64,000 nucleotides of DNA from Bacteroidaceae bacterium (lineage in GTDB: Bacteria; Bacteroidota; Bacteroidia; Bacteroidales; Bacteroidaceae): positions 186,001-250,000 of the forward strand of contig JAKSIO010000001.1 in the NCBI GenBank assembly GCA_024398785.1, read 5' to 3'. The notes beneath the pieces were generated by a model. It ran no database searches. It was given only the letters and a program-made list of their open reading frames with translations, and was not told the origin of the DNA. The translations under genes and the position numbers were made by a program. Shown one piece after another: positions 1 to 64,000 of the stretch (positions within the stretch are counted from its first letter, which is position 1; every line of letters starts with the position of its first letter).

Positions 1-1757
1 ATTCACGTTCTCATGAGTCTGAAACGGATACAATCGGTATAGCAGTCTGCTGTCGCGGCGGTATTGTCTATTTTGATGAACTTGCAGTCAGTCTTGAGTC
101 TGACAGGACACTTTTTTCCACTCACATTGATGTAGCAACGGATCTATGGCCCGTGGGTGTGTGTCAGATGATTCTGTACGATGAAAACGGGCGTATTTTA
201 TCTACCCGTATGTTCTTTCATTCAAATCCCGGATTTTCTACACCGCAGATTACTGTGAAACAGGATAAGTATTTTTATGAGCCGTTTGATCCGGTAAATC
301 TGGAATTCACGTTGAAAGATACCAAAGGACTTCCGTTTAAGGATCGCTTTGCTGTATCCGTTCGTGATGCTGATGATTATGGAAACGGTTCTACCGACAA
401 TCTTCTCAGCAATCTGTTGTTGAGTTCTGAACTGAAGGGATTTATACGTAATCCTGAATATTATTTCAAGAGTCTGGACGCAGAGCATCTGATGAATCTT
501 GATTTGCTGATGATGGTTCAGGGATGGCAGAGGTATGACTGGAAAGTTATGAGCGGAGTTGAACCGTTTAAGGAAACCCAGCGGCTTGAAGAAGGCCTCA
601 CAATCAACGGTTGGGTGAAAACAAAGGTTTCCAGAAAAGATATGGATCAGGTGACTGTCGGTGCCGGACTTACTCCTGTTGACAAAACTAAATCTGCAAG
701 ATTCCAGACAATTACTGATTCTACCGGTTATTTTGGATTTGATCTTCCGGATTTTGAAGGAAAAGCCAGATTTACGCTTCGTCTGACATCGCGCAAACAC
801 AAAGATCTGGAGGCACGTATAATGTTGGATCGCGGAGTAATTCCTGATCCAAGGCCTTATTCTCTTTCTGAGAAGTTGCTGATATCAGAACAGAATCAGC
901 GTAAATTGTCACTGAATGCCAACCAGTTGTATGACCCGGTTGCAGATAAGATTATAGGATACCTGCTTCCCGAGGTGGAAATTCTTGAAAAACGTCAGTT
1001 TGTTGATTATGATACCTTCCAGGCGTTCGATGCCGAGGCTGAGGTTGAGATTGAACTTGACAGGGGTGAATACACAACCAATGTCCAGAATTTTCTTATG
1101 GATCAGGGTTATGTTGTGACCGATGCATCTGCATCGTCAGTTATGGGTAGCGGTGATGATATGTCAAGCGCATTCGCTCTGTCAATTTCCATTAATGAAC
1201 GTGCATCTTTCTGGTATGTGCACGACTCAGAAAAGACACGATACACGGGCAAACAGTATCCGCCTACTTTGATTCCTATGGAATTGGTCAAGAGCGTAAT
1301 AGTATTTGACCAACCCATGCCTATGCGCCGCGCCTACAAATTTATGCCTTTGCTTGAAGAGGCGGGCTACAGGCAGATAACCAGTCCGGAAAACTGGCTT
1401 CAGTTCAGGGGTGAGGGAGACAATGCTGCAAGATTGTACTATATAGTTGATCTGCAGCTTAAAGATCAGTACGAAATAAAGGTCTCCGATTATTACAACA
1501 AGCTTGGCAAACGTGTGGCAAATGTGGAGGGGTACAGTACAATCATTGATTTTTATGGTCCTGAATATGCTACAAAGCCAATGCAGGGTACGGCAGATTT
1601 CCGCAGGACGTTGTACTGGAACCCGAATGTGGTAACCGACAGTCTGGGAAAAGCATCGGTCTCTTTTTACAATAATTCATATTCCAAAAAAATGATAGTA
1701 ACTGGTGCGGGTATCACTAGTGGCGGTACTCCGTACGTGTTTGACTCGGCATTGTAA
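1..1757 (+). CDS. large macroglobulin-like (MG2-type) surface protein, 5' truncated by window edge
   Basis: The frame is already open at base 3 without a start, so the visible 584 codons are the C-terminal part of a longer protein. It resembles the large Bacteroidales envelope proteins that carry alpha-2-macroglobulin MG-type beta domains. The stretch around PVGVCQMILYDENGRILS is an MG-strand pattern. The central motif LLMMVQGWQRYDW and the tail region LYWNPNVVTDSLGKASVSF recur in that family. Such proteins are normally exported and often carry a carboxypeptidase-regulatory or TonB-plug-like insertion; the segment after about base 1080 could be that insertion. The true start and any signal peptide lie outside the window. 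Function is not established; family assignment is by recalled motifs only. Confidence 0.75.
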   Translation, partial: SRSHESETDTIGIAVCCRGGIVYFDELAVSLESDRTLFSTHIDVATDLWPVGVCQMILYDENGRILSTRMFFHSNPGFSTPQITVKQDKYFYEPFDPVNLEFTLKDTKGLPFKDRFAVSVRDADDYGNGSTDNLLSNLLLSSELKGFIRNPEYYFKSLDAEHLMNLDLLMMVQGWQRYDWKVMSGVEPFKETQRLEEGLTINGWVKTKVSRKDMDQVTVGAGLTPVDKTKSARFQTITDSTGYFGFDLPDFEGKARFTLRLTSRKHKDLEARIMLDRGVIPDPRPYSLSEKLLISEQNQRKLSLNANQLYDPVADKIIGYLLPEVEILEKRQFVDYDTFQAFDAEAEVEIELDRGEYTTNVQNFLMDQGYVVTDASASSVMGSGDDMSSAFALSISINERASFWYVHDSEKTRYTGKQYPPTLIPMELVKSVIVFDQPMPMRRAYKFMPLLEEAGYRQITSPENWLQFRGEGDNAARLYYIVDLQLKDQYEIKVSDYYNKLGKRVANVEGYSTIIDFYGPEYATKPMQGTADFRRTLYWNPNVVTDSLGKASVSFYNNSYSKKMIVTGAGITSGGTPYVFDSAL

Positions 1758-1793
1758 AATGCGTCTTTCATTCCAGTTTTTGTTATCCTTGAG

Positions 1794-1825
1794 TTTGCAT
1801 TATTATTTGATAATCACTAACTTTG
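1794..1825 (+). promoter_or_regulatory. Bacteroidota-type promoter of the VTC operon
   Basis: TTTG at 1794-1797 and TAACTTTG at 1818-1825 are separated by 20 bp, close to the TTTG-N19-TAnnTTTG consensus of the primary Bacteroidota sigma factor. The predicted transcript starts near 1832, ahead of the ATG at 1856. Confidence 0.6.
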
Positions 1826-1855
1826 TAAGTTGATATAATAGTGTTGTGATTATAC

Positions 1856-2635
1856 ATGGACGGACGTTTTCTGCTACAACTGAAAGAGCTTGCTCCAATC
1901 TCTCTGAAGGAGATGGACAGTGTCAGTCTGATGAACAGGAAGGATACAAAATATCTGGCAACCTGTAATCAACTTGAGTCATTGCTGGATGTTGTTCGTG
2001 ACAAGTACATGGTGCTGGTAAAGACATCTGATGACAATCGTTTCTCCGAGTATATAACAACCTATTTTGATACGCCTGAACGTGATATGTATATTGCACA
2101 TCACAACAAACGTCTTACACGTCAGAAGGTGCGTGTCCGCGAATATCTGGATTCCGGAGATGTGTTTTTTGAAGTAAAACGGAAAAATAATCACGGTAAG
2201 ACAAAAAAGAAACGTATTCCGGTTGCAGGTGTTGATACTTTGTATGAAGACGGAGCGGACCGGTTCCTGGATGGTGTGGCATTGATGCCAATTCCGCTTA
2301 AGAATATGGAACCTTATGTGCGGAATCATTTTGAAAGGATTACTCTGGTAAACAACCAGAAATCAGAGCGTCTGACAATTGATACCGGACTCTCTTTTCA
2401 AAATCTGGTTACCGGGAATAAGTTTGATTTGACAGGACTTGTAGTAATTGAAGTTAAACGTGACGGCTTGTGTTATTCTCCTATTGTTGATATTTTGCGT
2501 GAACTGCGTATCAAGCCAAGCGGATTTTCCAAGTACTGCATTGGCGCCGCATTGACCGACATGTCAATAAAGAGAAACAATTTCAAAATGAAGCTGCGTA
2601 AAGTTGGAAAACTTGTTGACAGAAAACTTGATTAA
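1856..2635 (+). CDS. VTC domain-containing protein (polyphosphate polymerase family)
   Basis: The 259-residue protein matches the VTC/CYTH-like tunnel domain, which in yeast Vtc4 makes polyphosphate from ATP. Visible hallmarks are NRKDTKYLAT near residue 28, TTYFDTPERDMY around 63, RVREY and FFEVKRK (basic and acidic tunnel residues) around 92-108, IDTGLSFQN near 178, VVIEVKR near 197 and SGFSKYCIG near 222. It is a stand-alone domain with no signal peptide, so it should be cytosolic, probably docked on the DUF4956 membrane protein encoded 13 bp downstream. VTC and DUF4956 genes often sit side by side in bacteria, sometimes with CotH and Cthe_2159-type genes. Whether this member makes polyphosphate is unproven. 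Confidence 0.85.
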   Translation: MDGRFLLQLKELAPISLKEMDSVSLMNRKDTKYLATCNQLESLLDVVRDKYMVLVKTSDDNRFSEYITTYFDTPERDMYIAHHNKRLTRQKVRVREYLDSGDVFFEVKRKNNHGKTKKKRIPVAGVDTLYEDGADRFLDGVALMPIPLKNMEPYVRNHFERITLVNNQKSERLTIDTGLSFQNLVTGNKFDLTGLVVIEVKRDGLCYSPIVDILRELRIKPSGFSKYCIGAALTDMSIKRNNFKMKLRKVGKLVDRKLD

Positions 2636-2648
2636 ATTAGCATAGTAT

Positions 2649-3398
2649 ATGTTTCTAACTGATTTTTTAGCCGGAGGAGTAAATTCACTTATGGCTGTTT
2701 TGGAAGACGATCTTGATGCTGCTGTCTCTGCCGAGAACGAAGTGGTGCAGGCGGTGACATCGGGTCCTAATATGTTTGATTGGAGCAGTATGAGCGTAAT
2801 GTTGCTCAGGTTCCTGATTAACGTAATAGTTGTAGGTATAGTAGTTCATTGTTTCTATTATCCGAAAGCAAAACGCCGGGATTACTTTTTTACTTTCACT
2901 CTGATTGGTGTGAGTATATTCATGCTTATTTATCTGATGGGCGGAGTGAAACTCAAGGTTGGCTTTGCTCTTGGCCTGTTTGCCATATTCGGTATTATCA
3001 AATACAGAACGGAACAGGTGCAGATAAGAGAAATGACATATATGTTTGTTGTCATAGCCATTTCTGTCATAAACGGACTTGCTGCTTCTCTTACATATCT
3101 TGAACTTATTTGTACCAATCTTCTTTTTATTATTTCTCTTGCAGTCTGTGAGAATACACGTTGGGTAAAACATATTCCGACCAAGCTGATAAAATACGAC
3201 AATATAAATCTTATCACTCCCGATAAAGAAAAAGAACTTATTGAGGATCTGGAAAAACGTACCGGACTCAAGATTGTGCGCGTTGAAGTGGGTAATATTG
3301 ATTTTCTTAAAGATTCTGCAATTGTGAAAATCTATTATGAACCTGTTATGGACGAGTTTGGCACTATCGGCAATGTGAATAAAATCAAGATGAAATGA
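2649..3398 (+). CDS. DUF4956 domain-containing membrane protein
   Basis: A 249-residue integral membrane protein. Hydrophobic segments lie at about residues 50-70, 80-98, 103-118, 130-150 and 152-168, followed by a soluble C-terminal domain (about 175-249) with alternating beta-like stretches. The sequence FAIFGIIKYRTEQVQIREM just before the fourth segment is the signature stretch of DUF4956. The family is of unknown function but is strongly associated with VTC-domain polymerases, as here, which suggests it anchors the polymerase or passes its product across the membrane (inference). The stop codon overlaps the next start (ATGA), indicating translational coupling. Confidence 0.85.
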   Translation: MFLTDFLAGGVNSLMAVLEDDLDAAVSAENEVVQAVTSGPNMFDWSSMSVMLLRFLINVIVVGIVVHCFYYPKAKRRDYFFTFTLIGVSIFMLIYLMGGVKLKVGFALGLFAIFGIIKYRTEQVQIREMTYMFVVIAISVINGLAASLTYLELICTNLLFIISLAVCENTRWVKHIPTKLIKYDNINLITPDKEKELIEDLEKRTGLKIVRVEVGNIDFLKDSAIVKIYYEPVMDEFGTIGNVNKIKMK

Positions 3399-4234
3399 AA
3401 TCCCGTTCCTGCTTCATATTGATTATTGCTGCATTCATGCCGTTGGTGGCTTGTGCTGAAATCAATCAGGATTGGGGAGGTAGGATGATTGTAGGTGCCA
3501 AAGCCGGTTTGACCAAAAAACTTGACGTATCTGCAGCTGTCTCTTATTCTCTGCAGGATAAGTTTAGCGCAACCGATAAATATAAGTTCATAGCTGATAT
3601 TTCTTATAGAATCTTCAGAAACAAAGCTAAAACTTTTAGCCTGAAAACTCTTTTGGGGTATGAATACGTGAAGGAATACATGCCTGAAAAACAAAAGATC
3701 AAAGATAAGGGCACAATAACAGATTTTGAAGACAACGAATATCAGGAGTATAATCTTATTGATACAGATGCATGGTGGAACTCTTCACACAGAGTAAAAT
3801 TTGCTTTAAGCGGCAAGGTAGTGTTTTCCCGCTTTACCGTTTCCGTTCGTGAAATGTACAGATATTCCCATTCAATGCCTGTAGATGTAAATCAATCCAA
3901 ATCAAAGTTTCGCTATAGTGAGATTACAAATAAAGTGGAATTGGACTCGGTATTGTATGAGGTTGAAAGAAAGGGAAACAGCAATGAACATCTTTTGCGC
4001 TCAAGACTTCAGATAGAGTATAATATCCCGCATTGTAAGGCAGACCCTTTTATAATGGCTGAGATATTCAATAACGTGGCATCGGGTTTCAGATTGGAAC
4101 GTATGCGTTACCGTGCAGGCTTTGATATGACGTTTGCCAAACGTCATGGAGTCAGTGTTTATTATCAGTTGCAGAATTATATCGGGAATAAACTCTTGCA
4201 TACCCCGGTAATTGAATATACATACGAACTATAA
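3395..4234 (+). CDS. DUF2490 family outer-membrane beta-barrel protein
   Basis: A 279-residue protein with a signal peptide (about residues 1-21, ending ACAEINQDWGG). The rest is a run of amphipathic beta strands (KKLDVSAAVSYSLQ, RFTVSVREMYRYSH, HGVSVYYQLQNYIG) ending in YTYEL, whose closing aromatic and hydrophobic residues suit an outer-membrane barrel. DUF2490 proteins in Bacteroidota have this form and no known biochemical role. It starts inside the stop of the DUF4956 gene (4-bp overlap), so it belongs to the same operon and may be the outer-membrane component of the same process. Barrel topology is inferred from sequence pattern. Confidence 0.75.
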   Translation: MKSRSCFILIIAAFMPLVACAEINQDWGGRMIVGAKAGLTKKLDVSAAVSYSLQDKFSATDKYKFIADISYRIFRNKAKTFSLKTLLGYEYVKEYMPEKQKIKDKGTITDFEDNEYQEYNLIDTDAWWNSSHRVKFALSGKVVFSRFTVSVREMYRYSHSMPVDVNQSKSKFRYSEITNKVELDSVLYEVERKGNSNEHLLRSRLQIEYNIPHCKADPFIMAEIFNNVASGFRLERMRYRAGFDMTFAKRHGVSVYYQLQNYIGNKLLHTPVIEYTYEL

Positions 4235-4247
4235 TTGAATATACTAT

Positions 4248-4700
4248 ATGAGAAAACTTTTATTGCTGCTTGTGTTTGTATGGACTTTGAATATAAATGC
4301 TCAGTCCAGCCAGAATGTGGTATTCAGGCAAACCGGAACACAAGATATTGTCATGAATATTGATGATTTGGACAAGATTTTTTTTGAGGATAATACAATT
4401 ACATGCAAGCAGAACAACGGGGATGAAATTTCAATAGACCTGGATATGTTTTTAGGTTTTCTGTTGACCACGGTGCCTGCGGCCGTTGATAGAATCAATG
4501 ATACTGAACATATTTGTTATGTTGACGGTAATCTGGTTGTAAACAACAGCAAAGGTGAAATTGTCAAGTTGTACAATCTGACATCGCTTGTTAAGGAATT
4601 TTGTGTTGATTCTGATGCTCAAGTGATAGATCTGTCAGATTTACCAGCGGGTGTTTATATAGTTGAAACAGAATCTGAGACAATAAAACTGGTAAAATGA
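4248..4700 (+). CDS. small secreted protein with a type A-like C-terminal sorting tail
   Basis: A 150-residue protein with an N-terminal signal peptide (MRKLLLLLVFVWTLNINAQS). The body contains a short motif typical of Bacteroidales secreted proteins, where an exported peptide reports that a residue set DDLDKIFFEDN lies next to a beta strand. The last 35 residues (roughly LYNLTSLVKEF then LPAGVYIVETES and TIKLVK) resemble the terminal beta sandwich used for type IX secretion sorting, a reading supported by PorX and PorW homologues in this window. The fit is by pattern only; the tail could equally be an ordinary small beta domain. It lies 13 bp after the DUF2490 gene and overlaps the next gene by 4 bp. 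Confidence 0.6.
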   Translation: MRKLLLLLVFVWTLNINAQSSQNVVFRQTGTQDIVMNIDDLDKIFFEDNTITCKQNNGDEISIDLDMFLGFLLTTVPAAVDRINDTEHICYVDGNLVVNNSKGEIVKLYNLTSLVKEFCVDSDAQVIDLSDLPAGVYIVETESETIKLVK

Positions 4701-6379
4701 AAAGAATTTTGTTGGCAATATCTGCTGTTTGTCTGCTTGTGACCAATGCTTTTGCTTCAGACAAATATTTTCAGGTTGAAAATGATTTTTATCAGTGTGC
4801 AATATCTTCAAGTCAAATTGATTCGGTAGTTTATTCCAAATCTGACGCTACACTTGATTTTCATTATAAAGACGGTCATTGTGTGTGGGCAAAAGATGCT
4901 GTTGGGTACATTGATGTTACAGAGTCTCCGTGTGATGAGTCTTTTACTGACAGTTTACACCTAAGCAGCTTGGTGCAGGAAAAAATTTCCGGATTGGATA
5001 AAGTGACTGAGTCTGTTCCGGTAGAGAAGGATGATCCAGAATATGAGGATTTTATTGAAAAATTTCTGCGGGCATGCAATGTAACAGTAAAATGGAACAA
5101 TAATAAGGCTGAAGTTAGTGTCAATCCGTCTGATTATGGTGTCTCTGCATCTGTAAATGGAACGGATGTTATACTGACAATAACAGATAAGAAAGTGCGG
5201 ATTGTTTTATCGGGTGAAACAGTTTCCGGTTCTCTTAAGATATACAGTGACTACAAATTCCGTCTGGATCTTGATGGTGTGTCTATTTATAATCCGTTTG
5301 GTCCAGCCATCAATATCCAATCAAAAAACAGAGTGTATCTGAATTTGCCTGCAAATAAATCAAACATTCTGAAAAGCGGAGCGGAATATGTAACGCAATA
5401 CGGTCCTGGCGGAGAAGAAGATGCCAAAGCAACTTTGTTCAGCGAGGGACAACTTGTTTTCAGCGGTGAGGGTTCTCTGACAGTGGAAAGCCCTTCTCAC
5501 CATGGTATCTGTTCTGATGACTATATCCGTTTCCGTTCCACTTTAGGAGATATTTCTGTCAATGCCGGCAAGGATGCCGTACATGCCAAGGATTATTTTC
5601 TTATGTACGGAGGCAGACTGACGGCCGTTGCTGCCGATAACGGTATTCAGGTTGAAAAAGGTTATGCTGCATTTTATGGTGGTATGAGCAAGATTCAGTC
5701 TGACGACAATGGGGTAGAGACAAAATCTGAGTTGACGCATACTGCTTATGTCTTGGTAGCCGGTAATGCAAATCTGGACATTTCGTCAAAAGAAGGTTCA
5801 GCTATTGACTGTCAGGACGGTTTTTATTCCAATGGTGGAAATGTAAGGCTGCAAACTGGTGGAGCAGGAGGAAGAGGTATCAGATCAAAGTCAAAAATAG
5901 TAGTTGAAAATGGATTTCTGGCCGTTGAATTGTCAGATTGCAAACCTGTCTGGAACGAGAATAACCAGGATTTTACACAACCTGCTGCATTACGTTCATC
6001 TGATTCCATTATTGTTTCCAACGCACTCTGTTCATGCTGTACCAAATATGATACTCAGGGGGCAAAGGTTATTAACGCGGACAGTGCAGTTGTTATATCC
6101 AACAGTGTTGTTGCTGTGGAAGCCATGCAGGATGATTATGAAAACAACGAATTTGATATTAAGGCCAAAGCGGTTGAAGGCAATGACATTGCGGTTCTGA
6201 ACAAATCAATGGTGTATATATCAGCACGCAAGAACGCGTTGTGTTCAGAAAACAGTGTGGTTATTGGAAACAGTGCCGTTAAATTATTATCAGATTCTTT
6301 TGACAAGACATTTTTGAAATATAATAAAGATTTTGACCTGAGCGGTGCAATTTTTTATAACAAACTTGTAAATGAGTAA
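4697..6379 (+). CDS. Cthe_2159-type carbohydrate-binding domain protein, secreted
   Basis: A 560-residue protein with a signal peptide (residues 1-20, MKRILLAISAVCLLVTNAFA). From about residue 165 onward it is a right-handed parallel beta-helix-like repeat with motifs seen in the Cthe_2159 family: KVRIVLSGETVSGSLKIYSD, LDLDGVSIYNPFGPAINI, SKNRVYLNLP, HHGICSDDYIRF, GKDAVHAKDYF and GGRGIRSKSKIVV. The Clostridium thermocellum founder binds acidic polysaccharide such as polygalacturonate. The N-terminal 150 residues are unlike that domain and have no recognised family. It overlaps the preceding gene by 4 bp. Its position suggests an extracellular or surface role linked to the VTC/DUF4956 pair. 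Confidence 0.75.
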   Translation: MKRILLAISAVCLLVTNAFASDKYFQVENDFYQCAISSSQIDSVVYSKSDATLDFHYKDGHCVWAKDAVGYIDVTESPCDESFTDSLHLSSLVQEKISGLDKVTESVPVEKDDPEYEDFIEKFLRACNVTVKWNNNKAEVSVNPSDYGVSASVNGTDVILTITDKKVRIVLSGETVSGSLKIYSDYKFRLDLDGVSIYNPFGPAINIQSKNRVYLNLPANKSNILKSGAEYVTQYGPGGEEDAKATLFSEGQLVFSGEGSLTVESPSHHGICSDDYIRFRSTLGDISVNAGKDAVHAKDYFLMYGGRLTAVAADNGIQVEKGYAAFYGGMSKIQSDDNGVETKSELTHTAYVLVAGNANLDISSKEGSAIDCQDGFYSNGGNVRLQTGGAGGRGIRSKSKIVVENGFLAVELSDCKPVWNENNQDFTQPAALRSSDSIIVSNALCSCCTKYDTQGAKVINADSAVVISNSVVAVEAMQDDYENNEFDIKAKAVEGNDIAVLNKSMVYISARKNALCSENSVVIGNSAVKLLSDSFDKTFLKYNKDFDLSGAIFYNKLVNE

Positions 6380-6385
6380 TTGAAT

Positions 6386-7096
6386 ATGAACAGATTTAAG
6401 AGAATCTTATTGAAACTGAGCGGTGAGAGTCTGATGGGAGAACAGGGTTACGGTATTGATGAGAACCGTCTGAAAGACTATGCCTGTCAGATTAAGGAAA
6501 TACATGAGATGGGTGTTGAAATTGCCATTGTAATAGGTGGCGGCAATATTTTCCGTGGTCTTAAAGGACAGGGAAAGGGTTTTGACCGTTACAAGGGCGA
6601 TCAGATGGGCATGCTTGCTACTGCCATCAACGGTCTGGGACTGAGTTGCGCTCTGGAAAGTGCCGGTGTGGACAATGTAGTTATGACAGCCATACGTATG
6701 GAACCTATCGGTCAGTTGTACAATAAGGATAATGCTGTTTCTTTTCTCAAGCAGGGTAAGGTTGTAATTCTTGTGGCCGGTACCGGAAATCCGTATTTTA
6801 CAACAGATACAACATCTTCTTTGCGTGCAATAGAGATAGGGGCTGATGTTATGCTTAAAGGAACGCGTGTAGACGGAATTTATACAGCAGATCCCGAAAA
6901 GGATAAGACCGCTACAAAATTCCAGGAAATCAGTTATGATGAGATATACAATCGTAATTTGAAAGTTATGGACCTGACAGCTACAACAATGTGTAAAGAA
7001 AACAATATGCCTATTTATGTTTTCAATATGGATAAATTCGGCAATTTGCGCAAAGTTATTGACGGTCAGGAAATAGGTACATTAGTACATCCTTAA
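6386..7096 (+). CDS. pyrH: UMP kinase
   Basis: A 236-residue bacterial UMP kinase of the amino-acid-kinase fold, which phosphorylates UMP to UDP in pyrimidine nucleotide synthesis. Recognisable elements are KRILLKLSGESLMG at the N-terminus, the glycine-rich VIGGGNIFRG around residue 54, the GDQMGMLATAINGL segment, TGNPYFTTDTTSSLRAIEIGAD and KVMDLTATTM near the end. The ATG at 6386 is chosen over an in-frame TTG at 6380 because the former gives the family N-terminus. It follows the carbohydrate-binding gene by 6 bp, so it may be read from the VTC operon. Confidence 0.97.
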   Translation: MNRFKRILLKLSGESLMGEQGYGIDENRLKDYACQIKEIHEMGVEIAIVIGGGNIFRGLKGQGKGFDRYKGDQMGMLATAINGLGLSCALESAGVDNVVMTAIRMEPIGQLYNKDNAVSFLKQGKVVILVAGTGNPYFTTDTTSSLRAIEIGADVMLKGTRVDGIYTADPEKDKTATKFQEISYDEIYNRNLKVMDLTATTMCKENNMPIYVFNMDKFGNLRKVIDGQEIGTLVHP

Positions 7097-7099
7097 GTT

Positions 7100-7288
7100 A
7101 TGAACAGAGACAGGAAACTGACAGTATTGTTGAATGAGAAAGAGAGCGGACTGATAGAAGAATATCTTAAAAAATATAAGATATCCAACCGCAGCAAGTG
7201 GATTAGAGAGACTCTTATCCTGTTTATCATGCAAAAATTGGAACAGGATTATCCTACACTCTTTTCTGAAAATGAAATGCGCAGATAA
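7100..7288 (+). CDS. small ribbon-helix-helix-like protein, function unknown
   Basis: A 62-residue basic protein starting 3 bp after pyrH and overlapping a possible upstream start of tadA. The sequence KLTVLLNEKESGLIEEYLKKY followed by SNRSKWIRETLILFIMQKL has the beta-helix-helix layout of ribbon-helix-helix DNA-binding proteins: a strand near residues 6-11, then two helices. The motif SRSKWIRE-like spacing supports this. It has no toxin partner beside it, so an antitoxin reading is not favoured. It could be a small conserved regulator carried with pyrH and tadA; no function is known to me. Confidence 0.7.
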   Translation: MNRDRKLTVLLNEKESGLIEEYLKKYKISNRSKWIRETLILFIMQKLEQDYPTLFSENEMRR

Positions 7289-7292
7289 TTGT

Positions 7293-7736
7293 ATGGACAA
7301 TAACCAACAGCATATTAAGTTCATGCGCCAGGCTTTAATTGAAGCCCAGAGTGCCGGGGATCAGGGTGAAATTCCTGTCGGTGCTGTTGTGGTATGTGAC
7401 GGAAAGATAATAGCCCGTGCTCATAATATGACAGAGAGGTTGCACGATGTCACCGCTCATGCCGAGATGCAGGCTATCACCGCCGCTGCTGATTATCTTG
7501 GAGGAAAATATCTTACTAATTGTACTTTATATGTAACTTTGGAGCCGTGTATTATGTGTGCCGGAGCGATAGGATGGTCTCAGATATCCTGTCTTGTATA
7601 TGGGGCATCTGATCCGAAACGCGGATATACGTTATTTGCTCCTGCTGCATTGCATCCCAAAACAACTGTTGTGAAAGATGTTCTTGCGGATGAATCTGCT
7701 TCTTTGATGAAGGATTTTTTTGCAAAAAAGCGTTGA
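7293..7736 (+). CDS. tadA: nucleoside deaminase, probable tRNA(Arg) adenosine-34 deaminase
   Basis: A zinc-dependent cytidine-deaminase-fold enzyme of 147 residues, expected to convert A34 of tRNA-Arg(ACG) to inosine. The catalytic HAE (TAHAEMQAI) and the zinc-binding PCIMCAG are both present, as is [10 protein letters not shown], which is typical of TadA rather than of guanine or cytosine deaminases. The start is uncertain: the ATG at 7293 lies 5 bp after the preceding stop and gives the usual N-terminus, while an ATG at 7272 would add seven residues and overlap the upstream gene. Confidence 0.9.
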
Positions 7737-7759
7737 TAACAAAAACAAATATTATAAAA

Positions 7760-9397
7760 ATGGAAAAATTCAAGTATGCTCCTATGTTTCAGCTTGGTGA
7801 AGACCAGACTGAATACTACTTGCTCTCAAAAGAGGGTGTTTCTGTAAGTGAGTTTGAAGGTAAACCTATTCTGAAGGTAACACCGGAAGCTTTGACCCGT
7901 ATGGCAAATGCGGCTTTCCGTGATGTCTCATTCCTTTTGCGCCGTTCACATAACCTGCAGGTTGCTAAAATTCTTAGTGATCCTGAAGCAAGTGACAACG
8001 ACAAATATATAGCACTTACATTCCTGCGTAATGCTGAGGTTGCTGCAAAAGGCAAACTTCCGCTTTGCCAGGATACAGGTACTGCCATAGTTCATGGCGA
8101 GAAAGGCCAGCAGGTATGGACCGGTTTCTGCGACGAAGAAGCTCTTGCTAAAGGTGTTTACAAGACATATACCGAAGAAAATCTGCGCTATTCACAGAAT
8201 GCACCTCTCACTATGTATGAGGAGGTCAATACAAAGTGCAATCTCCCTGCTCAGATTGATATTGAAGCTACTGAAGGAATGGAGTACCGCTTTTTGTGTG
8301 TAACAAAGGGTGGTGGCAGCGCCAACAAATCATATCTTTATCAGGAAACAAAGGCCCGTATCCAGAATCCTGGTACACTGATTCCTTTCCTCGTTGAGAA
8401 GATGAAAAGTCTGGGTACTGCTGCTTGTCCTCCTTATCACATTGCCATTGTTATCGGTGGTACAAGTGCTGAGAAGAACCTTCTTACAGTGAAGTTGGCA
8501 TCGACCCACTATTATGATTCTCTGCCTACAACCGGCGATGAAACCGGCCGTGCCTTCCGTGATATTGAACTTGAAGAGCAACTGCTTGTTGAAGCTCAGA
8601 AGATTGGACTTGGTGCACAGTTTGGCGGCAAGTATATGGCTCACGATGTACGCGTTGTACGTCTGCCGCGCCATGGTGCCAGCTGTCCGATTGGTCTTGG
8701 TGTGAGCTGTTCCGCCGACCGTAATATAAAATGTAAAATCAATAAGGACGGTATCTGGATTGAGAAGATGGACGATAAACCATACGAACTGATACCGGAA
8801 GAACTGCGTAATGCCGGAGAGGGTAATGCCGTAAGAATTGACCTTAACAAGCCTATGCCTGAAATTCTTAAGGAACTTTCAAAATATCCTGTTGCTACCC
8901 GTCTTTCACTTAACGGAACAATTATTGTAGGACGCGATATTGCACATGCAAAACTGAAAGCACGCCTTGATGCCGGAGAAGATCTGCCGCAGTATATCAA
9001 GGATCATCCTATTTACTATGCCGGACCGGCCAAGACTCCTGCAGGTATGGCCTGCGGTTCCATGGGACCTACAACAGCCGGACGTATGGATCCGTATGTT
9101 GACGAATTCCAGGATCACGGAGGCAGTCTTATCATGTTAGCCAAAGGTAACCGCAGTCAGGTTGTAACTGATGCCTGCAAGAAACACGGTGGTTTCTACC
9201 TTGGTTCAATAGGTGGTCCTGCCGCTATTCTTGCGCAAAACAATATAAAATCAATTGAATGTGTTGAATACCCTGAACTGGGTATGGAGGCTATCTGGAA
9301 AATCCAGGTAGAGGACTTCCCTGCATTCATACTTGTTGATGATAAAGGAAACGATTTTTTCAAACAATTGCCATCTTGTAATTGTCCAAAGAAATAA
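7760..9397 (+). CDS. fumB: fumarate hydratase, class I (iron-sulfur, homomeric FumA/B type)
   Basis: A 545-residue oxygen-sensitive fumarase that interconverts fumarate and malate, needed in Bacteroidales for the reductive branch leading to succinate. The alpha and beta parts are fused as in E. coli FumA/FumB. Candidate cluster cysteines are in [18 protein letters not shown] and [11 protein letters not shown]. Other landmarks are [26 protein letters not shown], and in the C-terminal part [20 protein letters not shown]. The ATG at 7760 is preferred because the only upstream in-frame start (TTG 7733) lies in the tadA stop. Symbol fumA or fumB cannot be told apart here. Confidence 0.95.
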
Positions 9398-9426
9398 GAA
9401 TTTATTAACTCATAATACTTTTTTTT

Positions 9427-11310
9427 ATGGCTGCTGAAAAATATAAATGGAGTTTTTATTCACTAGGTGGAGTAACCCGTGTTAATATTCAATCAGGTCA
9501 GGATATTGCACATCTTGGCGAACTTGATATGAAATTGTGGACAGCTCTCAGCTGTCCTACTACCGGTCTTGAATTCAATCAGAAGTTCCTTTCTCTGATG
9601 GATACCGATAAAGATGGTAAGATCAAGACAAAAGAGGTTGTAGCTGCATCCAAGTACGTCACAGGTGCTTTGAAAGATCCTAATGTCCTTGTGAATGTAA
9701 AAGATACTCTCTCTCTCTCCGATTTGAACACTGAAAATGAACTGGGAAAGAGACTTGCTGATACAATATCTTTAATAAAAGATGGAACTGATACTTCAAT
9801 AACAGGTTCCAATGTTGCTGATTACATGGCAAAGCTTAATGCCATGACATTTGAGGTTGCTGCCAAAGATGTTATTGTTCCGCCATACGGAGCTGACACT
9901 GATGCGGTAGCTGCAGCATATAACGCTTTGGACGCCAAAGTGAAAGACTACTTTATGCGTTGCAAACTGTTGGTTTTCAATGGCGACTGCAGTTCCGTTA
10001 TAGATACTTCGGTGACATCGTTAGGTAACTTCAGTGCAGGCGATCTTTCAGCACATATAACTGATATTGCCGCAATGCCTCTTGCAAAACCTCAGACCTC
10101 AATGCTTTTGCCTTCTGTTGAAAATGTAAACCCGGTGTGGAAAGAACAGTACAAGGCAGTTGTTGATCTGGCTCTTGCTTCTGACAATAAGGCTACTGCT
10201 TATGGTGAAAAACAGTGGGAACAGGTAGGAGCTAACCTTTCTGCATATTTCAGCGCGGTTGAAGCTCAAAACAGCGGTGCCCAGAACGAACTTATTGCCA
10301 AGCGTGATGCACAACTGGCATCGGCTAAGGAACTGGATGAGTTTATATGTCTCTATACATATCTTTATGATTTTATCAGGAACTACGTTGTATTCTCTGA
10401 TTTCTATTCAAGAGATGACAGCCAGCAGGCCGTATTCCAGGCGGGTAAACTTTTTATTGACCAGCGTTGCTGCGAACTTTGCGTAAGAGTTTCTGATTTG
10501 GGCAAGCATGCCGATATGGCAAAATTGAGCGGTATGTTCCTTATTTACTGTCATTGCTGGTCATATACAGGTACAGAACAGATGGATATAGTTGCTGTTC
10601 TTACAGAAGGCGATGTCAAGGATTTGCGTGCAGGAAAGAATGCCGTATTCATTGACCGTGACGGAAAAGACTGGTATGCTACCGTTACAAATATAGTTGA
10701 CAATCCTGTCAGTATCCGTCAGGCATTCTGGTCTCCTTACAGAAAGTTCGGACGCTGGTGTTCTGAGAAAATAAACAAGATGGCTGCTGACAGAGAGAAT
10801 AAGGTTTCAGAAAATATGACTGCCGCTGCATCCGGTGATGCTTCCAAAAAGCAACAGGTTTTTGACGTAGCAAAATTTGCCGGAATCTTTGCCGCTGTAG
10901 GCTTGGCTATCGGTTCTCTTGGATCATTCCTGGATAAACTGGTTGACAAATGTTTACTACTTCACTGGTGGCAGTTTCTGATAATATTTGCCGTTATCCT
11001 GCTTCTGATCTCAGGACCGTCAATGTTCATAGCCTGGGGCAAACTGCGCAAACGTGACCTTGGTCCTGTATTGAACGCCAACGGTTGGGCAATCAACGCC
11101 AGGGTTCTTGTTAACGTACGTTTTGGCCACACATTGACCAGTCTTGCCAAATATCCGAAACTTGATCTGAAAAATATCGGTGCTGCAGATCCGTATGCAA
11201 AGAAGAAATCATCTTTCTGGCCTTGGTTCTTTGCTATTCTGATTGTACTTGTTGCTGCATTTGCGGCCATGTATTTTCTTGGCTATTTTTCAGAGTGGAT
11301 TAATTTTTAA
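9427..11310 (+). CDS. EF-hand protein with C-terminal membrane anchor, function unknown
   Basis: A 627-residue protein I do not recognise as a named family. Residues 59-70 (DTDKDGKIKTKE) form a canonical 12-residue EF-hand calcium loop with D, D, D, K, K and E at the coordinating positions. A long, mainly helical central region has no evident signal peptide. Hydrophobic segments lie near residues 478-500, 513-535 and 600-622 (WPWFFAILIVLVAAFAAMYF). The N-terminus should therefore be cytosolic with a tail-anchored hairpin in the inner membrane. It lies 30 bp after fumarase and 24 bp before a lipoprotein gene, so co-transcription is likely. A role in calcium sensing is only a possibility. Confidence 0.75.
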   Translation: MAAEKYKWSFYSLGGVTRVNIQSGQDIAHLGELDMKLWTALSCPTTGLEFNQKFLSLMDTDKDGKIKTKEVVAASKYVTGALKDPNVLVNVKDTLSLSDLNTENELGKRLADTISLIKDGTDTSITGSNVADYMAKLNAMTFEVAAKDVIVPPYGADTDAVAAAYNALDAKVKDYFMRCKLLVFNGDCSSVIDTSVTSLGNFSAGDLSAHITDIAAMPLAKPQTSMLLPSVENVNPVWKEQYKAVVDLALASDNKATAYGEKQWEQVGANLSAYFSAVEAQNSGAQNELIAKRDAQLASAKELDEFICLYTYLYDFIRNYVVFSDFYSRDDSQQAVFQAGKLFIDQRCCELCVRVSDLGKHADMAKLSGMFLIYCHCWSYTGTEQMDIVAVLTEGDVKDLRAGKNAVFIDRDGKDWYATVTNIVDNPVSIRQAFWSPYRKFGRWCSEKINKMAADRENKVSENMTAAASGDASKKQQVFDVAKFAGIFAAVGLAIGSLGSFLDKLVDKCLLLHWWQFLIIFAVILLLISGPSMFIAWGKLRKRDLGPVLNANGWAINARVLVNVRFGHTLTSLAKYPKLDLKNIGAADPYAKKKSSFWPWFFAILIVLVAAFAAMYFLGYFSEWINF

Positions 11311-11333
11311 ATAACAGAATCAGTATCATCATT

Positions 11334-12791
11334 ATGAGGAAATTGGTTATATCGGTGCTGTCATTGTCAGCATGTGTTTTGTTTTCTGCCTGTAACGGCA
11401 CTGATAGCGTGACAGAAAGAAATCTATTCACTGTTTTTCCTGATTACACCGATGTAACCATTCCCTATAATATTGCTCCGTTGAACTTTGACTTCAATGG
11501 TGAAAAATCCATAAGGGTTGAAATCAAGGGTGTACAAACCGGTTTCTCAAAAAAATACCGTGGCGGAAGGGTCCGTTTTTCACTGGGCCGGTGGAAAAGA
11601 ATACTTGAGGCGGAAAAAGGAAATACTGTCAGTGTAACCATTACAGGCCGCAATCAAAAAGTGTTGAAATCCTTTAATTGGGAAATTTCTGAATACCCCA
11701 TTGATTCTTATTTGAGCTATCGTCTGATAGAACCGTCATACGAGACGTGGAACGATATTGTGGTGGTTGAACGTAATGTTGAAAATTTCAATACCAGACT
11801 GTTGTCCAATAATAATCTTACCGACAGGAGTTGCATGAATTGCCATATTTCAAATGGTACAAATTCTTCTTTTTTTCATGTGCGCGGGCCTAAGGGAGGA
11901 ACTGTTGTCAACAGAAACGGTAAGATTACCAAACTCAATACCCGTAATGACAGTGTACTTACTACAGCGGCTTATGGCGCAATGTCCGCCGATGGCCGTT
12001 ACGGAGTTTTTACAGCGGCTCAGATATTTATGTTTGACCGCTCACACCGAACCAAACGTGTTGAAGTTTATGATACCAACAGCGATTTGGTTGTGGTAGA
12101 TTTTGACAAAGAAACCATTACTGACTGTCCGGCAGTAAAAGGGGAGGAGTATCAGGAAACTTTTCCATGTTTTTCTGCTGACGGACGTACAATCTATTTT
12201 TGCAGAGCACTTCACAAAGAGCAACCCGAATATACAAAGCAGATGCATTACAGTCTGTGCAGCATAGGTTTTGATCCTGAAACGGGAATGATGGACAACA
12301 ATGTTGCAGTTCTTGCCGATGCCGAGTCTTTGAATACATCTTTCAATCAGCCAAGAGTCTCACCCGACGGACGTTTCCTGGTTGCTTCAATGTCTGACTT
12401 TGGAACATTTCCCATCTGGCATGATGAGTGTGATCTGGTCCTGTTCAATCTGGAGACAGGAGAAATGTCTCCGCTTGCCATGACAAATTCCTCCAACTCT
12501 GAGTCCCACCATTCATGGAGCGGTAACAGTCATTGGCTGGTGTTTGCTTCAAAACGTGGAGACAAAGTGTTCGGACGTATTTATATTGCTTATATTGACG
12601 ATAAAGGTGAAGGACACAAGGCCTTCGTATTGCCGCAAAAGAACCCCAATGTCTACAATATCACGCTGAAATCTTATAATATGCCTGAAATTTACGCAAC
12701 GCCCGAACCCTACGGCGCACGTGATATAGAAACGTATTACAAGGATGTAAAGTCCTCCAATCTTACCTATTTGCCATACATCAGCAAATAG
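11334..12791 (+). CDS. CxxCH beta-propeller (TolB/PD40-like) lipoprotein, copy 1
   Basis: A 485-residue lipoprotein with lipobox LFSAC at Cys20. After an N-terminal beta domain comes a haem-type motif C167-M-N-C170-H171, then a propeller of PD40/TolB-like blades (YGAMSADGRYGVFTAAQ, FPCFSADGRTIYFCRA, RVSPDGRFLVASMSDFG, HHSWSGNSHWLVFASKRGD). A single CxxCH beside a propeller suggests a c-type haem-bearing periplasmic or surface protein, but haem binding is unproven. It has no clear promoter and probably reads through from the EF-hand gene. The 3' end overlaps the convergent membrane-protein gene by 25 bp. It is a close paralogue of the gene at 14601-16046. Confidence 0.8.
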   Translation: MRKLVISVLSLSACVLFSACNGTDSVTERNLFTVFPDYTDVTIPYNIAPLNFDFNGEKSIRVEIKGVQTGFSKKYRGGRVRFSLGRWKRILEAEKGNTVSVTITGRNQKVLKSFNWEISEYPIDSYLSYRLIEPSYETWNDIVVVERNVENFNTRLLSNNNLTDRSCMNCHISNGTNSSFFHVRGPKGGTVVNRNGKITKLNTRNDSVLTTAAYGAMSADGRYGVFTAAQIFMFDRSHRTKRVEVYDTNSDLVVVDFDKETITDCPAVKGEEYQETFPCFSADGRTIYFCRALHKEQPEYTKQMHYSLCSIGFDPETGMMDNNVAVLADAESLNTSFNQPRVSPDGRFLVASMSDFGTFPIWHDECDLVLFNLETGEMSPLAMTNSSNSESHHSWSGNSHWLVFASKRGDKVFGRIYIAYIDDKGEGHKAFVLPQKNPNVYNITLKSYNMPEIYATPEPYGARDIETYYKDVKSSNLTYLPYISK

Positions 12792-14497
12792 TTCCAATAA
12801 CTTCCTGAAAATTTTCCGGCAGTCTTCCTGTCACCTGTCTGGTGAGCTTTTGAGAATTGCATGTATGCCGAAAGCAAGTTCTGGTTTATGTGATACTTGT
12901 ACGAAATCTCTTTCAGTTTGTCCATATTTCTGGCAGATGCAATAAGGGCCTCCTGATAAATCTGAGGTATGGATTTTGAATCCTGGTAATTGTAATAGGA
13001 ATCAAAAGCACTGGCAAAGTTTGTTACATCTTTGTCCAGAATATATGCGCATAACAGATATTCAAGTGCAATGCCATTATCACTATTCCCCTCAATAACT
13101 GAAATCAGTGCCGCTTTATGATCATTCTGATTGAAATGATAATCGCTTTCAGGGGTCAGACTTTTCAGTTTTACGAGGTATTGCGGAAGTCTGCCAGATC
13201 TCAATCCATTCTGGACTTCTGCCGCCCATTTCTTATGAGGAATAGAGTGTGAAAGAATATTCAGATACTTTTCGGCAAGTGCTGAATCTCCTGCAATAAC
13301 AGCTATTTCTGCACTCCGGCGTATCATTCGGCTCGGCATTCCGCCACGGACCTGTGTCTGTCCAAGAAATGAACAGTCTGTTGCCCATGTCAGGTCTCCA
13401 AGTTCCAAGTGAAAGTCGACATTCAAGAAATGATCTATATATGTAGAAGTCTGAACTGTCGGCAAAAACATTCCGGATATTCCCATCTGCGGATATTTGA
13501 GAAGGTTTTTAGCCAGTTCACCTTTGCGGGCCAGAGCATTATTGTGTACCAGGACATCATATATGGAAATGTCCTTATCATTTGCAAAACAGGCCTTCTC
13601 AGCCTTGCTCCAGTCTCTGTGGTATGTGTGTGTCAATAATTCCAGGATATGCTCATCGTTTTTATTGTATGTCCAAACAAATGCCATAATGCTTAATACT
13701 GTACATATTGAACAAACGGCAGCTTTTATTGACTTGTGACAGTTTGGGAGTAATACGGACAATATGCAGAATATCAATACTGTTACAAATGAAATGAACA
13801 TTCTTGACGGATTGGCTGAAAGACTGTGCCTGTCGAGCGGATAAATGATAGCCTGACCCATATATATCATTTCTATTCTGCAGAATATCAGAATGAATAA
13901 GAATGACTCCGCTGCAATAATTATAGATTCTATAAACTTTTTCCGCTCAATCAGGACAATGATCATAAGCATTGCCAGCATTATTATATACCCTCCGATA
14001 AGTGGAAAAGCAATGGCAATAAGAATGTATTGAAGCCAGTTGTTCCTGCATTTTGTCCATATAATAAATACATAAAGGGCAATAATAAGACCTATACACA
14101 TTGTAATATCCCAATCAACTCCGGTAAACAGTGCACATTCAATGCTGGTTACAAAAAATGCTGCACTCCATGTGAAAATACTGTTCTTGTCTGAAAAAAG
14201 AATCTGCAGTGCCTTTTGAACGGTAAACAGCAGTAGTGCAAAAATGGAGACAATGATAACTGTACCTGTATGTTTGAATGCGAAGAATTGAGTGAGAAAG
14301 TCTCCGATAATTTTGGACAGGGCTGCTGGCTTGGAAAAATATTGCCATAGAAAACCTTGTCCCGATATGAATACTGACGTTTGTTCTTTGAAGTTTATAT
14401 GGAATGGAACTGCAGCTTCCAGATAAACTGCAATTGCAGCAAAAAATGCTACAGAAATAATTCCAATTAAGCTTTTTTTGACAGATATACTGGCCAT
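12767..14497 (-). CDS. DUF6057-like multipass membrane protein, copy 1
   Basis: A 576-residue protein with about eight to nine hydrophobic segments in the first 270 residues, followed by a soluble helical C-terminal half (about 280-576) that looks like TPR-type repeats (ELGDLTWATDCSFLGQ, RMIRRSAEIAVIAGDSALAEKYL). The N-terminus AVPFHINFKEQTSVFI and FLWQYFSKPAALSKII recur in Bacteroidales proteins I recall as DUF6057; the label is from memory. It is transcribed from a divergent promoter shared with the next lipoprotein gene and runs convergently into copy 1 of the propeller. Function unknown; a pair with the propeller protein is suggested by their joint duplication. Confidence 0.75.
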   Translation of the reverse strand: MASISVKKSLIGIISVAFFAAIAVYLEAAVPFHINFKEQTSVFISGQGFLWQYFSKPAALSKIIGDFLTQFFAFKHTGTVIIVSIFALLLFTVQKALQILFSDKNSIFTWSAAFFVTSIECALFTGVDWDITMCIGLIIALYVFIIWTKCRNNWLQYILIAIAFPLIGGYIIMLAMLMIIVLIERKKFIESIIIAAESFLFILIFCRIEMIYMGQAIIYPLDRHSLSANPSRMFISFVTVLIFCILSVLLPNCHKSIKAAVCSICTVLSIMAFVWTYNKNDEHILELLTHTYHRDWSKAEKACFANDKDISIYDVLVHNNALARKGELAKNLLKYPQMGISGMFLPTVQTSTYIDHFLNVDFHLELGDLTWATDCSFLGQTQVRGGMPSRMIRRSAEIAVIAGDSALAEKYLNILSHSIPHKKWAAEVQNGLRSGRLPQYLVKLKSLTPESDYHFNQNDHKAALISVIEGNSDNGIALEYLLCAYILDKDVTNFASAFDSYYNYQDSKSIPQIYQEALIASARNMDKLKEISYKYHINQNLLSAYMQFSKAHQTGDRKTAGKFSGSYWNYLLMYGK

Positions 14498-14528
14498 TTT
14501 GACTATCTTTTTTTCAAATATTTTGTTA

Positions 14529-14566
14529 CAAAGATATGGATTTATTTGTTTTTATCATTACTTTTG
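14529..14566. promoter_or_regulatory. divergent promoter pair between membrane protein copy 1 and propeller copy 2
   Basis: CAAAGATA at 14529-14536 reads TATCTTTG on the minus strand and serves the membrane-protein gene. TACTTTTG at 14559-14566 serves the plus-strand lipoprotein at 14601. Both match the TAnnTTTG minus-7 element. The same arrangement, nearly base for base, recurs at 17814-17853 in front of rsmI. Confidence 0.6.
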
Positions 14567-14600
14567 CCCGTCTTATGTGCGAAACTGTGGATTGTTCATT

Positions 14601-16046
14601 ATGAGGAAATTAGTTATATCAGCGCTTTCAATGTTGGCATGTTTTGTGTTCTCTTCCTGTAACGGTACTGATAGCGTGACAGAAAGAAACGGATTTACCA
14701 TTTTCCCTGATTACACGGATGTGACCATTCCTTACAATATTGCCCCGCTGAACTTTGACTGCTCTACAGACGACAAGGTGGTAATCAATATCAAAGGTCA
14801 GCAGACATCCTATTCAAAGAAACATTCAGACGGGAAGGTCCGTTTTGCCATCAGAAAGTGGAAACGGATGCTTTCTATGGAGAAAGGCAATACTCTCTAT
14901 GTAACAATCACCGGAGCTTCGAAAGATACTCTTCTTTCAACCAGATGGTTTGTCAGTGCCGATGTCATTGATCCGTATCTCAGTTACCGTCTTATTGACC
15001 CTTCGTATGTAATTTGGGACAGACTTGATGTTGTTGAACGCAATATGGAAACATTTGATACGCGTTATCTGTCCAATAATAATATAACGCAGAAGAAATG
15101 TATGAACTGCCATATTTCAAATGGTTCCAACACTTCTTTTTTTCATTTGCGTGGCGCAGGTGGAGGTACATTGGTTAACAGAAACGGTCAATTGACAAAG
15201 TATAACATGAAACATGACAGTCTTGTTGCCACTGCCGCATATGGTGCCCCTTCATTTGATGGACGTTATGCCGTGTTTACCGCAGCAGATATCAGTCTGT
15301 TCTATTGCTCTGCGGAAGGAAAACGCGAAGAGGTATATGACAATGTAAGCGATCTTGCTGTTGTGGATTTTGAAAACGGCACAATTACCGATGCCCCTTC
15401 TGTGAAAGGAGATGAATATCAGGAAACCTTTCCATGTTTTTCCGTTGACGGGAAAACCATTTATTTCTGCAGAACCAAACATCTTCCCCAGCCGGAAAAT
15501 ACGGATAATATGCGCTATAGTTTATGCAGTGTGGATTTTGACCCGGAAAACGGTAAGATTGGCAACACAGTCAGAATCCTTCTGGATGGAGACAGAATGA
15601 ACTGTTCTTTCAATCAACCCCGTGTATCTCCTGATGGCCGTTTCCTTGTGATTAACGTGTCAAGGTATGGTACTTTCCCGGTTTGGCATAAGGAGTGTGA
15701 TATGCTGTTGTACAATCTGGCTACGGGTAAGATGAAAATGCTGAATGCCGCAAATTCTTCAAATTCCGATTCACATCCTGTCTGGAGTTCAAACAGCCGC
15801 TGGTGCGTATTCGCCTCCAAGCGTGATGACAACGTGTACGGACGTCCGTACATTACTCATATTGATGAATACGGAAATGAAACCAAGGCATTTGTATTGC
15901 CGCAAAAGAATCCGAATGTTTACGTCAATACATTGAAATCGTATAATTTACCTGAGATATATACTGCTCCAGAGCCGTACGATGCGCACTATATTGAGTC
16001 TTTCTACAATAATATCAAGTCAGTCAATTTGACTTATAAACGCTGA
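14601..16046 (+). CDS. CxxCH beta-propeller lipoprotein, copy 2
   Basis: A 481-residue paralogue of the protein at 11334-12791 with the same layout: signal and lipobox ending at Cys20, the shared stretch FPDYTDVTIPYNIAPLNFD, CxxCH at residues 167-171 (CMNCH), and PD40-like blades with SPDGRFLV and FASKRDD. The start is the ATG at 14601, downstream of the TACTTTTG promoter element; longer in-frame starts would lie upstream of that promoter. Its 3' end overlaps the convergent membrane-protein copy 2 by 23 bp, as in copy 1. Conservation of the CxxCH in both copies argues that it matters. Confidence 0.8.
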   Translation: MRKLVISALSMLACFVFSSCNGTDSVTERNGFTIFPDYTDVTIPYNIAPLNFDCSTDDKVVINIKGQQTSYSKKHSDGKVRFAIRKWKRMLSMEKGNTLYVTITGASKDTLLSTRWFVSADVIDPYLSYRLIDPSYVIWDRLDVVERNMETFDTRYLSNNNITQKKCMNCHISNGSNTSFFHLRGAGGGTLVNRNGQLTKYNMKHDSLVATAAYGAPSFDGRYAVFTAADISLFYCSAEGKREEVYDNVSDLAVVDFENGTITDAPSVKGDEYQETFPCFSVDGKTIYFCRTKHLPQPENTDNMRYSLCSVDFDPENGKIGNTVRILLDGDRMNCSFNQPRVSPDGRFLVINVSRYGTFPVWHKECDMLLYNLATGKMKMLNAANSSNSDSHPVWSSNSRWCVFASKRDDNVYGRPYITHIDEYGNETKAFVLPQKNPNVYVNTLKSYNLPEIYTAPEPYDAHYIESFYNNIKSVNLTYKR

Positions 16047-17766
16047 CATAACCCCAATAGGTGCTTTCAAAATTTTGAGGCAACAACTCTGAATTTCCGC
16101 TGTTTTTTGCCTGAACAAATTGCAGATATTTCTCTACAATTTCTTTATCAATTCTATATTTCCGAACAATTTCTTCCAGTTGCGTGCTGTCTTTGGCCGT
16201 GTAGACCAATGCTTCCTGATATACATCTGCAACCTTAATCAGGCTGTCAAACTTATTGTAATAGAAGTGGTCATAAGCATTGACAAAATCTTCAAGATCA
16301 TTCAATAAAAGCATGGTACACAGAATGCAGTCTATGGCTCCTTTGTTATACGGATTGCCATTTGCAACAGCCAGCATGGCATCAATGTCATAGACATTAT
16401 TGAAGTATGTATTTGTGGCTGGTGTAAGGGCTCTCAACTCAACCAGTCTTTTTGCAATAGCATTATTGATAACGTTATCCATCATGGTCAATGCCCATTC
16501 TTTATGTATGCATGAACGACTCAGCATCTTGAGATATTTCATAGCTACGTCGTAATCGCCGGTTACAATCGATATCTCCGCGCAACGGCGCAATATCCTG
16601 CTTGAAGTATGCCACGGAATTTTGGATAGACCTACAAGTGACAGATCTATTGCCCACGCAATGTTTCCAAGTTCAAGACTGGTGTCCAGATTCATGAAAA
16701 GGGTCATATAATCATCTTCTTCTGAGAATCCGAGTATTATTCCGTTGTCAATAAACTGTGGATATTTCAACAGATTTTCAGGAAGTGTTCCTTTTCTTGC
16801 AAATGCATAGTTGCGGATAAAAATTGAAAATTTATCTGTCTGATTCTCTTCTAAGGTACGCTGCTTTGCTTTCTCCCAGTCTCCATGATATGTGTATGTC
16901 AGCAGTTCCATTCTGAATTCAGTCTGTTTGTCATTAGTCAGAATGAAGGAAACCAGACAAATTGAAAAACTTACTCCTATACTGATATAAGAAACGGTTG
17001 TATGTGCCGGGCAATAAGAAATAAGGACAGCCGAAATAATCCATATCAGCACTGAAAGAAGAAACAGATATGAATTGCTGGATAAGGAACTGGAATACTG
17101 AGGATATATTATTGCATCCCAAATATGAAACATTTCCAGTTTGCTTACAAGAACAATTGCAATGAAAGCTTCCAGCAACACTGCAACCATACTTATGTAT
17201 CTTCTTTCCTTGATAGCAAGGAAGGCTGCTGTCATTATGGCTACCGATATTGTATGACCGCCGATAAGCGGAAATGAGATTGCAATCAGGATATATTGTA
17301 ACCAGGTTCTGTTCAGCTTGTTCCATATAAGAAATATTATGCAGGCAAGCAGTAATCCTATTACAGTTGTAAAATCCCAGCAGATTTGAGTGAAAAGAGC
17401 GCATTCAAGGCCGGTAATTGCAAAGGCGATACTCCATGTAAGAACATTGTTCCGATTATCTCTGCTAAATGACTGAAGAGTTTTCTGTACAGCAAATAAC
17501 AAAGCAATCAGTACCAGAACAATAATTGCCGTTGCAAGATGGCGGTATGCGAAGAATTGAGTGAGAAAATCTGCGATAAATTTGGACAGGGCTGCCGGCC
17601 TGGAAAAATATTGCCAGAGAAAACCTTGTCCAGGTATGAATATTGACGTTTGTTCTTTGAAATTTATGTGAAAAGGAACTGCAATCTCCAAATACACTGC
17701 AATTGCAGCAAAAAATGCGACAGCAACAATTCCGATAATGCTTTTTTTGACAGATATACTGGCCAT
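16024..17766 (-). CDS. DUF6057-like multipass membrane protein, copy 2
   Basis: A 580-residue paralogue of the protein at 12767-14497. The first 80 residues are almost the same (MASISVKKS, AVPFHINFKEQTS, GQGFLWQYFSRPAALSKFI). The soluble half has diverged more but keeps SLELGNIAWAIDLSLVGLSK and SRILRRCAEISIVTGDYDVA. About eight hydrophobic segments precede residue 280. It shares a divergent promoter region with rsmI. No function is known; the repeated convergent pairing with a CxxCH propeller lipoprotein is the main clue. Confidence 0.75.
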   Translation of the reverse strand: MASISVKKSIIGIVAVAFFAAIAVYLEIAVPFHINFKEQTSIFIPGQGFLWQYFSRPAALSKFIADFLTQFFAYRHLATAIIVLVLIALLFAVQKTLQSFSRDNRNNVLTWSIAFAITGLECALFTQICWDFTTVIGLLLACIIFLIWNKLNRTWLQYILIAISFPLIGGHTISVAIMTAAFLAIKERRYISMVAVLLEAFIAIVLVSKLEMFHIWDAIIYPQYSSSLSSNSYLFLLSVLIWIISAVLISYCPAHTTVSYISIGVSFSICLVSFILTNDKQTEFRMELLTYTYHGDWEKAKQRTLEENQTDKFSIFIRNYAFARKGTLPENLLKYPQFIDNGIILGFSEEDDYMTLFMNLDTSLELGNIAWAIDLSLVGLSKIPWHTSSRILRRCAEISIVTGDYDVAMKYLKMLSRSCIHKEWALTMMDNVINNAIAKRLVELRALTPATNTYFNNVYDIDAMLAVANGNPYNKGAIDCILCTMLLLNDLEDFVNAYDHFYYNKFDSLIKVADVYQEALVYTAKDSTQLEEIVRKYRIDKEIVEKYLQFVQAKNSGNSELLPQNFESTYWGYVSVYKSN

Positions 17767-17813
17767 TTTGTCTGTTTTTTTGAGAAAATTTATTTTTTTT
17801 GAATATTTTGTTA

Positions 17814-17853
17814 CAAAGATATGGATTTATTTGTAATTTTATCATTACTTTTG
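17814..17853. promoter_or_regulatory. divergent promoter pair between membrane protein copy 2 and rsmI
   Basis: CAAAGATA at 17814-17821 gives TATCTTTG on the minus strand; TACTTTTG at 17846-17853 faces rsmI. The predicted plus transcript begins near 17860, which rules out longer rsmI starts. Confidence 0.6.
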
Positions 17854-17873
17854 CTTGCTTTACGTGCGAAGCT

Positions 17874-18554
17874 ATGGATTGTGGCAAGCTTTTTATAGTA
17901 CCTACGCCTGTAGGAAATCTTGAAGATATGACATTCAGAGCTATAAAAGTTCTTGGTGAAGTGTCTTTGATCCTGGCGGAAGATACACGGACAAGCAGTG
18001 TGCTCTTGAAACATTATGATATACACCGCCCAATGCAGGCGCACCACAAATTTAATGAACATAATACTGCAACCGCGCTGGTTGAACGTATTAAAAGTGG
18101 TGAAAATATAGCACTTATCAGTGATGCCGGAACTCCAGGAATATCAGACCCCGGTTTCTTTCTGGCGCGCGAATGTGCACAACAGGGAATTGAAGTTGAG
18201 TGTCTCCCCGGTGCTACTGCCTGTATTCCTGCGTTGGTTGATTCCGGTTTGCCATGTGACCGCTTTTGTTTTGAAGGATTTCTTCCGCAAAAGAAAGGTC
18301 GTCAGACAAGATTGGAATCGTTACGGTATGAAACAAGAACAATGGTTTTTTATGAGTCTCCGTACAGAGTACTGAAAACGCTTACTCAGTTTGCTCAGTT
18401 TTTTTCACCTGAACGTGAAGTTTCTGTAACCAGGGAGATTTCTAAAATCCATGAACAGACAATAAGGGGAACTTTGCAGGATGTTATCCAATATTTCACT
18501 GAAAATGAACCGAAAGGTGAGTTTGTGATAGTACTTGCGGGTTTCAAAGAGTGA
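17874..18554 (+). CDS. rsmI: 16S rRNA (cytidine-1402 2'-O) methyltransferase
   Basis: A 226-residue tetrapyrrole-methylase-fold enzyme that 2'-O-methylates C1402 in the 16S rRNA P-site using SAM. The family N-terminus KLFIVPTPVGNLEDMTFRAI is clear, followed by LAEDTRTS, the SAM loop ALISDAGTPGISDPG, LPGATACIPALVDSGLP and FEGFLPQKKG. Downstream VTREISKIHEQTIRGT is also typical. The ATG at 17874 is chosen because of the family N-terminus and the promoter at 17846. Its first three codons (atggattgt) have a fossil copy at 14588-14596; see findings. Confidence 0.95.
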   Translation: MDCGKLFIVPTPVGNLEDMTFRAIKVLGEVSLILAEDTRTSSVLLKHYDIHRPMQAHHKFNEHNTATALVERIKSGENIALISDAGTPGISDPGFFLARECAQQGIEVECLPGATACIPALVDSGLPCDRFCFEGFLPQKKGRQTRLESLRYETRTMVFYESPYRVLKTLTQFAQFFSPEREVSVTREISKIHEQTIRGTLQDVIQYFTENEPKGEFVIVLAGFKE

Positions 18555-18595
18555 TTGATAATAATTTTACATGTTTAATTAAACAATATTTAAAA

Positions 18596-19450
18596 ATGAA
18601 GAAAAGTGGTATTTTAGTTGCCTTTTTGGGTGCAGCTTTGATGTTTTCTGCTTGCGGTTCTGATTACAAATCAAGAAAGGAACTTCTTGCTGAGAATGAA
18701 TCTTTGCAGATTGGTCTCCAGAAGAGCAACAAAGAATTGGACGATGTTATGTCATTGTTCAATGATGTACAAGAGAGTTTTAAACTGATCAAAGAAGCTG
18801 AGGGTCGTGTAGCTGTAGCTGCTAGCAGCGATAGCAAAGCATCTCGCGAGCAGATCCGTAAGGACCTTGATTTCATTACCAACACACTTGTTGAGAAACG
18901 TGAGCAGATTGCAAGTCTGCAGAACAGCCTCAAATCAAGCCAGAAGAAATCTGCTAACCTCCAGAAGGCTTTGAACAACCTTCAGGCAGAGTTGACAGCT
19001 AAGAATAATGAGCTTGCTGAACTTAAGAAAGATCTTGATCAGAAGAATATCCGTATTGCTCAGTTGGATGCAACTGTTGAAGGTTTGAACCAGAACGTTG
19101 CTCAGCTTAACACTGAGAATGCAGAACAGAAGGCTAACTTGGCAGCTGCTGATGCTGACATCAACCGCGCATGGTTGGTATTCGGTAACAAGAAAGACCT
19201 CAAGTCTAAAGAAGTTATCAAGAAAGGTATTATGCGTAGCGCAACTGTTGATAAGAGCGAATTCAAGGCTATTGATATCCGTGATTCAAAACTTATCCCG
19301 GTTGATTCAAAGAAGTGCGTTGTTCTTTCTTCACACCCATGGGGTTCATTCACAATCGTTGCAGATGCTGATGGTATGAAGAGCATCCAGATTAACGATG
19401 TTGAGTTGTTCTGGAGCGTTACAAGATATCTTGTTGTAGCTACAAAGTAA
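18596..19450 (+). CDS. coiled-coil lipoprotein, function unknown
   Basis: A 284-residue lipoprotein: signal sequence then FSACGSDYK, so Cys20 is the likely lipidated residue. From about residue 25 to 200 it is one long coiled coil rich in K, E, Q, L and N (NNLQAELTAKNNELAELKKD), ending in a small globular C-terminal domain (about 210-284). Such proteins in Bacteroidales are annotated only as hypothetical. Codon choice is strongly biased toward forms such as AAG, AAC, GCT and CTT compared with neighbours, which suggests high expression. The ATG at 18596 fits the signal peptide. A strong terminator follows 21 bp downstream. Confidence 0.8.
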   Translation: MKKSGILVAFLGAALMFSACGSDYKSRKELLAENESLQIGLQKSNKELDDVMSLFNDVQESFKLIKEAEGRVAVAASSDSKASREQIRKDLDFITNTLVEKREQIASLQNSLKSSQKKSANLQKALNNLQAELTAKNNELAELKKDLDQKNIRIAQLDATVEGLNQNVAQLNTENAEQKANLAAADADINRAWLVFGNKKDLKSKEVIKKGIMRSATVDKSEFKAIDIRDSKLIPVDSKKCVVLSSHPWGSFTIVADADGMKSIQINDVELFWSVTRYLVVATK

Positions 19451-19471
19451 TTGATACTGCACTATATTTAT

Positions 19472-19503
19472 AAGGAGGGTGGTTTTCCATCCTCCTTTTT
19501 TTA
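19472..19503 (+). terminator. rho-independent terminator after the coiled-coil lipoprotein
   Basis: An 11-bp stem (19472-19482 with 19487-19497, one G-U pair) closes a TTTT loop and runs straight into a T tract to 19502. It is the clearest terminator in the window. Confidence 0.9.
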
Positions 19504-19512
19504 TTACTTTTG
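19483..19512 (+). promoter_or_regulatory. promoter of hflX, nested in the terminator
   Basis: TACTTTTG at 19505-19512 is a minus-7 element whose minus-33 position (TTTT, 19483-19486) falls in the loop of the preceding terminator. Transcription would begin near 19519, ahead of the ATG at 19536. Confidence 0.5.
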
Positions 19513-19535
19513 CAGCAGAATTAAATTCCTATTGG

Positions 19536-20801
19536 ATGAAAGAATTTCTAACATCAGAAAGTAAATCAAGCGAAAAGGCAATACTTGTTGGTCTTATTAC
19601 AGACCAGCAGAACGAGTTCCGTACCAAGGAATATCTGGATGAACTGGAATTTCTTGCTGCAACTGCAGGTGTGAATGTTCTAAAACGCTTTACTCAAAAA
19701 ATAGCGCAACCGCTTGCAGTTACTTACATCGGGACAGGAAAACTGGAGGAAATTCGTTCATATATAGAACAGTACAACGACAATGTTGAATATCCTGATA
19801 CTGAACTGGGTACCGCAATATTTGATGATGAACTGTCAGCGAAACAGATAAAAAATATTGAAGAGGCATTGGGTGGTATAAAGGTGTTGGACAGGACTTC
19901 TCTTATTCTTGATATTTTTGCCATGCGAGCCCAGACTGCTGCTGCAAAGACGCAGGTGGAACTGGCCCAATATAAATATCTTTTACCCCGTCTGCAACGA
20001 ATGTGGACTCACTTGGAACGTCAGGGCGGCGGGTCCGGCAGCGGTGCCGGAAAAGGTGGTTCTGTGGGTTTGCGCGGCCCGGGTGAAACTCAGCTTGAGA
20101 TGGACCGTCGTATTATTACCCAAAGAATTTCATGGCTGAAACAGGAACTTAAAGAAATAGACAAACAGAAATCATCCCAACGTAAGAATCGCGGTCGTCT
20201 GATTCGTGTAGCCCTTGTAGGTTATACAAATGTTGGAAAGTCCACTCTTATGAATATACTCTCCAAGAGTGATGTTTTTGCCGAGAATAAACTATTCGCT
20301 ACACTTGACACTACTGTGCGTAAGGTTGTTGTGGATAATCTTCCCTTTTTGCTTTCTGATACTGTAGGTTTTATCCGTAAACTCCCTACTGATCTGGTAG
20401 ACAGTTTCAAATCTACATTGGATGAAGTTCGTGAGTCTGACCTTCTGGTGCATGTTGTAGACATATCTCATCCTGATGCTGAACAGCAGATGCAGGTTGT
20501 TGACAAAACTCTTGCTGATCTTGGGTGTGCAACAAAGCCAAGACTTGTAATTTTCAATAAGGTCGATGCCTACACCTGGATTGAGAAAGAGGAAGATGAT
20601 CTTACCCCGTCAACAAAAGAAAATATCTCTTTGGACGAATTGTGTGAAATATGGCATAATCGTCTTGGTGATGATTGTATATTTGTTTCAGCCATAAAGA
20701 AACAGAACATTGACAGTCTGCGTATCCTGTTATATGACAGAGTTAAACAGCTGCACGTACAAAAATATCCGTACAACGACTTTTTATATCCGGATATTTA
20801 G
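19536..20801 (+). CDS. hflX: ribosome-associated GTPase HflX
   Basis: A 421-residue HflX GTPase, which rescues and splits stalled ribosomes under stress. The N-terminal HflX domain (FITYIGTGKLEEI-like, DRTSLILDIFAMRAQTAAAKTQVELAQ) and glycine-rich linker GGGSGSGAGKGG, LRGPGETQLEMDRR are present. The G domain has G1 GYTNVGKST at residues 229-237, G3 DTVGF and G4 NKVD. The ATG at 19536 is preferred since upstream in-frame starts lie in the terminator. It has its own promoter and stands apart from frr downstream. Confidence 0.96.
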   Translation: MKEFLTSESKSSEKAILVGLITDQQNEFRTKEYLDELEFLAATAGVNVLKRFTQKIAQPLAVTYIGTGKLEEIRSYIEQYNDNVEYPDTELGTAIFDDELSAKQIKNIEEALGGIKVLDRTSLILDIFAMRAQTAAAKTQVELAQYKYLLPRLQRMWTHLERQGGGSGSGAGKGGSVGLRGPGETQLEMDRRIITQRISWLKQELKEIDKQKSSQRKNRGRLIRVALVGYTNVGKSTLMNILSKSDVFAENKLFATLDTTVRKVVVDNLPFLLSDTVGFIRKLPTDLVDSFKSTLDEVRESDLLVHVVDISHPDAEQQMQVVDKTLADLGCATKPRLVIFNKVDAYTWIEKEEDDLTPSTKENISLDELCEIWHNRLGDDCIFVSAIKKQNIDSLRILLYDRVKQLHVQKYPYNDFLYPDI

Positions 20802-20803
20802 CA

Positions 20804-20811
20804 TATATTTG
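20804..20811 (+). promoter_or_regulatory. minus-7 element of the frr-rsgA promoter
   Basis: TATATTTG at 20804-20811 matches TAnnTTTG and lies 29 bp before the frr start. A convincing TTTG minus-33 element is not seen. Confidence 0.4.
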
Positions 20812-20839
20812 TGAAAGGAATAATTTTAATATTGATTAT

Positions 20840-21400
20840 ATGTTTGATTTAAACGCATGTCTGAACGAGACTGAAGAACTGATGCAGCTTGCAGTAATGC
20901 ATCTTGAAGAAGAGTATGCTCACATCCGTGCTGGAAAAGCAAATATCAGGATTCTTGATCCTTTACGTGTAGATTCCTACGGACAGCAGGTACCAATAAG
21001 CGGTGTGGCACAATTGTCAACTCCCGATCCTCGTTGTATTGCAATCAAACCGTGGGATAAAAATATGATTCGTGTTATTGAAAAGGCAATCATTGATTCT
21101 TCAATAGGTATTATGCCAAGCAATAACGGTGAAGTGATACGTCTGGTTATCCCTCCATTGACTGAGGACCGTCGTAAGGAACTGGTGAAACAATGCAACA
21201 AAGTGAACGAAACCACAAAAGTTTCTATCCGTAATTCGCGCCGCGATGCCATAGACAAAATGAAAAAAGCCGAAAAAGACGGTCTGGCAGAAGATGCACG
21301 CAAGGATGGTGAAGATAAACTCCAGAAACTTCATGACAAATACATAAAGCAGGCTGATGCTGCGTATATGGAAAAAGAAAAAGAGATAATGACTATCTGA
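20840..21400 (+). CDS. frr: ribosome recycling factor
   Basis: A 186-residue RRF, which with EF-G separates the ribosome after termination. The two-domain fold is recognisable: AYAHIRAGKAN-like EEYAHIRAGKAN near residue 29, the domain II stretch YGQQVPISGVAQLSTPDPR, IKPWDKNMIRVIEKAI, and the C-terminal helix LTEDRRKELVKQ with RRDAIDKMKK. Length is normal for the family. The stop codon shares one base with the rsgA start (TGATG), so the two are translationally coupled. Confidence 0.97.
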   Translation: MFDLNACLNETEELMQLAVMHLEEEYAHIRAGKANIRILDPLRVDSYGQQVPISGVAQLSTPDPRCIAIKPWDKNMIRVIEKAIIDSSIGIMPSNNGEVIRLVIPPLTEDRRKELVKQCNKVNETTKVSIRNSRRDAIDKMKKAEKDGLAEDARKDGEDKLQKLHDKYIKQADAAYMEKEKEIMTI

Positions 21401-22350
21401 TGCAGACAGTGCACGGTCTGGTAATAAAAAACTGCGGAAGTACCTATCTTGTAAAAACGGATGACGGTCGCTTTGTTGAGTGTCTTGCCAAAGGTAATCT
21501 CCGTTTGAAGGGTATAAAAAGTACCAGTCCGGTTGCAATCGGTGATAGAGTACAGATAGATTTGGAGGACGGTGCTGAATCCAGCACGCCTGTCTATATA
21601 AAAGAAATTGACGAACGGCGTAACTATATTATACGCCGTTCGTCAAATCTTTCTAAACAGAGTCATATTCTGGCTGCTAATTTAGATCTTTGTCTTCTAG
21701 TTATTACAATCAACAATCCGGAAACATCCACCGTTTTTATTGATAGATTTCTTGTCACAGCCAGAGCCTACCGGGTACCGGTTACGCTGGTGTTCAACAA
21801 ATCGGACCTGATGTCTGATGCAGACAGACATGTTCTTGAAGAATTGTGTGCCATATACAATAAGATAGGCTATGATACAATAGTGTGTTCAGCAGCAGAT
21901 AATACCGGATTGGATTTGATACGTACACAGATAAAAGGAAAAATCACATTGTTTGCCGGCAATTCCGGTGTAGGAAAGAGTTCTCTTATCAATAAGTTGT
22001 TGCCTGGGATCAATTTGCGTGTAGGACAGATTTCCGATAAGCATAACACTGGTATGCACACCACAACTTTTTCTGAAATGTTTCCTTTAGAACATGACAG
22101 CGGTTGGATTATTGATACCCCCGGAGTTAAGGGATTCGGAACATTTGATATGGACCGTTATGAGATTCCGCACTATTTCCCGGAAATGTTCAATCTGTCC
22201 AGTAATTGCCGTTATGGAAATTGCACTCATATTAATGAACCCGGATGTGCCATACTGGCTGCACTGGAAAGCGGTGAAATAGCGCCGTCACGTTATGAAT
22301 CATACCTTAGCATTCTTTCAGATTCAGAACAGTCAAAGTACAGGCTTTGA
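21400..22350 (+). CDS. rsgA: small ribosomal subunit biogenesis GTPase RsgA
   Basis: A 316-residue circularly permuted GTPase acting late in 30S maturation. An N-terminal OB fold (to about residue 75) is followed by the permuted G domain: FNKSD (G4), then the P-loop GNSGVGKSSL and DTPGVKGF (G3), in that order. The C-terminal zinc domain has CRYGNCTHINEPGC. RRSSNLSKQSHILAANLD is typical of the family. It is coupled to frr and ends 7 bp before the convergent pepT stop. Confidence 0.97.
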   Translation: MQTVHGLVIKNCGSTYLVKTDDGRFVECLAKGNLRLKGIKSTSPVAIGDRVQIDLEDGAESSTPVYIKEIDERRNYIIRRSSNLSKQSHILAANLDLCLLVITINNPETSTVFIDRFLVTARAYRVPVTLVFNKSDLMSDADRHVLEELCAIYNKIGYDTIVCSAADNTGLDLIRTQIKGKITLFAGNSGVGKSSLINKLLPGINLRVGQISDKHNTGMHTTTFSEMFPLEHDSGWIIDTPGVKGFGTFDMDRYEIPHYFPEMFNLSSNCRYGNCTHINEPGCAILAALESGEIAPSRYESYLSILSDSEQSKYRL

Positions 22351-22357
22351 CAGAAGG

Positions 22358-23572
22358 TTATCCCACAATTATATTTTTGATAGTTTCTACGGCTTTCTCC
22401 ATACTTTCAATAGGGATAAATTCGTATGGCCCGTGAAAGTTGATGCCACCGGCAAAAATGTTGGGACATGGCAATCCCATAAAAGAAAGAAATGAACCGT
22501 CTGTGCCACCTCTGACCGGACTGATAACAGGACTGATTCCGGCTTGTTCCATGGCCCGTTTAGCTCTTTCAACAACGAACATCTTGTCAAGGAACGTTTC
22601 TTTCATATTGTAATATTCGTCTTTTATTTCAAGAGAAGCTGTCTCTTTCCCATATTTGCTGTTTATATTTTCGACTATTGAACGCAGGACTTCTTTACGC
22701 TGTTCCAGAATGTCGCGGTTGTGATCCCTGATAATGATGTCAATAATGGATTTACCAACTCCTCCTTCTATTGAGATGGGGTGGAAGAATCCGTCATAAC
22801 CGCAAGTGTTCTCGGGACACTGGTCTTTTGGAAGACTCTCAATTATCTGACCTGCAATGCGCACTGCATTAACCATTGTGTCTTTTGCATATCCGGGATG
22901 AACTGCAATACCTTTAATTGTAATTTTTGCGTGTGCAGCATTGAATGTTTCGTATTCAAGTTCGCCCACATCGCCGCCGTCAACTGTATAAGCCCAATCT
23001 GCGTTGAATTCCTTTACATTGAAATTCTCGGTCCCTCGCCCTATTTCTTCATCAGGAGTAAACGCGATTTGAATAATGCCATGCTCTGTTGAATCACTGT
23101 GCATTATTTGCTCAACGGCTGTTATTATTTCTGCAACACCGGCTTTGTCGTCTGCTCCAAGCAGGGTTGTTCCGTCTGTAACAATAAGGTGCTTCCCAAC
23201 GAAAGATTTCAATACCGGAAACATTGCCGGTGAGAGAAGAATGTTCTTTTCCTTATTCAAAACTATATCTCCGCCTTTATACTCAACTATTTGTGGCTTT
23301 ACATCTTTTCCACAGCATTCGGGGCTTGTATCAACGTGTGCCAATAGTCCTATTTTAGGCAGATTCTTGTCTGTGTTGGCAGGAATTGTAGCAAACAGCA
23401 ACCCTTCCTTGTATAATCTGGTTTGTGCAATACCGATATCATGCAGTTCCTTCTCCAGTGTACATAAGAAACTGTATTGTTTGTATGTTGACGGTGTGCT
23501 GGTAGAGTCGGGATCTGATTGGGTGTCAAATCTGACGTATCTTAAAAATCGTTCAGTAACGGTTTGTATCAT
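22358..23572 (-). CDS. pepT: peptidase T (tripeptide aminopeptidase)
   Basis: A 404-residue M20-family zinc aminopeptidase that releases N-terminal residues from tripeptides in the cytosol. Metal and catalytic motifs include LLAHVDTSPE (metal His and catalytic Asp), GADDKAGVAEI, FTPDEEIGRGTE (catalytic Glu pair), DGGDVGELEYETFNAA and GGTDGSFLSFMGLPCPN near the end. Length matches the family. Its start overlaps the stop of the LytTR gene by 4 bp (ATGA), so the two form an operon. Confidence 0.96.
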   Translation of the reverse strand: MIQTVTERFLRYVRFDTQSDPDSTSTPSTYKQYSFLCTLEKELHDIGIAQTRLYKEGLLFATIPANTDKNLPKIGLLAHVDTSPECCGKDVKPQIVEYKGGDIVLNKEKNILLSPAMFPVLKSFVGKHLIVTDGTTLLGADDKAGVAEIITAVEQIMHSDSTEHGIIQIAFTPDEEIGRGTENFNVKEFNADWAYTVDGGDVGELEYETFNAAHAKITIKGIAVHPGYAKDTMVNAVRIAGQIIESLPKDQCPENTCGYDGFFHPISIEGGVGKSIIDIIIRDHNRDILEQRKEVLRSIVENINSKYGKETASLEIKDEYYNMKETFLDKMFVVERAKRAMEQAGISPVISPVRGGTDGSFLSFMGLPCPNIFAGGINFHGPYEFIPIESMEKAVETIKNIIVG

Positions 23573-24366
23573 AATCTTGTCAATAAATCATCATAATATT
23601 TTCTTGAGATAGGAATTCTTGTGCCGTCCGGTTCTTTAAGTTCAACAAACAAAGTACCGTCATTTTCCTTGCCTATCACCTTAACGTAACTGGTGTTGAT
23701 GATAAATGAGCGGTGGCATCGGTAGAAATTGATAAAATCCTTGCACTCTTCTTCTACGCGTTTCATAGAACTGCGCAGTACATATTTGACGGCATTATCT
23801 CCCTTTTTGTAAAATATAGTTACATAGTTTTCATCGGAAGCGGCATAAATAAGACTTGTTGCGGCAATTGAAAGCTTGTGTACATTGTATGAGTCCTTGA
23901 ACTTGATCATCCCTTTGTCGGTATCATCTTTCAGCTGAATCTCTTCAAGACATATTGATGCTAAAGCGATTATGATGTATGGGAAAATAAGTACTGAAAA
24001 CAGCAATCGGATTGAAAATCCCACTTCAGTATAATAATTGTATGTGCGGTCGTGAATTAACCACAAAAAAAGTCCAATAAACAGCGATGTGGCTATTATC
24101 TCTGCGAAACACCATATACAATATCCCCTGACTGTGACTTTATCTCTGCCTATGAAAAACATACCTCTGCTGAAAAGTATGGTCCCGAATATAATGCACG
24201 TTGAGATTGTAATCACAAAATCAAAGTCCTTTTTTGCCGTTGAAAGCTGTGATATTGCCCATTCAGGTCTATACAGAAGCATAAATGCAATGAAGAATAT
24301 CGGAAGTGTCAGTATGTGCGTCCATTGGGTTCTGTTGTTCTTGTATTGCTGAAATGATTTCTTCAT
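23569..24366 (-). CDS. membrane-bound LytTR-family transcriptional regulator
   Basis: A 265-residue one-component regulator. Four hydrophobic segments (about 15-32, 46-65, 81-103, 118-140) form a membrane module. The C-terminal LytTR DNA-binding domain (about 160-265) shows IYAASDENYVTIFY, YVLRSSMKRVEEE, FYRCHRSFIINTSYVKVI and ISRKYYDDLL. LytTR domains bind pairs of short direct repeats on one face of DNA, and just such an array lies in its own promoter (24391-24492). It is co-transcribed with pepT. The sensed signal is unknown. Confidence 0.9.
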   Translation of the reverse strand: MKKSFQQYKNNRTQWTHILTLPIFFIAFMLLYRPEWAISQLSTAKKDFDFVITISTCIIFGTILFSRGMFFIGRDKVTVRGYCIWCFAEIIATSLFIGLFLWLIHDRTYNYYTEVGFSIRLLFSVLIFPYIIIALASICLEEIQLKDDTDKGMIKFKDSYNVHKLSIAATSLIYAASDENYVTIFYKKGDNAVKYVLRSSMKRVEEECKDFINFYRCHRSFIINTSYVKVIGKENDGTLFVELKEPDGTRIPISRKYYDDLLTRL

Positions 24367-24390
24367 AAACGGTTTATATATTAAATTTAT

Positions 24391-24492
24391 GTCACTGTTA
24401 CAAAGTGCAAATATATAAAATAATGTATTATTGTCACTGAATTCTTTGTTTTTGTCACTAAAACGTGCGGTTTGTCACTATATTTTGTCACT
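24391..24492. promoter_or_regulatory. array of five GTCACT boxes, probable LytTR operator
   Basis: GTCACT occurs at 24391, 24433, 24454, 24474 and 24487, most copies within TTTGTCACTA. The spacings are 42, 21, 20 and 13 bp; the first three place the boxes on one helical face. The LytTR gene's own minus-7 element (CAAATATA, 24408-24415, TATATTTG on the minus strand) lies between boxes one and two, and box two sits at its minus-33 position. Confidence 0.6.
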
Positions 24493-24527
24493 AATCATAT
24501 ATTTTTCATACAAAGCAATGACCTGGC

Positions 24528-24535
24528 TACTTTTG
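24528..24535 (+). promoter_or_regulatory. minus-7 element of the acyl-CoA ligase promoter
   Basis: TACTTTTG, about 22 bp before the ATG at 24557, matches TAnnTTTG. It lies 35-40 bp downstream of the last GTCACT box, so this promoter may share the operator. Confidence 0.5.
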
Positions 24536-24556
24536 CACTGTAAAAGTTGATTAAAA

Positions 24557-26245
24557 ATGATGAAAGAGAAAAATTTTATTGAGCGTTTTAAGGAAACACT
24601 TCTTGATTGTTCAGAAATGCCGGCTATTACCGACTATTTGAAACACAGGACAATGTCATATTCTGATGTTGCTCGTGTCATTGCTCGTTTCCATATCATA
24701 TATGAACTTTGCGGTATAAATAAAGGTGACAAGATTGCTTTGATAGGTAAGAACTCATCGTCATGGGTTGTTTCCTATATCAGTATTGTGACCTATGGAG
24801 CTGTAGTGGTTCCTATTCTTGCTGACTTTAATCCGTTCGATGCGGCAAATATAATCAATCACAGCCAGAGCAAACTTCTGTTTGCTGACAAAAACATATG
24901 GAAGACAATAAAAGATTCCAAGTTTGACTTTTTGCAGGCTTGTGTTGACCTTGATTCAGAAGAAGTGTTGATGGATGTCTCTGCTGACGGTTTGGTTACA
25001 GAGTCGTTTGTTCATAGTGCTGACAGATTTGATGAAAGGTTTGCAAATGGATTTTCTGCAGAGAAAATCAGTTTTGCGAATGTTGAGGATAATGACCTGA
25101 TGATAATCAGTTATACGTCAGGAACTTCGGGATTGAGCAAAGGCGTTATGCTTTCGCTGGGAAACATTTCGAACAATGTAAATTTTGCTCTTGAACATAA
25201 ATTCCATTTTAGAGGTTCCAGAGTATTGGCTTTGCTGCCTCTTGCGCATGCATACGGATGCGCGTTCGATATGCTTACTCCGCTTGCTACAGGCGCGCAC
25301 ATAACCCTGTTGGGTAAAATGCCATCTCCAACATTACTGTTGAGTGCCCTTAAAGATGTGAAACCGCATTTGCTTTGCAGTGTCCCATTGGTAATGGAAA
25401 AGATTGTTCGCAAGAATATTCTCCCAAGGTTGGAAAAACAGCCCCTTAAATTCCTGTCCCATATTCCTGTAGTCAATAGTGTGGTGTACAGGAAGATCAG
25501 AAAGGCTATGCTTCAAAGTTTTGGTGGTTGTATCAAAGAAGTTAACCTTGGCGGTGCTGCTCTGGCTCCTGATGTTGAAGATTTTCTGCTCAAGATTGGA
25601 TTCCCATTTGCAGTAGGCTACGGTATGACTGAATGTGGACCTTTGATTGCTTATGCTCCACATGAAGAGTTCCAAAAAGGTTCATGCGGAAAAATTCTTC
25701 CGGGTATGGAACTGAAAATCGACACAAGAGATGAAGGAGTGTCGGAAGGAGAAATATGTGTCCGCGGAAAAAATGTAATGTTGGGTTATTATAATAATCC
25801 GCAGGCTACTGCAGCTGCTATTGATACTGATGGCTGGCTTCATACCGGCGATGTGGGAATTGCTTCGGCAAACGGTGTGATTTCTATTAAGGGCCGTTGT
25901 AAAAGTATGATCCTCTCTTCAAACGGACAGAATATTTACCCGGAGGAGATAGAGGCTAAACTCAATAATATGGAAGGTGTTTCTGAAAGTTTGATTCTTG
26001 AAGAAAAGGGCCGTCTTGTAGCTCTTGTTGTTCCGGATTTTGACGATGTCAAACGCCGCGGCCTTTCATTACAGTATCTTAAGGAGAAAATGCAGGAAAA
26101 TCTTAAGAACCTGAATAAAATAGTGGCATCGTATGAGAAAGTTTCGGACGTGCGCATCTGCAAAGAGGAATTTGAAAAGACTCCAAAACGCAGTATCCGC
26201 CGCTATCTGTATCCCAAGAATGCCAAAATATGGAATAACGATTGA
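24557..26245 (+). CDS. AMP-binding long-chain fatty acyl-CoA synthetase family protein
   Basis: A 562-residue ANL-superfamily adenylate-forming enzyme, most like long-chain fatty acid-CoA ligases of Bacteroidales. Motifs: P-loop-like YTSGTSGLSKGVMLS near residue 188, LPLAHAYG, the adenine-binding GYGMTECGP near 353, WLHTGDVG near 431, and GRCKSMILSSNGQNIYPEEIE near 448. The C-terminal KTPKRSIRRYLY contains the catalytic lysine region. It is divergent from the LytTR gene and convergent with menA, 2 bp apart at the stops. The acyl substrate cannot be read from sequence. Confidence 0.88.
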   Translation: MMKEKNFIERFKETLLDCSEMPAITDYLKHRTMSYSDVARVIARFHIIYELCGINKGDKIALIGKNSSSWVVSYISIVTYGAVVVPILADFNPFDAANIINHSQSKLLFADKNIWKTIKDSKFDFLQACVDLDSEEVLMDVSADGLVTESFVHSADRFDERFANGFSAEKISFANVEDNDLMIISYTSGTSGLSKGVMLSLGNISNNVNFALEHKFHFRGSRVLALLPLAHAYGCAFDMLTPLATGAHITLLGKMPSPTLLLSALKDVKPHLLCSVPLVMEKIVRKNILPRLEKQPLKFLSHIPVVNSVVYRKIRKAMLQSFGGCIKEVNLGGAALAPDVEDFLLKIGFPFAVGYGMTECGPLIAYAPHEEFQKGSCGKILPGMELKIDTRDEGVSEGEICVRGKNVMLGYYNNPQATAAAIDTDGWLHTGDVGIASANGVISIKGRCKSMILSSNGQNIYPEEIEAKLNNMEGVSESLILEEKGRLVALVVPDFDDVKRRGLSLQYLKEKMQENLKNLNKIVASYEKVSDVRICKEEFEKTPKRSIRRYLYPKNAKIWNND

Positions 26246-26247
26246 TC

Positions 26248-27111
26248 TTACGCTATGTGGTAATACGCAATAATGAATGCAGCGTAACAGAGATTGTACA
26301 TTCCGGCGTAACCAAGAAGCATATTGAACTTCTTGTTGTATAACAGGAAGAACGCAACCAGGTTGTTGACTGTCAGTACTATCGCAAATATCATGGCGCA
26401 AATCCAATGTGTACCAAACCACATTGTTACAGGAGCCAGACATACTGCAAGTGCATAATATACTTTCCCGAATGTTTCACCACCGCGAACTACAAGGGTT
26501 AATTTGGCATGTGCGCGGTCTTCTTCAATATCACGCAGGTTGTTGATAGTAAGCAGGGCTATGGAATTGGCTCCGCATCCAGCACCAAGAATAAAAGCAG
26601 TTGCGTCCCATGAGTTTGTTATCAGGTATGTGGTTCCCATTGTTGCAATAGGTCCATAGTACATGAAACAAAAAATATCGGCAAGACCGGTATGGCTTAA
26701 AGACCGGTTTGTTGCGGAATAAAGTAGTGCAAATAACACTGCGGTCAGACCGATAACAGCAATTGCCCAACCTCCAAGATATACTAAATACAATCCTCCT
26801 GCTACCACCGGTATGAGGCTGATGTATATAGCTTTTATCAGTTGCTTTTCTGTAATCAGACCGGCTGATACCGCGCGGCTTGGTCCCAACCTTGCAGGAC
26901 TTGAATCCTCGCTGCGGCGGAAGTCATACAAGTCGTTGGCCAAATTGCTGAATATTTGGATGAAAATGGCAGTCAACAGTATTATTACTCCTAAAAACCA
27001 GTCAAATGGTGCTATGTCTGCTTTTTTTTCAACAGCTACCATAAATCCGATAAGAACGGGCGCTATTGATGCTGCAAATGTTTTTGGTCGTGATATCTTT
27101 AGCCAATTCAT
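26248..27111 (-). CDS. menA: 1,4-dihydroxy-2-naphthoate polyprenyltransferase
   Basis: A 287-residue UbiA-family prenyltransferase with eight to nine hydrophobic helices, which attaches the polyprenyl chain in menaquinone synthesis. The first aspartate motif is NLANDLYDFRRSEDS around residue 58, and the second region is TINNLRDIEEDRAHAKLTL around 190. The start WLKISRPKTFAASIAPVLIG is the MenA N-terminus. No other men genes are nearby. Menaquinone is the expected quinone for fumarate respiration in this group. Confidence 0.93.
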   Translation of the reverse strand: MNWLKISRPKTFAASIAPVLIGFMVAVEKKADIAPFDWFLGVIILLTAIFIQIFSNLANDLYDFRRSEDSSPARLGPSRAVSAGLITEKQLIKAIYISLIPVVAGGLYLVYLGGWAIAVIGLTAVLFALLYSATNRSLSHTGLADIFCFMYYGPIATMGTTYLITNSWDATAFILGAGCGANSIALLTINNLRDIEEDRAHAKLTLVVRGGETFGKVYYALAVCLAPVTMWFGTHWICAMIFAIVLTVNNLVAFFLLYNKKFNMLLGYAGMYNLCYAAFIIAYYHIA

Positions 27112-27144
27112 GAATAATCCCTTCTATGAAAGTTATATACTTTA

Positions 27145-27152
27145 CAAAAGTA
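27145..27152 (-). promoter_or_regulatory. minus-7 element of the menA promoter
   Basis: CAAAAGTA on the plus strand reads TACTTTTG on the minus strand, 34 bp upstream of the menA start. Confidence 0.45.
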
Positions 27153-27196
27153 TTTTAATAAATGCTTAAAACAAAGTCTTTTTCAAATTAAAGTTG

Positions 27197-27204
27197 TAAG
27201 TTTG
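27197..27204 (+). promoter_or_regulatory. minus-7 element for the FISUMP-like gene
   Basis: TAAGTTTG matches TAnnTTTG and lies 20 bp before the ATG at 27224, giving a very short leader. Confidence 0.45.
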
Positions 27205-27223
27205 TGGTAATTAACAAAAAGCT

Positions 27224-27823
27224 ATGTTCGGTTTCTTTAAAAAGAAGACTGAGAGTCCCAAGGGCCTGTTGGGTATTGATTTGGGGTTGCCAAGCGGCCT
27301 GAAATGGGGTTCATGTAATGTTGGGGCTGAAATGGCCCATGAATTTGGAACATATTTTGCCTGGGGAGAGACAGTTGCAAAGCAATCTTATTCCAAGGAA
27401 AATAGTTCATGTTCCGGCATGCTTCCCTCTGATATGAATTCAAAGGGCATATTGGATGCCGATGGTAATCTTAGTTCTAAGTATGATGCCGCATCCCAGA
27501 TCTGCGGACAGGATTGGAGATTGCCCACTCTTGCTGATGTGAAGGAACTAATTGAAAACTGTGTCTGGAAATGGACTTCAGTCCAGAATGTTCAAGGTTA
27601 TCTGGTTCGTTCCAAAGTGAACTCTAACAGTATCTTTCTGCCTGCTGCAGGTTATTGTCACGATTCAAGTGTTGATTTTGCAGGTGACGATGGTGGATAC
27701 TGGTCTTCAACTCCGGGCCCTGATGCAGATCGTTCCAACAGTTTGGATTTTCTTTCTGTCAACAAAAGTGTATTCCTGAGTAACCGTTACAACGGTCGTA
27801 CTATTCGTCCGGTCTGTCGTTAA
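27224..27823 (+). CDS. FISUMP/DUF1566-like domain protein lacking a signal peptide
   Basis: A 199-residue protein whose domain (about residues 17-199) matches the Fibrobacter-major-paralogue-type domain common in Bacteroidales lipoproteins: DLGLPSGLKWGSCNVGA, YFAWGET, DWRLPTLADVKELIE, SIFLPAAGYC, GGYWSST and the terminal TIRPVCR. Unlike the lipoprotein at 44318-45004, which shares all these motifs, it begins MFGFFKKKTESPKG, with no signal or lipobox. It should be cytosolic unless exported by another route. Function of the domain is unknown; a C-type-lectin-like fold has been suggested for related sequences. It is monocistronic with its own promoter and terminator. Confidence 0.8.
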   Translation: MFGFFKKKTESPKGLLGIDLGLPSGLKWGSCNVGAEMAHEFGTYFAWGETVAKQSYSKENSSCSGMLPSDMNSKGILDADGNLSSKYDAASQICGQDWRLPTLADVKELIENCVWKWTSVQNVQGYLVRSKVNSNSIFLPAAGYCHDSSVDFAGDDGGYWSSTPGPDADRSNSLDFLSVNKSVFLSNRYNGRTIRPVCR

Positions 27824-27851
27824 AGACCACTTTTGAATTATTTATCGCGCA

Positions 27852-27890
27852 GCCCGCTTTACTTTATGTGGAGCGGGCGCAAATTTTTTT
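27852..27890 (+). terminator. rho-independent terminator after the FISUMP-like gene
   Basis: GCCCGCT (27852-27858) pairs with AGCGGGC (27872-27878), extended by further G-C pairs, and is followed by a T tract at 27884-27890. Confidence 0.8.
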
Positions 27891-27906
27891 AATCAGTGAT
27901 ATGATA

Positions 27907-28920
27907 CTAACAGTATCTTTTTAATCCCAGTGTCTTTCTGATTCTGTTTTTTAATGATTTGGCAATATGTCTGAAGTTTCCTTTCATCAGACTATATGTC
28001 AACTCTTCTAACGAATATCCTATCTTCCTGAAAGGATGATTCCATGCCTGAATCAGGTAAACACGCTCCTTATATGCGTTATTGTCAGTTATATCATGCG
28101 GATGTTTCAATGGAAAATCCATATTGAAACTCTTCATTGTATAAATCTTCCGGTATCTTTTTGGCAGCGTGTCAATTTCTTGTTCCATATGGGTGCTGTC
28201 TGTTCCGAACCCTATATTATTGATCATATTTACACGTGAAACAATTGATAATTGGTCATGTAACAGCATGTGTGCCTGAAATATTGTTTCAAAATATGCT
28301 TTCCCGGAATTACAGTGGTCCTGAAAGATTTTCGGATACTCATTCTTGAGTTTGTATTTTTTTATTCTGTCAAGAATTTGTTTTCTGCTTTCAGAATTTT
28401 TCCAGAATGAGTAGTCCCCCTGCCAATTGTTGACTACACGGCTCCATGATGCCCATCCCATACTAATAAAAGCGCGGGTAAAAAAATAATCGGCGGAGAT
28501 ATCGGCAGTAACCTCATCGTAATTGAAGCCGGTGATCATTCCTATGCGTTCATCGTCCTTGTATTTTTCCAGAAGTTCGGCACAGAAGCGGAAATAGCTT
28601 TGAGCCGGCACAACATCGTCTTCAAGAACCAAGCAACTGTCAGTTTGTGAAAAGGCCCAGCGATGTGCGTTATATCCCGAAGGATCGCATCCGGCATTTT
28701 TCTCCTGATAGTTGCGGGCCACCTGGCAGGGCCAGTCTATATTTTCAACAATTTTGCGGCAAGCGTAGATCTTTTCAAGATCCTGCTCTCCGCGGGGACC
28801 GTCCTGATATAGAAACAGACGTGACGGACGCGCCATTCTAACTGCCTCAAAGACCTTTTGCAATTTGTCAGGTCTGTTGAAAAACAGAATTAGAACCGAT
28901 AAATCTATAGTGTCTGTCAT
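27907..28920 (-). CDS. glycosyltransferase (GT-A fold, HlpA-like)
   Basis: A 337-residue protein with a Rossmann-like nucleotide-sugar binding start LSVLILFFNRPDKLQKVFEA and the metal-binding DxD-type LVLEDDVVPAQSYF near residue 117. Other landmarks are LFLYQDGPRGEQD, GYNAHRWAF and FISMGWASWSRVVNNWQGD. Such proteins transfer sugars in surface glycan or LPS synthesis; donor and acceptor cannot be told. The ATG at 28920 is favoured because translation from 28971 would add a tail unlike the family. It stands alone between a terminator and the tRNA-Lys promoter. Confidence 0.85.
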   Translation of the reverse strand: MTDTIDLSVLILFFNRPDKLQKVFEAVRMARPSRLFLYQDGPRGEQDLEKIYACRKIVENIDWPCQVARNYQEKNAGCDPSGYNAHRWAFSQTDSCLVLEDDVVPAQSYFRFCAELLEKYKDDERIGMITGFNYDEVTADISADYFFTRAFISMGWASWSRVVNNWQGDYSFWKNSESRKQILDRIKKYKLKNEYPKIFQDHCNSGKAYFETIFQAHMLLHDQLSIVSRVNMINNIGFGTDSTHMEQEIDTLPKRYRKIYTMKSFNMDFPLKHPHDITDNNAYKERVYLIQAWNHPFRKIGYSLEELTYSLMKGNFRHIAKSLKNRIRKTLGLKRYC

Positions 28921-28975
28921 ATTTTGTCTTTTGGTTCCACAAAAGTAATAAAAAATCATTTTTTTTAGCAAAAAG

Positions 28976-29007
28976 TTTGCCTACTATAAAAAAACACCTT
29001 ACCTTTG
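28976..29007 (+). promoter_or_regulatory. promoter of tRNA-Lys
   Basis: TTTG (28976-28979) and TACCTTTG (29000-29007) are 20 bp apart, a near-consensus Bacteroidota promoter, with the tRNA beginning 23 bp downstream. Confidence 0.75.
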
Positions 29008-29030
29008 CACCCGCTTAAACGCATTAGGTA

Positions 29031-29106
29031 GATCCGCTAGCTCAGCAGGTAGAGCACATCCCTTTTAAGGATGGGGTCTTGGGTTCGAATCCCAAGCGGA
29101 TCACCA
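29031..29106 (+). tRNA. tRNA-Lys (anticodon TTT)
   Basis: The cloverleaf is complete. The acceptor stem GATCCGC (29031-29037) pairs with GCGGATC (29096-29102). The D arm is CTAGCTCAGCAGGTAGAG. The anticodon stem CATCC/GGATG encloses CTTTTAA with TTT at 29064-29066. The T arm contains GGGTTCGAATCCC. Discriminator A is at 29103 and CCA is encoded at 29104-29106. Confidence 0.97.
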
Positions 29107-29245
29107 GGAATTGAATAAAAACGGCTCAGAACATAGTTCTGGGTCGTTTTTATTATTAGAGTCCGGTACAAGGAAAATTCATTTTCAATTGTACCGGACT
29201 CTAATAATAAAACGCAGCGTATGCTGCAGTTTTATTCAATTCCTG
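29105..29245 (+). repeat. three-hairpin element enclosed by a 16-bp stem, directly after tRNA-Lys
   Basis: A perfect outer stem (29105-29120 with 29230-29245) encloses three hairpins: a terminator-like one (29117-29151), a perfect 24-bp one (29048-type spacing; arms 29148-29171 and 29189-29212, with a further 6-bp stem inside its loop), and a short one (GCAGC 29214-29218 with GCTGC 29223-29227). The element begins within the encoded CCA of the tRNA. An element of the same plan follows tRNA-Pro at 41605-41751. It may act as RNA processing or termination structure, or as DNA cruciform; this is not known. Confidence 0.8.
29117..29151 (+). terminator. terminator hairpin of the tRNA-Lys transcript
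   Basis: A 16-bp RNA stem with two G-U pairs joins 29117-29132 to 29136-29151, starting with an A run and ending in a T run, so it could stop transcription from either side. Confidence 0.7.
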
Positions 29246-29270
29246 AGTCTGATAGCCCCCGGCAGGGGAA

Positions 29271-29343
29271 GGGATGGAGCGAGCGTCAGTGAGCTCAATC
29301 CCAATAGGGATAGTATTTAGCGAGCGTTAGTGAGCTCAATCCC
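29271..29343 (+). repeat. two hairpin-forming repeats of the tRNA-linked family
   Basis: Copies at 29271-29302 and 29307-29343 share GCGAGCGT[CT]AGTGAGCTCAATCCC. Each begins GGGAT and ends ATCCC, so each can fold on itself. The second ends exactly at the tsaE stop codon. They resemble the repeats after tRNA-Pro (GGATGGA, then GAGCG, then TCAATCC). Confidence 0.7.
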
Positions 29344-29775
29344 TTAGAATGTTACTATGCGGGAACCTGTTGGTGTTTCCTTGATGGTGACTTTTACAGT
29401 GTCTTCCGGTAACAGCTCCTCAATAAGTTCAGGCCACTCAATAAAACAAATGGAATCTGAGTAAAAATATTCCTCATATCCCATGTCATAAGCTTCAGAT
29501 AATTTTTTTACACGGTAGAAATCAAAATGGAATATACTGCCTGTTTGTGGAGAGATGTATTCGTTTACAATTGCAAATGTAGGAGAGGTGACCTCGTCTT
29601 CAACACCAAGCTGGTTGCAGATTGCTTTAATGAATGTGGTCTTACCGGCACCCATTGAACCATAGAATGCAAAGATATTTCTGCCTTCCTTCCTGAATTG
29701 TCCAATAATGTATTCTTTGAATTGTTCTGCTGCAGAATCAATGTCGTTAAGACTTGTGATTTCTATTGTGTTCAT
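29344..29775 (-). CDS. tsaE: tRNA N6-threonylcarbamoyladenosine biosynthesis ATPase TsaE
   Basis: A 143-residue P-loop ATPase that works with TsaB and TsaD to make t6A37 in ANN-decoding tRNAs. The Walker A GSMGAGKT is at residues 39-46, followed by VTSPTFAIVNEY and the HFDFYRVKKLSEAYDMGYEEY stretch, then CFIEWPELI. All are characteristic. Its start overlaps the porX stop by 4 bp (ATGA). It is the last gene of the long minus-strand block, with repeats immediately past its stop. Confidence 0.96.
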   Translation of the reverse strand: MNTIEITSLNDIDSAAEQFKEYIIGQFRKEGRNIFAFYGSMGAGKTTFIKAICNQLGVEDEVTSPTFAIVNEYISPQTGSIFHFDFYRVKKLSEAYDMGYEEYFYSDSICFIEWPELIEELLPEDTVKVTIKETPTGSRIVTF

Positions 29776-31334
29776 ATTTTGTTTTTTGTTTTCAGCGTGA
29801 TAAGTGGGATTATCATTTCTTCCATTGACACGCCACCATGTTGGAAGGAATTTTTATAAAAGGCTGCAAAGGTATTGAAATTGTTCTGATAAACAAAATA
29901 GTCTGTTCCCGTTGCAAATATGTATTGTGTGGCTATCCCTTGACTGGGAAGTCCGGCTTGCTGGGGATTATTGATGCAGAACACATCTTTTGAATTGAAA
30001 CCGAGGCTTTTCCCTGCTTTGTATCTGAGATTTGAACTTGTGTTCCTGTCTGCAGCTATTTTGACAGGGCGGTCAACCTGTAGACTTCCGTGATCTGTGG
30101 TGATAAGAATTGTGCAATCGGTTTCCTGTGAAAGTTTCTTGAATAAATTGAATATGGGTGAGTGTTCAAACCACGAACGTGTGATGCCGCGGTAAGAAGA
30201 TTCGTCAGAAACCAATTCACGCATCATTTTTGAATCGGTTCTGGAATGGGACATGATGTCAATGGAATTTACAACGGCAACATTCAGATTATTCTGTTTA
30301 AGACCTGACAATTGCTGGGTGAAACGTTCAATATCCCCGGCATCGTTCAACTTATTATACGAAAAACGGCAGGTCCGGCGGTATCTTTCAAACAGAGACC
30401 GGATAAGATCTTCTTCATACAGATTCTTTCCTTCGTCGTCATCTTCATCCAACCAGTATTGTGGGTACAGTTTTTTTATCTGCGCAGGGGGCAAACCTGA
30501 AAACAGAGCATTGCGCGCGTAATGAGTGGCCGTAGGCAGAATGCTGTAGTATAGCTGTTCTTTAGCGATATAATAATCTGAAAGCAGAGGACTTATTTCT
30601 CTCCACTGGTCATATCGGAAGTTGTCCAACACAATCAGGTAAACACTCTGACTGTTGTCCAGTAGGGGGAAAATATACTTCTTGAATATATCATGATTCA
30701 TTACAGGACGGTCATTGTCATCTTCTGACATCCATCCTATGTAATTTTTCTTGATGAATCTTGAGAATCCGTTCTTTGCGCTTTCCTTTTGCCCGTCAAG
30801 AAGTTCCGCAAGTTCTCCGGCAGAATTGTGCAGGTCAAGTTCCCAGCGTGTCAGCTGTCTGTAAACATCAATCCAGTCAGACCATGTGTCGGCATTCTCA
30901 ATCTGTGTGCCCAGCAAGCTGAAATTATCACGGTAATTCTCTGTGGTAATGCTGCTTTCTATGTGTCGGCGGTGCAAATTCTTTTTTAATGTCAGCAGTA
31001 TCTGGTTTGGATTAACCGGTTTGATAAGATAATCTGCAATTTTGGAACCGATAGCCTGTTCCATGATATCTTCCTCTTCGCTTTTTGTAACCATTACTAC
31101 CGGAAGGTTGGGGTCTGTATCCTTCAACAGTGAAAGGGTTTGCAAACCGCTCATTCCTACCATATTTTCGTCAAGAAGAACCAAATCATATATGTTCTTT
31201 CTGCACGCTTCAACGGCATCGGTCCCATTGGATACGGTATCAACAACGTATCCTTTATTTCTGAGAAACAGAATATGCGCATGCAACAGTTCTATTTCAT
31301 CATCGACCCAAAGAAGTGTACCCTGGTTGTTCAT
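29772..31334 (-). CDS. porX: PorX-type response regulator with PglZ domain
   Basis: A 520-residue two-domain protein. The receiver (residues 1-120) has the acidic pair D11 D12, phosphoacceptor D55 (LVLLDENM), T83 and K105 (LIKPV). The C-terminal part (about 200-510) is a PglZ/alkaline-phosphatase-like domain with VYLIVLDNFRYDQWR, TATHYARNALFSG and ILITTDHGSLQ, which bear its metal ligands. This is the architecture of PorX, the regulator of type IX secretion genes that acts with PorY and SigP in Porphyromonas. The ATG at 31334 is used rather than TTG 31340. It lies 6 bp after the porW-like gene. Confidence 0.9.
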   Translation of the reverse strand: MNNQGTLLWVDDEIELLHAHILFLRNKGYVVDTVSNGTDAVEACRKNIYDLVLLDENMVGMSGLQTLSLLKDTDPNLPVVMVTKSEEEDIMEQAIGSKIADYLIKPVNPNQILLTLKKNLHRRHIESSITTENYRDNFSLLGTQIENADTWSDWIDVYRQLTRWELDLHNSAGELAELLDGQKESAKNGFSRFIKKNYIGWMSEDDNDRPVMNHDIFKKYIFPLLDNSQSVYLIVLDNFRYDQWREISPLLSDYYIAKEQLYYSILPTATHYARNALFSGLPPAQIKKLYPQYWLDEDDDEGKNLYEEDLIRSLFERYRRTCRFSYNKLNDAGDIERFTQQLSGLKQNNLNVAVVNSIDIMSHSRTDSKMMRELVSDESSYRGITRSWFEHSPIFNLFKKLSQETDCTILITTDHGSLQVDRPVKIAADRNTSSNLRYKAGKSLGFNSKDVFCINNPQQAGLPSQGIATQYIFATGTDYFVYQNNFNTFAAFYKNSFQHGGVSMEEMIIPLITLKTKNKI

Positions 31335-31340
31335 CAACAA

Positions 31341-34022
31341 TTAGTTTAATTCTTCAAAGATAGTTGTTCCGTCAATATCCGGCTCCGGAATTTTGAGGAA
31401 ATTTTGATTATAGAAATTCTGATACTCTGTAAAACTGGATTCTTTCAGCAAGATATCAAGATTGGACTGTGATATAAGAATTACTTCAAACCCCTTTAAT
31501 TTTTGAGCCATTTCACCGTTTGAAAACAGCCGTTTGCGATACAGAAAAGCCTCGTCAAAGTTAATGAACGGACCAATCTGCAACATTCCTATCCGGTCAT
31601 ATTCACTTGGAGTAATATCAAAATTACGTACCATGAAGTTGGAGAAGTTGTATTTGGCAACTTCAAAAAGCAATTGATTCCGGTTAACGGATTCGGAAGG
31701 GAATGCAATTATACAAACAAATGTATCCAATCTTTCGGCCGAGAAAATATCCTTTCTGTTGGCGCTTGTGTCATTCTGTTCGCCGAATTTTCTTTCCCAC
31801 AGCTGGGAAACAGACGTACTTTGCATTATCTTTCCTTCTTCAATGCCGGTACTGATTATTTGTGACAACTGACTTATTTCATTGTCCGGATAGTTGGAGA
31901 TGATAAATCTCAATTTCTCAAGGAAGGCGTTTGTATCCTGGTTGTCCAAACTGGTCAAAGCTTCCAGAAACAGAAATTTAGCACGATGAATTCCAGCAGG
32001 GTAAAGCTTTTGGGATTTGTCGCAGTTTTGTAGAACTGTATCAATTTCTCCCTGTTTATAAGCCTCATAGGTCCGAACGTATAACGAGTCTTCGCGATGT
32101 TTGCCGTAAATGGCATTTTCCACAAAATCGGGCGAACTGATTTCCATGGTCAGTTTTGATTCCGGATATCTTGATATCATGGAATCCTTATAGACCGATG
32201 CCATCTGTTCATCTCCATTCAGGGAATGCATCAGAAACAGATTATAATATGCTTCAAGATTTTCTCTGGCATCGGGAAAACCGAATGCGAGCCGGGTGAG
32301 CAGGGAGTCTGCAAGATTGTATTCATTCAAATCATCTTTATATATCAGTCCGGCACCGAGCAGTGATGCTGTGAGAATATTTCTGCATTGTATCTTTTGC
32401 TCGGGTTTGAATGGAATTCTTTCCCAATATGCTAATGTGTCTCCGGATATTTGTGCAAGCAAAGTATCCTGTGCCGGTTTTTCTTCCTGATTCTCAATGA
32501 CATTGTCAGTAGAAGCCTGTATTCCGCGCCGCCAGTCATCCTGGTCCTTTCTAAAACCCCATTGCTCTAAGAATTGCTCTTTGCCATATTCAACTAACGA
32601 AGGGTTATAGAAGTACCATAACCCGTTGTTGTCACTGTTTGCCTGTTTTCGAGCCTGTTCTTTTGAGCTTGCCTGTTGCAGCGCTTGCCTGCTTGCATAA
32701 TCTCTTTCAATTGCCTGATTGATTACTGTTTCAATCTGACTTATCTCCTGTGTTGACAGATATAGCAGACTGTCCTGTTCAACAATACTTTCCAGATATG
32801 TACTAAGGTGGTCCAGATAGTCACTGCGCTTTTTTATTGTCTGGTAATCTGCATGTTTTATATCAATTTGTCCCACAGCAGCAGAGTAGCACCGTCCGGC
32901 ATTTTTATAATCCAGCCTGTTCCAGTAGATATCTGCCAACCGCAGATATAAAATGCCCTTTTCCGGAGAATTCTTTTCAGCTCCCAATGTTGTAGCTTTT
33001 TCCCAGTATTTCAGTGCAGATGCAGTGTCGGCGTTTGCAATATAAACATTTCCGATAGCGTAATTAATGCGGTCAAGATAATCTGCGTTGGTAGCTTTTT
33101 TCTCCAAGCGATGCAATTTTTTTAGTGTACTGCTCCCTCCTGATGTAATGTTTTCAGTTTGTGCAATGCGCGCACTCAAATCCGTGATGTACGGAGGGTT
33201 TTTGCGGACAACTTTCCCGAAATATCTGTATGCTTTGTCATATTGGCCGTTTTGGGAATATAGCTGCCCCAGAATATAGTATTCTCTATATTTCTCTGTC
33301 TTTGTTTTATTGTTCCTGTTGATTCCGTTTTCAATCAGCGGAAGACTTTCTTTATAACGTTCCTGTTTCAGAAGATGAGCTCCGAGAACAATATCGTAGT
33401 AACTGCGCATTGAGAGTGGTATGGAGTCGGAATAACAACTGGAAAATACCTGCTCCGCCTCGTAATCCCAATTCAGCAATGAATAGCATTTGCCCATGTC
33501 TATCAGGGCGCGGGTACTGATTTTTTTGTCAAATGAGAATAATCTGGCAATATAGTTGTATGTTCCGGCAGCCTCCAGAAATTCACCTTTCTGCTGCTGT
33601 GCATCTGCCATCAGAAACCACAGTTTCCACATGAAAGGGTTAAATTCCTTGTGAGTTCTATATTCCTTTTCCTTTTGTGTCAGATTCTTTCCCGGCTTCT
33701 TTTTTGGAGGAGTGCTGATTGAGTGAAGTTTGATTCCTTTCTGAGCTTTTTCTATTGCCAGATCAAAATTCTGAGTTCCTTTCTTGACCAGGTTGGAGTC
33801 AGAACTGATGAAAACGGGCAATATTCTCAGATAATTGTCTTTTACAGCCTCTTCCTGTTGCCCATAACCTTCTTTATACGCTTCATTGCCGTTATGCCAC
33901 ACATTGTATTTTGCGGTCATAGAGTGGTAGAAACGTGTTCCGGCAGTATTGCGGCTTGTTGAACAGGCGCACAATGCTGTCAGACATGTGGTCAATATTG
34001 CATAAGTGCGTATAAAGCGCAT
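31341..34022 (-). CDS. porW: PorW/SprE-like tetratricopeptide lipoprotein
   Basis: An 893-residue lipoprotein (signal and lipobox LTALCACS, Cys about 20). The segment TRFYHSMTAKYNVWHNGNEAYKEG near the N-terminus is the mark of PorW (SprE in Flavobacterium), needed for type IX secretion and gliding. TPR-like helical repeats run from about 125 to 450 (AYRYFGKVVRKNPPY, ALKYWEKATTLGAE) and again from about 560 to 720. Its stop-start overlap with the Cys-cluster gene (TAATG) and closeness to porX suggest one operon. Related proteins also occur in Bacteroidales with reduced type IX machinery, so function is likely, not certain. Confidence 0.8.
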   Translation of the reverse strand: MRFIRTYAILTTCLTALCACSTSRNTAGTRFYHSMTAKYNVWHNGNEAYKEGYGQQEEAVKDNYLRILPVFISSDSNLVKKGTQNFDLAIEKAQKGIKLHSISTPPKKKPGKNLTQKEKEYRTHKEFNPFMWKLWFLMADAQQQKGEFLEAAGTYNYIARLFSFDKKISTRALIDMGKCYSLLNWDYEAEQVFSSCYSDSIPLSMRSYYDIVLGAHLLKQERYKESLPLIENGINRNNKTKTEKYREYYILGQLYSQNGQYDKAYRYFGKVVRKNPPYITDLSARIAQTENITSGGSSTLKKLHRLEKKATNADYLDRINYAIGNVYIANADTASALKYWEKATTLGAEKNSPEKGILYLRLADIYWNRLDYKNAGRCYSAAVGQIDIKHADYQTIKKRSDYLDHLSTYLESIVEQDSLLYLSTQEISQIETVINQAIERDYASRQALQQASSKEQARKQANSDNNGLWYFYNPSLVEYGKEQFLEQWGFRKDQDDWRRGIQASTDNVIENQEEKPAQDTLLAQISGDTLAYWERIPFKPEQKIQCRNILTASLLGAGLIYKDDLNEYNLADSLLTRLAFGFPDARENLEAYYNLFLMHSLNGDEQMASVYKDSMISRYPESKLTMEISSPDFVENAIYGKHREDSLYVRTYEAYKQGEIDTVLQNCDKSQKLYPAGIHRAKFLFLEALTSLDNQDTNAFLEKLRFIISNYPDNEISQLSQIISTGIEEGKIMQSTSVSQLWERKFGEQNDTSANRKDIFSAERLDTFVCIIAFPSESVNRNQLLFEVAKYNFSNFMVRNFDITPSEYDRIGMLQIGPFINFDEAFLYRKRLFSNGEMAQKLKGFEVILISQSNLDILLKESSFTEYQNFYNQNFLKIPEPDIDGTTIFEELN

Positions 34023-34405
34023 TATAAGAACATATAGGCTTCGTCTTTCAGTTGGTCGGGAAATTCAACACCGCGTACTGTAAGACTTTCAATCCATTTG
34101 GCAATTTCCTGGGGTAGCATGGTATTCATTACATAGCGGAACTCCTCAACTTCCTCTTCAGAATAGCTGTCAGAAGACCGGCCTATATAACAGTCAAGAT
34201 TTTCATCTTCGAAATACAGTTCCTTTTTGGCTGCAAGCTCCGCCAAACGACCTTTCTGGCATACCGCATGCTTACCACAGCATTCTCCGTCGGAAATTGT
34301 TTTCTTTGGAGCCGGTTCCGTGTTGTTGTGGTGATTGCCTTTGACCACATACAACAATACTGTCAGCAGGATTAAAGTAATTCCGCAGACAACAGTTACC
34401 CCCAT
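34022..34405 (-). CDS. membrane-anchored protein with a CC-x4-C cysteine cluster, unknown function
   Basis: A 127-residue protein with one N-terminal transmembrane helix (VTVVCGITLILLTVLLYVV) and a soluble domain containing GECCGKHAVCQKG, a compact Cys3/His cluster fit for metal or redox chemistry. A conserved-looking C-terminal helical region (EEFRYVMNTMLPQEIAKWIE) follows. It lies between trxA and the porW-like gene, overlapping both. The ATG at 34405 is chosen; a TTG at 34414 overlapping the trxA stop would add three residues. I know no named family. A link to thioredoxin or to PorW is inferred from position only. Confidence 0.7.
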   Translation of the reverse strand: MGVTVVCGITLILLTVLLYVVKGNHHNNTEPAPKKTISDGECCGKHAVCQKGRLAELAAKKELYFEDENLDCYIGRSSDSYSEEEVEEFRYVMNTMLPQEIAKWIESLTVRGVEFPDQLKDEAYMFL

Positions 34406-34410
34406 ATTGA

Positions 34411-34725
34411 TCAAAGCAAATTGTCGAGTTGTCCGGTATATACGTTTTTCGGTGCGGTTCCTGTATTACGCCATACCTCTTGACCGTTTTTGAAAACAAT
34501 AACTGTAGGTATACTCATTATTCCGAATTTTTCTGCAAGATCTACACTTTCCTCGATGTCGCATTTGCCGACGGCCACCTTGCCTGAATATTGATTTGCT
34601 ATTTCCTCAATAACAGGAGCCAGGTTTTTGCACGGACCGCACCATGTTGCCCAGAAGTCTACCATGAGAATACCATTCCCGTTTACAATCTCTTCAAAAT
34701 TCTGATCAGTAATTTCTAATTCCAT
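34411..34725 (-). CDS. trxA: thioredoxin
   Basis: A 104-residue classical thioredoxin with active site WCGPC at residues 28-32 (Cys29 and Cys32), the preceding MVDFWATWCGPCK and the cis-proline region SIPTVIVFKNGQEV. No signal peptide, so cytosolic. It lies 13 bp after dnaE and just overlaps the Cys-cluster gene. Confidence 0.96.
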   Translation of the reverse strand: MELEITDQNFEEIVNGNGILMVDFWATWCGPCKNLAPVIEEIANQYSGKVAVGKCDIEESVDLAEKFGIMSIPTVIVFKNGQEVWRNTGTAPKNVYTGQLDNLL

Positions 34726-34738
34726 ATTAGTGATTTTT

Positions 34739-37700
34739 TTAATTTAATTTATATTCTATGTTGTTGCTATTCAAGAAGTTGATGAATTTATTGGTGATTG
34801 CGATATTCATGTTGCTATGCAAGGTAGCACAATTTCCATTATCATAATCATCAATTTGAAAAAAAACTTTGCACGAACCGCTTTCTTGCATATAACTGTC
34901 AATTCCCTGTATAAAACCATTATCTATCGTGTCAATGTCAAGCATAATTGTAATTGACTTGACTAATGAATCAGCCACTTTAGACAGATAATCTGCAGAT
35001 TTGATTATCAGATTGGCAAATTTGCTTGTTGGCCATTGTTTGTGAAAAAATCCTTCTATATATACATAGTTGCCTGTCTTGAACAGATATTCATAGTTGC
35101 CCCAATCCTTTCCGTTCAGGAAGAACTTTCCTTTTCCGGAATAATCTTCAATAGTGACGCTTCCGTATGGTATTTGTCTGTCATTGATTCCAGATTTTAC
35201 ATCAACTACTATACCTCCGAATCTCATATCCTTGTCAAGATATCCGGTGCTGTCAGCCGAAGTGTTTTTGTCTTTATTGGGCATTTCTGCATTGGCTTTT
35301 TGCTTCAATTCTTCGAATTCTCCCATCTTGACATTGCAGATTTCATTTATTATGATTTTGTAATCATCCAAGGGGTGACCGGAAAGACAAAAGCCAATCA
35401 GATCCTTTTCTTTTCTCAATTTGTCAAGTTTGCTCCATTCTTCCACTTTCTGGAAGGCAGGTTTTGCAATCTCAAATGCTTCCTGGTCTCCAAACAGTGA
35501 ATTCTGAATATTTGTCTGTTCTATTTTGTAAGAGACTCCGTAATGAATCAGCATGTTGACCATTGATTCATTCTTTTGATTTGTCCAGAAGTACTGTTCG
35601 CGTGAGTAATCTTCAAAACAGTCAAAGGCACCGGCAATAACCAGACTTTCTATTGCTTTGCTGTTGCAACACGATGTGTCAATTCTCTCAAACAGATTGT
35701 AAACAGATGTATAGGGACCACCTGCATTGCGTTCATCAACAATACTTTGAGCTGCTTTTTCTCCAACACCCTTGACTGCAGCAAGTCCAAAGCGGATATT
35801 GCCGTCCTTGTCAACACCGAAATCCATCTGACTGTGGTTTACACTTGGACCAAGAACCTGCAGATTCATGGCGTGGCATTCGTCAAGCAACTTTGTTATT
35901 TCATCAATGTTGTTAAGGTTCTGGCTGAGAGTAGCCGCCATGTACTGGGAAGGGTAGTGTGCTTTCAGATAAGCTGTCTGATAAGCAACCCACGAGTAGC
36001 ATGTGGCATGAGACTTATTGAAAGCATATGAGGCAAAACTTTCCCAATCCTTCCATATTTTTTCAAGGGTTTCCTCCTTGTGTCCGTTAGCTTTTCCTCC
36101 TTCAAGGAACTTGACCTTAAGGTGGTCCATTTTATCCTTGAGCTTCTTTCCCATAGCTTTTCGTAAGGTGTCGCTTTCACCTCTGGTAAAGTTGGCAATC
36201 TCTCTGGATAGAAGCATGACCTGTTCCTGATATACGGTAATACCATAAGTGTCCTTAAGATATTTTTCCATACATGCCAGATCGTATTCAATTGGTTTGC
36301 GTCCCAGTTTGCGGTCAATAAACTCAGGAATATATTGTATAGGTCCCGGACGGTACAGCGCGTTCATGGCAATAAGGTCTTCAAAAACGCTTGGCTGCAG
36401 TTCGCGCAGGTATTTCTGCATACCTGGTGATTCAAACTGGAACGTACCTATTGTATCCCCACGTGAATATAACTCAAACGTAAGTTTGTCATCAATAGGA
36501 ATTGAGTCTATGTCTATGTCGATTCCAAGACTGAGGCGGACATTTTTTATGGCCTCTCTTATGATTGAAAGAGTTTTCAATCCGAGAAAGTCCATCTTGA
36601 TAAGACCTGTATCTTCAATAACGCGGCCTTCATATTCCGTAACAATGATGCGATGTCCTGATTTGTCATCCACGGAACTTACAGGCACCCAGTCAGTAAT
36701 ATCGTCACGGCAAATAATTGTTCCGCATGCGTGTACACCTTGGTTGCGGACATTACCTTCAAGCATCTTTGCAAACTTGATGGTATTGCGCAGCGCAGTG
36801 TCAGAACTTTGTTCGGCCTCCTGTAACCTTGGTTCCAGAGGTATTATTTTAGGCAAGGTGACATTCTTGCCGTCAGGCATCTTGGCAGGAATGTATTTGC
36901 ATAATTCGTTTGAAACGGAAAGAGGAACATCAAGCGCGCGTGCTACATCTTTTATGGCGGTTTTTGCCATAATACAGTTGTATGTAATAATGTGGGCCAC
37001 TTTTTCTGCGCCATACTTTTCTGTTACATACTGCAGTACAATGTCGCGTTTGTCATCTTCAAAGTCCACATCGATATCAGGAAGTGATATACGGTCCGGA
37101 TTAAGAAAACGCTCAAACAGCAAATCGTATTTGAGAGGGTCAATCTGGGTGATGCCAAGGCAATATGCTACTACGCTGCCGGCAGCAGAACCACGCCCCG
37201 GTCCGACTATTACGCCCAGTTTGTTTCTTGCGGCATTGATGAAGTCCTGCACAATAAGAAAATATCCGGGAAATCCCATAGTTTTCATTACATGCAGTTC
37301 AAATATCAGCTGGTCTGTGACATTTTGCGGCAGAGGATCTCCGTAACGTTTTTTTGCTCCCTGGAAGGTAAGCTCCTTAAGGTAATCGCTTTCAAATTTG
37401 ATACGGTAAAGATTGTTGTATCCTCCCATGGATCTGATCTTCTTTTCTCCGGCTTCGGCATCCATTATTGATTCGCCTTTTTCGTTGCTGGTGAATTCGT
37501 TGTACAGATCCTGTTCGGAGAATTTCTTCCGCCATTCTTCTTCCGTACCGAAATCCTGTGGAATTTCAAAGAAGGGCATGATAGGGGGATGATCTATATC
37601 GTACTCTTCAATTTTATTGAGAATTTCAATTGTATTGTCAAGAGCATCAGGAACATCTGCAAACAGATTGTTCATTTCTGCAGTCGTCTTGAACCACTCC

Positions 37701-38476
37701 TGCTTGGTATAACGCATAAGGTTAGGATCATTCACCAGCCTTTTTGTGTTGATGCAAATGAGAAGTTCGTGGGCATCGGCATTCTCCTGGTCAAGGAAAT
37801 GTACATCGTTTGTGCATATCATCTTTACACCCATCTCTTTGCTCAGCTCTATAAGCTTGGCATTGACAATCTGCTGCTGCGGATACGTTTCGTGATTGGC
37901 CAGTTCAACTGTTGCCTTGTGACGCTGAAGTTCCAGATAGTAATCGTCCTGGAATAAGTTTTTGTACCATGATATTATATCTTTGGCCTTATCTATGTTG
38001 TTGTTCAGAATTGCTCTCGGCAGTTCTCCGGCCAGGCAGGCCGAGCAGCATATGATTCCTTCATGATACTTCTCCAGGTCGGCATGGTCTGTTCGCGGTT
38101 TGCTGTACAAACCGTCAACCCATGCGCGGGACACTATCTTAATAAGGTTTTTGTAACCTTTTTCATTTTTTGCAAGAAGAATAAGGTGATAGTATGCCTT
38201 GTCAAGAACCTTGTCTTTGTCTTCTTTGTTACGTTCTGCAACATAAACCTCACAACCTATGATAGGAGTTATATGTTTCCCCTCCTCTTTCAGTTTTTTG
38301 TTGACAGATTTGCAATAATTATGGAACTCTTTGACACCCATCATATTGCCATGGTCTGTTATGGCAACGCCGCGCATACCGTCATCGACGGCCTTATTTA
38401 CCAAATCCTCTATCTTGGTGAGGCCATCAAGCATAGAGTATTCTGTATGGACATGAAGGTGTACAAAGTCGTGCAT
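34739..38476 (-). CDS. dnaE: DNA polymerase III subunit alpha
   Basis: A 1245-residue replicative polymerase. The N-terminal PHP domain begins FVHLHVHTEYSMLDG. The palm has the catalytic aspartates in PDIDVDFEDDKRD, preceded by GPGRGSAAGS. Further on are YRPGPIQYIPEFIDRK, YQEQVMLLS and FNKSHATCYSWVAYQTAYLKAHYP. A helix-hairpin-helix and OB fold follow (FGGIVVDVKSGINDRQI). Length fits the Bacteroidota form. It is followed closely by trxA on the same strand. Confidence 0.97.
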   Translation of the reverse strand: MHDFVHLHVHTEYSMLDGLTKIEDLVNKAVDDGMRGVAITDHGNMMGVKEFHNYCKSVNKKLKEEGKHITPIIGCEVYVAERNKEDKDKVLDKAYYHLILLAKNEKGYKNLIKIVSRAWVDGLYSKPRTDHADLEKYHEGIICCSACLAGELPRAILNNNIDKAKDIISWYKNLFQDDYYLELQRHKATVELANHETYPQQQIVNAKLIELSKEMGVKMICTNDVHFLDQENADAHELLICINTKRLVNDPNLMRYTKQEWFKTTAEMNNLFADVPDALDNTIEILNKIEEYDIDHPPIMPFFEIPQDFGTEEEWRKKFSEQDLYNEFTSNEKGESIMDAEAGEKKIRSMGGYNNLYRIKFESDYLKELTFQGAKKRYGDPLPQNVTDQLIFELHVMKTMGFPGYFLIVQDFINAARNKLGVIVGPGRGSAAGSVVAYCLGITQIDPLKYDLLFERFLNPDRISLPDIDVDFEDDKRDIVLQYVTEKYGAEKVAHIITYNCIMAKTAIKDVARALDVPLSVSNELCKYIPAKMPDGKNVTLPKIIPLEPRLQEAEQSSDTALRNTIKFAKMLEGNVRNQGVHACGTIICRDDITDWVPVSSVDDKSGHRIIVTEYEGRVIEDTGLIKMDFLGLKTLSIIREAIKNVRLSLGIDIDIDSIPIDDKLTFELYSRGDTIGTFQFESPGMQKYLRELQPSVFEDLIAMNALYRPGPIQYIPEFIDRKLGRKPIEYDLACMEKYLKDTYGITVYQEQVMLLSREIANFTRGESDTLRKAMGKKLKDKMDHLKVKFLEGGKANGHKEETLEKIWKDWESFASYAFNKSHATCYSWVAYQTAYLKAHYPSQYMAATLSQNLNNIDEITKLLDECHAMNLQVLGPSVNHSQMDFGVDKDGNIRFGLAAVKGVGEKAAQSIVDERNAGGPYTSVYNLFERIDTSCCNSKAIESLVIAGAFDCFEDYSREQYFWTNQKNESMVNMLIHYGVSYKIEQTNIQNSLFGDQEAFEIAKPAFQKVEEWSKLDKLRKEKDLIGFCLSGHPLDDYKIIINEICNVKMGEFEELKQKANAEMPNKDKNTSADSTGYLDKDMRFGGIVVDVKSGINDRQIPYGSVTIEDYSGKGKFFLNGKDWGNYEYLFKTGNYVYIEGFFHKQWPTSKFANLIIKSADYLSKVADSLVKSITIMLDIDTIDNGFIQGIDSYMQESGSCKVFFQIDDYDNGNCATLHSNMNIAITNKFINFLNSNNIEYKLN

Positions 38477-38569
38477 AAAATCCGCAGTTTTTAGTGGAAA
38501 AAGTTTTTAAAGTTACCCCCAAAAAAGCGGAAAGCCAAAAGATACGGACAAAAGTTTTCAACAAAAGAA

Positions 38570-38800
38570 CTATACTTCTGTATAGTCCACATATTCACCA
38601 TCCTCTGGATTAATGATTTTTTTCTTTCTGCCAGTGTTGCCGGTGGTGTATACTTTTGTGTTGCTTCTTTTATTGTTGCTGTTTCCTGTACATTTTGATT
38701 TCAAATTGCGCCATTTGACCGAAACATGGTTCAATAATGTAAGTATTAGGCTGAGCAGCAGTCCAAATCCTAAAAACAGTAGTATGATAAGTAGCAACAT
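38570..38800 (-). CDS. DUF4834 family small membrane protein
   Basis: A 76-residue protein: one hydrophobic helix (residues 1-23), a basic asparagine-rich linker, and the tail KKIINPEDGEYVDYTEV, which is the conserved end of DUF4834 proteins of Bacteroidota. Function is unknown. It lies between pssA and dnaE in the same direction. Confidence 0.8.
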   Translation of the reverse strand: MLLLIILLFLGFGLLLSLILTLLNHVSVKWRNLKSKCTGNSNNKRSNTKVYTTGNTGRKKKIINPEDGEYVDYTEV

Positions 38801-38835
38801 AATAGTAGTAAAATGTTATAGTAAGATAATCTCTA

Positions 38836-39537
38836 TCAATTCTTATGCAAATTCTGTGCCAAAGAAAGCAGAATATAAAGAATGATGATATAAGATAGAG
38901 ATCCGATGCCTAATGCGGCTATCAAAATTATACTTATCAAAAGAAAAATGAAACGCAACTTGTTCTCTTTCCAGGAAAGATTCTTGAATTTCAGAGAGAA
39001 CATAGGTATTTCGCTCACCAATAACAGTGACATTGCAACAATGAAAACAATGTATATGACTGCAATCCACCATTCGGTAGGTCCCAATACTCCTTTGTAG
39101 CATATTCCGCACCAGAATAACGCATTGGCCGGTACAGGAAGGCCCAGGAACGATGTGGTCTGTCTGGTATCTATGTTGAATTTTGCCAGTCTTACTCCGC
39201 TCAATGCCGCAATAAGAAGGGCGATATACGGAACAAAACGGGTCGCAACGGGTGAACAATAATCAAAATATTTCAGAAAATTGAAACATAAAAGAGCTGG
39301 TGACAGGCCGAATGTAATTATGTCAGCCAAAGAATCAAGTTCTTTCCCTATATTGGAGTATGCGTGCAACATGCGCGCTGTCATTCCATCAAGAAAATCA
39401 AACACTGCACCGCACAGGATGAACAGTACTGCAACGGATGTGTTGCCTTGCACGGCATTTATTGCAGCAATGCATCCCGATATGAGATTAAGACATGTTA
39501 TAGTGTTTGGAATATGTCTTGTTATGCCGTTTGCCAT
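38836..39537 (-). CDS. pssA: CDP-diacylglycerol--serine O-phosphatidyltransferase
   Basis: A 233-residue polytopic membrane enzyme that makes phosphatidylserine. The CDP-alcohol phosphotransferase motif DG-x2-AR-x8-G-x3-D-x3-D is complete in DGMTARMLHAYSN followed by GKELDSLAD. The N-terminus RHIPNTITCLNLISGCIA fits the family. It sits 5 bp after psd, so the two enzymes of phosphatidylethanolamine synthesis are paired. Confidence 0.96.
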   Translation of the reverse strand: MANGITRHIPNTITCLNLISGCIAAINAVQGNTSVAVLFILCGAVFDFLDGMTARMLHAYSNIGKELDSLADIITFGLSPALLCFNFLKYFDYCSPVATRFVPYIALLIAALSGVRLAKFNIDTRQTTSFLGLPVPANALFWCGICYKGVLGPTEWWIAVIYIVFIVAMSLLLVSEIPMFSLKFKNLSWKENKLRFIFLLISIILIAALGIGSLSYIIILYILLSLAQNLHKN

Positions 39538-39542
39538 CTCTG

Positions 39543-40229
39543 TTATTGAAGTTTTGCCAGGATTGTCTGGTTTGCTCTGACTTTTTGTCCCATTTTAACG
39601 CAGACAAGAGAATCTTTAGGTATGTAAATATCTACTCTGGAACCAAATTTGATAAAGCCCAGATGCTCATCAATATTGCATCTGTCTCCAACTTTGCAGT
39701 AAGTTACAACACGTCTTGCGCATGCGCCTGCAATCTGGCGTATCATAATCTCTTTGCCTTTTTCAGTTTTTATCACAACCAGTGAGCGCTCGTTTTCCGT
39801 GCTTGATTTTGGCTTGAAAGCTGCATGGTAGGACCCTTCTGTATGTTCAACTTTTGTAATTGTTCCGTTTGCCGGAATCCAGTTGGCGTGAACGGAAAAT
39901 ATACTCATAAAAGTGGAAATGACCAGACATCTCCCCATAAAGTAGTCTGTTTCATCAACCTCTTCAATTGCAACAATCGTACCGTCTGCGGCTGAAACAA
40001 CTACATCTTCTTTGTCTTTACTCGGAAAGATACGTCTTGGATTGCGGAAAAAATTTATCAGCAGGCAGAAAACTGCAATAAAGAAAAATAGAACAATACA
40101 GAAAACCCACCTCTGCGGAACAAACATAAAAACAGCCACATTGCACAGGACTGCAGTAATAATAAATATCAGCAGGGTTGCCTTACCTTCTTTATTTATT
40201 GTAGTTATTTTTTTGTTGTTAACTCCCAT
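39543..40229 (-). CDS. psd: phosphatidylserine decarboxylase, short (PSD-A-like) form
   Basis: A 228-residue proenzyme that decarboxylates phosphatidylserine to phosphatidylethanolamine. Two hydrophobic segments lie near residues 18-36 and 41-60. The self-cleavage site is FGSRVD with Gly196-Ser197, where the serine becomes the pyruvoyl group; this short form has GS instead of the LGST of E. coli. RNPRRIFP, ADGTIVAIEEV and FSVHANWIP are further landmarks. Confidence 0.94.
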   Translation of the reverse strand: MGVNNKKITTINKEGKATLLIFIITAVLCNVAVFMFVPQRWVFCIVLFFFIAVFCLLINFFRNPRRIFPSKDKEDVVVSAADGTIVAIEEVDETDYFMGRCLVISTFMSIFSVHANWIPANGTITKVEHTEGSYHAAFKPKSSTENERSLVVIKTEKGKEIMIRQIAGACARRVVTYCKVGDRCNIDEHLGFIKFGSRVDIYIPKDSLVCVKMGQKVRANQTILAKLQ

Positions 40230-40256
40230 ACAGCGGGCTCAATTGTTATCAATTGG

Positions 40257-40264
40257 CAAAGTTA
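40257..40264 (-). promoter_or_regulatory. minus-7 element of the psd-pssA promoter
   Basis: CAAAGTTA on the plus strand reads TAACTTTG on the minus strand, 28 bp before the psd start. Confidence 0.5.
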
Positions 40265-40296
40265 ATAAAATATATCGCTTTGACTGCAGTTGAATA

Positions 40297-41391
40297 CTAA
40301 ATTTTTTTTACGCATTGCATAATGCTGTGTCCGCCAAGTCCCAGATTTGAATATAGCTTTTCAACCGTCAATCCTGATTCTTCAACAAGTCTTTCCAAAT
40401 CTCCGGAATAGAACATTTTGCTGTTTCCGTTGGCCATTGCCGTAAAGTAAATCGATGTCTGGGCAAGACAATAGCTTGCAGTTTCGAATTTCTGTTTATC
40501 CCACAGCGTTTCCATAATATACAACTTGCTGCCGGTCTGCATTGATGCGGCGGCGCGTGTCAGAATGGAAACAACCTGTTCCTCTGAGAAACAATCCAGG
40601 AACTGACTCATCCAGATTGCATCAAATCCGGTGGGGAAAGGTTCTGACGGATCCAACAGGTTGCAGGCATGTCCGCTGATCCGGTCTGCACCTTTAAGGC
40701 CGGATGTAGCTTTACGCATCATATCCAGCTGACCTTTCAGATCCATTATTGTAACATTGATGTTATCCTTATACGCTACACAGCGTGTTGCAAAGCGGCC
40801 TGTGTTTCCGCCTACATCAAGAAGCGACCTGGCGTTGTTCTCATCGAATACAATCTGCAAAGCCTGGTCAAAAGAGTTATCGCTGTAGAAGTGATCAAAC
40901 CCGAACCAGCTTTTCTGTACTTGCGGTGGAAGCTGTGACAGGGCTTCATAAATTGTAGGCCAGGATCCGAATACCTTCAATCCTTCCGGTTTGCCGTTCA
41001 GAATGGCTTCTTCAAGGTTAAATAAGCCAAGGTAGTTGACGTCGTGATTGAAATTCAGGTTTGCCTGAACCATATCGTCGTTTATCAGAAACCATCCTGC
41101 TTTTGCTAAATAGTACCGGTTGTCCTTGAAAATAATTGTGCCTATTGTGAGAGACGATTCAAGCAGGCACTGTACGCCATAGTTGCTGATGCCGCTTTTC
41201 TCAACAATCTGGGCTTGTGTAAGTCCGTCCTTGGCATCGTCCAGCATTTTGAATATTCCAAACTTTATCATCAGTCTGGAAACCTGAAATACAACAGGAG
41301 CAAACGCAATTTCCTGCGCCAGACGTTGTGCCTGGAGTGCGCTTAATCTGTCTTTTGAGTATATTTCCCTTTGAGGTGAATCCAATTCCAT
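40297..41391 (-). CDS. SAM-dependent methyltransferase with O-methyltransferase-like fold
   Basis: A 364-residue protein with an N-terminal dimerisation/winged-helix domain (SRLMIKFGIFKMLDDAKDG, LTQAQIVEKSGIS) and a C-terminal class I methyltransferase domain with motif I LLDVGGNTGRFA near residue 200. It is related to COMT-like small-molecule O-methyltransferases. At the position of the usual catalytic HD(W) stretch it reads SQFLDCFSEEQ, with Asp-Cys in place of His-Asp, so the chemistry may differ. The ATG at 41391 follows the promoter at 41449. Substrate unknown; it stands alone. Confidence 0.82.
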   Translation of the reverse strand: MELDSPQREIYSKDRLSALQAQRLAQEIAFAPVVFQVSRLMIKFGIFKMLDDAKDGLTQAQIVEKSGISNYGVQCLLESSLTIGTIIFKDNRYYLAKAGWFLINDDMVQANLNFNHDVNYLGLFNLEEAILNGKPEGLKVFGSWPTIYEALSQLPPQVQKSWFGFDHFYSDNSFDQALQIVFDENNARSLLDVGGNTGRFATRCVAYKDNINVTIMDLKGQLDMMRKATSGLKGADRISGHACNLLDPSEPFPTGFDAIWMSQFLDCFSEEQVVSILTRAAASMQTGSKLYIMETLWDKQKFETASYCLAQTSIYFTAMANGNSKMFYSGDLERLVEESGLTVEKLYSNLGLGGHSIMQCVKKI

Positions 41392-41448
41392 AATTGCACT
41401 TTTTGTTGAGTATTGTTGTTTTGTAAACTTTTTTACAGTTTCAAGCCA

Positions 41449-41456
41449 CAAAGATA
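41449..41456 (-). promoter_or_regulatory. minus-7 element of the methyltransferase promoter
   Basis: CAAAGATA reads TATCTTTG on the minus strand, with a TTTG further upstream on that strand. Confidence 0.5.
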
Positions 41457-41499
41457 AAATTTTTTATCCTTTCAAATGCAATAAGTGGAAAATAAAGCG

Positions 41500-41507
41500 T
41501 ACATTTG
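41500..41507 (+). promoter_or_regulatory. minus-7 element of the tRNA-Pro promoter
   Basis: TACATTTG matches TAnnTTTG and lies 17 bp before the tRNA. The minus-33 position is not a good TTTG. Confidence 0.5.
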
Positions 41508-41524
41508 CACCGTAAATCGGAATT

Positions 41525-41600
41525 CGGGGTGTAGCTCAGCCCGGTTTAGAGTACGCGTCTGGGGGGCGTGTGGTCGCTGGTTCGAATCCAGTCACCCCGA
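41525..41600 (+). tRNA. tRNA-Pro (anticodon GGG)
   Basis: Acceptor CGGGGTG (41525-41531) pairs with CACCCCG (41593-41599), discriminator A at 41600. The anticodon stem CGCGT/GCGTG (with G-U pairs) encloses CTGGGGG with GGG at 41561-41563. The T arm has GGTTCGAATCC. CCA is not encoded (CAA follows), unlike the tRNA-Lys gene. Confidence 0.96.
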
Positions 41601-41604
41601 CAAA

Positions 41605-41751
41605 AAGTCAAAAAACACAAAAAGCAGAGAGAAATCTCTGCTTTTTATGTTTTGTACCGCCCAGCCGTTGAAAGCTTGCTTTCATAAGGCTGGGCGAGGA
41701 CAAAATAAAAGCAAGTAGCGCGTGCGCTGCTTGCTTTGTGTTTTTTGACTT
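41605..41751 (+). repeat. three-hairpin element enclosed by a 17-bp stem, directly after tRNA-Pro
   Basis: A perfect outer stem (41605-41621 with 41735-41751) encloses three hairpins: a 12-bp terminator-like one with GAAA loop (41619-41646), a long central one (TTTTGT 41650-41655 with ACAAAA 41700-41705, GCCCAGCC 41659-41666 with GGCTGGGC 41688-41695, GAAAGC with GCTTTC at the tip), and a GC-rich one (41710-41735). The plan equals that after tRNA-Lys, though the stems differ in sequence. Confidence 0.8.
41619..41646 (+). terminator. terminator hairpin of the tRNA-Pro transcript
   Basis: Perfect 12-bp stem (41619-41630 with 41635-41646), GAAA tetraloop, A run before and T run after. Confidence 0.8.
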
Positions 41752-41776
41752 CTTACAGCCGACCCGCGGTAGCGAA

Positions 41777-41923
41777 TGGATGGACGGAGCGTGAGCGACG
41801 TCAATCCAGTCAGGAGTGTGCGACGTTTGCTGATGGACGGAGCTTGAGCGCCGTCAATCCAGTCAGGAGTGTGCGACGTTTGCTGATGGACGGAGCTTGA
41901 GCGACGTCAATCCAGTCAGTGCT
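41777..41923 (+). repeat. 2.8 tandem copies of a 53-bp hairpin-bearing repeat
   Basis: GATGGACGGAGC begins at 41779, 41832 and 41885, an exact 53-bp period. Each unit has a self-complementary half (GGATGGACG pairs with CGTCAATCC) and a conserved linker (AGTCAGGAGTGTGCGACGTT). The third copy lacks most of the linker. The remaining bases to 41935 hold nothing recognisable. Confidence 0.9.
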
Positions 41924-41935
41924 GCTGTTAATAGT

Positions 41936-41980
41936 ATAATATGACAGAATGACATACAATGTGTCATTCTGTCATATTAT
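41936..41980. promoter_or_regulatory. perfect 19-bp inverted repeat upstream of clpB, probable operator
   Basis: Arms 41936-41954 and 41962-41980 are exact complements around a 7-nt loop; the core is TGACAGAATGACA and its complement. It lies 70 bp before the clpB start, beside a TATGTTTA minus-7-like element at 41990-41997. No T tract follows, so it is not a terminator. A heat-shock or stress operator is a reasonable guess. Confidence 0.6.
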
Positions 41981-42050
41981 GTTTGTTGGTATGTTTATTG
42001 GGATACAATCAGTGGACAAACATTATGTAAAACCAGTAAACAAAAACAAT

Positions 42051-44231
42051 ATGAATACAACAAATCAGACTGCCGGTCCAACCAGCAGCAACAACTACTA
42101 CCTGAATCAATTTGCAATAAACCTGAATCAGAGTGCAAAACAGGGTAAACTTGACCCTGTAATAGGACGTGACGATGAGATACGCCGCGTACTGCAGATA
42201 CTTTCGCGCCGTACAAAGAACAATCCTATACTTATTGGTGAACCTGGCACAGGAAAGACTGCCATAATTGAAGGCCTGGCAGGCCGTATCCTGCGCGGGG
42301 ATGTGCCCGAGAACCTGCGCGGCATAACCATCTATTCACTTGATATGGGTGCGCTGGTTGCCGGTGCAAAATACAAAGGTGAATTTGAGGAACGCCTTAA
42401 AGGTGTAATAAACGAAATTATAGGTTCCAACGGACAGAATATACTCTTTATTGATGAAATACATACACTTGTTGGTGCCGGTGCGGACGGTGCCGGTGCA
42501 ATGGATGCAGCAAACATTCTCAAACCGGCTCTTGCCCGCGGTGATCTGCGTGCAATAGGTGCAACAACCTTGAATGAGTATCAGAAATACTTTGAGAAAG
42601 ACAAGGCTCTTGAGCGCCGTTTCCAGACTGTAATGGTTGACGAACCCGACGTTGAAAACGCCATTTCCATTTTGCGTGGTCTTAAAGAACGTTACGAGAA
42701 CCATCACAAGGTGCGTATTATGGATAATGCCATAATTGCTGCCGTTGAGCTCTCCAACCGTTATATTACTGACCGTTTTCTGCCCGACAAGGCAATAGAC
42801 CTTATAGACGAGGCCGCAGCAAAACTGCGTATGGAACGTGATTCGCTTCCTGAAGAACTTGACGAGATTACGCGCCGGTTGAAACAGCTGGAGATAGAGC
42901 GTGCTGCAATCAAGCGTGAAAAGGATGCCGCAAAACTTGCAGCACTTAATGCGCAGATAGAGCAGTTGCAGAAAGAAGAAAAGGCTTTCCGTGAAAAATG
43001 GGAAAAAGAAAAATCTCTTGTAGATTCCATCCAGCAGGACAAGCAGTTGATTGAACAGCTCAAGACCGAGGCCGACAATGCCGAGCGTGAAGGCAACTAC
43101 GGGCGTGTGGCTGAGTTGCGCTACGGCCGTATAAAGGAACTTGAAGAAAGAATTGTAAATACACAAACCAGACTGCATGACATTCAAGGTGCAGAAGCTC
43201 TTGTAAAAGAAGAAGTTACCGATGATGATATTGCAGAAGTTGTTGCAAAATGGACTGGAATACCGGTAACGCGCATGTTGCAGAGTGAACGCGAAAAACT
43301 GCTTAACCTGGAAGCAGAACTGCATAAGCGTGTAATAGGCCAGGATATTGCTGTAAAGGCTGTTGCCAGCGCAGTGCGCCGCAGCCGTGCCGGTCTGCAG
43401 GACCCAAGGAAGCCTATAGGATCGTTCATATTCCTTGGTACAACGGGTGTGGGCAAGACCGAACTGGCAAAAGCCCTGGCCGGGTATCTGTTCAACGATG
43501 AACGCCTTATGACCCGTATCGATATGAGTGAATATCAGGAAAAATTCTCTGTTACACGTCTCATAGGTGCGCCTCCGGGATATGTTGGTTACGATGAGGG
43601 TGGCCAGCTGACTGAGGCTGTACGCCGCAAGCCGTACTCCGTGGTGCTGTTTGATGAGATTGAAAAAGCTCATCCCGATGTGTTCAATCTGTTGCTTCAG
43701 GTTCTTGACGACGGTCGTCTGACAGACAACAAAGGCCGTACCGTCAATTTCAAGAACACCATAATAATAATGACCAGCAACATGGGCAGCTCTCAGATAT
43801 GGAACAGTGTGCAGGAGGCATCGAAAGCGGCAGGTCATGCGGTGGAACACGTTCCGGAATCCTGCAAAAAGGAAATTATGGCTATGCTCAAGCAGAACAT
43901 TCGCCCTGAGTTCCTGAACCGTATTGATGACATAATTATGTTTGATCCTCTTAACAGAGACAATATTGAGTCGATAGTACGATTGCAGATAAATTCAGTA
44001 TGCCAGCTTCTTGAGAACAACGGATTAAAGCTCACTGTGGATGACAGTGTAATATCGTATCTTGCCGATGCCGGCTTTGATGCGGAGTTCGGTGCACGAC
44101 CCATAAAGCGTGCCATCCAGACTGAATTGCTTGATGCGCTTTCAGAAAAGTTGCTGGAAACTGCCGGCAATGCAATAACTCAAGTTCACGCAATAATGAA
44201 GGATGGAAAGGTTATGTTTTCTCTTGCTTAA
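42051..44231 (+). CDS. clpB: ClpB-type AAA+ disaggregase lacking the N-terminal domain
   Basis: A 726-residue ClpB, against about 860 for the full family. It begins with an Asn/Thr/Ser-rich tail (residues 1-27) directly followed by the linker [18 protein letters not shown] and AAA-1: Walker A GEPGTGKT at residues 63-70, Walker B LFIDEIHT. The middle coiled-coil domain (about 285-400) is complete, which separates ClpB from ClpA/ClpC. AAA-2 has GTTGVGKT and VLFDEIEK. The Clp N-domain is absent, and the DNA upstream is repeats, not a broken N-domain. The ATG at 42051 is the sensible start. A full-length ClpB may exist elsewhere in the genome. Confidence 0.93.
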
Positions 44232-44247
44232 AGAATAAATGTAATTT

Positions 44248-44279
44248 ACTTTCAATTGTATGAATAAATGAAAGTTTTT
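44248..44279 (+). terminator. weak terminator after clpB
   Basis: ACTTTCA (44248-44254) pairs with TGAAAGT (44269-44275), followed by a short T run. Confidence 0.4.
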
Positions 44280-44282
44280 GCC

Positions 44283-44290
44283 TAACTTTG
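44283..44290 (+). promoter_or_regulatory. minus-7 element for the FISUMP-like lipoprotein
   Basis: TAACTTTG matches TAnnTTTG, 28 bp before the ATG at 44318. Confidence 0.45.
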
Positions 44291-44317
44291 AAAAACAATA
44301 ACCATTATTAACTTATT

Positions 44318-45004
44318 ATGAAACAGATTAAATTGAATGTGTTTGCTGTTCTTGTCATATTGCTGGCAATGACATCGTGTGAAAAGAACAGCAGTGTGGA
44401 TATTGATGAGGATCTTATCCAGGCTGTAGATTTGGGCTTGAGTGTAAAGTGGGCAACGTGTAATGTTGGCGCATCCTCTCCACAGAATTATGGAGACTAT
44501 TTTGCATGGGGTGAAACTGTTTCCAAAGACAATTACATTGCGGAAACATGCAAATTCATCGCTGGGTATGATTGCCTTCTGACAAAATACACAGACAGTA
44601 TTTGCGGATATGAAGGCTTTGAGGATCTGAAAACTGTTCTTGATAGTGAAGACGATGCCGCCTATGTAAATTGGGGCAAGGAATGGCGTACTCCTACAAA
44701 TGATGAATTTCAGGAACTTATTGACAGTTGCACATGGGAGTGGATAACTCTGAACGGCACCTGCGGATATAAGGTTTCTGGTAAGAAATCAGGATTCGAA
44801 AACAACAGCATTTTTCTTCCGGCTACTGGATATATGTACGATGTTTATCCATATCAGATAAACTATTGTGCCTGTTATTGGTCTTCAAATTTGTCTGATT
44901 CATCAGCATATGATGCCAGTTATTTATATTTCCATTCCAATGGGAAGGGTATTGAAGAATGTTACAGATATTACGGACAATGCATAAGACCTGTTTGTGA
45001 ATAG
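44318..45004 (+). CDS. FISUMP/DUF1566-like lipoprotein
   Basis: A 228-residue lipoprotein: signal and lipobox LLAMTSCEKN with Cys21. The domain from about residue 35 carries AVDLGLSVKWATCNVGASSP, YFAWGETVSKDNY, EWRTPTNDEFQELIDSC, SIFLPATGYMYD, YWSSNL and the terminal CIRPVCE. It is a paralogue of the protein at 27224-27823. Members of this domain family are abundant surface proteins of unknown role in Bacteroidales. It has its own promoter; the adenine deaminase gene follows after 19 bp. Confidence 0.85.
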   Translation: MKQIKLNVFAVLVILLAMTSCEKNSSVDIDEDLIQAVDLGLSVKWATCNVGASSPQNYGDYFAWGETVSKDNYIAETCKFIAGYDCLLTKYTDSICGYEGFEDLKTVLDSEDDAAYVNWGKEWRTPTNDEFQELIDSCTWEWITLNGTCGYKVSGKKSGFENNSIFLPATGYMYDVYPYQINYCACYWSSNLSDSSAYDASYLYFHSNGKGIEECYRYYGQCIRPVCE

Positions 45005-45023
45005 CCGGTAAATACAGATTCGT

Positions 45024-46619
45024 GTGAAAGACTCTTATAAAGGACATGTTGTAAATCTGTTTGACAGGTCGGTAACCGATGCACAGATAGTGGTTGAAAA
45101 CGGCAGGATTTCCGCCATAACACCATGCACTGTTGCGGCTGATGCGCCATACTATCTGCCAGGATTCATTGATTCGCATGTTCATATAGAGAGCTCCATG
45201 ATGCTTCCGCAGGAATTTGCCCGCATAGCAAAACGCCACGGTACGGTAGGGGTAGTGTGTGACCCTCATGAGATTGCCAATGTATTGGGTGTTCCCGGTG
45301 TAGAACTGATGCTTGACAATGCTAAGCAGACTGAGTTTTATTTTGGGTTCGGTACTCCGAGCTGTGTGCCCAGTTGTGGTCCTGACATTGAAACCGGCGG
45401 ACAAACGCTTGACAGTAATGCGGTGGCATCGCTTCTTGAACGCCCTGACATTTATATCCTCTCCGAAATGATGAACTTTCCGGGTGTCCTTAACGGCGAT
45501 GCCCAGGTTATGGCGAAAATTGCTGCTGCAAAGCGGATTGGGAAACCGATAGACGGACATGCACCCGGTCTGCGCGGTGAGGAACGCCGGCGTTATGCGG
45601 CTGCGGGAATAACTACTGATCATGAATGTTCACAGTTGGACGAGGCACAGAGTGCCATTGATGCCGGAATGAAAATCCAGATCCGTCAGGGTTCCGCAGC
45701 CAAAAACTACAAGGCTCTTTCACCGCTTATTGCAGAGTGTCCCGATATGCTTATGTTCTGCACAGATGATGCGCACCCTACCGATTATGTTAAGGGACAT
45801 ATCAACAGCATAGTGAGCAGTGCCATAGCTGACGGTTTCCCTATCATGGATGTGTTGCGCATTGCGTGCCTGAATCCTGTTCTGCACTACAAACTCCCTG
45901 TTGGATTGCTTAGGATTGGCGACAGTGCTGACTTTATTGCAGTATCAAGTCTAAAGCCTGATTTCAAAGTTCTTGCAACATATATACACGGCAATCTTCA
46001 GGCCGATGTTCCAAGCGGCAATTTTGAATTGCAGGACTGGCACAGCCCATGTGCGGCGCACAGCATCAAAGCGGAAGATCTTCTTTACAAAGGAGACATC
46101 TCCGGACCGATTCCCCAGATAGTGGCTACAGACGGTTCACTTCTGACTGACTGGTATTCCGGTCCTGTAGATGAACATTCACAAAAACTGGTATCATATA
46201 ACCGTTATACTCCTGGAGCCAGTCCGCAGGTCGCATATATCCGCGGTTTTGAAATTCAGAATGGCGCAATAGCACAGACAATAGCGCATGACTGCCATAA
46301 TATAATAGCAATTGGCTCCGATGACAGGCTGATAACAGATATGGTCAACCGTGTGATTTCAATGCGCGGAGGAATAGCGGCAACCAACGGAATAGATACT
46401 GTTGCTTTGCCGTTGCCAATTGGCGGCATTCTGTCTGATTTGTCTGGAGACGAACTTTCAGAAATCAATCTGCGTCTGGAACAGGTTGTGCGTGAATCCG
46501 GCTGCAGGTTCAACTCTCCGTTTATAACATTGAGTATTATGTCGCTCCCTGTTATTCCGCGTCTGAAACTGACAGACAAAGGGTTGTTCGACGGCGGTAC
46601 CTTTACGTTTGTACGTTAA
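45024..46619 (+). CDS. ade: adenine deaminase
   Basis: A 531-residue amidohydrolase that converts adenine to hypoxanthine for purine salvage. The metal site GFIDSHVHIESSMMLPQEFAR near residue 47 is diagnostic, followed by DPHEIANVLG, DGHAPGLRG, TDHECS and CTDDAHPTDY. The C-terminal domain has AHDCHNIIAIGSDD and SMRGGIAATNG. It starts with GTG at 45024, 19 bp after the lipoprotein gene. The stop overlaps the convergent STAS-kinase gene by 4 bp. Confidence 0.94.
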   Translation: MKDSYKGHVVNLFDRSVTDAQIVVENGRISAITPCTVAADAPYYLPGFIDSHVHIESSMMLPQEFARIAKRHGTVGVVCDPHEIANVLGVPGVELMLDNAKQTEFYFGFGTPSCVPSCGPDIETGGQTLDSNAVASLLERPDIYILSEMMNFPGVLNGDAQVMAKIAAAKRIGKPIDGHAPGLRGEERRRYAAAGITTDHECSQLDEAQSAIDAGMKIQIRQGSAAKNYKALSPLIAECPDMLMFCTDDAHPTDYVKGHINSIVSSAIADGFPIMDVLRIACLNPVLHYKLPVGLLRIGDSADFIAVSSLKPDFKVLATYIHGNLQADVPSGNFELQDWHSPCAAHSIKAEDLLYKGDISGPIPQIVATDGSLLTDWYSGPVDEHSQKLVSYNRYTPGASPQVAYIRGFEIQNGAIAQTIAHDCHNIIAIGSDDRLITDMVNRVISMRGGIAATNGIDTVALPLPIGGILSDLSGDELSEINLRLEQVVRESGCRFNSPFITLSIMSLPVIPRLKLTDKGLFDGGTFTFVR

Positions 46620-47791
46620 GAACCGGGAAAGTATTCTGCAAATTTGTTGGCTATAGAAATGTAATATTCTCTGTTAGGCCAGAGTCTTTCATCTGCTATC
46701 TTGCGTACACCATCTATGACCTCTTGTGGGAATGATCCCAAGGCTACCCACGAAATACTGCGTACAATGGCGGCCGCACTGATTATCCGGTCATATTCAT
46801 TTACGATGTCTTCATTGTCTGTTTCCAGGTATGCCTTAAGCATCTCAATCCAAAAATCATTGCTCATGGACTCGGGAAATCCCACAATCTGTTCAAAACC
46901 GTCCCCCATGTGGAATGTAGAACTGGTGTGAGACAGTTCAACAAGCGGATTTCCATAACTGACTTCGCCCATATCTATCAGAATCAACTCCTGGTTGCCA
47001 GCTTCCCCTTTGATCATAATGTTCTTGGGATGGCAATCATTATGCAGCAGAGAATAACCCTGCGGTATTTTTGACAATATGAATTTCATCAGTTCAACCT
47101 GCTCCGGTTTGAAATGGCGGGCAATCTTGTCAATATCTCCTGTCTGAATTACTATTGCGTCAGGCAGAGTGTCTTGAGGAACTTTTATGGAGTGCATGTT
47201 GCGCAACAGTTCTCCGAACATTCTGGCATAATGGCGGTAATTTTCACGGTTCTGATTGATTGCTGCACCAAGGGTTCCGGCTGCAATCAGTTCAGTAACC
47301 AGGCCATAGCTTCCGGTTTCTTCTACCAATACAATGTCATATGGAATGGCCGTGGGCATACCAAGAACAAATGCCTCCTGTGCCATTTTTCTTTCGCGTT
47401 CAGGAATATCCATACCGCATTCTTTCGGAAATACCTTTATGATTGTGTCATTGTCAAGCCTGTAGATAATTCCCACACCGCCGCGTGCAATCTCCTTACA
47501 GCCTGCTATGCTGATTGTACGCAAGGCTTTGCGGATAGTCATGATGCGTGAAAAACCTGTCATTTCAAATACACTGTACACATCGCCTGAAACGTTGGCA
47601 AGTTCCAGGTTGTCATACATCTTTTTGTATTTAAGAATAATGCGGAGACCTGTTGATGATATGTATTTCAGTTCTTTGCAGTCAAAGACCAGGCCGGTGA
47701 CGGCATCAGCAGTGATTTGCTCTTCAATCTCTTTTTCTACAACAAGAGCATTTGCTGTGTCTATGCGTCCTTTCAGTTCTATTGTTAACAT
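46616..47791 (-). CDS. STAS domain fused to an APH-like kinase (TIGR02172-like)
   Basis: A 391-residue fusion. Residues 1-95 are a STAS anti-anti-sigma domain with the phosphorylatable serine in KYISSTGLRIILKY near residue 46. Residues 100-391 are an aminoglycoside-phosphotransferase/choline-kinase-like fold: GGVGIIYRLDNDTIIKVF (nucleotide loop and Lys), catalytic LLHNDCHPKNIMIKG near 247, and metal site LIDMGEVSYGNP. It is last in a six-gene minus operon, 10 bp after the acetyltransferase gene. The substrate could be a small molecule or a protein serine; neither is shown. Confidence 0.85.
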   Translation of the reverse strand: MLTIELKGRIDTANALVVEKEIEEQITADAVTGLVFDCKELKYISSTGLRIILKYKKMYDNLELANVSGDVYSVFEMTGFSRIMTIRKALRTISIAGCKEIARGGVGIIYRLDNDTIIKVFPKECGMDIPERERKMAQEAFVLGMPTAIPYDIVLVEETGSYGLVTELIAAGTLGAAINQNRENYRHYARMFGELLRNMHSIKVPQDTLPDAIVIQTGDIDKIARHFKPEQVELMKFILSKIPQGYSLLHNDCHPKNIMIKGEAGNQELILIDMGEVSYGNPLVELSHTSSTFHMGDGFEQIVGFPESMSNDFWIEMLKAYLETDNEDIVNEYDRIISAAAIVRSISWVALGSFPQEVIDGVRKIADERLWPNREYYISIANKFAEYFPGS

Positions 47792-47801
47792 TGTGTACGG
47801 T

Positions 47802-48410
47802 CTATTCGTTCTTATTATCGGAATTGTTAAGCTTTCGTATTACGTGTGCAGGGTTGCCTACGGCTAAAGAATCGGACGGTATGTCTTTTACCACAACCGC
47901 TCCTGCGCCTATAACGCAACGGTCTCCTATAGTAACACCCGGACAAATTGTAACACCTCCGCCTATCCAGCACCGTTCACCGATGTGAACTGGTTTGCAG
48001 TATTCCCATTTGTCACGTTCGTCGGCATCGAGCGGATGACCGGCAGTAAATATGTTCACGTTTGGTGCTATTAGTGTTTTCTTTCCGATATAAACGCCTC
48101 CGCCGTCAAGAATTGTACAGCCGAAATTTATCCATACTCCCTGTTCTGCAAAGATAAGATTGCCGTAGTCACACTGGAAGGGTGGTTCAACGTACACATC
48201 GTCTGCTGAATTGGACAACAGCTCGCGTGTTATGCTGTACATGGTGGGTTCGTGATACTCAGTAATATTGAGCCTGCGCAACAGTTTCTTTACCTCGTCG
48301 CGGTATTCGTACATTTCAGGAGTGTGGGCGTTGTAAGGACGTCCGGCCTGCATGTTCTCAAGTTCAACTTTAAGTGCAGGCAGTTTTTCCAATGCTTCAC
48401 GTCTTGTCAT
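47802..48410 (-). CDS. maa: sugar O-acetyltransferase (maltose/galactoside acetyltransferase type)
   Basis: A 202-residue left-handed beta-helix acetyltransferase. The N-terminal Mac domain (EALEKLPALKVELENMQAGRPYNAH) is followed by hexapeptide repeats (IGERCWIGGGVTICPGVTIG, DRCVIGAGAVVVKDIPSDSLAVGNPA). The acetyl-CoA-dependent catalytic His is likely in NIFTAGHPLDADER near 118. Substrates of such enzymes are broad and the true one is unknown; maa or lacA are both possible names. The start overlaps the ispG stop by 4 bp. Confidence 0.88.
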   Translation of the reverse strand: MTRREALEKLPALKVELENMQAGRPYNAHTPEMYEYRDEVKKLLRRLNITEYHEPTMYSITRELLSNSADDVYVEPPFQCDYGNLIFAEQGVWINFGCTILDGGGVYIGKKTLIAPNVNIFTAGHPLDADERDKWEYCKPVHIGERCWIGGGVTICPGVTIGDRCVIGAGAVVVKDIPSDSLAVGNPAHVIRKLNNSDNKNE

Positions 48411-50278
48411 TGTTGTTGTGTGTGGTCTCGGTTTATCAGTTCCAGAAGACGGTCGGTAGCCTCTGATTCTGGGATATTCTTAAGGATGCACTCTTTTCCG
48501 CGGTACAGGCTTATGCGCCCTACGCCGGCACCAACGTAGCCGTAGTCGGCATCGGCCATCTCTCCAGGCCCGTTCACAATGCAGCCCATAATGGCTATCT
48601 TAAGACCTTTCAGATGAGATGTAGCTGCCTTTACGCGTTCAATGGTGTCTTCAAGATTGTACAGTGTGCGTCCGCAACCGGGGCATGAAATGTATTCGGT
48701 TCTGGTTATGCGGCTGTGGGTAGCCTGCAATATGCCGAAAGACAACTCTTCAATATCGCTGTGACTGACGGAACTGTTCATGTTGAGAATCTGAATTCCG
48801 TCTGCAAGACCGTCAAGAAGCAGTACACCAAGGTCTGCAGCGCTCTTTATGCGCAAAGTGTTCAGGTCTGTCTCCTGATATACTTCGAACATTACAACAG
48901 GGTTTTCTATGCCAAGGTTCATAAGGCTGAATGCAACGGCGCGGTGCTCTGCCATGGAATTGATATTATTGCTTTGGCTTACTACCACAATCTCTGGGTG
49001 ACGGCGCAGCAGTTCAGCCTGATCATTGTCAAACGCCATGTAGTTTACAAACAGGAATTTGACCGGAGCGGGGCATTCGTCAATATCCACAGGGAAATAG
49101 TTTTCTCCAAAACCTACAAAAGCAGGGTAGAGGTTTGTCTTGTCCTTTGCCATGACCCATGCCGGAAAATCCGCAATAAGCGGTACGTCTGGTCTTTGTT
49201 CAGGAATAGTGGATCCTACATAGTAGTAATCTGGCATTGCCTCTGAACTTTCCGGATTGCCTGTTTCCCACGCAGCGGTGATCAGTGTACTTATTACAAC
49301 CGGAGGGTTGCTGCCACCTATGTTGGCAACTGCTTTTGTTGTGCGGCGCGTTGGATAGATGTAATCAAAACTGGCTGGTATGTCGGCAAAAACAGGTGTA
49401 TGACCAGCGCGCTGAACTATATAATCACGCAGCAGTTTGGCTACAGGAATCTCCTTGCAGGGGGATTCGGAAAGCGATACACGTATGGTGTCTCCAATAC
49501 CGTCGGCAAGTAAGGCTCCGATTCCAACGGCACTTTTTATACGGCCGTCCTGACCGTTGCCGGCCTCGGTAACGCCAAGATGAAGAGGAAAATCCATTCC
49601 TTCCTTTTCCATGGTGCTGGCAAGCAGACGTACGGTCTGTACCATGACGGCCGTGTTGCTGGCTTTTATGGAGATTACAACATTAAAGAAGTTTTCTTCT
49701 ACGCAGATGCGCAGAAATTCCATACAGCTTTCAACCATGCCGGCGGGGGTGTTGCCGTAGTGACTCATGATACGGTCGGAAAGCGAACCATGGTTGACAC
49801 CTATACGTATGGCCGTGTTGTTCTCCTTGCAGATATTAAGGAACGGAACAAAACGGTCACGTATGCGCTGCAACTCTGCCTGATATTCCTCAGGAGTGTA
49901 TTCCAGATGCTTGAATGTGCGTGCCGGGTCAACGTAGTTTCCCGGATTGATGCGGACTTTTTCTGCATAGAGGGCTGCCACATCGGCTGCGGCGGGATTG
50001 AAGTGGACATCGGCAACAAGGGGTGTCATGTAACCGCGGCTGCGCAGTTCCTGATTGATGTTCATCAGATTCTGTGCCTCGCGCTGTCCCTGTGTAGTGA
50101 GACGCACCAGTTCTCCGCCTGCCTCAATAATTTCTATTGCCTGATTGACACAACCTTCTGTATCTGTGGTAGCTGTGGTTGTCATTGATTGCAGGCGTAT
50201 TGGATTCTCTCCTCCAATACCTATGCCGCCGACCTGTACGCTGCGGCTGGCTCTTCTTCTATAGTTCAGTAAGTCCAC
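48407..50278 (-). CDS. ispG: 4-hydroxy-3-methylbut-2-enyl diphosphate synthase, long form
   Basis: A 623-residue iron-sulfur enzyme of the MEP isoprenoid pathway. The N-terminal TIM barrel begins VQVGGIGIGGENPIRLQSMT and includes PLVADVHFNP and RIGVNHGSLSDR. A large insertion of some 250 residues, usual in Bacteroidota and plants, precedes the C-terminal domain with the cluster cysteines in YISCPGCGRT and AIMGCIVNGPGEMADADYGYVG. The GTG at 50278, 7 bp after purE, gives the family start MDLLNYRRR; a TTG at 50305 would lie inside purE. Confidence 0.95.
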   Translation of the reverse strand: MDLLNYRRRASRSVQVGGIGIGGENPIRLQSMTTTATTDTEGCVNQAIEIIEAGGELVRLTTQGQREAQNLMNINQELRSRGYMTPLVADVHFNPAAADVAALYAEKVRINPGNYVDPARTFKHLEYTPEEYQAELQRIRDRFVPFLNICKENNTAIRIGVNHGSLSDRIMSHYGNTPAGMVESCMEFLRICVEENFFNVVISIKASNTAVMVQTVRLLASTMEKEGMDFPLHLGVTEAGNGQDGRIKSAVGIGALLADGIGDTIRVSLSESPCKEIPVAKLLRDYIVQRAGHTPVFADIPASFDYIYPTRRTTKAVANIGGSNPPVVISTLITAAWETGNPESSEAMPDYYYVGSTIPEQRPDVPLIADFPAWVMAKDKTNLYPAFVGFGENYFPVDIDECPAPVKFLFVNYMAFDNDQAELLRRHPEIVVVSQSNNINSMAEHRAVAFSLMNLGIENPVVMFEVYQETDLNTLRIKSAADLGVLLLDGLADGIQILNMNSSVSHSDIEELSFGILQATHSRITRTEYISCPGCGRTLYNLEDTIERVKAATSHLKGLKIAIMGCIVNGPGEMADADYGYVGAGVGRISLYRGKECILKNIPESEATDRLLELINRDHTQQQ

Positions 50279-50285
50279 AATAAAA

Positions 50286-50792
50286 TCAGTTTGTCTTGTA
50301 TGCAAATTTTATCTCTGCAAGTTCTGCATTAGCTTTCTCTATCTTTGATTTGAGTGAATTCTTGTAATCTGCCATGCGCTTTGCAAGCTCCGCATCGGAC
50401 AAGGATATTATCTGTGCTGCCAGAATTGCTGCGTTCTGAGCTCCGTTTACACCGACAGTTGCTACTGGAATTCCAGGGGGCATCTGTATGATTGAAAGCA
50501 TGGCGTCCAGACCGTCAAGCATACCTTTGATAGGAACTCCTATAACGGGCACGTTTGTGTTTGCTGCAATTACGCCAGGCAGAGCTGCTGCCATACCTGC
50601 TGCTGCAATGATTACTTTGATGCCACGTTGCTGTGCATTGGCTGCAAATTCTTCTACAGCCTGCGGTGTACGGTGTGCGGACAGTGCGTTAATCTCAAAC
50701 GGAATCTGCATGTCGTCAAGAAACTTTGCAGCTTTTTCCATAACAGGCAGATCTGATGTGCTGCCCATAATAACTGATACAACTGGTTTCAT
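50286..50792 (-). CDS. purE: N5-carboxyaminoimidazole ribonucleotide mutase
   Basis: A 168-residue class I PurE for purine synthesis. The signature GSTSDLPVMEKAAKFL at the N-terminus, the active-site SAHRTPQAVEEF and AAGMAAALPGVIAA, and GMLDGLDAMLSIIQMPPGIPVATV are all present. It lies 19 bp after rpoN in the minus operon. Confidence 0.97.
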   Translation of the reverse strand: MKPVVSVIMGSTSDLPVMEKAAKFLDDMQIPFEINALSAHRTPQAVEEFAANAQQRGIKVIIAAAGMAAALPGVIAANTNVPVIGVPIKGMLDGLDAMLSIIQMPPGIPVATVGVNGAQNAAILAAQIISLSDAELAKRMADYKNSLKSKIEKANAELAEIKFAYKTN

Positions 50793-50811
50793 TATATTTT
50801 GAGTTTTGAAT

Positions 50812-52272
50812 TTATACTGTTTTGCGTCGCAGACGTGCTACCGGCACTCCAAGTGCGGTGCGGTATTTTACAACCGTGCGGCGTGCAACCTGGAAACCTT
50901 TGGCATTGAGAATCTCCACAATCTGCTGATCTGTGAGCGGACTGGAAGAGTCTTCATTTTCAATGATTTCTTTGATAAGGTTGTGTATGTGACGTACTGA
51001 TACCTCAAGTCCGTCGTCGCTTTTTTTACCATCGGTAAAGAAAAATTTCAGCGGGAAAATACCCCAGTCGGTCTGCATGTATTTTCCGGCGCATGCACGT
51101 GAGACGGTTGAAATATCAAGACCTGTCAGTTCTGCAACATCTTTCAGTACCATAGGCTTGAGACAGGACTCATCTCCGTCAAGAAAGTAATTGTGCTGTA
51201 TTGTTGTAATGGCCCGCATTACCTTTGTAAGAGTGTTCTGACGCTGTTGCACAGCCTGGATGAACCCTTTGGCGGCATCGATTTTCTGTTTAAGGAACAG
51301 GGCTGCCTCTTTGTTGCGTCCATCCTTCCCGATAATCTGCTCTGCAAGCATCTGTTCATACTCTTTGCTTACGTTTATTGTGGGAATGCGACCGTTGTTC
51401 AGTGTAAATGACACGTTCCCGCCCTGAACGTCTACCAGAAAGTCCGGAGTGATTGATATGTTTTCACTACCGCTATGTCCTATGGCATTGCCCGGAAGCG
51501 GATTCAGTTTTGTAAGCATTTCCAGAATTGCACCTGACTGTTCCTGATTCAATTGCAACTGTGCTGAAATCTTGTCCCAACGCTTATGGATAAAATCCTG
51601 AAACAGATCCTTCAATATGGTCTTACCATAGAGCAGAACCGTATTGTCCGGAGTTACCAACAGCTTGCGTTCAATCTGCAGCAGCAAACATTCCTGTAAA
51701 TCCCTGGCTCCTATTCCTGCCGGATCAAGTCCCTGAATGAGTCGTATTAGCTCACTCACATGTTCCGCAGTTGTCTCGATATAGTGGTAGATTTCCAGTT
51801 CGTATGCAATTTCAGATGCCTCTTTCAGCAAATATCCGCTTTCTTCCAGCGAAGCTGCTATATATTCTGCAATGGTTGTGTCTTCTTTGTTCAGATCAAA
51901 TTCGGAGAGCTGTTCCTTGACAATATCCAGAAACGATTCTCCGCCAGTGACGGTGGTTTCCATCCAATTGCTGGCGGTGCTGGACTGCGGTGTGTCGCCG
52001 TAGTCTGAACCTAATCCGTCATAATCATCGAATAATTCGGTGGAATCGGCATCAGACTCTTTGTCCGTACTGTTATTTTCGTCTTCATCGTGAGCCGTCT
52101 CCTGTTCAATATCTTCAAGAGCAGGATTGTCCTGGACTTCGCTGCGGACGCGCTCTTCCAGTTCCAGAGTGGATAACTCCAGAATATGAACTTCAAGCAA
52201 CTGCTGCGGTGTAAGAACCTGAACACCAATCTGTTCCTGAGTCTGTATCTGAGTCTGTACGTTCTGTCCCAT
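50812..52272 (-). CDS. rpoN: RNA polymerase sigma-54 factor
   Basis: A 486-residue RpoN. Region I is glutamine-rich (QTQIQTQEQIGVQVLTPQQLLEVHILELS), region II acidic (about 60-110), and region III carries the core-binding part, the helix-turn-helix (MVLKDVAELTGLDISTVSRA) and the RpoN box near the C-terminus (ARRTVVKYRTALGVP). No sigma-54 activator is encoded in the window. It lies 2 bp after the nucleoside kinase gene. Confidence 0.96.
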   Translation of the reverse strand: MGQNVQTQIQTQEQIGVQVLTPQQLLEVHILELSTLELEERVRSEVQDNPALEDIEQETAHDEDENNSTDKESDADSTELFDDYDGLGSDYGDTPQSSTASNWMETTVTGGESFLDIVKEQLSEFDLNKEDTTIAEYIAASLEESGYLLKEASEIAYELEIYHYIETTAEHVSELIRLIQGLDPAGIGARDLQECLLLQIERKLLVTPDNTVLLYGKTILKDLFQDFIHKRWDKISAQLQLNQEQSGAILEMLTKLNPLPGNAIGHSGSENISITPDFLVDVQGGNVSFTLNNGRIPTINVSKEYEQMLAEQIIGKDGRNKEAALFLKQKIDAAKGFIQAVQQRQNTLTKVMRAITTIQHNYFLDGDESCLKPMVLKDVAELTGLDISTVSRACAGKYMQTDWGIFPLKFFFTDGKKSDDGLEVSVRHIHNLIKEIIENEDSSSPLTDQQIVEILNAKGFQVARRTVVKYRTALGVPVARLRRKTV

Positions 52273-52274
52273 TG

Positions 52275-53942
52275 TCAGTAATGAAATGAAGAACCTCCAA
52301 TAAACTCGCGCAACAGAGAGTTCTGCGGAATCTGCTGTTCGGTGATGCTTGTAAACAGACGCAAAAATTTTAACAGATATTGCGCCGTAGCATATTCAAT
52401 GCAGTTCTGGGGTACATTGTCAAGAATTGGAATTATACGGTCTTTCAGAACAGCCAGTTCAAACAGCAGTGCGGAATTAACCATTACATCGGCTCTTTCC
52501 TGATATGGGAGAATCCACTTGTCCTCTCCAGCACGTACTGACGGCCAGCGTTCTATGGTTTCAACCGCCGATGTTCCGCGATACTGATAATCACGCAGAA
52601 TACGGCGAAGCAGACGGTTGTCTGTAGGGTGAATGTAATTGTGATTGTCAATTCTGAGCGATGTCAACGCCGAAACGAATATGTGGAATTTGTATGTTTC
52701 GGGAATATTCTTAGTCAGTTCAGGATTCAGTGCGTGGATACCCTCCACAATGAGTACCTGATTGTCTGTGATCTGTACTGTATTGCCAAGATATTCTTTT
52801 TTGCCAGTTGTAAAGTTGTATGTAGGAACCGCAACCTCCTTACCGTTGATGATGTTGTTCAGGTCTTTATCCAGAAGTTCAAGATCAAGGGCGTACAGGG
52901 ATTCAAAATCAAGTTCTCCGTTTTCATCGACTGGTCCTGTACCGCGTTCTTTGTAATAATCGTCTAAAGATAGAATTTTCGGCGTAATGTTGTTGGCAAG
53001 CAACTGAATCTGTAGCTTTTTGCTGAATGTTGTCTTTCCGGAAGATGATGGGCCGGCAATCAGTACCATTTTAATATTACGCTCACCGCTGCAGCGTAGT
53101 TTGTGTATTGTGTCCGCTATGTTGACAAACTTTTTGTTCTGCAAAGCCTCTGCAACATTGATCAGAGTCGCACTTTTGCCGCAACATGTTGCCTTGTTAA
53201 GGCTTCCTATGTTTGAAATACCGATAGTTTTCTGCCACAGGGTCAGTTCATCGTTTACCTTGAGCAATTTTTCCTGATTCCCTTCTTTTTCAACCTGTGT
53301 ACGGTCACTGCGGTCCGTAGCAAGAATAAGAACGCCTCCGTGGGTCTCTTTTATGTCAAACACAGGCATGTAACCGGTTCTTACCGGAAGAATTCCGAAG
53401 CAGATATCCGTATAGTTGTCAATGGAGTAATATGTTGTGTATATATTACCGCGTGATTCAATGAGCGCTACGGCATCGTTTCTCCCTTTTTCCTTGAGAA
53501 GAGAAATTACATTTTCGGAGAAATCTGTATGCTTTTCAATAGGAAGATCTGCGCTGATTATTTCCTGCATACGTTTTTTAACTGATCTGATAATATCGGC
53601 AGTTATGCCACCGTCAATGTTGACAGAACACCAGACCCCGTATGTCATATTTGTAGTATCAGTTATTTCAGCGTTCGGAAAAGTGTCAGACAATGCTTTT
53701 GCGAACACCAGAATAAGCCCCTGATAGTAAATGCGTCTTACTGCTGCGTTTGATACGTCCAAAAACTGTATAGTTGCGTTTTCTGTCAGCACGTAGTTCA
53801 AATCCACAACTTTGTTGTTTACAAGGGCACAAATAGGTTTCGGCTCTGTTTGCAAACTAAGTTGGTCCATAATTTGAAAAAGAGTTCTGCCTTCTGCTAT
53901 TGTTTTAGTTATTTTGTTATTTTTGCAACAGATTTGAATCAT
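52275..53942 (-). CDS. nucleoside (uridine-type) kinase with N-terminal TGS-like domain
   Basis: A 555-residue protein. Residues 1-60 resemble a TGS/ubiquitin-like domain; residues 60-250 resemble the threonyl-tRNA synthetase second additional domain. From about 280 comes a uridine kinase-like P-loop domain with LIAGPSSSGKTTFSKKL, then SLDDYYKERGTGPVDENGELD and VEGIHALNPELTK. This three-part form is common in Bacteroidales and Clostridia and is annotated as nucleoside kinase. It heads the six-gene minus operon and has a TATATTTG minus-7 element at 53965-53972. Confidence 0.9.
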   Translation of the reverse strand: MIQICCKNNKITKTIAEGRTLFQIMDQLSLQTEPKPICALVNNKVVDLNYVLTENATIQFLDVSNAAVRRIYYQGLILVFAKALSDTFPNAEITDTTNMTYGVWCSVNIDGGITADIIRSVKKRMQEIISADLPIEKHTDFSENVISLLKEKGRNDAVALIESRGNIYTTYYSIDNYTDICFGILPVRTGYMPVFDIKETHGGVLILATDRSDRTQVEKEGNQEKLLKVNDELTLWQKTIGISNIGSLNKATCCGKSATLINVAEALQNKKFVNIADTIHKLRCSGERNIKMVLIAGPSSSGKTTFSKKLQIQLLANNITPKILSLDDYYKERGTGPVDENGELDFESLYALDLELLDKDLNNIINGKEVAVPTYNFTTGKKEYLGNTVQITDNQVLIVEGIHALNPELTKNIPETYKFHIFVSALTSLRIDNHNYIHPTDNRLLRRILRDYQYRGTSAVETIERWPSVRAGEDKWILPYQERADVMVNSALLFELAVLKDRIIPILDNVPQNCIEYATAQYLLKFLRLFTSITEQQIPQNSLLREFIGGSSFHY

Positions 53943-53964
53943 GATCTCTTCTTTTTTTGTTTTG

Positions 53965-53972
53965 CAAATATA
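53965..53972 (-). promoter_or_regulatory. minus-7 element of the nucleoside kinase-rpoN-purE-ispG operon
   Basis: CAAATATA reads TATATTTG on the minus strand, 23 bp before the first start codon. Confidence 0.5.
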
Positions 53973-54039
53973 ACAAATGAAAACAGAATGTGGTCAGTTT
54001 TGTTTACTAAAGATATTCAATCAATAAAAACATAATAAA

Positions 54040-54903
54040 ATGAAAGTAAAAAATCTTTTGGCAGTAGCTCTGGTTGCAGCAGCTATCTCTTCTTGCTCAA
54101 ATTACAAACCGGCAAGAACAGTGTTGAACAACAAAATTGATACAGTGTCTTATGCAATAGGTATGGCACGTTCAAACGGATTCCTTCCTTATCTCCAGAA
54201 TCAGATGGGTGTTGATTCTGCATATATGGCTGATTTCTGGCGTGGTTTCTTTGAGGGTGCTGCAAAAAGCAGTGATATGGCCCTCAATGCATATATGGCA
54301 GGTCTTCAGATTGGTATGAGCGAAGGTGAGCAGACTGTAAACAGCATTTCAATGGAACTCTTCGGCGAGTCTTCAGATCTTTCACTTAACCGTGACAACT
54401 ATCTTAACGGTTTTGTTGACGGTACAAATCTCAATGACAAAATCATGAGCCGTGAGGTAGCTTCTGAAACTGCAGAACGTCTGTTTGACGAGATTCATGC
54501 TGAGAGTATGGAACTTGAATATGGCGACAATAAGGCTGCAGGTCAGATCTTTCTTGAAGAGAAAGCTAAGGAAGAAGGTATAATTGCTACAGGCAGCGGT
54601 CTTCTCTATAAAGTTATTAAGAAAGGTAAAGGCAAAATTCCTACAATAGATCAGAGAGTTACAGTTAAATACAAAGGTTCTTTGATTGACGGTACAGTAT
54701 TTGACGAGTCTACTACAGGTATTGAACTCTCAGTAGGAAATGTAATTGAAGGTTGGCAGGAAGCTTTGCAGATGATGCCTGTAGGTTCAAAATGGGAACT
54801 TTATATTCCTTACGAGCTTGGTTATGGCGAGCGTGCTGCAGGTGCTGACATCAAACCGTATTCTGCTCTTATTTTCGAAGTTGAGCTTGTGTCTATTCTC
54901 TAA
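54040..54903 (+). CDS. FKBP-type peptidyl-prolyl isomerase lipoprotein
   Basis: A 287-residue lipoprotein (AAAISSCSNYKP, Cys19). Residues 35-165 are the FkpA/Mip N-terminal dimerisation domain (KIDTVSYAIGMARSNGF). Residues 185-287 are the FKBP fold: VTVKYKGSLIDGTVFDES, VIEGWQEALQMMPVGSKWELYIPYELGYGE and LIFEVELVSIL. It should fold proteins in the periplasm or at the outer membrane. Codon use is as biased as in the coiled-coil lipoprotein at 18596, suggesting high expression. It shares one base with the next gene (TAATG). Confidence 0.93.
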   Translation: MKVKNLLAVALVAAAISSCSNYKPARTVLNNKIDTVSYAIGMARSNGFLPYLQNQMGVDSAYMADFWRGFFEGAAKSSDMALNAYMAGLQIGMSEGEQTVNSISMELFGESSDLSLNRDNYLNGFVDGTNLNDKIMSREVASETAERLFDEIHAESMELEYGDNKAAGQIFLEEKAKEEGIIATGSGLLYKVIKKGKGKIPTIDQRVTVKYKGSLIDGTVFDESTTGIELSVGNVIEGWQEALQMMPVGSKWELYIPYELGYGERAAGADIKPYSALIFEVELVSIL

Positions 54904-55352
54904 TGGATGCATTAGACAAAAAAATACTTGGCATTATATCACAGAATGCCAGAATTCCATTTCGCGATGTTGCACAGCAATGCGGGGTCTCCCGCGCCGC
55001 TGTGCATCAGCGTGTTGGAAAACTGTACGAGGAAAATGTCATAACCGGTTCTGGTTATCATGTAAATCCCAAGTTGTTGGGTTACAATACATGTACATTT
55101 GTGGGTATGACTCTTGAAAAAGGTTCTTTGTACAGACAGGTAGTAGAAGAACTCAATGCAATCCCCGAAGTTGTTGAGTGTCATTTCACTACCGGCCGTT
55201 ATACCATGATGATTAAGCTCTATGCACGTGACAATGCGCATCTTATGGAACTTATCAACGGAAAAATTCAGAGTATTCCCGGTGTAATGGCAACAGATAC
55301 GCTGATTTCTCTTGATCAGAGTATTGGAAAGGAGATTCCTATCAACGAATAG
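54903..55352 (+). CDS. Lrp/AsnC-family transcriptional regulator
   Basis: A 149-residue regulator with a winged helix at the N-terminus (LDKKILGIISQNARIPFRDVAQQ, then VSRAAVHQRVGKLYEENVI) and a C-terminal ligand-binding RAM domain (VVECHFTTGRYTMMIKLYARDN). It is coupled to the FKBP gene and ends 1 bp before the amidotransferase/dipeptidase gene starts, so it probably controls or senses amino-acid supply for that operon (inference). Confidence 0.92.
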   Translation: MDALDKKILGIISQNARIPFRDVAQQCGVSRAAVHQRVGKLYEENVITGSGYHVNPKLLGYNTCTFVGMTLEKGSLYRQVVEELNAIPEVVECHFTTGRYTMMIKLYARDNAHLMELINGKIQSIPGVMATDTLISLDQSIGKEIPINE

Positions 55353-55353
55353 T

Positions 55354-57069
55354 ATGTATCCCCGCCCCCTGATAGGAATAACTGCAAATCTTAAGGATAA
55401 CCTTTCAACACTGGCAAAAGGTTATTACAAAGCAGTCAGTGCAGCCGGTGGTATCCCGGTTATTATCCCTCCATTGACAGATTATGCAGCCTGTAGTAGG
55501 TTGCTTGAGACAGTTGACGGTCTGCTTTTGTCTGGCGGACCAGATATTGATCCGGCCTATTTCGGTCAGGAACTGCATCCTTCTGCAAAAATAGATGCAT
55601 TGCGCGACAAGTCAGAAATGATGCTTGTCAAAGCAGCAGTTGAACGCTGTATGCCTGTTTTGGGAATTTGCCGCGGTATCCAGATGCTGACTGTTGCAAT
55701 GGGCGGTGACCTGTATCAGGATATGTCTCTTTTCCCGAATAATGCAGAAGACGTCCATCATTCTCCTGTTCCCCCATGTGATGATGATATGTGGCACATG
55801 ATTTCTGTAAAACCTGATTCCCTGGTAGGCAGTCTTATTGCCCAAAAGCAGATTATGGTTAACAGTTATCATCATCAGACAGTTGATAAGTTACCGTGTG
55901 AACTTATTCCTGTTGCATGGAGCCCGGATGGTGCTATAGAGGCGGTTGAAAGTGATGTCCGTCCGATAATTGGTGTTCAATGGCATCCTGAAAGAATGCT
56001 CCAGAAAGGGAATACACAATGTCTGTCATTGTTTGACTGGTTGGTGCAGCAGTCAGGTCTGTATTCAAGGGCACGCTCCTTTCATAAAACCCATATTGTT
56101 CTTGACTCGCATTGTGATACTCCTATGCTTTTCCAAAACGGTATTCAGTTTGCAGAACGCGGTACTGATGCGCAGGTAACATTGGACGGAATGCGTGCCG
56201 GTTATGTCGATGCCAGTTTTATGGTGGCATATATTCCGCAGAAAGAACGTTCTGCACAAGGCTTGAAAGGAGCAACAGATATGGCTGACCATATTCTTGA
56301 TCTGATAGAGGAACAGGTTTTGCTGAATAAGGACTATGTTGTATTAGCATCTTCTCCAGCTCAGATATCAGCCGCAAAACTGGCTGGTAAAAAAGTAGTG
56401 ATCCGTGGCATTGAAAATGGCTACGCTATAGCTAAAGATCTGTCTTTGTTGGAACATTTCAAAAGTAGGGGAGTAACATATATTACGCTATGCCATAATG
56501 GCGATAATGATATCTGTGATTCGGCAAAGGGTAATAATGAGCATGGCGGATTGTCTTCTTTCGGACGTCAGGTAGTGGCTGAAATGAACCGTCTGGGACT
56601 TATGGTTGATTTGTCTCATGCCGGTGAAAAAAGTTTTTGGGATGTTTTGGAATGTAGCAGTGCTCCTGTTTTCTGTTCTCACTCTTCTTGCCGTTCATTG
56701 TGTGACCATGCAAGAAATTTGTCAGATGCTCAGATTAAATCCTTAGCGCAGAATGGAGGTGTCATGCAAATCTGTATGTACGGAGGCTTTCTTGAAAATG
56801 ATGAGACAAAGGCCAATGTACATTCTGCCGTCAAACATATTATGCATGCAGTAGAAGTTGCAGGAATTGACCATGTGGGCATCGGCACGGATATGGATGG
56901 CGGTGGCGGTGTTCCTGGTCTTGATAATATAAGTGCAGCTGTAAATCTGACAAGACTACTGATGGAACAGGGATTTTCTACTGCAGATCTTGAAAAAATA
57001 TGGGGAGGAAACCTGCTGTCTTTCTGGAACAGGGTTATTTCTTGCGCGGAACCGTGTAACGGTCTTTGA
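55354..57069 (+). CDS. fusion of class I glutamine-amidotransferase-like hydrolase (C26) and membrane dipeptidase (M19)
   Basis: A 571-residue two-enzyme fusion. Residues 1-240 are a PuuD-like gamma-glutamyl hydrolase: PLIGITANLKDN, LSGGPDIDPAYF, nucleophile Cys in LGICRGIQML near 109, and VQWHPE. Residues 245-571 are a renal-dipeptidase-like metallopeptidase: VLDSHCDTPM (metal His and Asp), VIRGIENGYA (Glu), DLSHAGEKSFWD, FCSHSSCRSLCDHARN and VGIGTDMDGGGGVPG. Such fusions suit stepwise breakdown of gamma-glutamyl peptides. No signal peptide is visible. It overlaps the convergent Ig-like lipoprotein gene by 35 bp. Confidence 0.9.
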   Translation: MYPRPLIGITANLKDNLSTLAKGYYKAVSAAGGIPVIIPPLTDYAACSRLLETVDGLLLSGGPDIDPAYFGQELHPSAKIDALRDKSEMMLVKAAVERCMPVLGICRGIQMLTVAMGGDLYQDMSLFPNNAEDVHHSPVPPCDDDMWHMISVKPDSLVGSLIAQKQIMVNSYHHQTVDKLPCELIPVAWSPDGAIEAVESDVRPIIGVQWHPERMLQKGNTQCLSLFDWLVQQSGLYSRARSFHKTHIVLDSHCDTPMLFQNGIQFAERGTDAQVTLDGMRAGYVDASFMVAYIPQKERSAQGLKGATDMADHILDLIEEQVLLNKDYVVLASSPAQISAAKLAGKKVVIRGIENGYAIAKDLSLLEHFKSRGVTYITLCHNGDNDICDSAKGNNEHGGLSSFGRQVVAEMNRLGLMVDLSHAGEKSFWDVLECSSAPVFCSHSSCRSLCDHARNLSDAQIKSLAQNGGVMQICMYGGFLENDETKANVHSAVKHIMHAVEVAGIDHVGIGTDMDGGGGVPGLDNISAAVNLTRLLMEQGFSTADLEKIWGGNLLSFWNRVISCAEPCNGL

Positions 57070-59005
57070 ATTCCTGAGCGCGTTCCATATTCCTGTTTTT
57101 AATAGTCTTTTCCTTATCTGCCTTTTGTTTTGTAATCTGCTCTGCTTTCTGTTTGTAGCGCGGAACAGTGTTCACATCCCAATATTCAGTTTCACTTTCC
57201 CAATTGGCTTTAAGCTCGAAGTTGCGGTCCATGTACCATGTATCTTCAGGCTTTGTGCCTAAGGCCCAGTCTCCTGCATCCCAAACTCCGTTGTCATTGG
57301 CATCGTCCCACATTCTTACCCAATAGGTTCCGGGCTTGACATAAAAGAACGTAGTAGTTCCGTTTTCAAGTTTCTGACTGCGGTACGGTTCGCCGCTATT
57401 ATTCAGCATGGTGACGGTATAGCCGGGTTTGGAGTTCGCAACGTTGACGGTGAAAATGCTGTATTCTTCTTCACTCTGAAAGTCAAAGTCCTGTGAGAAC
57501 TTATTATTGTACAAACCGGAAGACATGTCATAAACGCTTGCAGAATCTATCAGCATTTTGTATTTCAGACCTGGCCTCCAGGCTCCGTAGATGTAGAATA
57601 CGCGTGGATTCCATTCATCCTGGTAGAGTTCATATTCCATATCCTGATAAACTGAATCAGGAGTATATTGTATTCTGATGTTTGCTGTATCCACTCCGAA
57701 TACAGGTTCTTTATATGAAATCTCAACAACCGTAGTGAGGTCCATCTTATTCTTAAGATTGGTTGTCAGGTTAAGGAATTTTTTTGTCGGTCGCAAAAGA
57801 TTCATAATCTTTACACTGTCTTCAACCGGGTCAAGTTTCTTTATTTCTTTTTCTATGCGTTTCTGATTGTCTTCGGCCTTTGTTTTTTCTTCGGCAAGAA
57901 TGCGTGCGCGCGTTTTCTTGGGAATAAACATCAAAGTGTCAGTCTTTTCTTTTAACACTCCAGCCGTGTCATGAGCCATATATCTGACAGACATTGTCAG
58001 GGTGTCCTTGAAACTGATCAATGTGTCGGGAATCCAGTACTGGATGGAGTCAAAATCTGGGCTTGTTTCTATAATGAACGCACTGTCGGAATTAAAGTCC
58101 AGACCCTGAACAACAGGTAATGTATCTGCCGGCATTGCAAAATACAATGAAAGTCTGTTTAATTGTGTGCGCTCGTATTTCTCCATATACTGCATCACAT
58201 TTTTTTTGACCGATGCCAACAGTATCAGGTCATCCGGCAGGTAGTGAGTGTACGGCACACTTAATATTGTATCAATATTGATTGTATCGTACATCATTGA
58301 GTCAAGGCGTATGCGCTGCTCTGAAGACGGTGAAAATACAACGTCGCTCGATGCCCATGTTTCTCCGGCTTGTGACCAAGTGAGAGTCTGGTCCATATCC
58401 TGTAATGCATATACGCGGTACTCTTTTTGAGCAAGTCCTTTTATAGAGAAGTAGCCGCGGCTGTCTGTGCGTGATACCCGTTCAAACTCTTTTGTTGTAA
58501 ATGCGCTGTCTGACAGATCGCTGTGCAGACCTACCATGATTCCTTTTATCGGTTCAAGGTTTGATGCGTCCAGAACATAGCCACCAACCTGCATGGTATC
58601 AATCTGGTCGCCCGTTGAGAATGTGTAGCAGAAATCTCCCATAGGGTTACCTTCGTTGTTGTCAACGATGGCATCGCCGAAATCAATAGTGTATGTGGTG
58701 TTTTCCAGAAGAGTGTCAAACAACTGTATCTGAATGCGTTTGCCTATTACTTTTATTTCAGGTTGTTCTTTTTGAGGAGGTGATACAATAACCTTTTCAC
58801 TGACTTTTTCCAGTTTTATGAATTCGTCAAAATCTATTGTTATTTTTTTCGCTTTGACATTTGTCTGGTACTGTTCCGGATGACAACTTGTGATACGAGG
58901 CGGTGTCTCATCGTATGGACCTCCGTCAGGTGTACCTATGCTGGCGCATGCTGCCAAAAGCATCACTGCCGTTGCGGTAGTGCAATAACGCAAGAATTCT
59001 TTCAT
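57035..59005 (-). CDS. Ig-like domain (SbsA/Big_5-type) lipoprotein
   Basis: A 656-residue lipoprotein (lipobox MLLAACAS, Cys20). Residues 30-125 are a Big_5/SbsA-type Ig domain beginning PPRITSCHPEQYQTNVKAKK and including ITIDFDEFI and TYTIDFGDAIVDNNEGNP. A carboxypeptidase-regulatory-like beta domain follows (GGYVLDASNLEPIKGIMVGL). The C-terminal domain includes YWVRMWDDANDNGVWDAGDW, a calcium-loop-like pattern. This family is common in Bacteroidota next to rnc and fabF; its role is unknown. Its start overlaps the rnc stop by 4 bp. Confidence 0.82.
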   Translation of the reverse strand: MKEFLRYCTTATAVMLLAACASIGTPDGGPYDETPPRITSCHPEQYQTNVKAKKITIDFDEFIKLEKVSEKVIVSPPQKEQPEIKVIGKRIQIQLFDTLLENTTYTIDFGDAIVDNNEGNPMGDFCYTFSTGDQIDTMQVGGYVLDASNLEPIKGIMVGLHSDLSDSAFTTKEFERVSRTDSRGYFSIKGLAQKEYRVYALQDMDQTLTWSQAGETWASSDVVFSPSSEQRIRLDSMMYDTINIDTILSVPYTHYLPDDLILLASVKKNVMQYMEKYERTQLNRLSLYFAMPADTLPVVQGLDFNSDSAFIIETSPDFDSIQYWIPDTLISFKDTLTMSVRYMAHDTAGVLKEKTDTLMFIPKKTRARILAEEKTKAEDNQKRIEKEIKKLDPVEDSVKIMNLLRPTKKFLNLTTNLKNKMDLTTVVEISYKEPVFGVDTANIRIQYTPDSVYQDMEYELYQDEWNPRVFYIYGAWRPGLKYKMLIDSASVYDMSSGLYNNKFSQDFDFQSEEEYSIFTVNVANSKPGYTVTMLNNSGEPYRSQKLENGTTTFFYVKPGTYWVRMWDDANDNGVWDAGDWALGTKPEDTWYMDRNFELKANWESETEYWDVNTVPRYKQKAEQITKQKADKEKTIKNRNMERAQEFKDRYTVPRKK

Positions 59006-59748
59006 TCCAGATTGTTCTCCTTTACATATTCCAGAGCCGCTTTACAGGCTTTCTGGTGACTTTCTTTCTTAGTATAACCATGACCAACACCTAAAGTCCT
59101 GTCCTGATATACAATTGTTGTTTCAAACTCGGGTTCATGTTCTGTTCCGCTTTGTTCAGTTTTGAATTCTGCGGAAATATGCATTTTCTGCATGTATTGC
59201 ATGAATAATGTCTTGTAGTCAGGATCAAAATTGATCATAGTGTCAAAGTTAGGCTCAATGAGTTTCCCAATAATGAACTTTCTGCATTTTTTTATTCCGC
59301 GGTCAAGAAAAATGGCTGCTATGAATGCTTCAACCACATTCCCGTTGACATAACTGTTGTGGTACTGATGCTTGAGTGCATTTTTGGAAATCAATTCTGA
59401 TAACCCTACTTTTTTACAAAGGTAATCAAGAGATTTGCGTTTTACAAATCTGCTGCGCATATCGGTTAAAAAACCTTCGTCTTTTTTTGGAAATCTGTTG
59501 TAAAGATATATTGCAACGGCATTTCCTATGATGGCATCGCCCAAAAACTCCATACGCTCGTTGTTCAATCCCTTCTGAATACTTTCAGACTCTTTACATG
59601 CGGCATGTGCGGCTGGGGTTGCAAGGGCGGTATGATAGTATTTCGTGTTGTGGGGATAGAACCCCATTACCTTGTATAAAGAATAACAAAACTCTTGTTC
59701 CTTGTGGAACAAGAGTCTTATAGGGTATTTAAAAAGTGGACAAGACAT
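59002..59748 (-). CDS. rnc: ribonuclease III
   Basis: A 248-residue double-strand-specific RNase for rRNA and mRNA processing. The signature is NNERMEFLGDAIIG with Glu64, Glu67 and Asp71. The second catalytic stretch reads NGNVVEAFIAAIFLD, with Glu140 kept but Asn137 where E. coli has Asp; this is seen in other Bacteroidota. A double-stranded RNA-binding domain lies at about 180-248 (LGVGHGYTKKESHQKACKAA). The ATG at 59748 overlaps the fabF stop (TAATG). Confidence 0.95.
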   Translation of the reverse strand: MSCPLFKYPIRLLFHKEQEFCYSLYKVMGFYPHNTKYYHTALATPAAHAACKESESIQKGLNNERMEFLGDAIIGNAVAIYLYNRFPKKDEGFLTDMRSRFVKRKSLDYLCKKVGLSELISKNALKHQYHNSYVNGNVVEAFIAAIFLDRGIKKCRKFIIGKLIEPNFDTMINFDPDYKTLFMQYMQKMHISAEFKTEQSGTEHEPEFETTIVYQDRTLGVGHGYTKKESHQKACKAALEYVKENNLE

Positions 59749-61019
59749 TAGCCCTGGTACTTTTTGAACAGCAGACAAGCATTATGGCCTCCAAAACCGA
59801 ACGCATTGGAAATTGCAGCTTTGATTTCTCTCTTCTGAGCCTGGTTGAAAGTGTAGTTGACCTTGTAATCAATGTTCGGGTCAACATCATCTTCTGCATG
59901 GTTGATTGTAGGCGGAACAATATTGTTTTGAATAGCTAAAACGCATATAATACCTTCAATGGCACCGGCTGCGCCCAGCAGGTGTCCTGTCATTGATTTG
60001 GTTGCGCTCAAATTCATGTTGTAGATATGCTCTCCAAATACTTCTCTAATAGCTTTGCACTCAGCAATATCTCCCATAGGTGTAGATGTTCCATGTAAAT
60101 TGACATAGTCAATATCTTCCGGTTTCATCCCGGCATCCTTGAGAGCGTTTTTCATTACCTTTGCTGCTCCCTTTCCTTCCGGATCAGGTGCGGTAATATG
60201 GTAGGCATCAGATGAAAGTCCCCAACCTCCTACTTCTGCATAAATCTTGGCACCGCGTGCCAATGCATGGTCAAGTTCTTCCAGTACCAGAATTCCAGCG
60301 CCTTCTCCCATAACAAATCCGTCGCGGCTTGCGCTTAGCGGACGTGATGCTGTCTGAGGTGAGTCGTTGCGTGTGGAAATAGCATGCATTGCATTAAAAC
60401 CGCTTATTGCACATTCAATAACCACAGCCTCGCTTCCTCCTGTCAGCATAATGTCAGCCTGTCCCAGTCGGATAAGATTGATGGCGTCAATAATAGCGTT
60501 GTTTCCACTGGCGCATGCGGCAGCAGTGGTGTAGCTTGGTCCCATAAAACCATTCTTGATGGCTATGTTGCCGGCGGCTATGTTGCCTATGATCTTTGGA
60601 ATGAAAAATGGTGTGACTTTAAGTTCAAAACCCTGTTTTTTCTGATCATGCAATCCTTCAACTTCTGTTTGAAATGTGTCCAATCCGCAGAAGCCAACGC
60701 CAAGAACAACTCCGGTGCGGTCTTTGTCTGTATCTGAAAGCTGCTCAATACCGGCATCGAGAATTGCCTCACGAGCAGCTGCAAAGGCGTATTGTGAAAA
60801 TGCATCAAGTTTACGTGCCTCTTTGCGGTCAACGTACTCTTCAAAGTTGAAATCCTTAATCTGACAGGCAAACTTGGTCTTTGTAGAATCTGTATTAAAT
60901 TTAGTAATAGGACTTGCTCCACTCACACCGTTTACGCAATTGTTCCAAAAAGTAGGAATGTCATTGCCAAGCGGTGTAATGGCTCCAAGTCCTGTTACTA
61001 CAACTCTTTTTAACTCCAT
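59748..61019 (-). CDS. fabF: beta-ketoacyl-ACP synthase II
   Basis: A 423-residue condensing enzyme that elongates acyl-ACP with malonyl-ACP. The catalytic triad is Cys169 (TTAAACASGNNAI), His309 (YVNLHGTSTPMGD) and His346 (KSMTGHLLGA). The start RRVVVTGLGAITPLGN-like sequence VVVTGLGAITPLGND is typical. It lies 24 bp after acpP and is coupled to rnc. Confidence 0.97.
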   Translation of the reverse strand: MELKRVVVTGLGAITPLGNDIPTFWNNCVNGVSGASPITKFNTDSTKTKFACQIKDFNFEEYVDRKEARKLDAFSQYAFAAAREAILDAGIEQLSDTDKDRTGVVLGVGFCGLDTFQTEVEGLHDQKKQGFELKVTPFFIPKIIGNIAAGNIAIKNGFMGPSYTTAAACASGNNAIIDAINLIRLGQADIMLTGGSEAVVIECAISGFNAMHAISTRNDSPQTASRPLSASRDGFVMGEGAGILVLEELDHALARGAKIYAEVGGWGLSSDAYHITAPDPEGKGAAKVMKNALKDAGMKPEDIDYVNLHGTSTPMGDIAECKAIREVFGEHIYNMNLSATKSMTGHLLGAAGAIEGIICVLAIQNNIVPPTINHAEDDVDPNIDYKVNYTFNQAQKREIKAAISNAFGFGGHNACLLFKKYQG

Positions 61020-61043
61020 AACCTAGAGTGTTAAAGTTAGTTG

Positions 61044-61289
61044 TTATTGCTGTACTGTATCTTCAAGATATTTGATTACGTCGCCTACAGTAGCAATTTT
61101 CTCTGTCTGCTCTTCAGGAATCTGAATACCAAACTCCTTCTCAAACTCCATAATCAATTCTACAGTATCAAGAGAGTCTGCACCAAGATCATTTGCAAAA
61201 CTTGCTTCAGGTGTAACTTCTGACTGCTCAACACCAAGTTTGTCAACTACAATCTGTATTACTCTCTCTGCAATTTGTGATTCTGCCAT
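61044..61289 (-). CDS. acpP: acyl carrier protein
   Basis: An 81-residue acidic carrier protein with the phosphopantetheine serine Ser39 in [10 protein letters not shown]. It precedes fabF and rnc, the usual order in Bacteroidota. A TAATTTTG minus-7 element lies at 61322-61329 on the minus strand. Confidence 0.97.
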
Positions 61290-61321
61290 AATTATTTGTA
61301 TGTTAATTGTTAATTATGGTG

Positions 61322-61329
61322 CAAAATTA
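61322..61329 (-). promoter_or_regulatory. minus-7 element of the acpP-fabF-rnc promoter
   Basis: CAAAATTA reads TAATTTTG on the minus strand, 33 bp upstream of the acpP start. Confidence 0.5.
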
Positions 61330-61374
61330 AGTCATAAATGCCCAATTTGTTAATTATTGAGCAGAATAAATCTT

Positions 61375-61404
61375 AAAAACGGCACAAAAAGTGTATATTT
61401 GTGC
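61375..61404 (-). terminator. rho-independent terminator of the lepB-WbqC-DUF4254-GT9 cluster
   Basis: On the minus strand GCACAAA (61398-61404) pairs with TTTGTGC (61382-61388), followed by CG and a run of five T (61379-61375). It lies 11 bp past the GT9 stop. Confidence 0.6.
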
Positions 61405-61414
61405 AATAAAAGGT

Positions 61415-62431
61415 CTATTTGATTTTATTCAGAATGTCTTCTGCAGAAATATTTGCCATGCAACGGTAGTCGCCGTATCTGCACTTTCTGTTCCCTTTGA
61501 TGGTGCATGGCCTGCATGGCAAGTCAACTTGAACAGCATTGTTTATTGACTGTTTATAACCCAAGAAACCTGTATATGGATGAGTTGCTCCCCAGACGGA
61601 AACGACCGGAGTTCCAACGCACGATGCCAGGTGCATGTTGGATGAGTCCATACCTATCAGCATGTCCAGGTGACTTATAAGATTCAGTTCACCTTTTAAC
61701 CCTCCAAGTTCTTTTGTAACAAGTTCTGCACCTGTGTATTTCTCCGCCCATGGTCTTGCAACTGCAAGTTCCTTTTCTCCAAAAGCAAAGATGAAGATGC
61801 GATATCCTCTTTGTGAAAGCCCAGCAATTACCTTTTCAGTAGTTGAAGCAGGAAGAATCTTGCCTTCACTTGAGGCAAACGGCGCAACGCCAATCCATTT
61901 TCCGTTTTTTTCGCCGACAATCTGATCTATCTCCTTCATATTTCCCTTGATTTCAGGATAGATGCTTTTGAAATGAATGTCAAAATCTATGCCAAGCCTA
62001 TTGAACGTTCTGACGTACAATTCTGTAATAGGACGCAGTTGCTCCAGTTTCTTGTTGTGCAGTCTTATAAGCTGATTGCGTTTGCGTCTCTCTTTTCTGA
62101 CAACGGATACCTTGACAAAGTGCAACTTGAACATGAGATCAAGTAAAAGAGTGCGCAATTTGCCGTGCAAATCTGCTACTGCGTCAATTTTATATTTTGA
62201 TGTGATTTTTTTATAGAGGCGTCTGGCTCCACCAAAACCATTGTATTCTTTGTGTTTCACACCCATGAATGTCACGTTTCCCGGCATGAATTCAAACAAT
62301 GGCGCAAATTGCGGCTGCGTGAGAACGATTATGTTGTACTGCGGATGTGACTCTGCTAAAGATTCAATGACCGGAACCGTCAGCGCTACATCACCAATAG
62401 CTGTATAACGTATTACAAGAATGTTTTTCAT
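61415..62431 (-). CDS. glycosyltransferase family 9 (heptosyltransferase-like)
   Basis: A 338-residue GT-B enzyme similar to ADP-heptose:LPS heptosyltransferases. NILVIRYTAIGDVALTVPVI is the family N-terminus, WIGVAPFASSEGKILP and LIGMDSSNMHLASCVGTPVVSVWGATHPYTGF are donor-binding parts, and a Cys-rich end (CRPCTIKGNRKCRYGDYRCM) is typical of the Bacteroidota members. It probably adds a sugar to the LPS core or another surface glycan. It overlaps the DUF4254 gene by 4 bp. Confidence 0.93.
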   Translation of the reverse strand: MKNILVIRYTAIGDVALTVPVIESLAESHPQYNIIVLTQPQFAPLFEFMPGNVTFMGVKHKEYNGFGGARRLYKKITSKYKIDAVADLHGKLRTLLLDLMFKLHFVKVSVVRKERRKRNQLIRLHNKKLEQLRPITELYVRTFNRLGIDFDIHFKSIYPEIKGNMKEIDQIVGEKNGKWIGVAPFASSEGKILPASTTEKVIAGLSQRGYRIFIFAFGEKELAVARPWAEKYTGAELVTKELGGLKGELNLISHLDMLIGMDSSNMHLASCVGTPVVSVWGATHPYTGFLGYKQSINNAVQVDLPCRPCTIKGNRKCRYGDYRCMANISAEDILNKIK

Positions 62432-63033
62432 TTGTTTTTGTAGAGAACCGGATTCAGGGCCGGATCGTTGTACATTTTCATCTGTTTGTAGACTTTCATG
62501 TATTTGCGTCCGTTCTGCATATCATCCAACAGTGTGTCAATGGCCTGCATCAAATCCTTTTTCTGTTCAAGCAGTACTGCCAGTTTCTCTTTGCATTTTG
62601 CCTGAACCTGCTTGTCGCTGTCTGTGCGGTTTGCCTCAATTTCCATGTGATAGATCTTGAGTGCCAGAATTGACAGACGGTCAACAGCCCATGCTGGACT
62701 TTCCGTATTAATTGTTGCGTCTGCAAGGGTTTTTACGTTGCCGAACTGCTCAAGAAAATAGCTGTCTATCATTTCAACCAGGTCTGTACGGTCCTGATTG
62801 GATTTATCTATACGGCGTTTGATGGCCAATGCATTTACAGGGTCAATTTCAGGGTCACGGATTATGTCTTCCAAATGCCACTGTACTGTGTCAATCCAGT
62901 TCTTGAGATAGAGACGGTTCTCTATAGTATTTTGGGCATAAGGATTGGATATAGGTGTATCAACGTTATCTTTCTTATGATAATCGGCTATAACTCTGTT
63001 GAATATTTCAAAACTTGATTCGCAGAACGACAT
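62428..63033 (-). CDS. DUF4254 domain-containing protein
   Basis: A 201-residue mainly helical soluble protein with the recognisable NPYAQNTIENRLYLKNWIDTVQ-like start (key stretch ENRLYLKNWIDTVQWHLED) and DPVNALAIKRRIDKSNQDRTD. DUF4254 has no known activity but is nearly always encoded next to the GT9 gene, suggesting a joint role in LPS synthesis (inference). Confidence 0.88.
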   Translation of the reverse strand: MSFCESSFEIFNRVIADYHKKDNVDTPISNPYAQNTIENRLYLKNWIDTVQWHLEDIIRDPEIDPVNALAIKRRIDKSNQDRTDLVEMIDSYFLEQFGNVKTLADATINTESPAWAVDRLSILALKIYHMEIEANRTDSDKQVQAKCKEKLAVLLEQKKDLMQAIDTLLDDMQNGRKYMKVYKQMKMYNDPALNPVLYKNK

Positions 63034-63074
63034 AATATATCTTTTAAATTCAGATTGCGAAGTTAGTGAAAATT

Positions 63075-63626
63075 TTATAGATAATAAACAAATTCAGGGC
63101 CCGTGTTGAATAATAGGTCTATTATTGAGAGATTTCCTATAAAACCGTTCTTGTTTTGGAATACCTGCCAATATGTTTTTTCATTATAGACAGGTTCTTT
63201 CTGAATGCCGGAAAATGCTGCGGTGGGCTGAATCGTGCTCTTTATCTCCAGAAGCTCCGTTATTTTAAGTGTGAGATCCATATTCAGATCGTACAGAAAT
63301 GTATATTCTTTGTCTATTATATTGAATATGTCATCTTTATAATACAGAAAAAACGGAGAGTTCATGTATGCCGTTTCCAGTGCAGCTTTGTGCTGGTGGC
63401 GCCAATTGTGATGTGCGCTTATGCGTACATCTTTTGTGTGTATTTTCAATGCGCTGCTTTCAACCGGAACCGTAAGGGTCTGTATTCCGTTGCTGTCTGC
63501 TATGCGGCAACGGTTTCTTACAGTTTGTTTTGTGTAATTGTCAAACCCCTCAATAAATATACTGTCTGTTGAATTGATGGCCTGAAACCAACTTATTGGC
63601 GGCATGTAAGCCGATGTCAACACCAT
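63075..63626 (-). CDS. WbqC-like family protein
   Basis: A 183-residue protein of the WbqC family, found in O-antigen and envelope clusters. SAYMPPISWFQAIN at the start, IEGFDNYTKQTVRNRCRI and GIQTLTVPVE are typical, as is SAHHNWRHQHKAALETAYMNSPFF. WbqC proteins are thought to be acyl- or aminotransfer-related but remain uncertain. The ATG at 63626 overlaps neither neighbour's body; lepB ends 3 bp upstream (63629). Confidence 0.88.
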   Translation of the reverse strand: MVLTSAYMPPISWFQAINSTDSIFIEGFDNYTKQTVRNRCRIADSNGIQTLTVPVESSALKIHTKDVRISAHHNWRHQHKAALETAYMNSPFFLYYKDDIFNIIDKEYTFLYDLNMDLTLKITELLEIKSTIQPTAAFSGIQKEPVYNEKTYWQVFQNKNGFIGNLSIIDLLFNTGPEFVYYL

Positions 63627-63628
63627 TT

Positions 63629-64000
63629 TCAATTGTAGTTTTTAACAGCGTGGAAAAGTCTGTTCCAACGGATTTTTCCTTTCTGACCAAAACTCTTGTC
63701 TTTGTCTAACGATAACCAAACCACTACAGGACGACCTACAATGTGGTCTTCCGGAACAAACCCCCAGTAACGGGAATCCGCACTGTTGTGACGGTTGTCT
63801 CCCATCATCCAGTAATAATCCATACTGAATGTGTATTGCTGTGTCTCTTTTCCGTTGATGTAGATTATATTGTCTTTAACCTGCAGACTGTTGCCTTCAT
63901 AAACTTTGATGCAACGCTCGTAAAGCGGAAGATTCTCTAATGACAGTTGAACCGATTCCCCTTTTTGTGGAATCCAGATTGGGCCATAGTTGTCTTCCGT
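63629..64000 (-). CDS. lepB: signal peptidase I, C-terminal part, truncated by window edge
   Basis: The minus-strand frame is open from base 64000 to the stop at 63629, 123 codons. The visible part has the conserved box YYWMMGDNRHNSADSRYWGF, with the DNRxxSxDSR motif of signal peptidase I, and FVPEDHIVGRPVVVWLS. The catalytic Ser and Lys and the membrane anchor lie outside the window. In Bacteroidales lepB is often followed by WbqC, as here. Confidence 0.93.
   Translation of the reverse strand, partial: TEDNYGPIWIPQKGESVQLSLENLPLYERCIKVYEGNSLQVKDNIIYINGKETQQYTFSMDYYWMMGDNRHNSADSRYWGFVPEDHIVGRPVVVWLSLDKDKSFGQKGKIRWNRLFHAVKNYN

Follow-up and report, generated by a model that had tools for sequence, protein, structure and literature searches.

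Short palindromic repeats found 3' of bacterial genes are exemplified by the REP/BIME repeats and RAYT transposases, a system of GTAG- or CGTC-tagged palindromes (PMC3733652). The repeats are small, extragenic and sometimes in tandem, and they fold into irregular hairpins. MITE-like structured repeats such as ERIC and Nemis are bounded by terminal inverted repeats, whereas integron attC sites and the attC-like OTH-22-1 motif (PMC8632094) are imperfect palindromes with conserved unpaired bases. Finally, the intrinsic terminator of a tRNA gene is a GC-rich hairpin followed by a T-run. Here we examined an element of 115-160 nt that lies directly after certain tRNA genes of Bacteroidota and folds into the same predicted four-way junction, although its sequence differs almost completely from place to place.

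We compared the element with each of these systems in turn. It resembles REP units in that a REP-like hairpin follows it, but at 115-160 nt it exceeds the 20-40 nt REP unit, no GTAG or CGTC tag was seen at its ends, and it has a fixed position and sense orientation behind tRNAs. Nor is a RAYT required, as no match to Y1_Tnp (PF01797) was found in the clostridial genome with 24 copies (G067) or in G061, G065, G066, G069 and G070, and the genome studied here has two distant ones (G, C and L number the genomes, contigs and individual stretches examined). The outer stem is reminiscent of the terminal inverted repeats of MITE-like elements, and clostridial relatives are multi-copy, some with 8-9 bp direct repeats; in Bacteroidota, however, copies are few, sit at tRNAs and have stems unique to each locus. 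Compared with attC, the Bacteroidota outer arms (such as CAGGAATTG, AAGTCAAAA and CAAAGCC) lack the RYYYAAC ... GTTRRRY end boxes, the fold is four-way rather than single-stemmed, and no integrase context was seen. Only L182, one of two gammaproteobacterial contigs with the apex motif described below, comes near on one side. In both of these contigs (L182 and L248) the motif sits in attC-like folds that start near TTAAC, and the outer stem of L182 is TAACGGGCTGCGGAT / ATCCGCAGCCCGTTA. The first hairpin with its T-run does fit an intrinsic terminator, but the remaining 100 nt or so are not needed for one. Against Rfam 15 only tRNA reached the gathering threshold, and a permissive scan gave only unrelated hairpin families. 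Nothing matching was found in the literature searched, which was open-access only, without supplements.

Predicted structure of the elements after tRNA-Lys and tRNA-Pro

The window, a 64,000-nt stretch (G000:C1:186001-250000), belongs to a 2.07-Mb Bacteroidaceae genome in 41 contigs (G000). Its tRNA promoters carry a Bacteroidota-type TACCTTTG box, which precedes most tRNAs of the genome. The features are as follows, all on the + strand:

29000..29007 (+): TACCTTTG, Bacteroidota-type -7 promoter box of tRNA-Lys; TTTG at 28976-28979 is the -33 box
29031..29106 (+): tRNA-Lys(ttt) with encoded CCA (ARAGORN; Rfam RF00005)
29105..29120 (+): outer stem, 5' arm (16 nt)
29121..29147 (+): H1, terminator-like hairpin followed by a T-run that is also the start of H2
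29148..29212 (+): H2, 24-bp perfect stem with an apical internal loop, a variant of the conserved apex
29214..29227 (+): H3, 5-bp hairpin GCAGC-GTAT-GCTGC, itself followed by a T-rich arm
29230..29245 (+): outer stem, 3' arm (16 nt)
29256..29268 (+): CCCC-CGGCA-GGGG hairpin
29271..29302 (+): REP-like hairpin GGGATGGAGCGAGCGTCAGTGAGCTCAATCCC with a conserved mismatch; its relatives follow most elements
29320..29343 (+): partial second copy of the REP-like hairpin
41525..41601 (+): tRNA-Pro(ggg)
41605..41618 (+): Pro element, outer stem, 5' arm
41619..41646 (+): Pro element, H1 terminator hairpin with T-run
41648..41707 (+): Pro element, H2 with conserved apex CCGTTGAAAGCTTGCTTTCATAAGG
41708..41737 (+): Pro element, H3 (13-bp hairpin)
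41738..41751 (+): Pro element, outer stem, 3' arm
41778..41807 (+): REP-like hairpin GGATGGACGGAGCGTGAGCGACGTCAATCC, followed by partial direct copies to about 41920

An earlier note, made from the sequence alone, had described a 16-bp perfect outer stem beginning inside the encoded CCA of tRNA-Lys and enclosing a terminator-like hairpin, a perfect 24-bp hairpin and a 5-bp hairpin, together with an element of the same parts, order and nearly the same length after tRNA-Pro. This description proved correct. The outer stem (29105-29120/29230-29245), the 24-bp hairpin (29148-29171/29189-29212), the terminator-like hairpin (extended arms 29114-29132/29136-29154) and the 5-bp hairpin are all present, and tRNA-Lys ends at 29106, such that the left arm does begin inside the CCA. 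RNA folding of 29103-29250 gave -81.9 kcal/mol, compared to -25.5 +/- 3.6 for shuffled sequences (z -15.7), and the Pro element (41605-41751, 147 nt) gave -86.0 (z -13.7). Both folds are four-way junctions with almost no unpaired base at the junction. A detector for this architecture gave 5 hits in 400 random 204-nt windows, all of which fell on known copies of the element. Chance or an ordinary terminator was therefore rejected on the z-scores, this null detector and the covariation described below.

Two refinements of the earlier description are needed. The outer left arm and the terminator stem overlap (29114-29120), and a terminator with an extended stem and the four-way junction are therefore alternative folds. 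In addition, although the note stated that the stems hardly share sequence, copies do share some sequence within a genome family, namely the H1 loop region, the H2 apex and part of H3. The term "fused to tRNA" is literal for some copies only, as others start 1-4 nt after the tRNA. A terminator scan called H1 of the Pro copy but not, on the + strand, H1 of the Lys copy, which is nevertheless seen in the sequence (CGGCTCAGAAC-ATA-GTTCTGGGTCG then TTTTT). Downstream of the Pro element, about two and a half direct repeats of a roughly 55-bp unit (GATGGACGGAGCTTGAGCG.CGTCAATCCAGTCAGGAGTGTGCGACGTTTGC) occupy 41778-41920 of the window. A perfect 19-bp inverted repeat with a 7-nt loop (ATAATATGACAGAATGACA) at 41936-41980, just upstream of a ClpB-like gene, is separate from the tRNA element.

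Distribution, covariation and conserved apex

Reading 3' of the G000 tRNAs revealed complete elements after Lys(ttt), Arg(tct), Arg(acg), Pro(ggg), Pro(tgg) and Ser(cga), and a damaged one after Val(tac) whose intact form is present in the close relative G001. Other tRNAs read have plain terminators or none recognisable. After tRNA-Gly(gcc) (L006, on G000:C10), a second partial copy of the tRNA 3' end and terminator lies about 140 bp further on, enclosing an inverted segment. A covariance model built from five copies found in G000 only those five, all tRNA-linked, plus their own reverse strands. A truncated copy, from the H2 apex to the 3' end, lies behind a coding gene at C1:352223.

The earlier note had specified two outcomes that would count against it, namely an absence of further copies after other tRNAs or in relatives, and a lack of compensatory changes in the stems among homologues; neither occurred. 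After the same tRNA-Arg(tct), G001 has a 94% identical element, G005, G007, G008 and G011 have a second kind, G035 a third and G044 (another family of the order) a fourth, all with the same architecture and unrelated stems, while most congeners have a plain terminator. After tRNA-Val(cac), G020, G022, G023, G005 and G032 carry the element and the other orthologues examined do not. In the aligned Val(cac) set, 17 of 50 pairs change on both sides with 98% of cells paired, and sliding the partner by one column drops this to 1 pair and under 48%. The Arg(tct) set gave 13 of 60 pairs and 97%. Fifteen divergent copies from several orders gave 48 of 56 and 92%, although this last alignment was fitted to the model and thus leans to the structure. 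No shuffle reached these pair counts or covariation scores. Among the stretches read in G022 and G005 (L094, L096, L099), we also observed terminator-like hairpins flanked by inverted arrays of a 7-mer (AAAATTG / CAATTTT), which form very long stems from simple direct repeats.

The H2 apex is the only strongly conserved sequence across the family: (C)GTTGAAA-N6-TTTCATAAG, a short helix with a CTTG/CTCG-type loop above an asymmetric internal loop. A scan of GTDB genome contigs for this motif returned at least 119 stretches, where a handful were expected by our own estimate. Most hits in Bacteroidota lie behind tRNAs. Over all unique hits, 43 lie 3' of a tRNA on the same strand, 41 of them at 42-71 nt, against two in any other arrangement, and tRNA-Ser is the most frequent host. 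A covariance search of 296 genomes of the phylum hit 20 places outside G000, of which about 15 are directly 3' of a tRNA in sense orientation and one more follows what looks like a tRNA-Ser remnant; since only ten candidates per genome were scored, this prevalence is a lower bound. Cultured carriers of the element include Flavobacterium sp. HSC-61S13 and Robertkochia marina. Most elements are followed by a second irregular hairpin of the type GGGAT-x ... A-ATCCC, in 25 of 43 cases by a strict pattern and in more by eye.

Outside Bacteroidota, Clostridia carry the same apex in multi-branched folds, with up to 24 exact motif copies per genome, but not behind tRNAs. When a reading frame ends within 60 nt upstream, it is on the same strand in 19 cases and on the opposite strand in 4, two of these inside a predicted frame. 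Downstream neighbours showed no orientation bias, which argues against a bidirectional terminator for convergent genes. Several clostridial copies with ends GTAACAG...CTGTTAC are flanked by exact 8-9 bp direct repeats, for example AAAATTCTT (L300), AATAATTG (L234), GAATTTTT (L316) and ATAATTTC (L318), and so have probably transposed. However, these repeats were read by inspection in four copies and none was recognised for tRNA-linked copies, leaving it undecided whether the element is a MITE of a DDE transposon, which would have terminal inverted repeats plus a target duplication of constant length. Ends beginning GTAA and the 8-bp repeats suggested IS66 as the mover, but no matching ends were found and two copy-rich genomes, G063 and G067, lack its transposase. 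None of 2.9 million viral contigs had a slightly longer form of the motif, and no plasmid matched the clostridial form. In L179, L203 and L227, also from Clostridia, apex-bearing elements lie within a few hundred bases of the start of 16S rRNA genes, on the opposite strand.

Possible role and turnover of the element

We next asked whether the element is likely to act as RNA or DNA. Stems that work as DNA cruciforms tolerate G.T and A.C equally, because the G.T of one strand is the A.C of the other. In H2 outside the apex, however, 62 G.U against 16 A.C mismatches were counted on the motif strand over 70 elements, and Watson-Crick-only folding of the tRNA-linked copies gave G.U to A.C ratios of 12:0 in H1, 22:4 in H2 and 3:1 in H3, although the outer stem showed no asymmetry (5:5). 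Excess C-to-T change on the non-template strand of strongly transcribed genes could imitate part of the G.U excess, and relatedness was not corrected for. Among non-tRNA copies chosen by motif alone, the sense strand was more stable in 72 of 89; the corresponding 41 of 43 for tRNA-linked copies is biased, because these were selected by sense-strand folding. Together with the fixed sense orientation, these data favour a role as folded RNA, or as single-stranded DNA of that strand, over a symmetric DNA cruciform.

The interpretation we favour, with moderate confidence, is that a structured RNA element is hosted behind tRNA genes and transcribed from the tRNA promoter. In this view, H1 with its T-run is the intrinsic terminator of the tRNA, and the short transcript ending there leaves a single-stranded trailer between tRNA and terminator. 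Transcripts that pass H1 would fold into the four-way junction, in which the A-rich and T-rich arms of the terminator are re-paired with distal arms (outer stem and H2) to give a closed, nearly fully paired fold; in the predicted fold of the fused transcript, the tRNA cloverleaf and the junction lie side by side. The H2 apex (G-UU / AUAA internal loop plus a CUUG-type loop) is probably where a trans-acting factor binds, which would explain its conservation, and the element would spread and turn over like a repeat, by tandem copying of its 3' unit. Our analysis demonstrates the fold, its covariation, the tRNA linkage and sense orientation, the strand asymmetry in H2, the conserved apex and the 3'-anchored partial copies, whereas the existence of the long transcript, binding of a factor to the apex and any effect on termination or tRNA 3' processing are inferences. 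No partner protein was found and no transcript data were examined for this organism; if H1 terminates efficiently, most RNA never contains H2 and H3. The element is also dispensable, as within one genus most members have a plain terminator after the same tRNA. Of the four possibilities raised in the earlier note, a structured RNA fits best, a DNA cruciform does not predict the asymmetry, a REP-type transposition unit has partial support from the REP-like hairpin and the tandem 3' parts, and a tRNA processing or decay signal is possible but was not tested. The interpretation in the note is thus supported in part, its central inference that the shared feature is structure having held.

Other explanations appear less likely. 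It is possible, though we consider it doubtful, that this is a selfish non-autonomous DNA element recognised as single-stranded DNA hairpins, as REP/RAYT, IS200/IS605 or attC hairpins are, which uses the 3' end of tRNA and other genes as a harmless home. The irregular H2 apex and the mismatch in the downstream GGAT...ATCC hairpin would then be enzyme recognition marks, and the copy number in Clostridia, the direct repeats, the tandem 5'-truncated copies and the presence or absence at the same tRNA among congeners are all consistent with this view. However, the absence of Y1_Tnp and IS66 from copy-rich genomes and the viral and plasmid searches speak against it, the two Bacteroidota genomes read closely (G000 and G001) carry only about 7 copies each, and fixed orientation and the G.U excess are better explained by RNA. 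A tandem double terminator is unlikely. In its favour, T-rich stretches follow both H1 and H3 on the + strand, the scan called terminator-like sites on both strands, and non-element tRNAs of the genome have single plain terminators where one was recognised, so that strongly transcribed tRNA genes could be closed twice, with the outer stem and H2 as by-products of A-rich and T-rich arms. However, A/T runs alone cannot give an H2 that pairs over 20-30 bp of mixed sequence with two-sided changes and an apex conserved across phyla, and several copies have no T-run after H3.

Least likely is a functionless palindrome made by template switching or inverted duplication of the tRNA flank and kept perfect by hairpin-templated correction. 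The outer-stem and H2 arms are indeed inverted copies of locus-specific sequence that change together; for example, the whole outer stem of the tRNA-Lys element is replaced on both arms between G000 and G001 while H1 and the 3' flank persist. However, the apex and downstream hairpin are conserved across orders and phyla, the tRNA-specific position holds phylum-wide, and templated correction is strand-symmetric, unlike the G.U excess. A further reading, also unlikely but not excluded, is a new class of tRNA-hosted structured RNA that copies itself through RNA or a hairpin-arrested polymerase, a bacterial counterpart of tRNA-linked short retroposons, with the apical motif shared by Bacteroidota, Clostridia and Gammaproteobacteria as its recognition signal. 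This reading draws on the partial copies found downstream, which are all direct, keep 3' parts and are cut off on the 5' side, often at the H2 apex or near the base of H3.

We regard the element as a new family that works like a terminator in its first hairpin and behaves like a structured repeat in its spread, a judgement of novelty resting on Rfam and the open-access literature only. What is unexpected is its linkage to tRNA genes, a place where extra structure is not anticipated, and the conservation of a strongly covarying fold under near-complete sequence replacement. If it acts as RNA, tRNA termination or 3' maturation in Bacteroidota has a layer not seen in model bacteria; if it is selfish, it shows a repeat that keeps its fold while replacing nearly all its sequence. 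The conserved apex makes the binding partner directly findable.

Finally, we examined partial copies downstream of the elements. All those found were in direct orientation, although only that strand was searched, and all lacked the tRNA-proximal arm and H1. They start around the H2 apex (L083, L288, L295, L296), near the base of H3 (L261, L290) or at the 3' hairpin (L268; G001:C11). This looks like copying from the 3' side that stops at stable hairpins, or slippage at hairpins, and our data do not distinguish between the two. In L138, at the end of contig G001:C11, the 3' unit (H3, right outer arm, CCCC-GGGG hairpin and REP-like hairpin) forms a tandem array at which the contig breaks, as do G000 C38 and C15 near the same repeat. 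In Flavobacterium sp. HSC-61S13 (L295, positions about 3925-4550, minus strand), tRNA-Ser(gga) with a full element is followed by four tandem copies that all start at the H2 apex hairpin.
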